Of a stretch of DNA of 35,324 nt, positions 1-35,324 are shown piece by piece. Position 1 is the first letter of the stretch, and the number at the start of each line of letters is the position of its first letter. The stretch spans positions 1-35,324 of IMG/VR virus record IMGVR_UViG_3300032069_000032; one strand, 5' to 3'. Made by a program: the position numbers and the translations under genes. Below the pieces are notes generated by a model. It had not been told where the DNA came from and did no database searches. It worked only from the letters and a program-made list of their open reading frames with translations. The DNA comes from a virus.

Positions 1-66
1 GTCATCCAGCTCGCCGCCGAGGCCGGGGAATTTGACAGGGAGGAGGGAATGAACAAATGCAAATAA
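1..66 (+). CDS. C-terminal end of an unidentified protein (partial)
   Basis: Reading frame 1 is open from the window edge to a TAA at 64-66 and gives 21 residues ending EEGMNKCK. The start lies outside the window. Its tail overlaps the start of the next gene at 57 by 10 bases, the same tight packing seen along this whole arm, which supports it being real coding sequence. There is too little sequence to suggest a function. Confidence 0.5.
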   Translation, partial: VIQLAAEAGEFDREEGMNKCK

Positions 67-224
67 TCGCGCTTGAACTTGATTCAAAGCTCGGAGAGGT
101 GCTCAGCAAGCTCTGCGCATCCTCCAATAAGACGATGGAAGACGTGATCTGGGAGTTGGTCCATGCTGGACTTGAGGCAGGGCGTCGGGAACGTCCGGCG
201 CATGTTAGGAAGGAAAAAAAATAA
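57..224 (+). CDS. Small ribbon-helix-helix-like protein
   Basis: This 55-residue frame begins at ATG 57 with GGAGGG at 42-47, a 9-nt spacer. The protein starts MQIIALELDSKLGEVLSKLC and continues with a predicted helix around TMEDVIWELVHAGLEAG, then a basic tail. A short N-terminal strand followed by two helices, the second starting near a Thr-x-x-(E/D)-V-I pattern, is the general plan of ribbon-helix-helix (CopG/Arc-type) DNA-binding proteins. The fold assignment is an inference from pattern and size, not a clear motif match. It lies just before the ERF gene, where a small regulator of the recombination cassette would make sense. Confidence 0.55.
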   Translation: MQIIALELDSKLGEVLSKLCASSNKTMEDVIWELVHAGLEAGRRERPAHVRKEKK

Positions 225-235
225 CAGGAGGGATT

Positions 236-943
236 GTGGAGAATATAGAGAAACTGGCAGCAGCATTAGTCAAGGCGCAAAGCGAAATGGGGATCGCGAA
301 GAAGGATTCGGAGAACTCCTTCTTCGACTCCACTTATGCTAATCTCGGTTCCGTTTGGAAGGCTTGCCATAAGGCATTGACTGGGAATGGGATATGCGTT
401 ATCCAGTCCCCCAGCTTCAAGGATGGTCATTTCGTTCTGACCACGACGCTTCTGCATTCGTCCGGGCAATCCATAAGTGGAGACTATCTCATCAAACCCG
501 TCAAAGACGATCCGCAGGCGTTTGGGTCGGCCTTTACTTACGCCCGGAGATATTCTTTGGCCGCAATGGTGGGAGTGATGAGCGAGGACGACGACGGCAA
601 CGCCGCTTCTGCGCCAAAGCCAGAAGCAAAACCAGCCTCGGTGCCAAAGCCAGAAGCAAAACCAGCCTCGGTCGCGTCGCCTGTCGGAAATCTTACCGCC
701 ACATTTCTTCCGGCAGAAGTATCACAAAGACCCTGGTCAAAAAACGGAAAAGAAGGAGTAGCTTATGGTGTCAAATCTCCATCTGGGGATTGGTATTCCA
801 CCTTGGATGAAAAGATATTTGAGCGGATTGAATGCGCAAAGGCAAACGAAATGGAAATCACCATTACGTACAAAGTAAACGGGAGGTACAAAAATATCGT
901 GAGTATCAAGGACATAGAGGTGCCATTTGATTATCACGAATAG
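236..943 (+). CDS. erf: ERF-family single-strand annealing protein
   Basis: 235 residues from a GTG start with AGGAGGG at 226-232, a short spacer. The N-terminal half has the ERF family pattern: LAAALVKAQSEMGIAKKDSE, then NSFFDSTYANLGSVW (residues 28-42) and AFGSAFTYARRYSLAAMVGV around residues 94-113. ERF proteins (P22 Erf) bind single-stranded DNA and anneal complementary strands in phage recombination and genome circularisation. A proline/alanine linker follows, made of two exact 30-bp repeats, then an 80-residue C-terminal part of unknown fold. The gene overlaps the PD-(D/E)XK nuclease by 17 bases, and RusA lies two genes on, so the three probably work together as a recombination module. 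The first internal ATG would remove conserved N-terminal residues, so the GTG is preferred. Confidence 0.9.
   Translation: MENIEKLAAALVKAQSEMGIAKKDSENSFFDSTYANLGSVWKACHKALTGNGICVIQSPSFKDGHFVLTTTLLHSSGQSISGDYLIKPVKDDPQAFGSAFTYARRYSLAAMVGVMSEDDDGNAASAPKPEAKPASVPKPEAKPASVASPVGNLTATFLPAEVSQRPWSKNGKEGVAYGVKSPSGDWYSTLDEKIFERIECAKANEMEITITYKVNGRYKNIVSIKDIEVPFDYHE
613..672 (+). repeat. Two exact 30-bp tandem repeats in the ERF linker
   Basis: Copies at 613-642 and 643-672 are identical and encode a PKPEAKPASV-type unit twice. They sit in the flexible linker between the ERF domain and the C-terminal part, so copy number change would alter only linker length. Confidence 0.9.
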
Positions 944-1790
944 AAATAATTTACCAGCTCCATTAGTCAATGCGCTTTCCCACGATTCGTATAAGCGCGT
1001 GGGAAACATCAGCGTTACCGCGCTTCTGAAGGCTCCTCGGATTAGAGCGCTGGAAATCCGGCACGACACGGAAATAACGGAAGACATATCAGAACGCATC
1101 TATCGCGCCCTGGGTTCCTCTCTGCACAATCTTATGGAGAGCAATGCAAGCCCGAACAGCCTGACGGAGGAAAGGCTAGTGGTGGATGTTCTCGGATGGA
1201 AACTCAGCGGGAAGCCGGACCTCCTTGACAATGAAGGCGTGTTGTGGGATTTCAAGTTGACTTCCGTCTGGGCGTACATCCTTGGAGGTCGGACGGAATG
1301 GGGCCAGCAGTTGCAGATATATGGATGGCTATATTACAAGCATGGCTTCGATGTTAAGATGATGAAAAATCTCCTTGTGTTTCGGGATTATTCGCAAGTC
1401 GAAAAATCAAGGATGAAAGATTATCCAGACGCAGAGGCTGAGGTCCTAGAGTACGATCCGATGAAGGCTCTTGAAGTCCAAGGATTGGTCGAGGAGAGGA
1501 TTAGATTGCATCAAGCCGCCGAGAAGTTGCCAGATGACAAGCTCCCGCCATGCACGGCAGCAGACAAATGGGAAAAACCAACAACCTGGGCGATAATGAA
1601 ACCGGGAAGGAAATCAGCTGTCAGGGTTCTGGAGAGCGAATCATTGGCCCAAGAGTATCTAAAGGATGCTCAAGGTCCATTCGAGATAGCAAGAAGGCCA
1701 GGTCAATGCATCCGCTGCCTGCGATATTGCAAGGTGGCGAAATGGTGCGACTTTGGGAGATCAGTTTTGGAGGCCAAGCAAGATGACTGA
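927..1790 (+). CDS. PD-(D/E)XK nuclease, RecB/Cas4-like
   Basis: 287 residues from a TTG at 927, overlapping the ERF gene. The nuclease core is visible: GWKLSGKPDLLDNEGVLWDF (residues ~90-109) followed by K gives G-x-x-D and D-x-K, and EWGQQLQIYGWLYYK supplies the downstream Q-x-x-x-Y motif. The C-terminus has four closely spaced cysteines (CIRCLRYCKVAKWC, ~residues 262-275), reminiscent of the cysteine-rich ends of Cas4/AddB-type nucleases, but whether an Fe-S cluster or zinc is bound cannot be told. Phages often pair such exonucleases with an annealing protein, the nuclease making the single-stranded ends that ERF uses; that role is inferred from position. The next ATG in frame is well inside the domain. 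Confidence 0.82.
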   Translation: MIITNRNNLPAPLVNALSHDSYKRVGNISVTALLKAPRIRALEIRHDTEITEDISERIYRALGSSLHNLMESNASPNSLTEERLVVDVLGWKLSGKPDLLDNEGVLWDFKLTSVWAYILGGRTEWGQQLQIYGWLYYKHGFDVKMMKNLLVFRDYSQVEKSRMKDYPDAEAEVLEYDPMKALEVQGLVEERIRLHQAAEKLPDDKLPPCTAADKWEKPTTWAIMKPGRKSAVRVLESESLAQEYLKDAQGPFEIARRPGQCIRCLRYCKVAKWCDFGRSVLEAKQDD

Positions 1791-2181
1791 CGAATGGGGA
1801 GATGACTCCTGGATCCTTAAGGCCCTGCCTGAGATCCAAGCCGTGCAAAAAATCATGGAAGATCGCTTGTCCAACAATCCGGCCAAGCTATACAACCAGC
1901 TCTGCACGGTCGAGGCATGGCATGGGAGGATGACCGCCTTGCTTGCCGACGCGAATGCCCGGCTTGACGAATCGGAATATCAAGCCTTGATTACCCTGCC
2001 CGAAGGCGTCAAGGGTTCTGCCAGGGATATCACCGTGGCGAATATCGTCAAGAAAGAAAGACGACTGCGGGATATTTTGGACGGACTTTGCACAAGCATA
2101 AAGAACAGGTTGATACTTGGAGAATCATTGCGCCGTCAGTCTAACGCTGAGCGTGGAAGTTTTATTCCTCGGGGCGAATAA
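1783..2181 (+). CDS. Unknown protein of the recombination cassette
   Basis: 132 residues, beginning MTDEWGDDSWILKALPEIQA. ATG 1783 has GGAGG at 1769-1773 with a 9-nt spacer and overlaps the nuclease stop by 8 bases, so it is chosen over a TTG at 1753. The protein is mostly charged and helical, with a predicted coiled helix around VANIVKKERRLRDILDGLCT. No catalytic motif or known family is recognised. It is bracketed by the nuclease and RusA with no room for separate promoters, so it is probably translated from the same message and may assist recombination or replication. Confidence 0.75.
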   Translation: MTDEWGDDSWILKALPEIQAVQKIMEDRLSNNPAKLYNQLCTVEAWHGRMTALLADANARLDESEYQALITLPEGVKGSARDITVANIVKKERRLRDILDGLCTSIKNRLILGESLRRQSNAERGSFIPRGE

Positions 2182-2182
2182 C

Positions 2183-2521
2183 ATGAAATTTTGCGTTCCG
2201 ATCAAGGCCCTCAGCGCAAACAAGGCTTGGCAAGGCCGGAGATTTTCTACGCCGGAAAAGAAACAGTATGAAAGAACCCTTGCGCTACTCTTGCCAAGAA
2301 CAAAAGTTCCCGGTCCATACTACCGTGTGGTCTACAATTTTTATCTGTCGAATTTTGCATTGACCGATTGGGATAATTTGATAAAACCGTTTCAAGATTC
2401 CTTAGTCAAACAAGGCATTATCTCGGATGACCGCTTCATCTTAGAGGCAACAGTCAGGAAATCTGAGGCAGAAGAGGATCGTATAGAAGTTGAAATATAT
2501 TCCAGGGAGATTGCGGAATGA
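2183..2521 (+). CDS. rusA: RusA-like Holliday junction resolvase
   Basis: 112 residues from ATG 2183, two bases after the previous stop. The RusA signature is clear: SANKAWQGRRFSTPEKKQYE at the N-terminus and DWDNLIKPFQDSLVKQGIIS followed by DD in the middle, supplying the conserved D-x-D-N-x-x-K-x-x-x-D and later Asp residues that bind metal. RusA cuts four-way junctions symmetrically; in phages it resolves branched DNA before packaging. It lies with ERF and the exonuclease, completing an end-processing, annealing and resolution set. A longer frame starting at 2117 would overlap the upstream gene and adds residues absent from the family, so it is rejected. Confidence 0.92.
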   Translation: MKFCVPIKALSANKAWQGRRFSTPEKKQYERTLALLLPRTKVPGPYYRVVYNFYLSNFALTDWDNLIKPFQDSLVKQGIISDDRFILEATVRKSEAEEDRIEVEIYSREIAE

Positions 2522-2718
2522 AATTCGCCGAGCGTCTTAACAAGAAACAGGTGGCCCCTGACTCCGAGATATTTATCTTCGTTGTCGTTTGCTTTGCGGC
2601 GGTGTATATGGCCGTCCAGCTGATGAGGTGGGGGTGGGGGATGAAAATCACATTAAAAGACTCGGAAAATAAAGGAGCTTATGCCGACTATCTTCCGAGC
2701 CATGCGCGAGGCATGTAA
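2518..2718 (+). CDS. Small membrane protein, unknown
   Basis: 66 residues whose ATG overlaps the RusA stop (ATGA). Residues ~18-37 (IFIFVVVCFAAVYMAVQLM region) form one hydrophobic membrane segment, preceded by a short basic N-terminus and followed by a polar tail. Nothing identifies a function; a single-span protein in an early phage region could modify the host envelope or exclude other phages, but that is speculation. The four-base overlap with rusA argues that it is translated. Confidence 0.6.
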   Translation: MKFAERLNKKQVAPDSEIFIFVVVCFAAVYMAVQLMRWGWGMKITLKDSENKGAYADYLPSHARGM

Positions 2719-2721
2719 AAA

Positions 2722-2862
2722 ATGAACAAATCACAGGCCGTGCAATCGCTCCTAGAACCTCCTTGCTATTGTTTCGAGGGAGGTTGCGGATTGTGTCTGG
2801 ACAAGACATGCCCGGATAGCCCGGCGTATGTCGCGCCGATCGAGGGGGCAGAGTATGACTGA
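2722..2862 (+). CDS. Cysteine-rich 46-residue protein
   Basis: ATG 2722 to TGA 2862 encodes 46 residues with five cysteines in the segment CYCFEGGCGLCLDKTC, a spacing that could hold zinc or an Fe-S cluster. It follows the membrane protein by 3 bases and overlaps the methyltransferase remnant by 8 bases, so it fits the packing of this arm. No strong ribosome binding site is seen. Small cysteine-knuckle proteins are common in phage early regions; the function is unknown. Confidence 0.55.
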   Translation: MNKSQAVQSLLEPPCYCFEGGCGLCLDKTCPDSPAYVAPIEGAEYD

Positions 2863-3073
2863 GTTGACGAATCTTTCCTTATTCTCCGGCGCGGGCGGCC
2901 TCGATCTTGGGGCCAAAATGGTCGGGGGATTTAGGACCGTGGCCTACGTTGAGTATGACCGTTACGCGCAGGGAGTTTCAATGTCTCGTATGCGCGATGG
3001 AGGGTTGGACGATGCCCCTATCTTCGAGGATGTGCGAACTTTCGACGGAAGAAGCCTTGAGGGATATGACTAA
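2855..3073 (+). pseudogene. Cytosine-C5 DNA methyltransferase, N-terminal remnant
   Basis: 72 residues from ATG 2855, after a G-rich ribosome binding site at 2842-2848. Motif I for S-adenosylmethionine binding (LSLFSGAGGLDLG) and motif II (AYVEYDRYA) are intact, as is the following DVRTFDG segment. The frame stops with TAA straight after EGYD, just where family members continue into the catalytic PCQ loop (motif IV). Without that cysteine it cannot methylate DNA alone. The sequence after the stop is abruptly A/T-rich and carries an inverted repeat, suggesting a deletion or insertion scar. A frameshift is unlikely, since no continuation is visible in other frames downstream. A retained SAM-binding peptide function is possible but unsupported. 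Confidence 0.85.
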
Positions 3074-3110
3074 GCACAAAAAAGAAAATATCATATTAAA
3101 ATGTGTGCTT
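3072..3110 (+). repeat. Inverted repeat at the methyltransferase break point
   Basis: AAGCACA at 3072-3078 is the exact reverse complement of TGTGCTT at 3104-3110, with an A/T-rich 25-base loop. It starts on the stop codon of the truncated methyltransferase. It could be a scar of a lost element, a weak hairpin or an operator; no insertion sequence ends are recognisable. Confidence 0.5.
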
Positions 3111-3141
3111 TAATCATTAAGAAAATAGGAGAGTGGGACAA

Positions 3142-3666
3142 ATGAAAAATATCGGAGATACGGTTTGGGTCGCCAGAATAAAATTAAAAGACTATCGAAT
3201 AATTTGTCCCGATTGTCTCGGCACAAAAGCCGTAACGCTTATCCTTGAGAATGGTGAGAGGCATATCCTTGAATGTAAAATTTGCTGCCCTGGTGGCTAT
3301 GACGGACCAAGGGGGTATATCATTAAAACGCAATACACCCCCGATGTTCAGTTGCAGGAAATTGTTGGCATAGAAATCACCTCGGAGAAAACTATTTACA
3401 GATTTCATGATTGGTCGACAGATAAAGTGTTTGAATCAAGAGACGAGGCGATCGTTGAAGCAAATAGATTGCGGGAGGAATTAGAGACGGACGCAATGCA
3501 GCGATTCATATTTGAAAAGGAAAATGCAAAGAGGACCTGGGCCTGGAACTATTCGTACTACAAACAACAAATTAGAGATGCCAAACAGACTTTGGCATAT
3601 GCTGAGGCCAGGCTGAATGTCTGCAAGCAGAAGGCGAAAGAACCGGGGGAGGAAATAACACCATGA
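3142..3666 (+). CDS. Zinc-knuckle protein with C-terminal coiled coil, unknown
   Basis: 174 residues. ATG 3142 has AGGAGA nearby at 3127-3132 with good spacing and is preferred over a GTG three codons upstream. Residues ~20-55 contain CPDCLG and CKICC pairs that could bind one zinc. The C-terminal third (AKRTWAWNYSYYKQQIRDAK onward) is helical and coiled-coil-like. No known family is recognised. It overlaps the next gene by four bases (ATGA). The gene and its surroundings are richer in A/T than the recombination genes, which hints at a different origin for the block after the methyltransferase remnant. Confidence 0.7.
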   Translation: MKNIGDTVWVARIKLKDYRIICPDCLGTKAVTLILENGERHILECKICCPGGYDGPRGYIIKTQYTPDVQLQEIVGIEITSEKTIYRFHDWSTDKVFESRDEAIVEANRLREELETDAMQRFIFEKENAKRTWAWNYSYYKQQIRDAKQTLAYAEARLNVCKQKAKEPGEEITP

Positions 3667-4304
3667 CCAAACCAGGCCCGAAGTCATTAAACAAAACCAA
3701 GACGAAAAAGGATTTGGAGTTCGCGAATAAACTATTGGAAGAACAGGCAGATATGATAAACAAAGGACTCGACGCGGCGGTCGAAGATAAGTCAGCTTGC
3801 CATGCCTTGGGATACGAGCAGGGTGGGAGATTGATGCAAGAACGTGCCGAGAAAGCCGAATCCCTCTGCGCCAAGCAGGCCAAGACGATAGAGAAGATGA
3901 GGGAATTGTTGGAGGACAAGCAAATAGATTCCTTAACCAAACAAAGTGAAACGGTGTTCCCTTCTGATGGACTATTTCCCCAAGTCCTGTCCACTGGAAA
4001 CCTACAAGGAGAAAAAATGAAACCATTCCATGGAATAGGCAATGAATTACGGCGTTTGCGTCTGGAAAGAAAATTAACTTTGCGATGGATAGCACAGACG
4101 GCAGGAGTAGGTGCCGCATATGTTTGCGATGTGGAGTTGGGAAAAAGGTCCATATCGGAACATATGCTTAAACGCTTTTGTGGAGCATTAGGAGTTGATG
4201 TTGGTTGGAATGAAAACGTCCGATGCCCTTCTTGCTTGGGCCGTGGTTGGATTCGTATTCCATGGCCGATTGAGCGCACCGCCGCGAAGGAGAAATCGAA
4301 ATGA
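3663..4304 (+). CDS. Coiled-coil protein with C-terminal HTH (XRE-like) domain
   Basis: 213 residues. The first ~100 are charged and helical (LEFANKLLEEQADMINKGLD, then QERAEKAESLCAKQAKTIEK), ending in a linker rich in S, T and P. From residue 119 comes a lambda-repressor-type HTH: NELRRLRLERKLTLRWIAQT, then AGVGAAYVCDVELGKRSI. A CPSC pair lies near the end. The gene overlaps both neighbours by four bases. A very good internal ribosome binding site (AAGGAG at 4006-4011) precedes an in-frame ATG at 4017, so a 95-residue HTH-only protein (4017-4304) is probably also made. It may regulate phage genes; whether it represses or activates cannot be told. Confidence 0.75.
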   Translation: MTKPGPKSLNKTKTKKDLEFANKLLEEQADMINKGLDAAVEDKSACHALGYEQGGRLMQERAEKAESLCAKQAKTIEKMRELLEDKQIDSLTKQSETVFPSDGLFPQVLSTGNLQGEKMKPFHGIGNELRRLRLERKLTLRWIAQTAGVGAAYVCDVELGKRSISEHMLKRFCGALGVDVGWNENVRCPSCLGRGWIRIPWPIERTAAKEKSK

Positions 4305-4597
4305 CCAAGGAAGAAGCCGAGAGGGTAGACCACTCTGCGAGAAAAGTATTGCAGGAATCTCAAGTTCAGATTGACGACGACGGACGGATGATTGGTGTTT
4401 CGCGCCAGGCATTAGCTGAGACACTTGGAGCATATGACACGATGGTATCCTTAATCTCCCGCCAGGAGAGGGAACTTGCCCTATGCCAGGGCTTCCTGCG
4501 CGAGGAGATAGAGGTGGGCAACAAAGACAGGGCAGAGATTGCGTGCTTAAAAGACATGCTCGAAAAGAGAGGAGGAAGCGGCGAATCTGGCCACTGA
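4301..4597 (+). CDS. Unknown charged helical protein
   Basis: 98 residues, ATG overlapping the previous stop. The sequence is helical and acidic (SLISRQERELALCQGFLREE), ending in a glycine/serine tail, with no recognisable motif. It is the last gene of the plus-strand arm. The 59 bases that follow hold only a 15-codon frame (4600-4647) before the convergent minus-strand arm ends, and no clear terminator hairpin is seen there. Confidence 0.65.
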   Translation: MTKEEAERVDHSARKVLQESQVQIDDDGRMIGVSRQALAETLGAYDTMVSLISRQERELALCQGFLREEIEVGNKDRAEIACLKDMLEKRGGSGESGH

Positions 4598-4656
4598 CTA
4601 TGACGGGCCTGGGACATATCCAGACATGGATGGAAGGCTTCAAATAAAAGTCAAGA

Positions 4657-5061
4657 CTACCCCCGGACGGCTTGATCTGGATTCGAGGCTACGATTACTG
4701 TCGGCTGAATCTTGTCCAACATTTCGGCCTCAGAAGCCACAAGTTTATCAATGAGCGCAGATAGTCGATCCTGTTGTCCCTTAAAGAATGGCACCTTGGC
4801 ACATAAAAAGTCCACGACCATCTTCTTGCGCTCCGGACCAAGGCCATCGGCAGGGAAACGGGCCTGCGCGAATCTGACGAGGGCCATTACCAAGTCCCTC
4901 TCGAACTGATCCAGCGCGGCATCTCCTGTCTTGACGCCCAGGAGGTCCTTAACCTTGCCAAGTTGCCATGCCATGAGCATGGGGATCAGCTTCCCAGCGA
5001 TATAACTACATATCCACGGCAGTGCGAGCGTTGCAAATCCGGCGATGATATAGTTTCTCAT
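4657..5061 (-). CDS. Membrane-anchored protein, lysis-region, unknown
   Basis: 134 residues with AAGGAGGG just upstream. Residues ~4-22 (YIIAGFATLALPWICSYIAG) form a membrane segment, followed by an amphipathic, mostly helical domain. It is the last gene of the minus-strand arm, directly after the endolysin. Position and one N-terminal span fit a holin or another lysis accessory, but the soluble part is larger than in most holins, and no family is recognised. Confidence 0.65.
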   Translation of the reverse strand: MRNYIIAGFATLALPWICSYIAGKLIPMLMAWQLGKVKDLLGVKTGDAALDQFERDLVMALVRFAQARFPADGLGPERKKMVVDFLCAKVPFFKGQQDRLSALIDKLVASEAEMLDKIQPTVIVASNPDQAVRG

Positions 5062-5076
5062 ATGCCCTCCTTGAGT

Positions 5077-5559
5077 TTATACTGCATCCCATACAGCCGA
5101 TAGGCCGCCGTCTGCATAGAGCCTCTTGGCAAAAGCCAATGCTGGCAATGTCCCGCCTGCGAGGCGGCCCAGCATTTGGAAATGCGGAAGGTCTTGAAAC
5201 TTCCACCGCCCGCCCCATTCAAGGTCCAGGCTCTCGCCCAATTTCCCTAGTTTTTCCCACGGCAGTGAATCATCCCAAGACCAGTTGCCATGGGGCCGAA
5301 ATACTATATCAGCCGCAAGTCCGTAATTGTGGAAACTGTCTCCCCCTTTGGCCTTGGTTACTATCCGACCCATCGACAGAGCAGGGTAACCGTCAGGATT
5401 TCGTACCGTCCGGCCCAGAGCATAAAGTCTGTCCTGTTCCTCCCATGTCCGCAGGCCCATAAAAATATCGTATGGCGGCAATCCACTTGTGGATTGCCCG
5501 GCAAGGACAGAGCGGACCTTGGCCGCGAAAGGTGGAAATAGGGCGTCTAGTTTATCCAT
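5077..5559 (-). CDS. Endolysin, M15-family zinc peptidase
   Basis: 160 residues. The M15 (VanY/L-alanyl-D-glutamate peptidase) active site is clear: GGDSFHNYGLAADI gives S-x-H-x-x-G-x-A-x-D with zinc ligands His77 and Asp84, and DLPHFQM gives the third ligand His126. Such enzymes cut peptide crosslinks of peptidoglycan to release virions. There is no signal peptide and no separate cell-wall-binding domain, so it presumably needs a holin. It overlaps the preceding gene by 8 bases; both neighbours carry a membrane segment and are holin candidates. Confidence 0.92.
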   Translation of the reverse strand: MDKLDALFPPFAAKVRSVLAGQSTSGLPPYDIFMGLRTWEEQDRLYALGRTVRNPDGYPALSMGRIVTKAKGGDSFHNYGLAADIVFRPHGNWSWDDSLPWEKLGKLGESLDLEWGGRWKFQDLPHFQMLGRLAGGTLPALAFAKRLYADGGLSAVWDAV

Positions 5560-5935
5560 GTTTCCCCTCCTGGCACGTTAGGCACTTCTCGACAAGCGGC
5601 TTTATCGCGGCGTTGAAACTCTCAACGGCCCGGTCCACGCGAGACATTAGTTGACTTCCAAGCTCGCGCATATCGGCCTTAATCTCCAATCGCAGGGCGG
5701 CATTGTCCTGACGGATATTTTGTTCCCATGCCTGATGATCCGAGCGGGTCCATAGCTGAGAGCGTTCGACGGCAAGCGCGTCCAGCTTGGCCCAAGCAGC
5801 CGCTAAACTGCGCTTTGCCTCATCAAGCTCTTTTTGTTGCGCCGCGTCCTTGGCTTTGAGAGCCCAGACAACTAAGCCGACTAATGCGCTAAGACCGCCT
5901 CCGCCAGCTACAACATGTCCGGGCTGGATGTCCAT
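5552..5935 (-). CDS. Membrane/coiled-coil protein, holin or spanin candidate
   Basis: 127 residues. One membrane span lies near residues 8-26 (VVAGGGGLSALVGLVVWALK), followed by a long coiled coil (LDEAKRSLAAAWAKLDALAV onward) and a C-terminal CLTCQEGKHG. The layout, N-terminal anchor then coiled coil, resembles inner-membrane spanin subunits and some phage lysis proteins. It overlaps the endolysin start by 8 bases, so it is translated with it. Family membership cannot be shown from the sequence alone. Confidence 0.68.
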   Translation of the reverse strand: MDIQPGHVVAGGGGLSALVGLVVWALKAKDAAQQKELDEAKRSLAAAWAKLDALAVERSQLWTRSDHQAWEQNIRQDNAALRLEIKADMRELGSQLMSRVDRAVESFNAAIKPLVEKCLTCQEGKHG

Positions 5936-5944
5936 TTTATTTCC

Positions 5945-6475
5945 TCATTTCCCCAAAGTTACTGCTACGGATAACATGATCCGCGAGTTTTGTTTTAAGA
6001 AATCTCCTACCTTGGCGTCTTTATATTCCTTCCATTCCACAGGTAGGGTAAGAGCAGGGCCGATAAAGATATTTGGGAATTGACTCCGGCGGACGTGTGT
6101 CCTGGCCCATGCAAAATCCCAAAGTCTTGCGGAGAGCGCGACGAAGTTTAAGTCCCCGGCGAGGAAAGCAGAATAGTCCTTGCTTCCGGCTTCGTACTTG
6201 CCGCCCGCCCCGAGTTCGACAGTATCTCTGTAATGGTCAATTATTTCCTTGCCCGCCGCGTCCTTGTCATAGGCAGCGTGAAAAGTCCAGACAGGAAGGA
6301 AGGCAGAATAGGCCGGTGCGGTATACGGCCCGATGAGTACCGCCGGACGCATTTCCTTTGCCTTGTTAGCGAGAAGTTGGCTGAAGGATTGGTCAATAGA
6401 TGGCGCAGGCAGGTCAATGCTTTGCGCCGACGCAACAGTCGCCACGAACATCAACAAGGCAAGTATCTTTGTCAT
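5945..6475 (-). CDS. Secreted protein of unknown function
   Basis: 176 residues from ATG 6475 with GGAGAC upstream. A classical Sec signal peptide is present: MTKILALLMFVATVASAQ, with probable cleavage after ASA near residue 17. The mature part is a mix of aromatic-rich strands (SAFLPVWTFHAAYDKDAAGK, PNIFIGPALTLPVEWKEY) and could be a small beta-rich envelope protein; alternating polar and apolar residues near the end recall outer-membrane barrels. It has no lipobox cysteine, so it is not an outer spanin of the lipoprotein type. It lies between fibre and lysis genes. An exported phage protein may alter the host surface, but the function is unknown. Confidence 0.65.
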   Translation of the reverse strand: MTKILALLMFVATVASAQSIDLPAPSIDQSFSQLLANKAKEMRPAVLIGPYTAPAYSAFLPVWTFHAAYDKDAAGKEIIDHYRDTVELGAGGKYEAGSKDYSAFLAGDLNFVALSARLWDFAWARTHVRRSQFPNIFIGPALTLPVEWKEYKDAKVGDFLKQNSRIMLSVAVTLGK

Positions 6476-6485
6476 GCGGTCTCCT

Positions 6486-7079
6486 TTATTTTGTCCATGA
6501 GGTTGATATCTCAGGAAACCAAGCCATTAGGTCAGACTTCGGCTTCAGGTTCTCGTCGAAACAAACGGTCAAGTCCTGTTTCAGTCCCCGGTAGTATTTG
6601 AAGTAGCGGCCCCAAAGCGGGACGCAGTACTGCTCGAAGCACTCCACCCACGCGCCGTTGATGAAGGCCGCGAAGGTCGAACGGCCTGACCCCTCCACCG
6701 CCGTATCGCACAGGGCATGGGGAAGGTTCTGCGTCTTCACACCGTCCCATATATCGCGGTTCTCAATCTGCGTTCCCGGCGAGGTCGGGTATGAGGTATC
6801 CCACAGCATCCAGGTCGGATTGTTCTTCCCGCTGGTCAGCTTGAACGGGAGAGGGACGCAGTAGGCGCAATCCATCCTGCGGATTTGTTGGAAGGGTTGG
6901 AGGGCTTTGAGGAAGGAGTTGGAGGTCATAATGCCCCAATCGTTATGAAACGGCCTCCCCTGCGGATTGGCGAACTGGTAGGCCCACGGCATGAGCGCGT
7001 CATCCGTGACGGCATAAGGACGAAGCGCGTCATAGAGCTTCGGATCAAACGCCCGCAGGACTGGTTGCCAGTTCACCAC
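6486..7079 (-). CDS. Unknown protein downstream of tail fibre
   Basis: 197 residues from a GTG start with GAGGGG upstream, overlapping the previous gene by 7 bases. It is rich in Trp, Tyr and Phe and contains several cysteines (RRMDCAYCVPLPFKLTSGKN, VECFEQYCVPLWGRYFKYYR). No signal peptide, membrane span or catalytic motif is recognised. The position right after the fibre suggests a virion or fibre-associated protein, though this is only context. Confidence 0.65.
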   Translation of the reverse strand: MVNWQPVLRAFDPKLYDALRPYAVTDDALMPWAYQFANPQGRPFHNDWGIMTSNSFLKALQPFQQIRRMDCAYCVPLPFKLTSGKNNPTWMLWDTSYPTSPGTQIENRDIWDGVKTQNLPHALCDTAVEGSGRSTFAAFINGAWVECFEQYCVPLWGRYFKYYRGLKQDLTVCFDENLKPKSDLMAWFPEISTSWTK

Positions 7080-7312
7080 GCGAACCCCTCAACCGCCGCG
7101 ACATCCTCAAGGGCGTTGACCGCCGCCTCTGCCGTATCTGAGGCTGTCCTGACCGCGCTGATAGCGTCCTTAATGGCCTGTGTCTTTTCTGCGTCGTATA
7201 GTCCCAGTGCGGCATTGATCTGTTTCCAAAGCGGTATGCTATCCTCAATCCTGTGTTTGGCTTGGAATTTGATTTTTAATATCGCTTCGTTTTTGGCTTC
7301 TATTAAGTCCAT
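7073..7312 (-). CDS. Small helical protein, possible fibre accessory
   Basis: 79 residues, with TAGGAGATATACATG giving a good start. The sequence is almost all helix: MDLIEAKNEAILKIKFQAKH, then IPLWKQINAALGLYD, then an alanine-rich helix. The phrase with PLWKQ-(I/M)-N-A resembles short helical segments found in proteins next to or fused to phage tail fibres. It lies directly downstream of the fibre, so an assembly or chaperone role is possible but not demonstrated. Confidence 0.6.
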   Translation of the reverse strand: MDLIEAKNEAILKIKFQAKHRIEDSIPLWKQINAALGLYDAEKTQAIKDAISAVRTASDTAEAAVNALEDVAAVEGFAW

Positions 7313-7321
7313 GTATATCTC

Positions 7322-9424
7322 CTAATAGTATTCATCAACAATAATGATACCCGAACCGCCAGCCCCCCCATCGAATGTCGCACCATCCCCGCCAGCTCCT
7401 CCGGTACCAACAACGTAAGCAAAAACTTGATTATTCGTCGGATTATTGATCGTTAATTCTGCATACTCTCCGCCACCACCACCTCCGCACACTGCCCCAG
7501 TGCCACCGGTCCCTATAGCACCGCCTCCACCGCCGCCAGTATTTGCTATCCCGGCGTTACCATTGGCCGCTGCACCGCCTGCAACTGGGAGTGCTCCAGG
7601 TCCTAGTAAGGAGGGTCCCCCACCGCCCTGCGTGATTCTGGAATTATATGCCGTCTCTGCTCCACCTTGTCCAGGGAATCCGGGAATACGCAAATTCGCT
7701 GTTCCCGACCCACCAGTCCCGCCAGCTCCTGCGGGCAAAGAATCCGCGCCACCCGCACCACTACCCCCGCCATGAACTTCTATCGAATTAAATGATGATG
7801 GATTTCCAGCTCCCCCGGCCACACAAGTATAATTCGCTGTAAGACCATTGCCCCCACCGCCACCTCCGACCATACGTATTTTTAATTGCCTAATTCCAGT
7901 CGGAGTCGTGTAATTTCCACTGCCGGAAGTAAATATCTGCTGAGTCGGCAATGTTGTACCTGTGATTGAATAAGCAGTAATGGTTCCCTTCACGTCAAGT
8001 GCTGTCCCAGGACTCGTCGTCCCAATCCCCACTTTCCCCGCCGAGTTCCATATCCCAGATGGGGGAAACATAGAGCCTGTGAAGGTGGTCCCAGCAACGC
8101 TGCTAAAAGTATTCCCCCCGCTAAAGACTTGGGTCGAGGCAAGGACAGCTCCTCCCTCTGTGCTCGGCAGGTTTGTCAGGTTGGACCCATCAACTGCCGG
8201 GAGCTTGGAATCTGCATCCAGTTTTACGAGTTGGCTTGCGCCATTAAATGAGTTTCCTTGAAGCGTAACAGATGAAGATATGGCAGAGAACGTCAACCCG
8301 TTTTTATGCAGGCTCGTTTCGTCGGCAACGTCTGTAGCGGTTGAATGAATGACTCCCGTAATTGCCGTGCCGTCAAGGGCGGGATAGGCTCCTCCCGCAG
8401 TCGTTTGAATAAGCTGAGACGCGCCGTTCATTCCCGGTGAGACATTGGCCGTGCTGATAGTTACATTTTCCGGCAAAGATCCGGCCTGGATGCCAGAAGC
8501 CGGGACTGTCGAAGCCGAGGCCGCATTCCCTGTGATGTTTATTCCCGCCGTCCCCGCGCTGATATTGGCCGGGGTCAGATTGGTGAGAGAGGCTCCGCTA
8601 ATGGCTCCAAGCGAGGCCACAGTAGGGCCAGGATATGTCCCAGTCAAGCCGCCGCTCGCCGCTCCTGTCGGTGGAGCCCCCCCCGCCGTTGTTGCATAGG
8701 TTGAGCTTGAAACATATCCCGACACGATGGATCCCAAGATCGAGGTCAGCCAGGCCGGCTGAGAATATGAGCCATTGGAATAGAGGCCATTTGTAACGCT
8801 GGCCGCGTTCCCTGTTACATCCGACGGCTGAGCGCAAGTCAGATTATTCATCCCGAGAATTTGTGGGAAATAAACGCCTGTACAGGTCCCGGTGCTAGTC
8901 TTGATAAGGCTAAGAGTTCCAGTGCTATTGCCGATAAGGTTTTCTCTGTCTGTAGCCCTTAAAATTTCAGATGTTAACGCAGACCCCGTACTATTTAAGG
9001 CTGAATAGATTGTTTCCATCGAGAGACTAAGTGTTGTTGTGGAGATATCATTTTTTGTCATGTAAGAAGCAAGTCCGGAAATCGAACTGCTTGTTAATCC
9101 AGTGATTCCGGCCCCGTCCCCAAATAATGCCGATGCATTTATGCTGCTTCCAGTTGTGATATAGCTATTTGGTCCGGTCATGTAAATGCTCGTGCCGGAT
9201 ATGAGGAGCGGGGCTGTGAAAGTGGTGGAGCTTTTGAATGTGTTGGCATCTACTTGGCTGGCCGTATTCGTCGAAATCTTGAAGAAATTCGCGTTGACCT
9301 TCTGGCCCCAGGTATAGCTCCCAATCGTCGGGACGGTCAATCCTCCAAGCCGGGAGGTCGTGTCATCAGCCCGCGCCATAGGCGCGAGCAATAGGCTCAG
9401 AAGCGCGGCGGTTAAGATTCTCAT
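7322..9424 (-). CDS. Signal-peptide-bearing tail fibre with glycine-rich tip
   Basis: 700 residues from ATG 9424, which has GGAG seven bases upstream; an ATG seven codons earlier (9445) overlaps the previous stop and would blunt the signal peptide. The start MRILTAALLSLLLAPMARA is a clear Sec signal peptide, odd for a virion part. Next come long Ser/Thr/Asn/Gly-rich repeats typical of trimeric fibres (FGDGAGITGLTSSSISGL, SLGAISGASLTNLTPANI), the common KVGIGTTSPGTALDVKG element, and from about residue 505 a polyglycine domain with IRQLKIRMVGGGGGG and many GG(A/T)GG runs, like glycine-rich receptor-binding tips. A segment is shared with the fibre-like protein at 30293-31555. It probably binds the host surface; the meaning of the signal peptide is open. 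Confidence 0.82.
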   Translation of the reverse strand: MRILTAALLSLLLAPMARADDTTSRLGGLTVPTIGSYTWGQKVNANFFKISTNTASQVDANTFKSSTTFTAPLLISGTSIYMTGPNSYITTGSSINASALFGDGAGITGLTSSSISGLASYMTKNDISTTTLSLSMETIYSALNSTGSALTSEILRATDRENLIGNSTGTLSLIKTSTGTCTGVYFPQILGMNNLTCAQPSDVTGNAASVTNGLYSNGSYSQPAWLTSILGSIVSGYVSSSTYATTAGGAPPTGAASGGLTGTYPGPTVASLGAISGASLTNLTPANISAGTAGINITGNAASASTVPASGIQAGSLPENVTISTANVSPGMNGASQLIQTTAGGAYPALDGTAITGVIHSTATDVADETSLHKNGLTFSAISSSVTLQGNSFNGASQLVKLDADSKLPAVDGSNLTNLPSTEGGAVLASTQVFSGGNTFSSVAGTTFTGSMFPPSGIWNSAGKVGIGTTSPGTALDVKGTITAYSITGTTLPTQQIFTSGSGNYTTPTGIRQLKIRMVGGGGGGNGLTANYTCVAGGAGNPSSFNSIEVHGGGSGAGGADSLPAGAGGTGGSGTANLRIPGFPGQGGAETAYNSRITQGGGGPSLLGPGALPVAGGAAANGNAGIANTGGGGGGAIGTGGTGAVCGGGGGGEYAELTINNPTNNQVFAYVVGTGGAGGDGATFDGGAGGSGIIIVDEYY

Positions 9425-9441
9425 ATTGGCTCCATATTGTA

Positions 9442-12400
9442 TCATACCTTTGGAATTTTCATAAGCGTTAGATTCATGCTCGCTGAAGCATCCGACTCGG
9501 AAATCTCGACAGTCCTCGAATATCCGACTACATAATAATCCGTTGCAATCCCGTTTATTTCATTGACCACATTGACCCGATCGCCTGGTTGTAAATTCAC
9601 GCGCGGGGGGAAAATCTCGAAGCTGGGGATGTAGGATACCGGGTCCTTCTGGTTTGATATTATCTTCGCCGCAATGAAATCTGTTACACTTGAATCCCTG
9701 AAATAATTATTATTCACATCAGCGTGGCGTTTCCTGTGCCTCGCTATGCTCGCAGCGTCAGATGCAAGCGATTGATATGGAGTCTGCAAATTTGAAAAAG
9801 ACTTTCCGATCAGCCTAAGGTCCGTAATGGTGCCAATGCTTGTAACAGTAAGCGTTAGAATTGGCTTGGTCGGATGGATATAGGTTATCGCCGCTGACCC
9901 CGTTGCAGACCCCCAGGTGATAGCGATGCAAGAACCTCCGGCCATGTGTGAGGTGTCCATCCCTCCCGATACGACGCAGTTATATGTTACGGTCCCGGCT
10001 GAGACGATAAGAGGATTAGCCACGGAAACCTTATCCGGCGGTGTCCCTGTTATCGCTTGCCATTGGTCGTCTGTATTGGCCCCTGTCAGAACTAAAGGGG
10101 CCGCTGTTACGGCCACGTCGTTGATAATCGCAGAATCCCCGGCCAGATTATCGGCTATCTGCTCCTGCAAATCGCAAATTCCGTTTTGGTCTGTGAGGTA
10201 GAAATCTATTGACGGGGACCACTTTTGTTGGGCCGTTCCGGTAAACCATTCCGTAGAGAGTCTATATAAAATTGAGTTCCTTAATCCAACAAATGTCCTC
10301 ATATCCGGCGGTCCTGAATAAACATATTCCAGCCCGCTTGTGGATACACGGATTCTCTCGTATCTTTTCAGGTCTGATGGGTCCTGCGCCCCAGGTGTCG
10401 CAGATACCCATGGCCCCCAACTCATACCGTCATCGCTTGTTGAAACATCATAATTAATAGACCCCGACGAACAGAGAAGATTCACGGCCTGGAATATCCC
10501 GACAAATGTTATGGCGCCCCTATCTATCGTCGGAGAAATCCAAGAGCCGGAATCTGTAGTCAGGTATTCTGTCCCGGTCAATGCGGTTGAAAAATACGGA
10601 CCAATAAAACTGCCTACCTGCGGGGTCGTGTTGCTTCCGGAGTAGGAAAGATACGGAAAATTAGAATATGTGTTATCTGTGCATTGAAGGACAAAATCGT
10701 GCTGAGCATACAATGTAAATTTCCCGCTTATATCCCTCGCCAGAGTTATTGTCCCTCCATTATTTCCGGACGCCGACGCAAGAAGCGTCAATGATGGTGT
10801 GTTATCCATACGGTACAGATTGAAAGTAGCCCTCAATCCAACACCACCCTGAATGGCTGGGTGGCATTGAATACCAAGGACATAACCATTCCCCAAAGCT
10901 AGGCCCCCAGCCGTTGTCGCATTTGAGTCCATTAAATTAAAATAGACCATCGGCGCCCCTGTCCTGTTGTTCGGATTTAGCCAAATCCACCACACGCCAA
11001 CGGATGATGGTGTTCCCCATGCCATATAAATCGTCCCGGCCCCAGATGTAGATGTTGGCCTAAGTCCACCACCACTTAAATAATCCATCACCTCCCATGT
11101 CCCTGCGGCGACTATCCATTGAGGATGAGAATTAACTGTAGCCGAGCTTATCGGGCCAGGGGTTTCCAAATAAAATTCTTCAAGTATTTGCCCTGGGCCA
11201 TGAAGATTTGGGGCATTATTTACGGAATCGACATTATTCTGCGTCCCGGCTTCCCAGCCAATCTGTGTCGAGCAGGAATACTGCTGTGGAGTAGATGTGA
11301 GATAATACTGTAAGACAGCAGTCCCGTTTTCATCAAAATTAAACATTGCATCGCCCGCGGCCTGGACAAGCTCCTGCATCACAGTCAAAATAGAGATTTC
11401 GTAATAGAAAAAATAAGGCTCTGTGATATTCGTCGTCGCCAGGACCATCTCGTAATTGCTCACGCCGTTCCTGTTTAGGATATATCGGATGCAATCCGTG
11501 ATGTCAATAGCTGTTTTTAGTTTACAAGAATCCTGCTGGTCCATGAGGTGCTTGATTCCGTCGCGGGCGACAATCTCTGCGCTTGCGCTTCCTGCGGTTG
11601 GCGTGATGGAGTCGATGGAGCCGGTGAAGGTCCGTATCAATTCTTTTCCGACCGTTGTATAAAATCCTTCATTCACTTCAAGATTTATTCCCAGCAGGGC
11701 AAGGTCGGAATTGATGAAGCCTGCCGCAATCTCAGCCGCCGTCGGAGAGTAGGAAATTGAAAAGAACCTGTCCGAATTGTCAACGGTTAGGACTTCTTGC
11801 GTGGCAATGGGCTGGGATAGCTTGTAATCCTTTTTTCTGTCAGGCCCTTTTATGGAGCGCACCCGATCGGTAATGTCAACAAGGCGGTAGACTTCAAGCT
11901 CTACAAGTTGCGCCGGACCTGTGCTTGTCGTCGCATAAACTACAAGTCGTATTTTTGTAGACGTGATAGCTGCGAAATCGAAAACATCAAGACCGCCCGT
12001 CGGGCCGATGGGCCAACTGCTTGAACTTCCGCCATATGGTCCGAAACCATAGCCCCCGGTGCCATATCCACCTATGCCCGAAGGTGGCGTGTACTTGTCC
12101 ACTGTCCCCGCAAAATCAACCCAGGCCCCACCGTCCCAATACTGCAAGAGGTAGCTGGTCAACGGGTCGGCGGCGAGATTGTAGAGCTTTACACGATTAA
12201 AAATCCTTGACTGTCCGAAATTGATTTCAAGCCAAACATTACCTGTCCCATTCGGGCTGGCCGAGGACTTCCATGAGGATTTCCCGACGCCATCATCTGC
12301 CGTGGCCGCCGCGCCGATGTTTATTTCCGTGTGGTCCGAATTTATTGCGCCTTCCTTTGGATGGTCGGAGTCTGCATCTCCCGAGCTTGTGGCCGTGGAG

Positions 12401-12549
12401 CCCATAGCAGAGGCCGCATAATCAGGCAGAACCAGATAGACCAGATATGTCGGCATTGCGCTATCGGATTCTTGCGCCGCCTTAAATTCGGGACTGACAG
12501 TTATCGTATCATGCCCCCTGTAAGCTCCACCCCGAAACCTGCCCCACAT
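9442..12549 (-). CDS. Large tail-tip protein with discoidin-like domain
   Basis: 1035 residues. After a short N-terminus, residues ~60-215 look like an F5/8 type C (discoidin/CBM32-like) beta sandwich: HPKEGAINSDHTEINIG, a K-S-S-W-K motif, VWLEINFGQSRIFNRVKLYN and ITSTKIRLVVYATTSTGPAQ. From ~225 (DITDRVRSIKGPDRKKDYKL) comes a part resembling baseplate hub or tail-tip proteins that carry LTVDNSDRFF-type strands, and the C-terminus (VNLQPGDRVNVVNEINGIAT) is again hub-like. The middle is low in recognisable motifs and beta-rich. It overlaps the upstream gene by 41 bases. Likely role: central tail-tip component that may bind sugars on the cell surface. Confidence 0.78.
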   Translation of the reverse strand: MWGRFRGGAYRGHDTITVSPEFKAAQESDSAMPTYLVYLVLPDYAASAMGSTATSSGDADSDHPKEGAINSDHTEINIGAAATADDGVGKSSWKSSASPNGTGNVWLEINFGQSRIFNRVKLYNLAADPLTSYLLQYWDGGAWVDFAGTVDKYTPPSGIGGYGTGGYGFGPYGGSSSSWPIGPTGGLDVFDFAAITSTKIRLVVYATTSTGPAQLVELEVYRLVDITDRVRSIKGPDRKKDYKLSQPIATQEVLTVDNSDRFFSISYSPTAAEIAAGFINSDLALLGINLEVNEGFYTTVGKELIRTFTGSIDSITPTAGSASAEIVARDGIKHLMDQQDSCKLKTAIDITDCIRYILNRNGVSNYEMVLATTNITEPYFFYYEISILTVMQELVQAAGDAMFNFDENGTAVLQYYLTSTPQQYSCSTQIGWEAGTQNNVDSVNNAPNLHGPGQILEEFYLETPGPISSATVNSHPQWIVAAGTWEVMDYLSGGGLRPTSTSGAGTIYMAWGTPSSVGVWWIWLNPNNRTGAPMVYFNLMDSNATTAGGLALGNGYVLGIQCHPAIQGGVGLRATFNLYRMDNTPSLTLLASASGNNGGTITLARDISGKFTLYAQHDFVLQCTDNTYSNFPYLSYSGSNTTPQVGSFIGPYFSTALTGTEYLTTDSGSWISPTIDRGAITFVGIFQAVNLLCSSGSINYDVSTSDDGMSWGPWVSATPGAQDPSDLKRYERIRVSTSGLEYVYSGPPDMRTFVGLRNSILYRLSTEWFTGTAQQKWSPSIDFYLTDQNGICDLQEQIADNLAGDSAIINDVAVTAAPLVLTGANTDDQWQAITGTPPDKVSVANPLIVSAGTVTYNCVVSGGMDTSHMAGGSCIAITWGSATGSAAITYIHPTKPILTLTVTSIGTITDLRLIGKSFSNLQTPYQSLASDAASIARHRKRHADVNNNYFRDSSVTDFIAAKIISNQKDPVSYIPSFEIFPPRVNLQPGDRVNVVNEINGIATDYYVVGYSRTVEISESDASASMNLTLMKIPKV

Positions 12550-13132
12550 CCACCTGTCCGCCGATAAACTGTCCTCCGATTTCTGACATTTCGACTAGCC
12601 AACCCGAATACGAATATGTGCAGTAGCACGGAAATACTGTCGGCAACGGAGTCCCGAGCGTAATAATTCCCGTCGCGTCTGCGTAGGAGCCACCGCTATA
12701 ATAATTCGTCCCTGTTCCTGCCGCATTATCATAGATCCCATTTATGGTCAAGCTCCCGGCGGCCCCTGCCGCAACAAGGGCCGCTGAAAGCAAAGTCGCG
12801 CTATTTTCTCGGATAGGGACAGTCATTGAGTCTGTTTGGTAGCAAATCTCCCGGATAGTTTGAAGATCGCCGTCTCGGACCTTGAAACTCAGCATCGTGT
12901 CCGTCACAGATAAAAGCGACTGCATCGCGCAATACTCTGCAAAAGTAAAATAATTTGATTGAAGCGAGATCGTTGGGAATGACGTTCTGAAAACCCACTT
13001 GCGCAAATGCCCGGATATTGTGCGCTTCTTTGCTGAGATTTGGGCAGGACGAATTTCAAGAGTATTCGGATTTATGTCAAAAGTCAATTCCGACCCGGGC
13101 CGACCAAGGTAGAATTGAGAATACCAGGCCAT
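12509..13132 (-). CDS. Distal tail protein candidate
   Basis: 207 residues starting MAWYSQFYLGRPGSELTFDI; the ATG overlaps the tape measure stop (TAATG). It is predicted beta-rich, with SGHLRKWVFRTSFPTISLQS as a possible Dit-like N-terminal core, and a glycine-rich C-terminal half. In siphophages the gene after the tape measure usually encodes the distal tail (Dit) or a tail-tip ring protein, so position is the main evidence. The sequence alone does not prove the family. Confidence 0.65.
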   Translation of the reverse strand: MAWYSQFYLGRPGSELTFDINPNTLEIRPAQISAKKRTISGHLRKWVFRTSFPTISLQSNYFTFAEYCAMQSLLSVTDTMLSFKVRDGDLQTIREICYQTDSMTVPIRENSATLLSAALVAAGAAGSLTINGIYDNAAGTGTNYYSGGSYADATGIITLGTPLPTVFPCYCTYSYSGWLVEMSEIGGQFIGGQVDVGQVSGWSLQGA

Positions 13133-14991
13133 TAGAATATGCCTTTCCCGACGAGATTAAGTTGCCCTCTGCCGCGTATATTCTGCGTCACAAGCAGGGC
13201 CAATTGGTCTATGAAATCCCTTGGATTCTTGACACTAGGCAACGAAATGTTGCCGATGCTTATATTTGTCACATTTGAATTTGAGTTCGTCGTCGAGCTT
13301 TTGGATAAAGGTGTTACAGTTACGCGCTCGGACTGCCCCCCTTCTCCAACGAGCAAGCGCGTTGGTTGGTCGACGAGAAAATCTCCACCGACAGCCATTT
13401 TTAAAGCTCCGGCGGCCACGGCCATCATCTTTACTTCTGAAAATGCCTGCGCTGCCCGTGCTTCAGCAAGTCCGGGTATTCCCGCCGCCGTTGCATAGGC
13501 ATTTGCCGCTGCAACCCAAGCAGCCGATGAGGCAATCAGATAGTTTGCTGCGCTTGCAAACAAAACCTGCTCACCTGCCCCGGTCGCTGCCTGAATGGCT
13601 TTTACTGCCTCATAGAGCGCATATCTTACGCCCATCGCTACAATTTCCGCAATCACCTGCGAGGCGATTTGCTTCCATAAAGAAGTCATAACGTCCGAAA
13701 ATGTTGCTCCATCCACAATCATTTTTGCAAAAGCATTCCCAAAACTTGTAGCTACAGTATTGGCAACATTTAGACCAAGTTTCTGAAAATCTTTAAGGAC
13801 ATTTGACTGTAATCCGAAAGAGGATTTTTGCTGTGCCTGTATTTGTAGTTGTGTTTTCGCACCCGCAGCTACAATCGCAGTATTTTTTGCAGATTCAAGA
13901 CCCAAGACTTGTACATTGGCTTTTTTCGCTGCTTCAATTGCGGAATCGTAATGCTTTGTTATCGCCGCTATTTCTTTAGTGAGAGAGGCCGAGACAACCC
14001 CAGCCTCTCCTTCCCATAAGCCCCCGACGTAAGATAATGCCTGGAATGCAGATTCTTTGGTCGTGTTTGTGAAACTCTCTAGAGCTTCTTCGGCTTTGCG
14101 TGCCCCTACGAGTTGTTTTTCAAAAATATCATCCGAAAAGGCTTGAGCTTCTTTGTGCGCCGTAAAGGCTTGAGCTTCTTTGCGCGCCGTTTCTTCCGAA
14201 AAGGCTTGAGCTTCTTTGCGCGCCGTTTCTTGGGCAATATCACCTAGTTTTCTTATAGCCTCACGTTGCGCTTCAATTTTTTTTCTTGTTTCGTCTATGA
14301 TTGGATTTGCGGCCTGCAATTTCGCAGACAAGGCATCAAGTCCTGGGAAAGTTACAGCCCCTGGAAAAAGGATTGATTCAATGGCTCGATTTACAACACC
14401 TGCACCCTTGCCAACAGCATCGAGAGCCGAAACGCCATAGCTTTTTATTTTATCCCAATTTGTAGGCATCTTCTCCTGAATGAGAAGTTGCGCCTCTAAC
14501 TTTTGAAGCATTGCTTCTGCGCTTTTAATCGTCGCGACAGTTCCCTTATCTGTTGCCTCCAGCAATGAGTTTTCTTTTGCAATGAGAGTTGCATACTCTG
14601 CGTTTGTTTTTGCTACTGCTGCATGGTGGGCCACAAAAACACTTGTCAATCCGACCACGGCGGCAGTTATCGCTATAAATGGTAAAGACACTGCGCCGCC
14701 CGTCATGCATAATTGAAAAAGTATGGAATCAAAAACACGAAGTGGACCACTCGCAGCAGCCGAAGCCCCCCCAAGCATTGCGATTTGCCGAGTAACAAGA
14801 TTTAAAGCCTGATGTGCTGCCCGATGGGGTATCAATGCTCTATCCGAAGCAGCGGCCAAATTGGCGAATCTTCCGGGTGCCTCGTTCATCGCGCCGTTGA
14901 ATCTATTTACAGCCTGTGCTAGACCGTCAAAGGCATTTACGCCACCAGTGGCATCAGCGGTTACGGTTACGCCGATATTATTATCTTCCAC
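13132..14991 (-). CDS. Tail tape measure protein
   Basis: 619 residues. It is long, alanine-rich and helical, and follows the frameshifting chaperone pair, the standard place of the tape measure gene. N-terminal helices (FDGLAQAVNRFNGAMNEAPG) resemble other tape measures; hydrophobic stretches lie near residues 98-117 (VSLPFIAITAAVVGLTSVFV) and 450-535. Around residues 250-285 there are three copies of a KEAQAF unit. At about 1.5 angstrom per residue, the usual rule, the tail would be about 90 nm. The C-terminus carries DFLVDQPTRLLVGEGGQSER, which recurs at the ends of many tape measures. Confidence 0.88.
   Translation of the reverse strand: MEDNNIGVTVTADATGGVNAFDGLAQAVNRFNGAMNEAPGRFANLAAASDRALIPHRAAHQALNLVTRQIAMLGGASAAASGPLRVFDSILFQLCMTGGAVSLPFIAITAAVVGLTSVFVAHHAAVAKTNAEYATLIAKENSLLEATDKGTVATIKSAEAMLQKLEAQLLIQEKMPTNWDKIKSYGVSALDAVGKGAGVVNRAIESILFPGAVTFPGLDALSAKLQAANPIIDETRKKIEAQREAIRKLGDIAQETARKEAQAFSEETARKEAQAFTAHKEAQAFSDDIFEKQLVGARKAEEALESFTNTTKESAFQALSYVGGLWEGEAGVVSASLTKEIAAITKHYDSAIEAAKKANVQVLGLESAKNTAIVAAGAKTQLQIQAQQKSSFGLQSNVLKDFQKLGLNVANTVATSFGNAFAKMIVDGATFSDVMTSLWKQIASQVIAEIVAMGVRYALYEAVKAIQAATGAGEQVLFASAANYLIASSAAWVAAANAYATAAGIPGLAEARAAQAFSEVKMMAVAAGALKMAVGGDFLVDQPTRLLVGEGGQSERVTVTPLSKSSTTNSNSNVTNISIGNISLPSVKNPRDFIDQLALLVTQNIRGRGQLNLVGKGIF
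14134..14229 (-). repeat. Tandem repeats in the tape measure gene
   Basis: Three near-identical copies of a block encoding KEAQAF with variable E-E-T-A-R spacers. The copies differ at only a few bases, so they are recent duplications. They lie in a helical part, where copy number change would adjust tail length by small steps. Confidence 0.85.
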
Positions 14992-15304
14992 AGTTTAATC
15001 CTTCGGAGAGTTTTGATTTTATCTCTTCATCGCGTTGGCGTTCGCTTTCCTTCCTCTGGAAATCTGTACGGGTATGATCTATAACGTCGAAAGCGTCCAT
15101 TATCCAAGCAGGCTGATCTAGGACGCCACCGCCACAAGGGAGAGATTTTCGGGCCTGACAGCGCGAGTAAAGATTTATTAACATCGTTTCCTCTGGCCCG
15201 ATTTCGGGCATCCCGCATTTGGGACATTGCCCGTTTATTTTTGTTTTTGGACAATCATGTCGGCGGCAATCAAAGGAGCCTACCCTTAGACTCCATTCGA
15301 CCAC
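14981..15304 (-). CDS. Tail assembly chaperone, T extension made by -1 frameshift
   Basis: 107 residues if begun at GTG 15304, but that start has no ribosome binding site. The frame continues upstream through four codons (CGA TTA GCG GCA) to the heptamer A AAA AAC at 15316-15322 inside the preceding chaperone gene. A -1 slip there joins the two frames into a protein of about 216 residues. The extension contains a possible zinc site (FDCRRHDCPKTK with CPKCGMP) and a charged helical end. G/GT-type chaperones coat the tape measure during tail assembly, and this gene lies directly upstream of the tape measure, overlapping it by 11 bases. Confidence 0.85.
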   Translation of the reverse strand: MVEWSLRVGSFDCRRHDCPKTKINGQCPKCGMPEIGPEETMLINLYSRCQARKSLPCGGGVLDQPAWIMDAFDVIDHTRTDFQRKESERQRDEEIKSKLSEGLNCGR

Positions 15305-15309
15305 TGCCG

Positions 15310-15630
15310 CTAATCGTTTTTTATTTTTGCATTAGCCTCCAAGATATCAGTCTCTTTCGCTATAAAGTTCCCAAGAAGGATGAAAAAATTTCCTTCTGGC
15401 AAGTCTGGAATGTTCGCAAATTCAAGAGGGGAAAAAGGAATATCTTTTCCGTCTCGCGTAAAACCACGCCATCCCAAAATCATGCAGCGGCAAGCAACTT
15501 TGTAAGATTCTGCGCCTCCCCCGGATAGAGCGACTTCTAATCTATCCGCAGAGGAGGCAACTGACTTGATTGCCACTACCATATCTCCATACTTAAACTC
15601 CTTAGGTTGCCCGTGCTTTATTGCTTCCAT
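15310..15630 (-). CDS. Tail assembly chaperone, G-like
   Basis: 106 residues, with AGGAGG well placed upstream of ATG 15630. It lies between the tail tube and tape measure genes, the conserved place of lambda G-type chaperones. The sequence is a small alpha/beta domain (YGDMVVAIKSVASSADRLEV, PSPLEF-like end) with no other recognisable motif. The slippery heptamer A AAA AAC sits two codons before its TAG stop, so most ribosomes make this short form and a fraction make the G-T fusion. Confidence 0.85.
   Translation of the reverse strand: MEAIKHGQPKEFKYGDMVVAIKSVASSADRLEVALSGGGAESYKVACRCMILGWRGFTRDGKDIPFSPLEFANIPDLPEGNFFILLGNFIAKETDILEANAKIKND
15316..15322 (-). promoter_or_regulatory. Programmed -1 frameshift slippery site
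   Basis: The minus strand reads A AAA AAC with the zero frame ATA AAA AAC GAT TAG. It matches the X XXY YYZ rule exactly, and the -1 frame leads without a stop into the downstream 107-residue frame. The zero-frame stop follows two codons later. This is the classic tail chaperone arrangement. Confidence 0.88.
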
Positions 15631-15638
15631 GTGTCCTC

Positions 15639-17318
15639 CTAGTACGCGCTTCCGAAGTCATTAACGAGCGTTGGAAGCAGGGAATATATCCCGTTGTAAA
15701 CCGCCTCCCCTGTGAAAACAATCTTGAGGAGGTCGCCAGGAATCGAACGCGGTGCCGCCGAATACTGCAAGACAGGGATACTTAGGGTCAAGCTATATGG
15801 AAACCCCGCCTTAATAAGCTCCGTCGAAGTGATGGCGAGGCTCAATGATGTTGAAGTTCCAGCAATGAACTTAGCCCACTCTGTCAGATCCTCGACGATA
15901 AGGGACATGCTGACGGAGATTTTGAGGCCCTTGCTGTAAATCTTGGCCCCGTAGATGGTAGCACCGACCACATGCTCAACAGCAATCTGATTGTCAATCG
16001 TGATTTTCAGATCGTCATAGTTGGCGATCGGAGAGCCGCCCACGGTCGGGACGCACATATTGAACTTCATGGGCTGAAGTGTTGAATATGTCGCGTTCTG
16101 AGTCGTTCCCGTTGCGTCATACTTCAATCCCAGCCAGTCAGCATCAACCTCAATAAATTCCTTGGCCTTTACATTGATTTCCAACTTGCTCAACATGCAA
16201 CCGGCGTGCTGCGGATAGTCCGGGCCGTTCTTCTGCCACCAGGTATAAGACGGCAAGGATGCACTTTGAATACGGCTGAAGGCGTGGGACATAACGAATG
16301 CCGCCGTTGTGCTATCCGAGGCAAGGCTCTTGCTTGTGCTAGAGGCATCTGCTGCTGTGAAACCCATGAGCGAATATGCCGATATGCTGGCCGCTGTGCC
16401 TGTTGAGAATTTTAGAATGAAGTCATGGGTATCATTCACTATCGTGAATTTTTTTGCCGAATAGCTATAAGCCACGGTGTAAGCGTCTGACGTTCCATTG
16501 GCCGCTTCGAGTTGTGTCTTGATTTCTTTACACAGGCTGGCTGAGACGCTAGAATCCGCACCCATAGCATAAACACCTGCGGCCAAATACGCAGTCTTTT
16601 CTGCTCCTGAATTTTCATTGAACGGGATAGCATCGTTTGAAGATACAAACGTAACTGCGCTAGTGCTGGTTTGCGGCGTAGCAGCAGGGGTATCAGTATG
16701 CCCCCATCCGATAAGGGCTGAAATCGCCGTGCCAAGATTGTCAGACCCGTTCACGCCGGTTTTCCAAAGGAGTGTCAAGGTTTGTGCCCCGCTCGGCGTG
16801 ATAGTAAATTTCTTTGCTACGGGGTCGAAGGCTACAGTGAAAGTAGTCGGTGTTCCCGCAGCATCCAGAGCAATCTTGATGGCCTTGGCAAGGTTGTAGG
16901 CGTCATAACTCCCCGCTGCTACAGTAGCATGGAGTTCTGACCCCGTGCCGATTATGAAGTCAATCATGTCGTTCTGGCCCACTCCGCTAGATACCACAAA
17001 TGGAGTATGAGCCACGACTGTAAAAGATGCCGTCTCTGCCAGAGTATCAACCCCGAAAGCGGCCATGAGATCGTCTCCAACTTCATCGGGGTCTAACTCG
17101 TATTTCATTTTGCCGCCCTTTAATTGTGCAGCCCCTTGGGCAACCTTGATGGCCATATCAGCGATACCCTGAACACCCTTCCCGATGAGCAGGGCGATAT
17201 CCGTCGAGAAATTAAACGGCGGTATGAACCGACGGAAACGCGCGGGCGCAGTAGCTACTGTTCCGGGCGGCGGCGTTTCCTTGCAAAGTCCGGCTTCTCC
17301 AAATCGGCCTGTGTACAT
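15639..17318 (-). CDS. Major tail tube protein with duplicated inserted domain
   Basis: 559 residues with AGGAGG upstream. The ends (residues 1-105 and 340-559) read like a siphophage tail tube: KLEINVKAKEFIEVDADWLG and KIYSKGLKISVSMSLIVEDL. Between them lie two homologous domains at residues ~117-205 and ~228-320. Both share A-A-G-x-Y, a helix (LAKAIKIALDAAG and LCKEIKTQLEAANG), (F/Y)-T-V-A-(F/Y), A-K-K-F-T-I and an L-(I/M)-G-(W/F) end. Similar inserted domains decorate tail proteins of other phages. Usual tail tube proteins are 150-300 residues, so the insert explains the length. Confidence 0.82.
   Translation of the reverse strand: MYTGRFGEAGLCKETPPPGTVATAPARFRRFIPPFNFSTDIALLIGKGVQGIADMAIKVAQGAAQLKGGKMKYELDPDEVGDDLMAAFGVDTLAETASFTVVAHTPFVVSSGVGQNDMIDFIIGTGSELHATVAAGSYDAYNLAKAIKIALDAAGTPTTFTVAFDPVAKKFTITPSGAQTLTLLWKTGVNGSDNLGTAISALIGWGHTDTPAATPQTSTSAVTFVSSNDAIPFNENSGAEKTAYLAAGVYAMGADSSVSASLCKEIKTQLEAANGTSDAYTVAYSYSAKKFTIVNDTHDFILKFSTGTAASISAYSLMGFTAADASSTSKSLASDSTTAAFVMSHAFSRIQSASLPSYTWWQKNGPDYPQHAGCMLSKLEINVKAKEFIEVDADWLGLKYDATGTTQNATYSTLQPMKFNMCVPTVGGSPIANYDDLKITIDNQIAVEHVVGATIYGAKIYSKGLKISVSMSLIVEDLTEWAKFIAGTSTSLSLAITSTELIKAGFPYSLTLSIPVLQYSAAPRSIPGDLLKIVFTGEAVYNGIYSLLPTLVNDFGSAY
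16359..16970 (-). repeat. Pair of diverged inserted domains in tail tube gene
   Basis: Copy 1 is encoded at 16704-16970 and copy 2 at 16359-16637. They match at protein level in strand and helix order and in the A-K-K-F-T-I strand, but have diverged clearly at the DNA level, so the duplication is old. Confidence 0.75.
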
Positions 17319-17330
17319 TTGCGTGTCCTC

Positions 17331-17873
17331 CTATGCCAGAACTGGCACCGTCTGTAATCTCAAGTGCATCTCACCAAACGCGAAAAACTTAGGCCCAGGT
17401 GTCCGACCTGACAAAAAGGCAGGCTCAAAGTGAATCCCGCCCATTTCACTAAAAATCCAGTAAGGGGAATAGCCGCAATACTTATTGCTTGGCAGGCTTG
17501 CGCTCCTGTCATTCAAGGCGTTATTTGAAAACAGCTTCTGCATCAATGCCCCGCCGTCGGTAACCAAGACTGCAACTTCCTCCGGCGTCTCCCCGCCGAT
17601 GACCCATACAATATGAAACTGATACCACTTCTCGAAACGGGCCGTAGTTTTCATGGATGGCGTAACATCTTCCGGCTGGACCATGATGCACGGAATCGGC
17701 GCGCAGTCCTGGTCGCTTACTCCTAGATTGTGCAATCCCCGAATCGGAGGAAGCCCCGGAATGTACTGTCGAAACAAATCTATGAGGACTTGGGTTAAGC
17801 TGTCAACATCATTGATGACGCCTGACGTTTGCCCTGGGCTTACGAGGATCGTCTGTATTTGCGTGTTACTCAC
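17331..17873 (-). CDS. Tail terminator/completion protein candidate
   Basis: 180 residues from GTG 17873, which overlaps the upstream stop and has GAGG seven bases upstream; a TTG five codons earlier is less likely. Sequence features include VDSLTQVLIDLFRQYIPGLP, a helix then proline turn, and beta strands (WYQFHIVWVIGGETPEEVAV). The gene directly before the tail tube in siphophages usually encodes the tail terminator, and the size fits. The family cannot be confirmed from motifs. Confidence 0.65.
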   Translation of the reverse strand: MSNTQIQTILVSPGQTSGVINDVDSLTQVLIDLFRQYIPGLPPIRGLHNLGVSDQDCAPIPCIMVQPEDVTPSMKTTARFEKWYQFHIVWVIGGETPEEVAVLVTDGGALMQKLFSNNALNDRSASLPSNKYCGYSPYWIFSEMGGIHFEPAFLSGRTPGPKFFAFGEMHLRLQTVPVLA

Positions 17874-18453
17874 CGGAAACCTCTGCAAATTCCAGGTTCA
17901 TTTGTTTCATTTCTTTTCTAAGTCCCAAAATCCTATCAGTGCTAGACATGAGAAATCCTCTATAGTTATCGCTCATAGATATATAATCTTTCAATACAGC
18001 CTTAATCATATTTCGATCTGGTAAACTTAAAAAGATTGTAGGGCGAAGGGTTGCATTTCTTTTATTGACAGCTTTCACAGCGTCCTCTTCGTCCAAGGGG
18101 ACCCCGAATGCTACGCGATGCGTGTCAATAAATTCTCCGAAATTCCCACGATTGGTTAGAGCTGACATCAAGGCTCCTGTCCCAACCATGAGCCAATCAG
18201 CAAATCCACGGCGCCTCTTTGACCTCACATAGGGGAGACTTTGTAGAGGTTCCCACACAGCCGGTCTAAGGTCGGCTCCTCCGGTGCCAGATAACTCAGC
18301 ACCTCGCCCGGCCTCGAATTTTCTGGAATTTGATTCAGCCCATTTGTCAATAATATCCCCGAATGGTATCGAAAAATCCTTCATCCTAGCCTGGATCTCC
18401 CCTAGCCGGGAGAGGTCCTGGTCGTACTTCAACTGGAAATTAAAAGTTCCCAT
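17866..18453 (-). CDS. Virion morphogenesis/neck protein candidate
   Basis: 195 residues starting at ATG 18453, one base after the upstream stop codon; a longer frame from 18543 would run far into the upstream gene. The start GTFNFQLKYDQDLSRLGEIQ and the middle GRGAELSGTGGADLRPAVWE then many basic residues (YVRSKRRRGFADWLMVGTGA) resemble Mu gpG-like virion morphogenesis or HK97 gp10-like proteins, which have the form helix, then loop with many K/R and a W, then strands. It lies among the connector genes. Confidence in the exact family is moderate. Confidence 0.65.
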   Translation of the reverse strand: MGTFNFQLKYDQDLSRLGEIQARMKDFSIPFGDIIDKWAESNSRKFEAGRGAELSGTGGADLRPAVWEPLQSLPYVRSKRRRGFADWLMVGTGALMSALTNRGNFGEFIDTHRVAFGVPLDEEDAVKAVNKRNATLRPTIFLSLPDRNMIKAVLKDYISMSDNYRGFLMSSTDRILGLRKEMKQMNLEFAEVSGE

Positions 18454-18454
18454 T

Positions 18455-19123
18455 CTAGTAGGGGTTCTGATTCGTGCTGATTTGATAACGTATTGTCCCA
18501 GATGCCGGAGCTTCGCGCTGCCCCTGGCGTTTGTAAAAGTCATCGCGCATCGTGATAGCTTGTTTCAAGGCAGACTCCGCAAGCCTTGTAAATGCCTGTG
18601 CCGGTGTCTGCGGCTGCGCCCCCATGCCACCGCCGGAGCTTGCATACTCCTTGGCCTTGTCCGAGGCTCTGCGATTGTAGAAAACTGAGAGGGCATAACG
18701 TATTTGCGCTGGGTAAAGGCCCGCTGTAATGTCAGTACCCGCCACGCCACCCAGCCATTCCGTGCCCTCATCGAGCATGGACTGATAATCCGCGTAGCTA
18801 TAAAGCTGGCTGAAATAATCGAAGGCCATCGGTTGTGTCGCCCCGGAATCCGGCGGTACGCCTCCGGGAGTAACAGTCAGATATCCGCTTGGCTGATCGA
18901 GGACTGCGAAGGTAGTCCCCCCGGCTGGCTGGCGTATTATTGATTGGCCATAGGTCATAAAAATGCTAGCCGCTACAGGATTGGGAAAGTTTAGCCTAAA
19001 AGTTTGATTTGTTCCATTGCGTATCCCTGTCGGAGTATCCCCGAAATGAGGATTGCTTGTAGGCGTGTCATGTGCAAGGATTTGTACACGCGGGACCAAG
19101 ACAGCATAATTTGTGGCAGACAT
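18455..19123 (-). CDS. Head-tail connector region protein, unknown
   Basis: 222 residues from ATG 19123, immediately after the previous stop (TAAATG). The first half is beta-rich with a possible jelly-roll or Ig-like part (GTNQTFRLNFPNPVAASIFM, SGYLTVTPGGVPPDSGATQP). The second half is helical (YADYQSMLDEGTEWLGGVAG, AFTRLAESALKQAITMRDDF). This resembles head-tail adaptor proteins in size and location only. Confidence 0.6.
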   Translation of the reverse strand: MSATNYAVLVPRVQILAHDTPTSNPHFGDTPTGIRNGTNQTFRLNFPNPVAASIFMTYGQSIIRQPAGGTTFAVLDQPSGYLTVTPGGVPPDSGATQPMAFDYFSQLYSYADYQSMLDEGTEWLGGVAGTDITAGLYPAQIRYALSVFYNRRASDKAKEYASSGGGMGAQPQTPAQAFTRLAESALKQAITMRDDFYKRQGQREAPASGTIRYQISTNQNPY

Positions 19124-19624
19124 TTAAAACTTCTCCGCGAGCTGTTCCTGCATCGAAGGATACAGTTTCCTAAGTTTCGCGTCCGTGTGCGGGTAGCGGC
19201 TGTGCATCGGCCCAAGGGCTGCGTACCGCGTCCCGTACTTGTGCGCGAGCTTGCGCCGCCCGTCAACGTCTGAGATATCGTAAAGCTCCTGGGTCATAAA
19301 GGTATCCACGATGGCATTATCTTTCCCCATAAAGTACCATCGTTTGAAAACATAACCCTCCACGGTATCCCCTGCGGCTTTAAGGCCCCATACTTGCGTT
19401 ATTGATTGGTCTGAGACGTATGGCGCATGGTCCATGATCTCACCCAACTTGTCAGCCGCTTGTAGTTCTTCCAGTTTGGCTTTGCATTCAGCTTGGCTTT
19501 CGGCGTAGGCTTGCTTCTCGGCCTGGGCCTCTGTCTCAGGTTCCTTGATGAGAGCATTGCGGAGCGTGGGTAGCTCAGTATCCGGCATGACCCGTAACCT
19601 AGAGGATGGTACGTGCTTTGTCAT
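19124..19624 (-). CDS. Unknown structural-region protein
   Basis: 166 residues; the ATG overlaps the upstream stop (TAATG). The N-terminal third is a charged helix rich in A, E and K (EAQAEKQAYAESQAECKAKL), then a mixed domain with YVFKRWYFMGKDNAIVDTFM. The C-terminus has many basic residues (RRKLAHKYGTRYAALGPMHS). No family is recognised; the location between capsid and connector genes suggests a virion or assembly protein. Confidence 0.6.
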   Translation of the reverse strand: MTKHVPSSRLRVMPDTELPTLRNALIKEPETEAQAEKQAYAESQAECKAKLEELQAADKLGEIMDHAPYVSDQSITQVWGLKAAGDTVEGYVFKRWYFMGKDNAIVDTFMTQELYDISDVDGRRKLAHKYGTRYAALGPMHSRYPHTDAKLRKLYPSMQEQLAEKF

Positions 19625-20001
19625 TATCTATCTCCCACCGCAGTAACTCGTATTTTTGTTGCGCTACCTAGGGTTACAGAAACAACATGGACACGCGCAC
19701 GACGAACGGGCATGAGGTTTCCATTTGACTTTACCACAGCCCCGTCTGCATTGGTCCCGCTGACATGTCGGAGCATCGCCGTCGTAGTATCTCCGTCATA
19801 ACCAACCCCGTCATTGCTCGCTTGTAGGGTTACGTCCCATGCTTCGGCGGCCACATTGGCCCCGTTTGCATCCAGACCAGTAACTTGCAAGGACCATTTA
19901 TTACACACCGGGACCACGATTGAGATATCCAGGGGAGAACTGTATCCAGCCGTTATAAAATCTTGCTGGCAAAAGAAAAGCGGCAAAATGTGATCAAGCA
20001 T
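19624..20001 (-). CDS. Small beta-rich structural protein, unknown
   Basis: 125 residues with GGAGGACAT before ATG 20001. It contains repeated beta-type segments (SLQVTGLDANGANVAAEAWD, RARVHVVSVTLGSATKIRVT) and could be an Ig-like or head-fibre fold. It is the first gene after the major capsid and the hairpin at 20021-20066. Function is inferred only from place. Confidence 0.58.
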   Translation of the reverse strand: MLDHILPLFFCQQDFITAGYSSPLDISIVVPVCNKWSLQVTGLDANGANVAAEAWDVTLQASNDGVGYDGDTTTAMLRHVSGTNADGAVVKSNGNLMPVRRARVHVVSVTLGSATKIRVTAVGDR

Positions 20002-20020
20002 ATGTCCTCCGTTCGTCTAA

Positions 20021-20066
20021 GGATTCAGAAGTGGACCCCTTTCGGGGCCCACCCCTTTTTGAATCC
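20021..20066 (-). terminator. Long hairpin after the major capsid gene
   Basis: An outer 7-bp inverted repeat (GGATTCA/TGAATCC) encloses an inner stem GTGGACCCC/GGGGCCCAC with a 4-base loop, in the 71-base gap between the capsid gene and the next gene. On the minus strand no U-run follows, so it is more likely an mRNA-stabilising or processing hairpin, or a weak terminator that lowers downstream expression, than a full stop. Confidence 0.65.
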
Positions 20067-20072
20067 CTATTT

Positions 20073-21335
20073 TCAAACCGAGCCGTCCGAGCCTCGGATT
20101 GTGAAGCGCGGCTCCAAGATCTCGTAAGTGTACATCTCGTCAATCTTGTAGCGTTGCGCCCCGATGGTGAAGGACGGACCGCTTAGCGGATTTTCGATCT
20201 GCACGCGGACAGGCTTCACAACCTGCTTGATAAACCCCTTCGCGGCCTGGGAAACGTAATAGGCCGTTGAAGGCAACCATATGCTGGATACAAGGTTAAA
20301 CTTCCCCTTGAGGATGTTTAGCGCGTGCTGAGTACCGATGGTCGTATCCGTTCCAGCCGTGAAGGTGCTGGACACAGCTTTGATGTTGGCCGTTGACGGA
20401 TACAATTCGGACTTAAGCATCAGTTCAAAAGCGTCAATAAGGCCGACGCCACAAACCAATGTATCCGGGCTGACCAACATCTTTCGGCCCAACGGGTCTT
20501 TCATCTGCCGCGCCATTGCGCGAAGCTGGATGATAGTCTCGTAGCTGGCCGCAGTCGAGCTTATGGCGTTTTTACCGCCGCCATTCGTGAAGCCCGTGCT
20601 GTTGTAGGGCCAAGTGGATTCCCCGGCCTGAGTCCCCGTTGCAGAAGCCGCTACAGGGTTGCCGTTGGCATCCAGGACAGCATACGATCCCGCGGGGTCG
20701 TTCGATGCGAACCGGCCCACAGCGATAGAATCGGAGAAGATGGGGAAGTTCTCTGCGATCTGCTGCGCCTGCTGTTGTAGCTGGTTCGTCTGATCCCACT
20801 CGATGGCCATCTCTCCCAACACGAGCATCCTGACCGCCTTCGTTTGGTTAGCGATTTGAATATCCATCGCGCCGATGGCAGCCTGTCTCGGTTCCTCACC
20901 GATTCCCTTTAGTTCAGGGAAAGAAGCGCGGAAGGCCGCAGCATACAACTCTATGGCCTTATTGCTGGGCAAGCTCTGGTACATGCCATCAAAGGTCGTC
21001 TCGACCTTCTGATACATGTTATTGACCGCGAGTTGGATACCAGCGCGTAGGAACTGTTGCAAGGTTCCGGCCACATTGGCCTCGCGCAGGGTATTCTTCG
21101 CACGCTTCACAGACTCGGCCAGCTTCTTGATCGAGAAGGTCGAAGACATAATATCCAACATTCCCGATTCCTTGAACTCATCGCTCATGACATCAAGGCC
21201 GGTATGCTCCTTGATCTCCTGGCGCATGGACTCAAGGACTTGGGTTCTCGCCCTATCCTCAAAAGCCCGATTCGCCTCGCGCAGTTTCTCGCCGCGCTTT
21301 CCTGCCGCCGTCTCTATGATTTCCATTTTTTTCAT
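20073..21335 (-). CDS. Major capsid protein
   Basis: 420 residues with AAGGAGG before the ATG. It sits after protease/scaffold and decoration genes, the standard order. The N-terminal 100 residues are charged and helical (GEKLREANRAFEDRARTQVL) and may be a scaffold-like delta region. The rest is a HK97-like pattern with a long-helix stretch (QTKAVRMLVLGEMAIEWDQT, as in Mu gpT-like capsids), an SYETIIQLRAMARQMKDPLG segment and MLVSPDTLVC, typical of capsids in which a D-P-x-G-R loop precedes a strand. The C-terminus ends in strands (YKIDEMYTYEILEPRFTIRG). Whether it is cleaved by the protease is not visible. Confidence 0.82.
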   Translation of the reverse strand: MKKMEIIETAAGKRGEKLREANRAFEDRARTQVLESMRQEIKEHTGLDVMSDEFKESGMLDIMSSTFSIKKLAESVKRAKNTLREANVAGTLQQFLRAGIQLAVNNMYQKVETTFDGMYQSLPSNKAIELYAAAFRASFPELKGIGEEPRQAAIGAMDIQIANQTKAVRMLVLGEMAIEWDQTNQLQQQAQQIAENFPIFSDSIAVGRFASNDPAGSYAVLDANGNPVAASATGTQAGESTWPYNSTGFTNGGGKNAISSTAASYETIIQLRAMARQMKDPLGRKMLVSPDTLVCGVGLIDAFELMLKSELYPSTANIKAVSSTFTAGTDTTIGTQHALNILKGKFNLVSSIWLPSTAYYVSQAAKGFIKQVVKPVRVQIENPLSGPSFTIGAQRYKIDEMYTYEILEPRFTIRGSDGSV

Positions 21336-21350
21336 TCCTCCTTGTTCTCG

Positions 21351-21875
21351 TTAGAGAAGCACGACAGGATACTGACCGATGACCCAGACAGGCACTAAGC
21401 CGCCTACCACGTATGGAAGGCTGGCCGCGATGCTCGCGGATGGGAGCTTGACGATTCCGACTGGATTGGCCGGAGAAGTCGCTTGCTTGGTTACATGCTG
21501 CGCATCGGTGGCAAAATACACCTTATCACCATCGTAATACGTCTGCGCCGAGTCGCTCGTATCCATAAAAAACGTCGCCAGACAGCCAAAGATGGCCAGA
21601 GCGTCAGGCTCATAGTTCTTTTGGATAGCCGGTCCACCGACTAACTGCGTGGCGGTATACGGCGCGAGGAAGGCAGGCTTTACAGCCACGCCCACAAGCA
21701 AGCCCGCTTCGGTGGCCGAGGCAATGGCCTTGACATAGCCGGGGCTTCCAGCCACAAAAGCAAGCAGGTCGCCCTGGTTGAAGTCGTAGGACCCGCTTGT
21801 GGACAACGGCCAGCGCATTTGCTTGCCGCCGAAATTCACGTCTTCGAGGATGTTATTTCTATTCTTGGTCGCCAT
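21351..21875 (-). CDS. Head decoration-like protein
   Basis: 174 residues, GGAGG upstream. It is all beta, with glycine turns (FNQGDLLAFVAGSPGYVKAI, SATEAGLLVGVAVKPAFLAP) in the manner of DUF2190/phage decoration proteins, in which repeated G-D-(L/K)-(V/L)-x-F units bind capsid surface sites. It is located between protease-scaffold and major capsid, as decoration genes often are. The family link is from pattern only. Confidence 0.65.
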   Translation of the reverse strand: MATKNRNNILEDVNFGGKQMRWPLSTSGSYDFNQGDLLAFVAGSPGYVKAIASATEAGLLVGVAVKPAFLAPYTATQLVGGPAIQKNYEPDALAIFGCLATFFMDTSDSAQTYYDGDKVYFATDAQHVTKQATSPANPVGIVKLPSASIAASLPYVVGGLVPVWVIGQYPVVLL

Positions 21876-21881
21876 GATGGC

Positions 21882-22559
21882 TTATGCCTCCTTGGCGGCT
21901 TCAAGGAAGCGCGCCTCTGCGTTTACGCCGGATTCCTGCACCCCGCGATGGAGGGAAGCTACAGAATTCTGGATTGACTCGCGGATGCTCTTTGCAAGTC
22001 GCGCATCCTTTGCGATGATGGCTTTGGCTTCTTTGTAGGGCATGTACATCAAACGAGTAAATTCCTCGTCGGAGTATGTGCCTTTTGGAAGTCCAGATTC
22101 TCGGATGGCTCCTATGAGCCCGTCATAACGCGCCGATTCATCGGCGTCCATATGAGCAAAAGCCGCTCTCCTGCTATCATCATCAAGCTGCCGGAACCGC
22201 TGGCGGCGTAGATCCCTTGCAGATCGAGGTCGAGAGTCGGCCCTCGCTTCTTCTGCATCAGCATCATCATCATCAGCAGAGTCAGAACCATCAGTTGCAT
22301 CTGTTTTGTCTCCGATATGTTTATCAATTGCCTTGACCATCTCGTGTAGTCGGGCCATGTGATCCTCATCGGACTCGCCTTCCTTTTTGGCGGCCCAGGC
22401 TTCGGACTCTTCCTCAGACGACTTGTACCCTTCGCCCTCGGATTCCTTTACCAACGCGGAAAGGGCCTTGTGGGATTCTGCGAACTTTTTCTTCTCTTCG
22501 TCAGGTAGCGACTTGAGGGCTTCGCTGAACTTGGCGAAGAAGGCTTTTAGTTTTTTCAT
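21882..22559 (-). CDS. Nested scaffold protein (internal start)
   Basis: In-frame start MKKLKAFFAKFSEALKSLPD at 22559, with AGGAGG at 22565-22570. The product would be 225 residues, helical and acidic. A protease gene with an internally started scaffold in the same frame is the lambda C/Nu3 arrangement; a strong, well-spaced ribosome binding site in the middle of a coding region has no other obvious purpose. Confidence 0.72.
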   Translation of the reverse strand: MKKLKAFFAKFSEALKSLPDEEKKKFAESHKALSALVKESEGEGYKSSEEESEAWAAKKEGESDEDHMARLHEMVKAIDKHIGDKTDATDGSDSADDDDADAEEARADSRPRSARDLRRQRFRQLDDDSRRAAFAHMDADESARYDGLIGAIRESGLPKGTYSDEEFTRLMYMPYKEAKAIIAKDARLAKSIRESIQNSVASLHRGVQESGVNAEARFLEAAKEA

Positions 22560-23189
22560 TCCTTCCTCCTGTGATGTTGGGGATACGACCCCGTTTTTGT
22601 CTTCTTTGATTACAGCCAACCCACGACCGCCTCGGGCCGGGGTCGTAACTAAATCGCATGAGTCGCCTTCTGTGATGGCCGTAACATAGTTGTCTTCTGG
22701 ACCACCGCCCTTCGCTGTCATGTCGCGGGACTCGGCGTCGCCGTCTGCGTTGACGCTAAATCCGACATACTCCAAATCGTTATCCGGGAAACTCTCTTTA
22801 TACTTCAAGGCACTTTGAACTTTTGCTGCGAGCATGGCTCCGGATTCCGATAGGTCGCAATGAAGCTCGCCAGCGCAGGCAGAACCCTCCTTGACCTGGA
22901 TGATCCCCAAGTTCTTATAGTATCCGGCCTTGTCTTGGACCCTGCGCTCTGGCAGCGTGTCGGCCTCATCCTCCGCTTGATGATTCAGGTAACACCATTT
23001 TCCTTCGAAGGCTTTGACTGCCGAAGAGACGGCTTCTGGGCCGTAAAAATTCTTGTTGCGCCGATTGCCGGGACCTTCGGAAATTAGGATCACCTTGAAA
23101 ATCTTTTCGCCCTTGGGGCCGTCAGGCATGGCCTCCAAAACTCGGAAAGTTCCTGTTTCGCGAATTTGAACACTACTTCTCGTCTTCAT
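21882..23189 (-). CDS. Prohead protease fused to scaffold
   Basis: 435 residues. The N-terminal ~200 look like a phage prohead serine protease: GPGNRRNKNFYGPEAVSSAV then YLNH (His70) and DLEYVGFSVNADGD (Ser145), the usual catalytic His and Ser places. The remainder is a highly charged, mostly helical scaffold with an acid run (DGSDSADDDDADAEEARADS). The Met at residue 211 (22559) has AGGAGG with ideal spacing, so a 225-residue scaffold is made separately from the same frame, as lambda C/Nu3. The start codon lies inside the tail of a small upstream frame. Confidence 0.82.
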   Translation of the reverse strand: MKTRSSVQIRETGTFRVLEAMPDGPKGEKIFKVILISEGPGNRRNKNFYGPEAVSSAVKAFEGKWCYLNHQAEDEADTLPERRVQDKAGYYKNLGIIQVKEGSACAGELHCDLSESGAMLAAKVQSALKYKESFPDNDLEYVGFSVNADGDAESRDMTAKGGGPEDNYVTAITEGDSCDLVTTPARGGRGLAVIKEDKNGVVSPTSQEEGMKKLKAFFAKFSEALKSLPDEEKKKFAESHKALSALVKESEGEGYKSSEEESEAWAAKKEGESDEDHMARLHEMVKAIDKHIGDKTDATDGSDSADDDDADAEEARADSRPRSARDLRRQRFRQLDDDSRRAAFAHMDADESARYDGLIGAIRESGLPKGTYSDEEFTRLMYMPYKEAKAIIAKDARLAKSIRESIQNSVASLHRGVQESGVNAEARFLEAAKEA

Positions 23190-23286
23190 GTTCTACTTCA
23201 TCTCCGTGCCGACGGACTTCTCGGATTTTCCTTTTTCCGCGATGCTTCTCACATTCATCCTTTTTGTCTTTCCAAGTTTTTGACAT
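23173..23286 (-). CDS. 37-residue highly charged peptide
   Basis: ATG 23286 to TAG 23173 encodes MSKTWKDKKDECEKHRGKRK and 17 more, almost all charged residues. The start is right after the U-run of the 23287-23322 terminator and no ribosome binding site is seen, so translation would need readthrough and could be leaderless. Its 3' end overlaps the protease start by 17 bases in another frame. Short MS(K/R)-(T/S)-W-K-D type basic peptides occur in other phages. Confidence 0.4.
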   Translation of the reverse strand: MSKTWKDKKDECEKHRGKRKIREVRRHGDEVEHEDEK

Positions 23287-23322
23287 AAAAAAAGACACCC
23301 GCCGCATTTCTGCGGGCAGGTG
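23287..23322 (-). terminator. Intrinsic terminator (attenuator) in front of capsid operon
   Basis: An 11-pair stem with one bulge (5' arm CACCTGCCCGCA, loop GAAA, 3' arm TGCGGCGGGTG) followed by UC and seven U. It lies about 50-80 bases downstream of the promoter at 23377-23405 and before the protease gene, so most transcripts from that promoter should stop here unless readthrough is promoted. Confidence 0.85.
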
Positions 23323-23371
23323 CCGGTACAGATTTCTGTCGGCTTACTCTATCTTAAAGTTGTTGCCATCG
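23287..23371 (-). ncRNA. Short structured RNA between promoter and terminator
   Basis: Transcription from the promoter at 23377-23405 would start near 23370 and end at the U-run near 23287, giving about 85 nt. A first hairpin (GCCGACAGA with TCTGTACCGGC) precedes the terminator hairpin, and the single-stranded 5' part contains GGCAACAAC. It may be an attenuated leader or a free small RNA. No known RNA family is recognised. Confidence 0.5.
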
Positions 23372-23376
23372 GTTGA

Positions 23377-23405
23377 AGTATATAACGTTTTTTTAAGTTT
23401 GTCAA
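23377..23405 (-). promoter_or_regulatory. Sigma-70 promoter before capsid operon
   Basis: TTGACA at 23400-23405, exactly 17 bases, TATACT at 23377-23382. It lies between a strong terminator (23422-23473) and the attenuator at 23287-23322, in sequence with no good gene. Near-consensus boxes make strong activity likely. Confidence 0.88.
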
Positions 23406-23421
23406 GTCTTTTTACACAAAT

Positions 23422-23473
23422 AAAAAAAACGACTCTATCCCTTGGGGCTATACCCTAAAGAGATGAAGTCGTT
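23422..23473 (-). terminator. Strong intrinsic terminator upstream of capsid promoter
   Basis: AACGAC at 23468-23473 pairs with GTCGTT at 23428-23433, enclosing further complementary segments (ATC/GAT, GGG/CCC), and is followed by eight U. It ends transcription from upstream and insulates the next promoter. Confidence 0.85.
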
Positions 23474-23483
23474 AAGGAAGACT

Positions 23484-23762
23484 TTAAGCTGTTGCCGCAA
23501 ACGCCCTTGGTCCGCTTGACCTGAAAAGGTCCGCGCCTGTTTCGTTTGAATTTTCGCCCATCGGGCCAGGTCGAGAGTCGGCCTCGTAGCCTGGAATTTC
23601 GGACAGCATTTCCGGGAAAGCTCGTATCGCCCGGTCGAAGATCGGAACTATTTTGATTGGTGAACGCGCCGCATCCGAGGGCGCAAGTCTTAAAAAAGAC
23701 TCCCCCTTGCAGGCGGACCAAGGCTGGCAAGGGGGAAATTTGTTGCTTCTGCGGTCCGCCAT
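23484..23762 (-). CDS. Possible leaderless 92-residue protein (doubtful)
   Basis: The ATG at 23762 coincides with the expected transcription start of the promoter at 23769-23797, so any translation would be leaderless. The frame ends 10 bases before the strong terminator. Its sequence (MADRRSNKFPPCQPWSACKG then proline- and serine-rich parts) resembles nothing known, and another frame is open over the same stretch for 91 codons, as expected of GC-rich non-coding sequence. The RNA structures at its 5' end explain the sequence better, so a non-coding RNA of about 340 nt is the preferred reading. Confidence 0.22.
   Translation of the reverse strand: MADRRSNKFPPCQPWSACKGESFLRLAPSDAARSPIKIVPIFDRAIRAFPEMLSEIPGYEADSRPGPMGENSNETGADLFRSSGPRAFAATA
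23691..23762 (-). ncRNA. Interleaved-helix RNA with terminator, copy 1
   Basis: At the 5' end of the transcript: helix strand a GGCGGACC (23753-23760), b CCCCCTTGC (23727-23735), a' GGTCCGCC (23712-23719), b' GCAAGGGGG (23702-23710), then AGTC and six U. The order a-b-a'-b' means a:a' and b:b' interleave; only one base separates a' and b', so a full pseudoknot would be strained and the two helices probably exclude each other. The b:b' helix with the U-run is a terminator, a:a' the antiterminator. A third stem AGTCTT/AAGACT could hide the U-run. The same plan recurs at 34146-34256. Confidence 0.75.
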
Positions 23763-23768
23763 AAGAAA

Positions 23769-23797
23769 AGTATAAAACATGCGCGGCTGTTTGTCAA
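23769..23797 (-). promoter_or_regulatory. Sigma-70 promoter with stop codon in -35 box
   Basis: TTGACA at 23792-23797, a 17-base spacer, TATACT at 23769-23774. The TGA stop of the 69-residue gene upstream is bases 2-4 of TTGACA. Transcription should start near 23762, at the first base of the interleaved-helix RNA. Confidence 0.9.
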
Positions 23798-24003
23798 GAC
23801 CTTTTCTCATTTTCGGCCCTCAGGTTGCCACAGCCTGATCGTCTGCGTTGTTCCGGAAGCTCAAATAAGTGTCCCTTCCCCTCTTGTATCCTCATGCTCC
23901 CAGGTCGAATCTGTATTTTTATCTCGCCGTGGCCATGCTGGACGTGCTGACGCACGACGGAAACAAGCAAGGCTTCCTCCTCGGACAGGTCCATGCGAGT
24001 CAT
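23794..24003 (-). CDS. Small unknown protein
   Basis: 69 residues; ATG overlaps the previous stop (ATGA). The sequence MTRMDLSEEEALLVSVVRQH is helical, then IKIQIRPGSMRIQEGKGHLF forms short strands, then a basic tail. No family recognised. Its stop codon lies in the -35 box of the next promoter. It closes the portal-minor head transcription block. Confidence 0.6.
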   Translation of the reverse strand: MTRMDLSEEEALLVSVVRQHVQHGHGEIKIQIRPGSMRIQEGKGHLFELPEQRRRSGCGNLRAENEKRS

Positions 24004-24461
24004 ATTTTCATTATTTCCAAAACAAAATTGTCGTCCTGATCCATGAATCCAGAAGAGAATTGCAGGCTCGAAAACTCGCGGCCCTTATCCCTGGCGTAGG
24101 CGTCCATCTTTTCGACGACGCCTTGAAGCATGGCAGGAATGTCAGGATTCGCCCGGATGAAGATTGACAGCTCGACGTTTTCCTTTCCAACATAATCGGC
24201 CAGATTTCTGGCAGACACAGAGATAAACCTTGACGGTAGAGACAAAGAGCTGAAAGATACATGCGCCCGGATTCTGTTCTCCGTCATAGTAACAGGGTCT
24301 ATGCTGATTCCGTCCATCCTCGCGCCCCTTGCGCTGGCCGTGTTAGCTATCTGCCACAACATCGCAATAAAAGCATTGGTCAGGTCCCGGTTCTCTATTA
24401 CTTTATCAAGAAGCCTGGTTGATGAGATTCCTAGCGCGGAAGCAGCGTCATTGTCTGGCAT
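24000..24461 (-). CDS. Unknown head-region protein
   Basis: 153 residues from ATG 24461, which overlaps the minor head gene stop (TAATG); a GTG four codons earlier is less likely. Start MPDNDAASALGISSTRLLDK, then mixed helix and strand, with FISVSARNLADYVGKENVEL and a C-terminal strand DNFVLEIMKI. No known family or motif is recognised. Gene order suggests a head assembly or minor virion protein. Confidence 0.62.
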   Translation of the reverse strand: MPDNDAASALGISSTRLLDKVIENRDLTNAFIAMLWQIANTASARGARMDGISIDPVTMTENRIRAHVSFSSLSLPSRFISVSARNLADYVGKENVELSIFIRANPDIPAMLQGVVEKMDAYARDKGREFSSLQFSSGFMDQDDNFVLEIMKI

Positions 24462-26584
24462 TATTTCGCCCACCCCACGATCGATATACCATGCAGCCCG
24501 GCCCAGGTGTCGAAATCTACGTGTAAATGCGCCTGCAAGTTCCCCTCTGCGTCCCTGATCGCCATAGCGTCCGGCACAAGCCCGCGAGCGTCCATATCAA
24601 GCGCGGCTTGTTTCTCATCATCTGTCCCATTCCTCAAAAGCTCGGCGAAGTCGCGGGGGACGATACGAGTAAAACATCTACACCCATAATGCACTGGTAT
24701 AGGCTCGGCCTCGTCGGCAGGTTTCCCGTCTTCTGCATCGCAATCAGGGCAATTATGGACTAAAATCCCATTGGCAAAATAGGAATGTGCGTCCTCTACG
24801 TCCAAATTAAATACTATTGACAATGAAGGATGTTTATAGTATTCTTTGGTATGATAAAACACATTAAACACGGAAGCCACGGCGGCATAACCCATGACAA
24901 TCAGACCTTCTACAAGTTTTCCAAACCGTCGAAGTGGGCTCAGCCACGCAAGGGGGCCTATCTTGTTTGTCCTACTTGCAAGAAAACCTTTTATTTGAAC
25001 CGGGCTAGAATCAAACGCGGTGAGCGTTTTTGTTCCACCACATGCCGGGCACTTTCCGCGCCCCGCGTAACTAAAGTCTGTACCGTGTGCTGCAAAGAAT
25101 TTACCGTACTTGCTTGCAAGGCTAATCGGTATTCCGCTTGTAGTCGCAAATGCAGGCAGTCCAGAATGAGGCGCATTATTTGTAAACGATGCGGTAAAGT
25201 TTTTCTTGATTCGGATAGACGCCCAGGATTCGAGCGTGTTCATTGCTCTGAGGAATGCCGAAGACCACCCCGCCATATTACTTGCTTGGTGTGTGGCGTC
25301 AAGATGCGTGTCGGCCCGTCGTCTAAGATTCGTTTCTGTTCCAAGTCTTGCTATCGCAAAAGCCAATCCGAAACGAGCCTTGAAGCAAAGGTCAGAGAAT
25401 CCTTGAATACACTTGGCGTAGAATTTTTGCAGGAGGCCAAAATTGGGAGATATTCTATTGACTTCCTTATCCCGAAACATCGCATTGCCTTGGAAGCTGA
25501 TGGAGATTATTGGCATCGCAACGAGGCCCGTGACTCCCGCAAAAATACTTACCTCGTTGCCCACGGTTTTATCGTGGTACGAATTCTGGAAAGTGTCTTG
25601 AACGCCGGAGATGCAACCTCGATAGTTCGCGCCCACTTGGCCGATTATATCCCCTACGTCAAGTGAATCAGCTCGAACCCACCCCCTGCCCTTCTCATAT
25701 ATCGGATGGCTTGCAGTCGTTATCAACTTAGCACCTTTTGTTTTTATCGTAACCATAGAGCCGCTGTATAATCGACACACGGTCCCGGTGATTCTTTTTC
25801 GACCAAGATGCGTTAAGATAACTTCGCCCAATTTAAGAGATTCGATAGCTTTATCTCCGTCGGGAGTTGATACCAACGTCCCGGCAGGAAAACATACAGC
25901 GCTATCTTCTAGCGTCTGAAAAATTTCCTCAGCTACCAGATCCTCATTTTCGCCTGCGACATCATCGCGGGCGTCTCTCTGCGCTTGCAGTATGTGCATG
26001 AATAGCATTGAGGAGAGTTTGTAGATCGGATCGAAGTTGTCAACCTTGGTGGCGTCAACCTCATCGGCGGCATCGGTGATAGAGCCTTCATGCAATGCCT
26101 CAAGTCTTAAATTCGTGTTCAAGTTCACGGCGTATGCCCTGAGCCATTCAGCCAATGCCTGCTCCCATCCAGTCTTGTAATCTTCCGGCCTTAGAGCCTC
26201 CCGCAATGCTTTACCGGGAATCCTGGGCTTGCGGCTTGGCGGCGTCAGCATATCCAACATCCAAACATGACGCAGTGCTTCGTGGCGGTAGGCATCTTTG
26301 ACTGTGTCGCGCATAAACCGCAAAATAGAATTGAAGAACCCTACAAGCTCATTCGTCGAAAAATGGTTTATTCTCTCAATCGTCATTCCTGCATTTGCCA
26401 GATTCCACGTTTCGCTGCCATGCGCGGCGTGGTACTCTGCCATGATAATCCCACGCAATGACTTCTTCGCGGCTTCCCATTCGCGCTTCAGGGCATCTAC
26501 ACAAGCGTCCTCATGCGCCCGGCCAGCCTTGCGCGTCTCGGCCTCTAGTCGGTTGAGTGTGCCGCTTTGGGTTGGATAGCTCAA
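24461..26584 (-). CDS. Minor head protein (SPP1 gp7/Mu gpF-like) with intein
   Basis: 707 residues before splicing, 326 after. The N-terminal extein (1-230) is helical (EALHEGSITDAADEVDATKV); the C-terminal extein begins CPDCDAEDG and continues to VHYGCRCFTRIVP, the standard C-x-x-C, D-G, H-x-x-C-R-C motif of the phage head morphogenesis family. The intein (231-611) interrupts exactly before CPDC. The family assists portal incorporation and DNA ejection. The gene starts by ATGA overlap with the sigma-like gene, and lies after portal, as usual for this family. Confidence 0.88.
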   Translation of the reverse strand: MSYPTQSGTLNRLEAETRKAGRAHEDACVDALKREWEAAKKSLRGIIMAEYHAAHGSETWNLANAGMTIERINHFSTNELVGFFNSILRFMRDTVKDAYRHEALRHVWMLDMLTPPSRKPRIPGKALREALRPEDYKTGWEQALAEWLRAYAVNLNTNLRLEALHEGSITDAADEVDATKVDNFDPIYKLSSMLFMHILQAQRDARDDVAGENEDLVAEEIFQTLEDSAVCFPAGTLVSTPDGDKAIESLKLGEVILTHLGRKRITGTVCRLYSGSMVTIKTKGAKLITTASHPIYEKGRGWVRADSLDVGDIIGQVGANYRGCISGVQDTFQNSYHDKTVGNEVSIFAGVTGLVAMPIISISFQGNAMFRDKEVNRISPNFGLLQKFYAKCIQGFSDLCFKARFGLAFAIARLGTETNLRRRADTHLDATHQASNMAGWSSAFLRAMNTLESWASIRIKKNFTASFTNNAPHSGLPAFATTSGIPISLASKYGKFFAAHGTDFSYAGRGKCPACGGTKTLTAFDSSPVQIKGFLASRTNKIGPLAWLSPLRRFGKLVEGLIVMGYAAVASVFNVFYHTKEYYKHPSLSIVFNLDVEDAHSYFANGILVHNCPDCDAEDGKPADEAEPIPVHYGCRCFTRIVPRDFAELLRNGTDDEKQAALDMDARGLVPDAMAIRDAEGNLQAHLHVDFDTWAGLHGISIVGWAK
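24817..24845 (+). promoter_or_regulatory. Candidate promoter for the antisense endonuclease
   Basis: TTGACA at 24817-24822, a 17-base spacer, TATTCT at 24840-24845 on the plus strand. The -35 is perfect and the -10 matches four of six. Transcription would start near 24852, next to the ATG at 24851 (codon 8 of the endonuclease frame), which would make the message leaderless. It lies within sequence that also encodes the intein C-terminal half. Confidence 0.45.
24830..25666 (+). CDS. Antisense zinc-finger Vsr/DUF559-like homing endonuclease
   Basis: 278 residues (271 if begun at ATG 24851), entirely inside the intein DNA but on the other strand. Four zinc modules C-x2-C...C-x3-C lie at residues 47-72, 84-108, 118-143 and 152-174. 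The C-terminal domain (~180-278) is Vsr/DUF559-like: SLEAKVRESLNTLGVEFLQE, then GRYSIDFLIPKHRIALEADG and YWH, giving E185, D211, E222 and H229, then RKNTYLVAHGFIVVRILES. Vsr-like nucleases of this kind are known as homing endonucleases associated with inteins. Codons align exactly with the intein codons (first base opposite third), so TTA, CTA and TCA are excluded; none of its 16 Leu and 22 Ser codons uses them. Confidence 0.87.
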   Translation: MFIVFFGMIKHIKHGSHGGITHDNQTFYKFSKPSKWAQPRKGAYLVCPTCKKTFYLNRARIKRGERFCSTTCRALSAPRVTKVCTVCCKEFTVLACKANRYSACSRKCRQSRMRRIICKRCGKVFLDSDRRPGFERVHCSEECRRPPRHITCLVCGVKMRVGPSSKIRFCSKSCYRKSQSETSLEAKVRESLNTLGVEFLQEAKIGRYSIDFLIPKHRIALEADGDYWHRNEARDSRKNTYLVAHGFIVVRILESVLNAGDATSIVRAHLADYIPYVK

Positions 26585-27198
26585 GAAAATCCTCGGAGTG
26601 GATTGCTGCGGGAGGGATGGCGCAATTTGCGGATAGCTCTGGCCTCGATCTGTCTTACCCGTTCTTTTGTAATCCTCAACTTCCTTCCTACCTGCCCCAA
26701 TGTTTGTGGCCGTTCTATTCCAATTCCAAAACGCATTTTAACTATTTTCTTTTCTCTCATCGTCAACAATTCTAAAGAGTTATGGACGGCAGACTCGCGT
26801 AATTCTCTCCGGCACAATTCTTCTGGTTCTGATTCATTCGCTATTTGTAAAACTTTCTGTCCTGATGGTAAACCAACAAAACTGATTCTATCCATCTCAA
26901 TAACTGCCAATTTTCTTTTATTGTTTGTGTACAGTTCCGGCGGGAAAATCCATTCGGGTAATCTCATAAAGTATTCGCATATTTTCATGGCCCAGGGGAA
27001 AAGCTCGCCATATCTTCTCCCTAGTTCTCTTCGATACTTCGTTGCGTATGGACATTCGCGTAAATTTATGGCGGAGTTAAGATATTGAAGGTTTATTCCT
27101 ATCGTTTCTGCTGCCTCCCTCTCGGTCGGGAACTGTTCATGCACTAACCGCCATAGCCGGTTATTTTTTACTCGGACTTCCATTCGTACTGACTTCAT
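26581..27198 (-). CDS. Sigma-70 region 4 protein, no region 2
   Basis: 205 residues. Residues ~139-203 are a textbook region 4: LLTMREKKIVKMRFGIG, then TLGQVGRKLRITKERVRQIE, then ARAIRKLRHPSRSNPLR. The N-terminus (TEREAAETIGINLQYLNSAI) looks like another HTH. The -10-binding region 2 is absent, so it cannot act as a complete sigma; it may bind -35 DNA or core polymerase and redirect transcription. It sits between portal and minor head genes, unusual for a regulator, and the preceding leader holds three hairpins, the last of which overlaps the ribosome binding site. ATG 27198 is chosen; ATG 27183 is an alternative. Confidence 0.8.
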   Translation of the reverse strand: MKSVRMEVRVKNNRLWRLVHEQFPTEREAAETIGINLQYLNSAINLRECPYATKYRRELGRRYGELFPWAMKICEYFMRLPEWIFPPELYTNNKRKLAVIEMDRISFVGLPSGQKVLQIANESEPEELCRRELRESAVHNSLELLTMREKKIVKMRFGIGIERPQTLGQVGRKLRITKERVRQIEARAIRKLRHPSRSNPLRGFS

Positions 27199-27203
27199 AA
27201 AAT

Positions 27204-27262
27204 TGCCCCGAAGGGCATTGGTCCCGGCATATCGCCTTGGGACGCTCCGGCACGAAGCCGGA
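27204..27262 (-). promoter_or_regulatory. Three-hairpin leader before sigma-like gene
   Basis: Three back-to-back stems: TCCGGC/GCCGGA at 27246-27262, GTCCC-AA-GGC with GCC-GGGAC at 27221-27243, and TGCCC-TTCG-GGGCA at 27204-27217. The GGGG of the last stem is the only candidate ribosome binding site for ATG 27198. The structure may limit translation, or act as a processing or antitermination signal. Confidence 0.7.
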
Positions 27263-27284
27263 AATTGTTTATTTTCATTTTGCC

Positions 27285-27584
27285 TTACGCCCGACGAAAC
27301 GGCGCGGTCATAATGTCTCGGATTGACCGCTTGGCCTTCGGGTCGGCTAGGACCTTCCGTTGGGCTTCGATCTGCGCTTCAAGCTGGGCGTATATCTGCT
27401 CGACCTGGAAAGCAACCCAGGCCAGGGATACGGGTCGGGGCATCCGGGCGGGATTGAAACCCAACCATAGGTCGCCTGTCAGCTTGTTTTGCGTGATGAC
27501 GGGATGAGCAGAACAAGGAGGGAAAGTGTAATGCTCTTCTGGTTGTGCTTCTGTTTTCTTGATTTCAGGCTCGGGATTTCCCAT
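27285..27584 (-). CDS. Unknown small protein after portal
   Basis: 99 residues, AGGAGAC just upstream of ATG 27584. The sequence has MGNPEPEIKKTEAQPEEHYT, then PPCSAHPVITQNKLTGDLWL and a helical C-terminus (FQVEQIYAQLEAQIEAQRKV). No family or motif recognised. It is located between portal and the sigma-like gene and may be a virion or assembly protein. Confidence 0.6.
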   Translation of the reverse strand: MGNPEPEIKKTEAQPEEHYTFPPCSAHPVITQNKLTGDLWLGFNPARMPRPVSLAWVAFQVEQIYAQLEAQIEAQRKVLADPKAKRSIRDIMTAPFRRA

Positions 27585-27597
27585 TTAAGTCTCCTGA

Positions 27598-30288
27598 TTA
27601 CAGGGTTTTATGCTGAGATTTCAGCTTATTTTTTCCTGCGTGGATAGGATTTTCTTCTGTTGGTTCTAACATCGGCGGCGGCGCAGCCCCGAAGCGGCCC
27701 GCTGGCGGCGGCGCGCCAATATCAATAGGCGGATGCTTCTTCAAGTCTTTCTGCCCTGCGTCTTGCTCGTTGTCAAAATCATAATTATCACACTCAAGCT
27801 CTGCTGCGACCATCGTCCCAGCTCTGCGCTTGTTGATATATCCCATCTGCTCTGCCGTCGAGACATTGGCAATATAATCTTTGGCTGAATCCTTTGAGAC
27901 TGACGGGAAAATAACCTGCCAATCATCTTCATTGTATTCAATCTTGTTCTGCTCGCAAAAAGTCTCGATGATTGAATCAAGGAGGTCCTGGAAGTCCTGC
28001 TGTAGATCCTCGATAACTTTCGTGAATGGTTCGCTTCCGACGATTGCGGTCGCTCGGCTTCCTGACCCGGACGCCATAACATTGAAAAAGTCCTTGGGGA
28101 AGCCCATCGCTGTCGCAAGGAAAGCTAAAATCTCCTGGCTGATAGAGCTTTCTGTCCCGGTCTTTCCGGCGGCAGGAGCAAGGGCTTTGCGCTCCACGGC
28201 CTTGTTGTGAACGAAGATAGATGGAGCGACTGGAATGTAATTATATTTTGCGCCATGTGCGGCCACATCTCCTGCTGATCCGTCGATGGTATCGTCATAG
28301 ACAAAACACGCCTGCAACTGCTCAGATAATACCTGGGCCGTATAGGTATCCTTGAGCTTCTTGAGCCAGCCCAGGATTGAGAAGATGACCGGCCGACCAC
28401 GCTTCTCTTGGCTCGTGCAATTCGTTTTGATTCGGATAACTTGATCGGCGGGAATCTGCCGGACTATCCATTTCCCCGGTTTTGTTTCCTTGGCTTTTGG
28501 TACGCCAGGCACATCAATTCCCGAATATGTTTGGGTGGCGGTGTTATGAGTAAATACCCCAATCGCAAGAGCAAAATTATGATGTTTATCTACCGTTATG
28601 TCATAAACATCTTGCATCCCAACAAATTCAACCCTTAAAACTTTATGATTCACTATTGCGCTTTGATGGGCAAGTTCCTCATTTTGCTTTCTATTATGAG
28701 ATGCGCTTATAGAATCGCCCATTTTCTTTCGCATCCCTGGTCTGGCCCATTGCGCCTTAATTCTTTCACTTAATGCCTTCCGGGCTTCCGGATGTTCAAT
28801 ATAAAATTTTCTAATTCCCTCCCCTTGTTTCATGCGCCACGTGCTACCCCGCTTGGGGGCAGTAAAGCACCATGAAGATTCAGCCATAGTTCGTCTTGGT
28901 TGCCTTCGATGCCCTTCCATGTGTTCGGCATGGGTCAAAGTTTCGACATTCTCCGGTCTATTGTCAGTAAGTTTGTGATTCTTATGATGGACCGCATAAC
29001 CTTTTCGCGGTTTCCCTGCAACCATGTGATGCGTAAATTCCCAACCAGTTTTGGGCTGCCAAAGCTTTTCATACATGGTCTTCCGATAAAGAGGCATTAA
29101 GGAATCGCCCAATTTTAATTTCTCAGCCCATACATACTGGCCATCTCGCATAAGGAAAGGATGATCGAAAGAACAAGTCACGGATTCGCCAGAATCGAGA
29201 ATGACCTTGACACATCTCTTTTGCCCCGGCTGCTTCCATGTTTTGATTGCCCGACCTGGAACGATACGCCCCGTGTCGTGATCGTAGGAATATACCCAAT
29301 ACTCGCTACCCCGTTCTGCAAGTTCCCGTACTGTCGGATTTGTCCCGTCGAGCAAGGCGATGCGCGTATCTCCGTGCAAACATTGATACATCTGCTGCAA
29401 AAATATCGGCTTGTCTATAAACTCGTCCCACCCCTCGCAAACAATATCCATTATCGTCGAGGAATCTATGGATATCATGCGGGACTTGTCAATCGTCAAT
29501 TCTCCGTCCGTCAGATATTCACGCCCCCAAAATTTCCTGATTTTATGTTGAAGTTTATTGTGCTTTGCGAAGTCTCGCCACTTCTTTGCTATGCCCTCAT
29601 TCTTGCAGCGGATTTCAAAGCCCCGACCTAGGGCATACTGCGGCAAAATCTGAGCTATGCGGTTTGCTATCAGATTGTGATTGACCGCCTCGCGGGCAGC
29701 GGCCATGCCTGGGAAATAGGCATAGGGGATATTTTTGTAAAACGGCCCGCTAAACCACGGCGTAAACTCCGTGAACTGATTGGGGTCGAGCGTCGAATTG
29801 CTCCCCAAATCAGAATTGCTAATGTATGGCGCGGCGAATCCAGAACCGCCGCCAGAGAATCCACCGCCCCAATCCTCTTTGGTCTTTGTCTCAGACTCTT
29901 TTAACTTCTTGGAAAGTCCGGCCCAACATTCCTTGAGCCGTCCCATTGCCTTTTGATATGCTTCGTGTCCGTATATTCGAATAATGCGGTAGGGCCTATC
30001 ACCTTCCGCGCACTCCCGCAAGAGTTGGCCGCTTCGGTTGAACCTACCGCAAAATAATACTGCGTCGTGGACTTGCTCTTTACCGCTTTCGATTGCCCGC
30101 ATCGCCTCGGCGTAAATATCCGGGGCATGTTTCATGTCCTCATAGATTTGGTCTACATCGGGGATTTTAAACTCGATGGTCTCCATGGCAGGCTTAATCC
30201 TGGACTCTTTGGCGGGCATCCAGTCCCCCGGCGTCCCGCCCTTGCCACGGGCGCGGGACGTTTTGGGGGGGGCAGTAAAGCGTTTCAC
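27598..30288 (-). CDS. Portal protein with HNH intein
   Basis: 896 residues before splicing, 616 after. The exteins show portal features: GPFYKNIPYAYFPGMAAARE, EGIAKKWRDFAKHNKLQHKI, LTDGELTI, then ISQEILAFLATAMGFPKDFF, AIVGSEPFTKVIEDLQQDFQ and a long C-terminal helix part. The intein (303-582) interrupts at MYQ|T. The portal ring is the DNA channel at one capsid vertex. The GTG at 30288 is preferred for length but has no clear ribosome binding site; ATG 30219 (after GGGGGA) is a good alternative. It follows the fibre-like gene directly and precedes head genes. Confidence 0.87.
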   Translation of the reverse strand: MKRFTAPPKTSRARGKGGTPGDWMPAKESRIKPAMETIEFKIPDVDQIYEDMKHAPDIYAEAMRAIESGKEQVHDAVLFCGRFNRSGQLLRECAEGDRPYRIIRIYGHEAYQKAMGRLKECWAGLSKKLKESETKTKEDWGGGFSGGGSGFAAPYISNSDLGSNSTLDPNQFTEFTPWFSGPFYKNIPYAYFPGMAAAREAVNHNLIANRIAQILPQYALGRGFEIRCKNEGIAKKWRDFAKHNKLQHKIRKFWGREYLTDGELTIDKSRMISIDSSTIMDIVCEGWDEFIDKPIFLQQMYQCLHGDTRIALLDGTNPTVRELAERGSEYWVYSYDHDTGRIVPGRAIKTWKQPGQKRCVKVILDSGESVTCSFDHPFLMRDGQYVWAEKLKLGDSLMPLYRKTMYEKLWQPKTGWEFTHHMVAGKPRKGYAVHHKNHKLTDNRPENVETLTHAEHMEGHRRQPRRTMAESSWCFTAPKRGSTWRMKQGEGIRKFYIEHPEARKALSERIKAQWARPGMRKKMGDSISASHNRKQNEELAHQSAIVNHKVLRVEFVGMQDVYDITVDKHHNFALAIGVFTHNTATQTYSGIDVPGVPKAKETKPGKWIVRQIPADQVIRIKTNCTSQEKRGRPVIFSILGWLKKLKDTYTAQVLSEQLQACFVYDDTIDGSAGDVAAHGAKYNYIPVAPSIFVHNKAVERKALAPAAGKTGTESSISQEILAFLATAMGFPKDFFNVMASGSGSRATAIVGSEPFTKVIEDLQQDFQDLLDSIIETFCEQNKIEYNEDDWQVIFPSVSKDSAKDYIANVSTAEQMGYINKRRAGTMVAAELECDNYDFDNEQDAGQKDLKKHPPIDIGAPPPAGRFGAAPPPMLEPTEENPIHAGKNKLKSQHKTL
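28543..29382 (-). other. HNH-type intein in portal protein
   Basis: 280 residues, Cys303 to Asn582. Block A CLHGDTRIALLDG, block B SVTCSFDHPFLMRDGQYVW with the D-H-P histidine, block F VYDITVDKHHNFALAIG, block G FTHN, +1 Thr. Between them is an HNH endonuclease: YAVHHKNHKLTDNRPENVET followed by LTHAEHMEGH, then a basic DNA-binding stretch (RKALSERIKAQWARPGMRKK). In contrast to the head-gene intein, this endonuclease is in the same frame as the splicing domain. Confidence 0.92.
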
Positions 30289-30292
30289 AATC

Positions 30293-31555
30293 TCAATGGA
30301 TGTGGGTTGTCTTATCGCCGCACTCAGCCCAACTCGCCGTTACGGTTTGCGTTGATACCCCGATGGCGTCAACCGTGCAATCCGTGCAATAGCGAAGCTC
30401 TCCGATAGCTGTCGGAGTATCAAGTGCCAAGGCGGCTAGGTCCCCGGATTTTAAACCGGCGGCAGTTGTGGCATAGTTCACTGAGGCATCAGCCAGGCCG
30501 ATTACATTCACACTGGAAACAGCCAGCGCAGAATCGGCAACTCCGGCAGTGTCAGCTTTAGCGTGTAGATCGAGCTTTGCTCCAAGCTCCACATCGAGGC
30601 CGCCAACAATGGGGCTTGAGATTGCGACCAACCATGTTGGATTCGAATAGGACCCACTGGAATACAATCCGTTACTCACTGTCCCAGCATTTATGTTCGG
30701 GTATGAGCCAGTTGCAATCGAAGAACAAACAACAGAACCTCCAAGATTGCCAGCCGCTATATTCGCAGCTGTGAGGTTGGTTAAGCTTGCCCCACTAATC
30801 GCACCCAAGGATGCGACGGAAGGATTTGGGAGACTGCCGCTTAGATTCCCCCCGAGGGTTAGCCCTTCAACGGCAGCCGTTGCCCTTGCATCGGTATAAT
30901 ACAGATTCCCGGACTCAGGGATGTCGCTTGTATTCAACGACACACTGCCGACTTTAGAATTGACTGATATCACACCTGAGCCCGGAGATTTCTCCCATAT
31001 TGCGCCGTTATAAATAATCCAGTCGCCGATGAGATACGCAATGACACCGTGGCCGGTGTCCGTCGATCCTGCGACGCTTGCCCGAAAAAAATCTCCATTT
31101 TCATATGTCGCGTCTCCGTCGGTAAGATGTGGGTTATTGGTCGTGGCGTTCCATGCGCCTTGATAAACCATTGCGCTGCTCGGCAGTTGGGCTACTGGAA
31201 TCTTTGAAGATGCGTCCAGACTTGCCACGCCATTCGCTGCGCCTCTGGCCGTTGTGAGAATGTTCAATGAAGCCGCGCCTGTCAATGTGCTGATGATGCT
31301 CGGCGCGGAAATGACTCCGGCTGAAGTTATCGTCGAAACATTCGGCAAAGTTCCAAAAACGCTTTGACCAGATACCTTCAGAGTCGTGAGAAGCGGCGAT
31401 CCGTGTACAATGACGGCCGCCCCCAAGTCTCCATCCAAAACATTCTCGGCCGGGAAACACTCGTTACTGACTTTATACCCCGTGCAAGAACTGGCCCGCG
31501 CACCGACGGCAATACCGACAAGCAACACAGCAAGAATCGAATAGATTTTTTTCAT
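30293..31555 (-). CDS. Secreted fibre-like protein, moron-like position
   Basis: 420 residues, AAGGAGGG upstream. A Sec signal peptide (MKKIYSILAVLLVGIAVGAR, cleavage near ARA-S) is followed by fibre-type repeats (GVASLDASSKIPVAQLPSSA, GVISVNSKVGSVSLNTSDIP, SLGAISGASLTNLTAANIAA) and a C-terminal PTAIGELRYCTDCTVDAIGV element common at fibre ends. It shares the SLGAISGASLTNLT and NGLYS-(N/S)-GSYS segments with the tail fibre at 7322-9424. It stands between terminase and portal, away from tail genes, and has its own promoter. It may coat the infected cell, or be a spare fibre part. Confidence 0.78.
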   Translation of the reverse strand: MKKIYSILAVLLVGIAVGARASSCTGYKVSNECFPAENVLDGDLGAAVIVHGSPLLTTLKVSGQSVFGTLPNVSTITSAGVISAPSIISTLTGAASLNILTTARGAANGVASLDASSKIPVAQLPSSAMVYQGAWNATTNNPHLTDGDATYENGDFFRASVAGSTDTGHGVIAYLIGDWIIYNGAIWEKSPGSGVISVNSKVGSVSLNTSDIPESGNLYYTDARATAAVEGLTLGGNLSGSLPNPSVASLGAISGASLTNLTAANIAAGNLGGSVVCSSIATGSYPNINAGTVSNGLYSSGSYSNPTWLVAISSPIVGGLDVELGAKLDLHAKADTAGVADSALAVSSVNVIGLADASVNYATTAAGLKSGDLAALALDTPTAIGELRYCTDCTVDAIGVSTQTVTASWAECGDKTTHIH

Positions 31556-31585
31556 CGGCCCTCCTTGCGGTCGAACACTTCGTAA

Positions 31586-31614
31586 AGTCTACAACGAAAA
31601 TAAAGTTTTGTCAA
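31586..31614 (-). promoter_or_regulatory. Promoter of secreted fibre-like gene
   Basis: TTGACA at 31609-31614, 17 bases, TAGACT at 31586-31591. The terminase TGA stop is bases 2-4 of TTGACA. A 24-base leader with AAGGAGGG leads to ATG 31555. Confidence 0.8.
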
Positions 31615-32861
31615 GCCCATTCTGGCTGCCTCTCCAAGTGCCCGCCCCAACTACTCGCGGGCTGACGCCCCTTCGCGCTACGATAAAGCATGACAGCCAA
31701 GGCATGAGCACATACGCAATCATCGTGCATCCCCTCGGGGGCGGAATAGGCGACGTGATTCCTGGAATAGACATACTCGAAGCTCTCCATTTCCAATCGG
31801 TGCGGCCCCTCAAGTATCGTCGTGCGCCCCTGCTGGACTGCGACGGCCAAGCCTTCCATGAGTTGCTGCTTGCTCTGCGAACTAAATTTATAGCCCTCGA
31901 AATTGGGCCGCGATTCGCTAAGGCCCATGCTGCCACCGCGCTGTAGGTCTTCGAGTACGGGATCCCCGACCCCGCTTGAATCCACGAGAGTCGGCGTCGA
32001 GCCACAGACCTCGCGTATCCTTGCTTTAGTTTCTGTCCAAGGTTTTTGGAACCTGTCAAAGAAGCATACCGCCCCATTCGAATCTAGACCGATAATCACA
32101 GTCCAATCGACGCTCTTGGCTAGATCCACGCCGTAACATACGGCAGGCTCCGAAGATATCCCTGCAACACAAGAGGCGATATGTTGGAGCCCAAAAGGAT
32201 TATCACCGTCATCCGAAGGCTCGGCAAGGAATAGCTCACGAAAGACCTGCTCTGGCAGCTGGCGTCTGGCGTCCTCGATTTCTTTAGCTGAAAGGATACC
32301 AGCCGCGACCGCATCGGCGGCAATAATCTTCGAATAGTGCATATCCGGCTCACCAGCCTCGGCCTTGCGGGCCAAGAGGTAGGCCCAATTCTTTCGACCC
32401 TTGACGTTGCCGATGATACGCACACGGCCCTGTGTCTTGGTCAGGGTGGAACGTATCGCGTGCCAGGCTTCCTCGCGTAAGCGACTGGCCTCATCTATGA
32501 CCGCAGCGTAAACGTCCTCTCCGTATAGATTGTCCGGCTTCTCCCCGGACTTGAACCATATGGTCGCGCCATTGGGCAGGCGTATGCTAAGCTTTGATTC
32601 ATTAGCTTTGCGATAACTAACAACTATCGAATCCCGCATCCTGCGGTAGGCAATCTCTGCCTGCGGATAAACCGGGGCTATCCACCAATAGTTTCTGTTT
32701 CCACCTCCGCCCGTTATCGCCTGCTCGCCTAGCCAAACGATGCAGCCGTGGGTCTTTCCGCTTTTGGTTGAAGCCTCAATGACGCAGTAGCGGGCTTCGT
32801 GGAAGATATTTCCAAGCTGGTAGGACGTTAGCTTGGGCCGCTTATATTTAACCTTTCGCAT
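31611..32861 (-). CDS. terL: Terminase large subunit
   Basis: 416 residues. ATPase: Walker A EASTKSGKTHG (~29-39) and Walker B YAAVIDEASR (~118-127). Nuclease: YGVDLAKSVDWTVIIG (D246), LVDSSGVGDPV (D294), MHDDCVCAHAL (D380/381), the three acidic metal ligands of the RNase H-like domain. It cuts concatemers and pumps DNA into the prohead through the portal. It overlaps the small subunit by 14 bases. The short length is at the lower end of the family. Confidence 0.95.
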   Translation of the reverse strand: MRKVKYKRPKLTSYQLGNIFHEARYCVIEASTKSGKTHGCIVWLGEQAITGGGGNRNYWWIAPVYPQAEIAYRRMRDSIVVSYRKANESKLSIRLPNGATIWFKSGEKPDNLYGEDVYAAVIDEASRLREEAWHAIRSTLTKTQGRVRIIGNVKGRKNWAYLLARKAEAGEPDMHYSKIIAADAVAAGILSAKEIEDARRQLPEQVFRELFLAEPSDDGDNPFGLQHIASCVAGISSEPAVCYGVDLAKSVDWTVIIGLDSNGAVCFFDRFQKPWTETKARIREVCGSTPTLVDSSGVGDPVLEDLQRGGSMGLSESRPNFEGYKFSSQSKQQLMEGLAVAVQQGRTTILEGPHRLEMESFEYVYSRNHVAYSAPEGMHDDCVCAHALAVMLYRSAKGRQPASSWGGHLERQPEWA

Positions 32862-33129
32862 CTGGCGCGAGGTTAAAGGTGAACTCTATCGGTTCTTCGC
32901 CACCGCTTAGCTCAATGGCGCGGGGCATCTCTTGTAGGCCGTAGGGCATAAGTCCAAGCAGTAGGCCGGGCTTACCCTTTACCGCCGAGGCTATCGCGTT
33001 TGAAATTAGCTTCTCAGCAATCTCCGGCGTCAATACTTTGGCGAACGCCTCTTGCAGGACGATGTTCCTCTTATTTGCCGTCCCTGGTTTCCTGCCGCCA
33101 GTTTTCTTTTTGCCTTTTTGAAAAGCCAT
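32848..33129 (-). CDS. terS: Terminase small subunit candidate
   Basis: 93 residues, AGAGAGAG before the ATG. The N-terminus FQKGKKKTGGRKPGTANKRN is the lysine/glycine-rich start typical of many phage small terminase-like proteins (DUF5681-like), followed by helices (EIAEKLISNAIASAVKGKPG). It overlaps terL and presumably recognises the packaging site. It is short for a small terminase and lacks an obvious HTH, so confidence is moderate. Two promoters lie just upstream. Confidence 0.75.
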   Translation of the reverse strand: MAFQKGKKKTGGRKPGTANKRNIVLQEAFAKVLTPEIAEKLISNAIASAVKGKPGLLLGLMPYGLQEMPRAIELSGGEEPIEFTFNLAPDAKG

Positions 33130-33139
33130 TCTAAACTCT

Positions 33140-33152
33140 CTCTAGGTTAGAG
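33140..33152 (-). promoter_or_regulatory. Operator-like inverted repeat at terminase promoter
   Basis: CTCTA-ACC-TAGAG, a perfect 5-bp inverted repeat with a 3-base centre, overlaps the -10 box and start site of the promoter at 33151-33179. A repressor bound there would block transcription. Confidence 0.45.
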
Positions 33153-33179
33153 TATAGCCTCATTTTCGGATTTTGTCAA
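33151..33179 (-). promoter_or_regulatory. Sigma-70 promoter of terminase genes (proximal)
   Basis: TTGACA at 33174-33179, 17 bases, TATACT at 33151-33156, 22 bases before the small terminase start. No terminator lies between. Confidence 0.9.
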
Positions 33180-33247
33180 TGCGGCCTTTTTCCCTGTGAA
33201 ATTTTCCCATCGTTTAATGTGGATGGCAAGTTTACTCTCGCGCGTTT

Positions 33248-33276
33248 ATTATAATTCAATCCGACCGTTCTGTCAA
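33248..33276 (-). promoter_or_regulatory. Consensus sigma-70 promoter of terminase genes (distal)
   Basis: TTGACA at 33271-33276, 17 bases, TATAAT at 33248-33253: a full consensus match. The TGA stop of the upstream gene is bases 2-4 of the -35 box. It is 97 bases upstream of the proximal promoter and gives a tandem pair. Between the two there is a small hairpin (CCATC/GATGG) but no terminator. Confidence 0.92.
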
Positions 33277-34130
33277 GCCCCTCTCTTTTCCCCGTCGTTC
33301 CACCGTTCAAGTCGGGCCTCTTCCATCAGCTTTTGTTGCAACTTTTTCCCAGCATCTCCTTCAGCGTCCCCCCCGGACTTTGATTTGCCGTTGCCGTTAT
33401 TTTTTTCCCAAGTCCGGATGGCTGCTTGCCAGTCCTTCATTCTCACCTTCCCCAGCATCCATCCACGGGCAGCGTAGTAATCCAGGAAGCCTTGAGGGTC
33501 TATGTTATTCTTTCGCTCCTGGCAGTAGTTCTGCACCTGTTCGAAGCTGGGAGGGATATTCGAACTCGCCCGAATTCCTTCATGGCCTTGGGGAGCTTCC
33601 TTCCCTATTCCTTTCCCTTCCCTTCCCTTCCCTATTCCCTTCCTAACGTCCTTGGTACTACTTCCATCATACTTTGGTACTACTTCAGTACTACTTCCAT
33701 CATACTTTGGTACTACTTCAGTACTACTTCCATCATACTTTGGTACTACTTTAGTACTACTTCCATCATACTTTGGTACTACTTCAGTATTACTTTCATC
33801 ATGCTTCGGTATAATAGATTCTTGCTCTTGGGGCGATGGTCTTTGATGTTTTTCCCACGAACGTATCTGCAAGTATTTTTTCCCCTCGATTTCATAGCGC
33901 ATGATAAATTTGGGGCAAAGTTCCGATATCAAGCGTTCGCCGTCTATTTCTTTTTTCTTCAAATCGTATGGAAGGATTTGCACTTCGAGTTGGCGGGGCT
34001 TATCTTCCAATCTGCCGGCCTTATCAGCGTGACACCATAAACCAACAAAAAACAATCTGGCCGCGAATCCCAGATCGCCGATTTCTTGGTCCGTAAAGAA
34101 AGATGGTTTGATTGTTCGTATTCGAGCCAT
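33273..34130 (-). CDS. Replication initiator/organizer-like protein
   Basis: 285 residues. The N-terminal ~100 (MARIRTIKPSFFTDQEIGDL, then GFAARLFFVGLWCHADKAGR and QIRSWEKHQRP) is the winged-helix type found at the start of phage replisome organizers. Residues 108-162 are five 11-residue repeats of PKYDGSST-(E/K)-VV; next a G/K-rich linker, then a C-terminal helical domain (FEQVQNYCQERKNNIDPQGF, then LDYYAARGWMLG and W-Q-A-A-I-R-T-W) of the kind that loads helicase. It is followed by terminase and preceded by DnaB, so it probably loads the helicase at the phage origin. The interleaved RNA at 34146-34256 lies in its leader. Confidence 0.78.
   Translation of the reverse strand: MARIRTIKPSFFTDQEIGDLGFAARLFFVGLWCHADKAGRLEDKPRQLEVQILPYDLKKKEIDGERLISELCPKFIMRYEIEGKKYLQIRSWEKHQRPSPQEQESIIPKHDESNTEVVPKYDGSSTKVVPKYDGSSTEVVPKYDGSSTEVVPKYDGSSTKDVRKGIGKGREGKGIGKEAPQGHEGIRASSNIPPSFEQVQNYCQERKNNIDPQGFLDYYAARGWMLGKVRMKDWQAAIRTWEKNNGNGKSKSGGDAEGDAGKKLQQKLMEEARLERWNDGEKRGA
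33645..33809 (-). repeat. Five 33-bp tandem repeats in replication gene
   Basis: Five in-frame copies encoding PKHDESNTEVV, PKYDGSSTKVV, PKYDGSSTEVV twice and PKYDGSSTKDV. The inner copies differ by very few bases. Such repeats could bind a protein, or serve as iterons for an origin inside the initiator gene, as in lambda O. Confidence 0.92.
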
Positions 34131-34145
34131 TCATTTTCTCCATTG

Positions 34146-34256
34146 AAAAAAGTCCCGCCGTCCGGCCCCAGCGGGAGCCCTGCAAGGCTTCAGCAACGGC
34201 GCGGACGGCGGGGGAAGTCTGTTTTCGTCTCATCGTTGCATCAGCTTTGCAGGGCC
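34146..34256 (-). ncRNA. Interleaved-helix RNA with terminator, copy 2
   Basis: Order on the minus strand: a GCCCTGCAA (34247-34255), b CCCGCCGTCCG (34202-34212), a' TTGCAGGGC (34177-34185), b' CGGACGGCGGG (34154-34164), then AC and six U. As in the copy at 23691-23762, b:b' is a terminator stem and a:a' would break it. An additional pair GCAACG/CGTTGC fits inside a:a' around b. Unpaired parts share GCAAC, TTCCCCC and AGCCTTG with the other copy. It lies wholly in the leader of the replication gene. Confidence 0.8.
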
Positions 34257-34262
34257 GGATAC

Positions 34263-34291
34263 ACAATAGCACAGATTCGTTGTTATGTCAA
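34263..34291 (-). promoter_or_regulatory. Promoter of replication initiator gene
   Basis: TTGACA at 34286-34291, 17 bases, TATTGT at 34263-34268. The -35 overlaps the last two sense codons of the helicase gene. Transcription should start near 34256, at the first base of the interleaved RNA. Confidence 0.8.
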
Positions 34292-35324
34292 ATCCGCTCG
34301 CTTCTCTTCAACAAATTCCCTTTGTCTCTCTTTATCCTCGGTGATTGACAAGCTTATGTTGCTTAGGCTCATCGAGGCTATCCCGCCCTTCGCGCCGTGC
34401 CTGTTTTTCGCCGTCGTGATCTCGATATGGGTTATTGCGGACCCGCACTCGTTCTTGGCTTTAGGTGCCCATAGGAGCATCACGCGGTCGCTCTCTTTCT
34501 CTACGGCGCTTGATTCTGACAGCATTGCCATGCGGGGGCGCATATCTTCCTGGGAATATGACATGCGATTAAGCTGCGCCGCTAGATGGACAACCACGCC
34601 TCGGCGGCGGGCCATAGATTTCAAAGAGCGCATAAATTCCCTGATCCTTAATCTTAGATTTTCCTCGCGGGGCATCGAAAATCTTTCCAGGTAATCCAAA
34701 AACAGGACTTCGGTGCCATGCGTTGATATCGCAACCTCGATATCCGCGAGCGACGGCTCTGGATCATCAATCACAACTATCGGCAACTTTGTCAAGGCAT
34801 CACACGCATCGAGATATCTTTCACGTTCATTGCTGGATGGTCCCCACCCCCTGCGGATCAGTCGCGCGGACAACCCAGAGTAAATAGCAATCATGCGCTG
34901 GGATAGTTCTCCCGCGCTCATTTCCGTCCCGAAAATCAAGCATTTGTGGCCAGCACCGGCGGCGCAGAGCATGAGATTGAGCAGCAACACGCTTTTCCCC
35001 TCGTTGGTCGCCGCCCCCCATGTGTTTATCTCGCCAGGCAAGCATCCATACCAGATATCGTCCCAACATTCATAGCCGGTCATTATTTTTTTATTGGCGG
35101 CCTTGTCGTCGAGATGGGCAACCATGTCGCCCAGGACCGTGCCGATATCCTGAGACGGAGCGTTTATTAGCATTTGCTCGCGGCTCAGAACCAAATCCCG
35201 CAAAGGTTCGATACGCGATAGCTCGGGATCGGTAGCTATTTTCCGGGCCTCATTAATTATCTGACGCTCGAAATATAGTCTTGCCACGATGCGGGCATAA
35301 TATTCTATGTGCGCCGCGGTCGCA
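34283..35324 (-). CDS. dnaB: DnaB-like replicative helicase (5' end outside window)
   Basis: At least 346 codons; a GTG at 35287 is internal, as the frame stays open to the window edge with AAHIEYYARIVARLYFERQI, which matches the DnaB N-terminal domain. Motor: Walker A-like WGAATNEGKSVLLLNL, FGTEMSAGELSQRM, Walker B EVLFLDYLERF, and the VVVHLAAQLNR sensor. It unwinds the fork ahead of the polymerase; the initiator-like neighbour may load it. Its last codons overlap a promoter for that neighbour. Confidence 0.92.
   Translation of the reverse strand, partial: ATAAHIEYYARIVARLYFERQIINEARKIATDPELSRIEPLRDLVLSREQMLINAPSQDIGTVLGDMVAHLDDKAANKKIMTGYECWDDIWYGCLPGEINTWGAATNEGKSVLLLNLMLCAAGAGHKCLIFGTEMSAGELSQRMIAIYSGLSARLIRRGWGPSSNERERYLDACDALTKLPIVVIDDPEPSLADIEVAISTHGTEVLFLDYLERFSMPREENLRLRIREFMRSLKSMARRRGVVVHLAAQLNRMSYSQEDMRPRMAMLSESSAVEKESDRVMLLWAPKAKNECGSAITHIEITTAKNRHGAKGGIASMSLSNISLSITEDKERQREFVEEKRADLT

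Follow-up and report, generated by a model that had tools for sequence, protein, structure and literature searches.

Fibre-like proteins encoded in a 35,324-nucleotide viral sequence (IMG/VR record IMGVR_UViG_3300032069_000032, linear and possibly incomplete; hereafter the window) are very probably exported by the Sec pathway. One of them is encoded inside the packaging cluster, between the genes for the terminase large subunit (TerL) and the portal. Predicted Sec signals are found on fibre-type proteins of isolated soil phages, of the window phage and of its relatives. Particle assembly in tailed phages is generally regarded as a wholly cytoplasmic process. We tentatively propose, at somewhat less than an even chance, that several unrelated tailed-phage lineages make fibres that would be Sec-exported, disulfide-bonded and periplasmic, with virion completion delayed until lysis and taking place beyond the inner membrane, and that the gene between terL and portal would be a dedicated short member of this set.

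This gene (positions 30293–31555, minus strand, as are all window features given below with coordinates as its neighbours or parts) encodes 420 amino acids from an ATG start preceded by a strong Shine-Dalgarno sequence (AAGGAGG, 31560–31566). Upstream lies terL (31611–32861; phrog_2, E 6.7e-29), and the intein-containing portal gene (27598–30288; phrog_10963, E 7.2e-13; Intein_splicing, E 3.6e-17) starts 4 nt past its end. Its GC content does not deviate (52.7% versus 50.7% overall). Signal peptides were called with a rule-based tripartite test, in which a cut-off of 5 passes 13 of 980 open reading frames of at least 100 amino acids in the loci of terL relatives; the 420-residue protein scores 6.86. 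Its predicted signal peptide (residues 1–21; 31493–31555), MKKIYSILAVLLVGIAVGARA↓SS, where the arrow marks the cut (ARA↓SS) and SSCTGY follows, combines a K-rich n-region, a short h-region and an A-R-A cleavage motif. This n/h/c organization with its AxA motif is conserved in the same-position orthologues, found in loci L139, L164 (two copies), L167 and L176; the cut itself is retained in L139 (GWA↓ST) and L164 (ARA↓TC and ARA↓SC).

The predicted mature protein opens with a cysteine motif, SCTGYKVSNECFPAENVLDGDLGAAV (residues 22–53; 31397–31492), in which C-T-G-Y...C...AE is invariant in four homologues. A tail-fibre module follows (residues 54–212; 30920–31396), matching the tail-protein families phrog_31460 (E 3.6e-31) and phrog_13892 (E 3e-29) and the Atu_ph03 tail fibre (E 9e-26). 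Towards the C-terminus, the motif GELRYCTDCTVDAIGVSTQTVTASWAE (residues 380–416; 30308–30418) contains a C..C pair invariant in 6/6 proteins of the same class (class A, below); the YCTDC motif lies in this terminus, to which that of an exported 868-aa fibre of contig G007 is related. Six cysteines are present in total. No lipobox was detected by rule, no barrel or autotransporter domain by Pfam, and neither Pfam nor PHROGs matched a catalytic domain. AlphaFold2 models were unusable (mean pLDDT 38.8 for class A and 35.5 for class B). The 420-aa frame, the signal score and the fibre-module matches bear out the initial annotation, which had claimed a signal-peptide-bearing, fibre-like gene within the packaging cluster.

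It had also claimed that segments of this protein match the tail fibre encoded at 7322–9424 (minus strand; 700 aa from the second ATG), itself signal-bearing, and both points were confirmed. In a two-sequence comparison, the two proteins share 49% identity over 75 aa (E 4e-11), the common segment covering residues 236–319 of the shorter protein (30599–30850), with a further shared stretch of SNGLYSSGSYSNPTWLVAI against TNGLYSNGSYSQPAWLTSI. The rule-based test predicts the signal peptide MRILTAALLSLLLAPMARA↓DD for the tail fibre (9368–9424), and signal-bearing homologues of it occur in contigs G001 and G003. Since the two genes have no DNA-level similarity, a recent duplication of fibre DNA was ruled out. 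The neighbouring gene (9442–12549, minus strand) encodes a tail-tip-like protein of 1035 aa with an F5/8 type C domain (PF00754, E 4.2e-07) and without a signal peptide, a possible receptor binder that would be kept in the cytoplasm.

The distribution of the exported gene follows the portal. Some 60 IMG/VR loci share the window's terL with at least 49% identity, and almost none of these relatives, among the matches listed, has a signal-peptide gene adjoining terL. In a portal tree, ten sequences including the window form a clade with support 100/99. One or two signal-peptide genes lie between terL and portal in 8/8 readable clade members (the window, L139, L164 with two in tandem, L167, L169, L172, L175 with two, and L176), against 0/4 readable outgroups (L170, L171, L173 and L178). 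Signal predictions, whose failure in relatives the initial annotation had named as a refutation, thus recur in every readable clade relative, which supports Sec export. The bodies behind the signals fall into two classes: class A, with cysteine motifs and fibre-like (window, L139, L164, L167 and L176), and class B, compact and about 165–180 aa long (L169, L172 and L175). A domain search of viral contigs with class B returned only two loci, both already known, and Pfam and PHROGs gave almost no matches for the relatives' exported proteins.

Within the portal clade, terL belongs to several families that show hardly any blastp similarity to one another, or none. The portals of the window and L164 are sisters (75% identity) and the two exported genes are homologous, yet their terLs give no blastp match; the exported gene thus goes with the portal and not with terL, and the sequences indicate exchange of terL between dissimilar families next to an exported gene that was retained. 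Different terL families likewise surround closely related portals in L164/G002, L172 and L176/G004, which suggests repeated terL replacement. The window portal has no match among cultured phages, and a host search with the portal alignment and the fibre N-terminus alignment against genome contigs found no relative.

Signal peptides are concentrated in fibre genes. In seven contigs (G001, G002, G003, G004, G005, G007 and G011), signal-peptide genes occupy the fibre slot or its vicinity, with as many as five consecutive ones in G003, and fibre-slot genes of the unrelated contig L197 are also signal-bearing. On four contigs, signals were called for 11/18 genes in two predefined slots versus 2/105 of all other genes (Fisher p 1.4e-9, a descriptive value because the slots, set by gene position, were fixed after the first examples had been seen); of the seven slot genes without a call, several were missed through errors in gene start or reading frame. 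After the signal comes an ordinary fibre N-terminus, P..GS..WG.KIN.D, a motif that Tunturi_4 gp112 carries without a signal.

The same pattern appears in two plaque-forming phages of Tunturiibacter (Acidobacteriota). Signal-bearing proteins are gp12, gp13, gp14, gp16 and gp17 in Tunturi_2 and gp113, gp114 and, with its start re-called upstream, gp111 in Tunturi_4. For gp111, an in-frame TTG start (L206 2871–3228, Tunturi_4 record 80076–80433) gives a signal like that of gp113, so that the annotated gene is probably 119 codons too short. Tunturi_3, which has the same host as Tunturi_2, shows no signal peptides on its fibres. The term "signal peptide" appears nowhere in the text of the paper describing these isolates, which reports no virion proteomics (PMC11924767).

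Cysteine parity provides an independent sign of an oxidizing compartment and so backs export. Mature cysteine counts are even in 21/25 exported proteins versus 26/68 controls (p 7.6e-5), a contrast that is indicative because the controls, non-exported proteins of the structural operon, were greedily gene-called and may include spurious ORFs. With the isolates added the count is 27/32; after collapsing families it is 18/22 (p 3.6e-4 versus controls), and with the least favourable class A representative p is 1.4e-3. Such parity, as an indicative result, is what would be expected for disulfide pairing in an oxidizing compartment outside the cytoplasm.

As no lipobox, barrel or autotransporter was found, the periplasm is the simplest reading of where the exported fibres would go. 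Beyond export, we infer cleavage, a periplasmic location and docking on virions. The short tail-fibre-type protein would be produced alongside head and portal proteins and would cross the inner membrane through the Sec machinery; after trimming by signal peptidase it would fold in the periplasm and form disulfide bonds there. The main tail fibre would take the same route. The exported fibres would wait there while heads and tails assemble in the cytoplasm; holin and endolysin would then mix the compartments at lysis, and the fibres would dock on the particles. We hold periplasmic folding followed by docking at lysis to be close to an even prospect. It is favoured because whole fibre cassettes are predicted to be exported, including those of plaque-forming isolates. 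The main argument against docking is the unsignalled 1035-aa tail-tip protein, which could be the true receptor binder and would free the exported proteins for another role. The signal-free fibres of Tunturi_3 and the lack of a precedent in the open-access literature searched also weigh against it.

One such role, unlikely in our estimate, is that of a surface or periplasmic exclusion factor, an exported fibre-like protein that masks or competes for the receptor and blocks superinfection or the re-adsorption of progeny to debris. The Sec signal and the segments shared with the tail fibre, through which the same target could be bound, fit such a role, as does the presence, beside the lysis genes of G002 and G003, of a short signal-bearing protein whose C-terminus is barrel-like. 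Phage-encoded envelope proteins such as T5 Llp, phi80 Cor and lambda Lom are established exclusion factors. Like them, the window protein is phage-encoded and predicted to be exported; they are, however, envelope-directed lipoproteins or outer-membrane proteins, whereas the window protein is fibre-like and shows no anchor. The gene is moreover placed for expression with the portal and not as an early or lysogenic gene, and exclusion leaves the export of the main fibres and of tailspike-like proteins unexplained. Of the three functions offered in the initial annotation, exclusion and decoys find no specific support, the analysis having turned up neither an outer-membrane anchor nor a lipobox or any part of an autotransporter; finishing assembly beyond the inner membrane is the candidate function that agrees best with the data, given that the fibre-slot class as a whole bears signals, also in two plaque-forming isolates.

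Still less probable is that the exported proteins are lectins or depolymerases that would loosen or digest surface polysaccharide before lysis and so aid release and spread. Tunturi_2 gp14, annotated as a pectin lyase, has a signal peptide and 20 cysteines, and fibres are often of beta-helix or carbohydrate-binding type. Against this, the window protein matches no catalytic domain in Pfam or PHROGs, and, if the host is diderm, export by Sec alone would bring it no further than the periplasm.

The position of the gene also recalls a moron, that is, cargo that serves the lysogen and is transcribed from a promoter of its own. A promoter, TTGACA-N17-TAGACT (31586–31614, minus strand; 10/12 match), has its -35 hexamer (31614–31609) overlapping the terL TGA (31613–31611), and 0/300 control 120-mers score as high. 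Like morons, the gene thus has a promoter in front and sits between two conserved structural genes, and it is absent from most other terL relatives, among the matches listed. Promoters scoring 10–11/12 stand 27–42 nt upstream of the start in the window, L164, L167, L175 and L176; none of this kind precedes the exported genes of L139, L169 and L172. At least five other such promoters occur on the window's minus strand (34291, 33276, 33179, 23797 and 23405). Unlike a moron, the gene has no terminator-like site in the 4-nt gap to the portal and runs on into it, so that it is most simply a late-operon member whose promoter also serves the portal; it has an ordinary GC content, is kept at its site throughout the readable clade across terL swaps, and no integrase was seen among the early genes tested. 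The promoter fused to the terminase stop, as initially annotated, is present but does not make the gene an isolated transcription unit. A stand-alone moron, which we regard as improbable, was rejected on the lack of a terminator and the retention across the clade.

That the hydrophobic N-termini are mis-called starts or membrane anchors of ordinary cytoplasmic fibres is very improbable: although the calls rest on a rule-based test and some starts were re-called (Tunturi_4 gp111 and genes of G004 and G003), the AxA motif and short h-regions are conserved across differing bodies, and the slot enrichment and even cysteine parity argue against it.

The window protein matches 112 cultured-phage records, mainly phages of Gordonia, Rhizobium, Pseudomonas and Agrobacterium, the best matches running through the fibre module at residues 54–212. 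The short tail fibre of Atu_ph03 (ASV44589), related Autographiviridae and Gordonia minor tail proteins share this module at 34–50% identity, and in Atu_ph03 and Xanthomonas phage SB4 the module gene likewise follows terL at a distance of a few genes. Four cultured module proteins that were checked have no signal and 0, 0, 4 and 1 cysteines, whereas the window protein has a signal, a cysteine-containing N-terminus and six cysteines. The Tunturi phages are unrelated to the window phage, and no body similarity to the window protein was seen; yet their tail fibre, tail and virion structural proteins (gp12–gp17 in Tunturi_2; gp111, gp113 and gp114 in Tunturi_4) carry predicted Sec signals and many, mostly even, cysteines, as in the window. 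The gene between terL and portal encodes a glycosyltransferase in Tunturi_4 and a protein without a signal in Tunturi_2, as opposed to the exported fibre-like protein of the window. Docking of exported fibres by a tailed phage was not found in the open-access literature searched; reports on extracellular contractile injection systems (eCIS) that combine "N-terminal signal peptide" with tail fibres deal with signals for loading cargo or contain the words in their reference lists, and do not concern Sec signals on fibres.

Export signals on fibre cassettes, together with even cysteines, imply that parts of the virion mature beyond the inner membrane or else that exported look-alikes of the fibres do a different job. 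Both outcomes are unexpected, and the isolates Tunturi 1, 2 and 4 make the question testable. Heterologous expression of such fibres may need oxidizing conditions and, for annotation, the start of one or more isolate fibres, Tunturi_4 gp111 among them, is probably placed too far downstream.

Further features of the window were observed. A signal-peptide protein of 176 aa without cysteines (5945–6475) adjoins the lysis genes; mutually homologous proteins with barrel-like C-termini are encoded at the same place in G002 (29676–30197) and G003 (26105–26662). The portal intein spans about residues 306–582 of the product of 27598–30288 (Intein_splicing, E 3.6e-17; HNH_3, E 1.2e-6), and at this site the L139, L164 and L175 portals carry no insertion. 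A second intein/Hint-like insertion lies in a head-morphogenesis-type gene (24461–26584; PT-HINT, E 6.7e-7; Intein_splicing, E 7e-8), next to a sigma-70 region 4 protein (26581–27198; E 1.1e-14) encoded within the structural operon. Finally, a replication-type protein (33273–34130) contains about five copies of a VVPKYDGSST[E/K]-like tandem unit.
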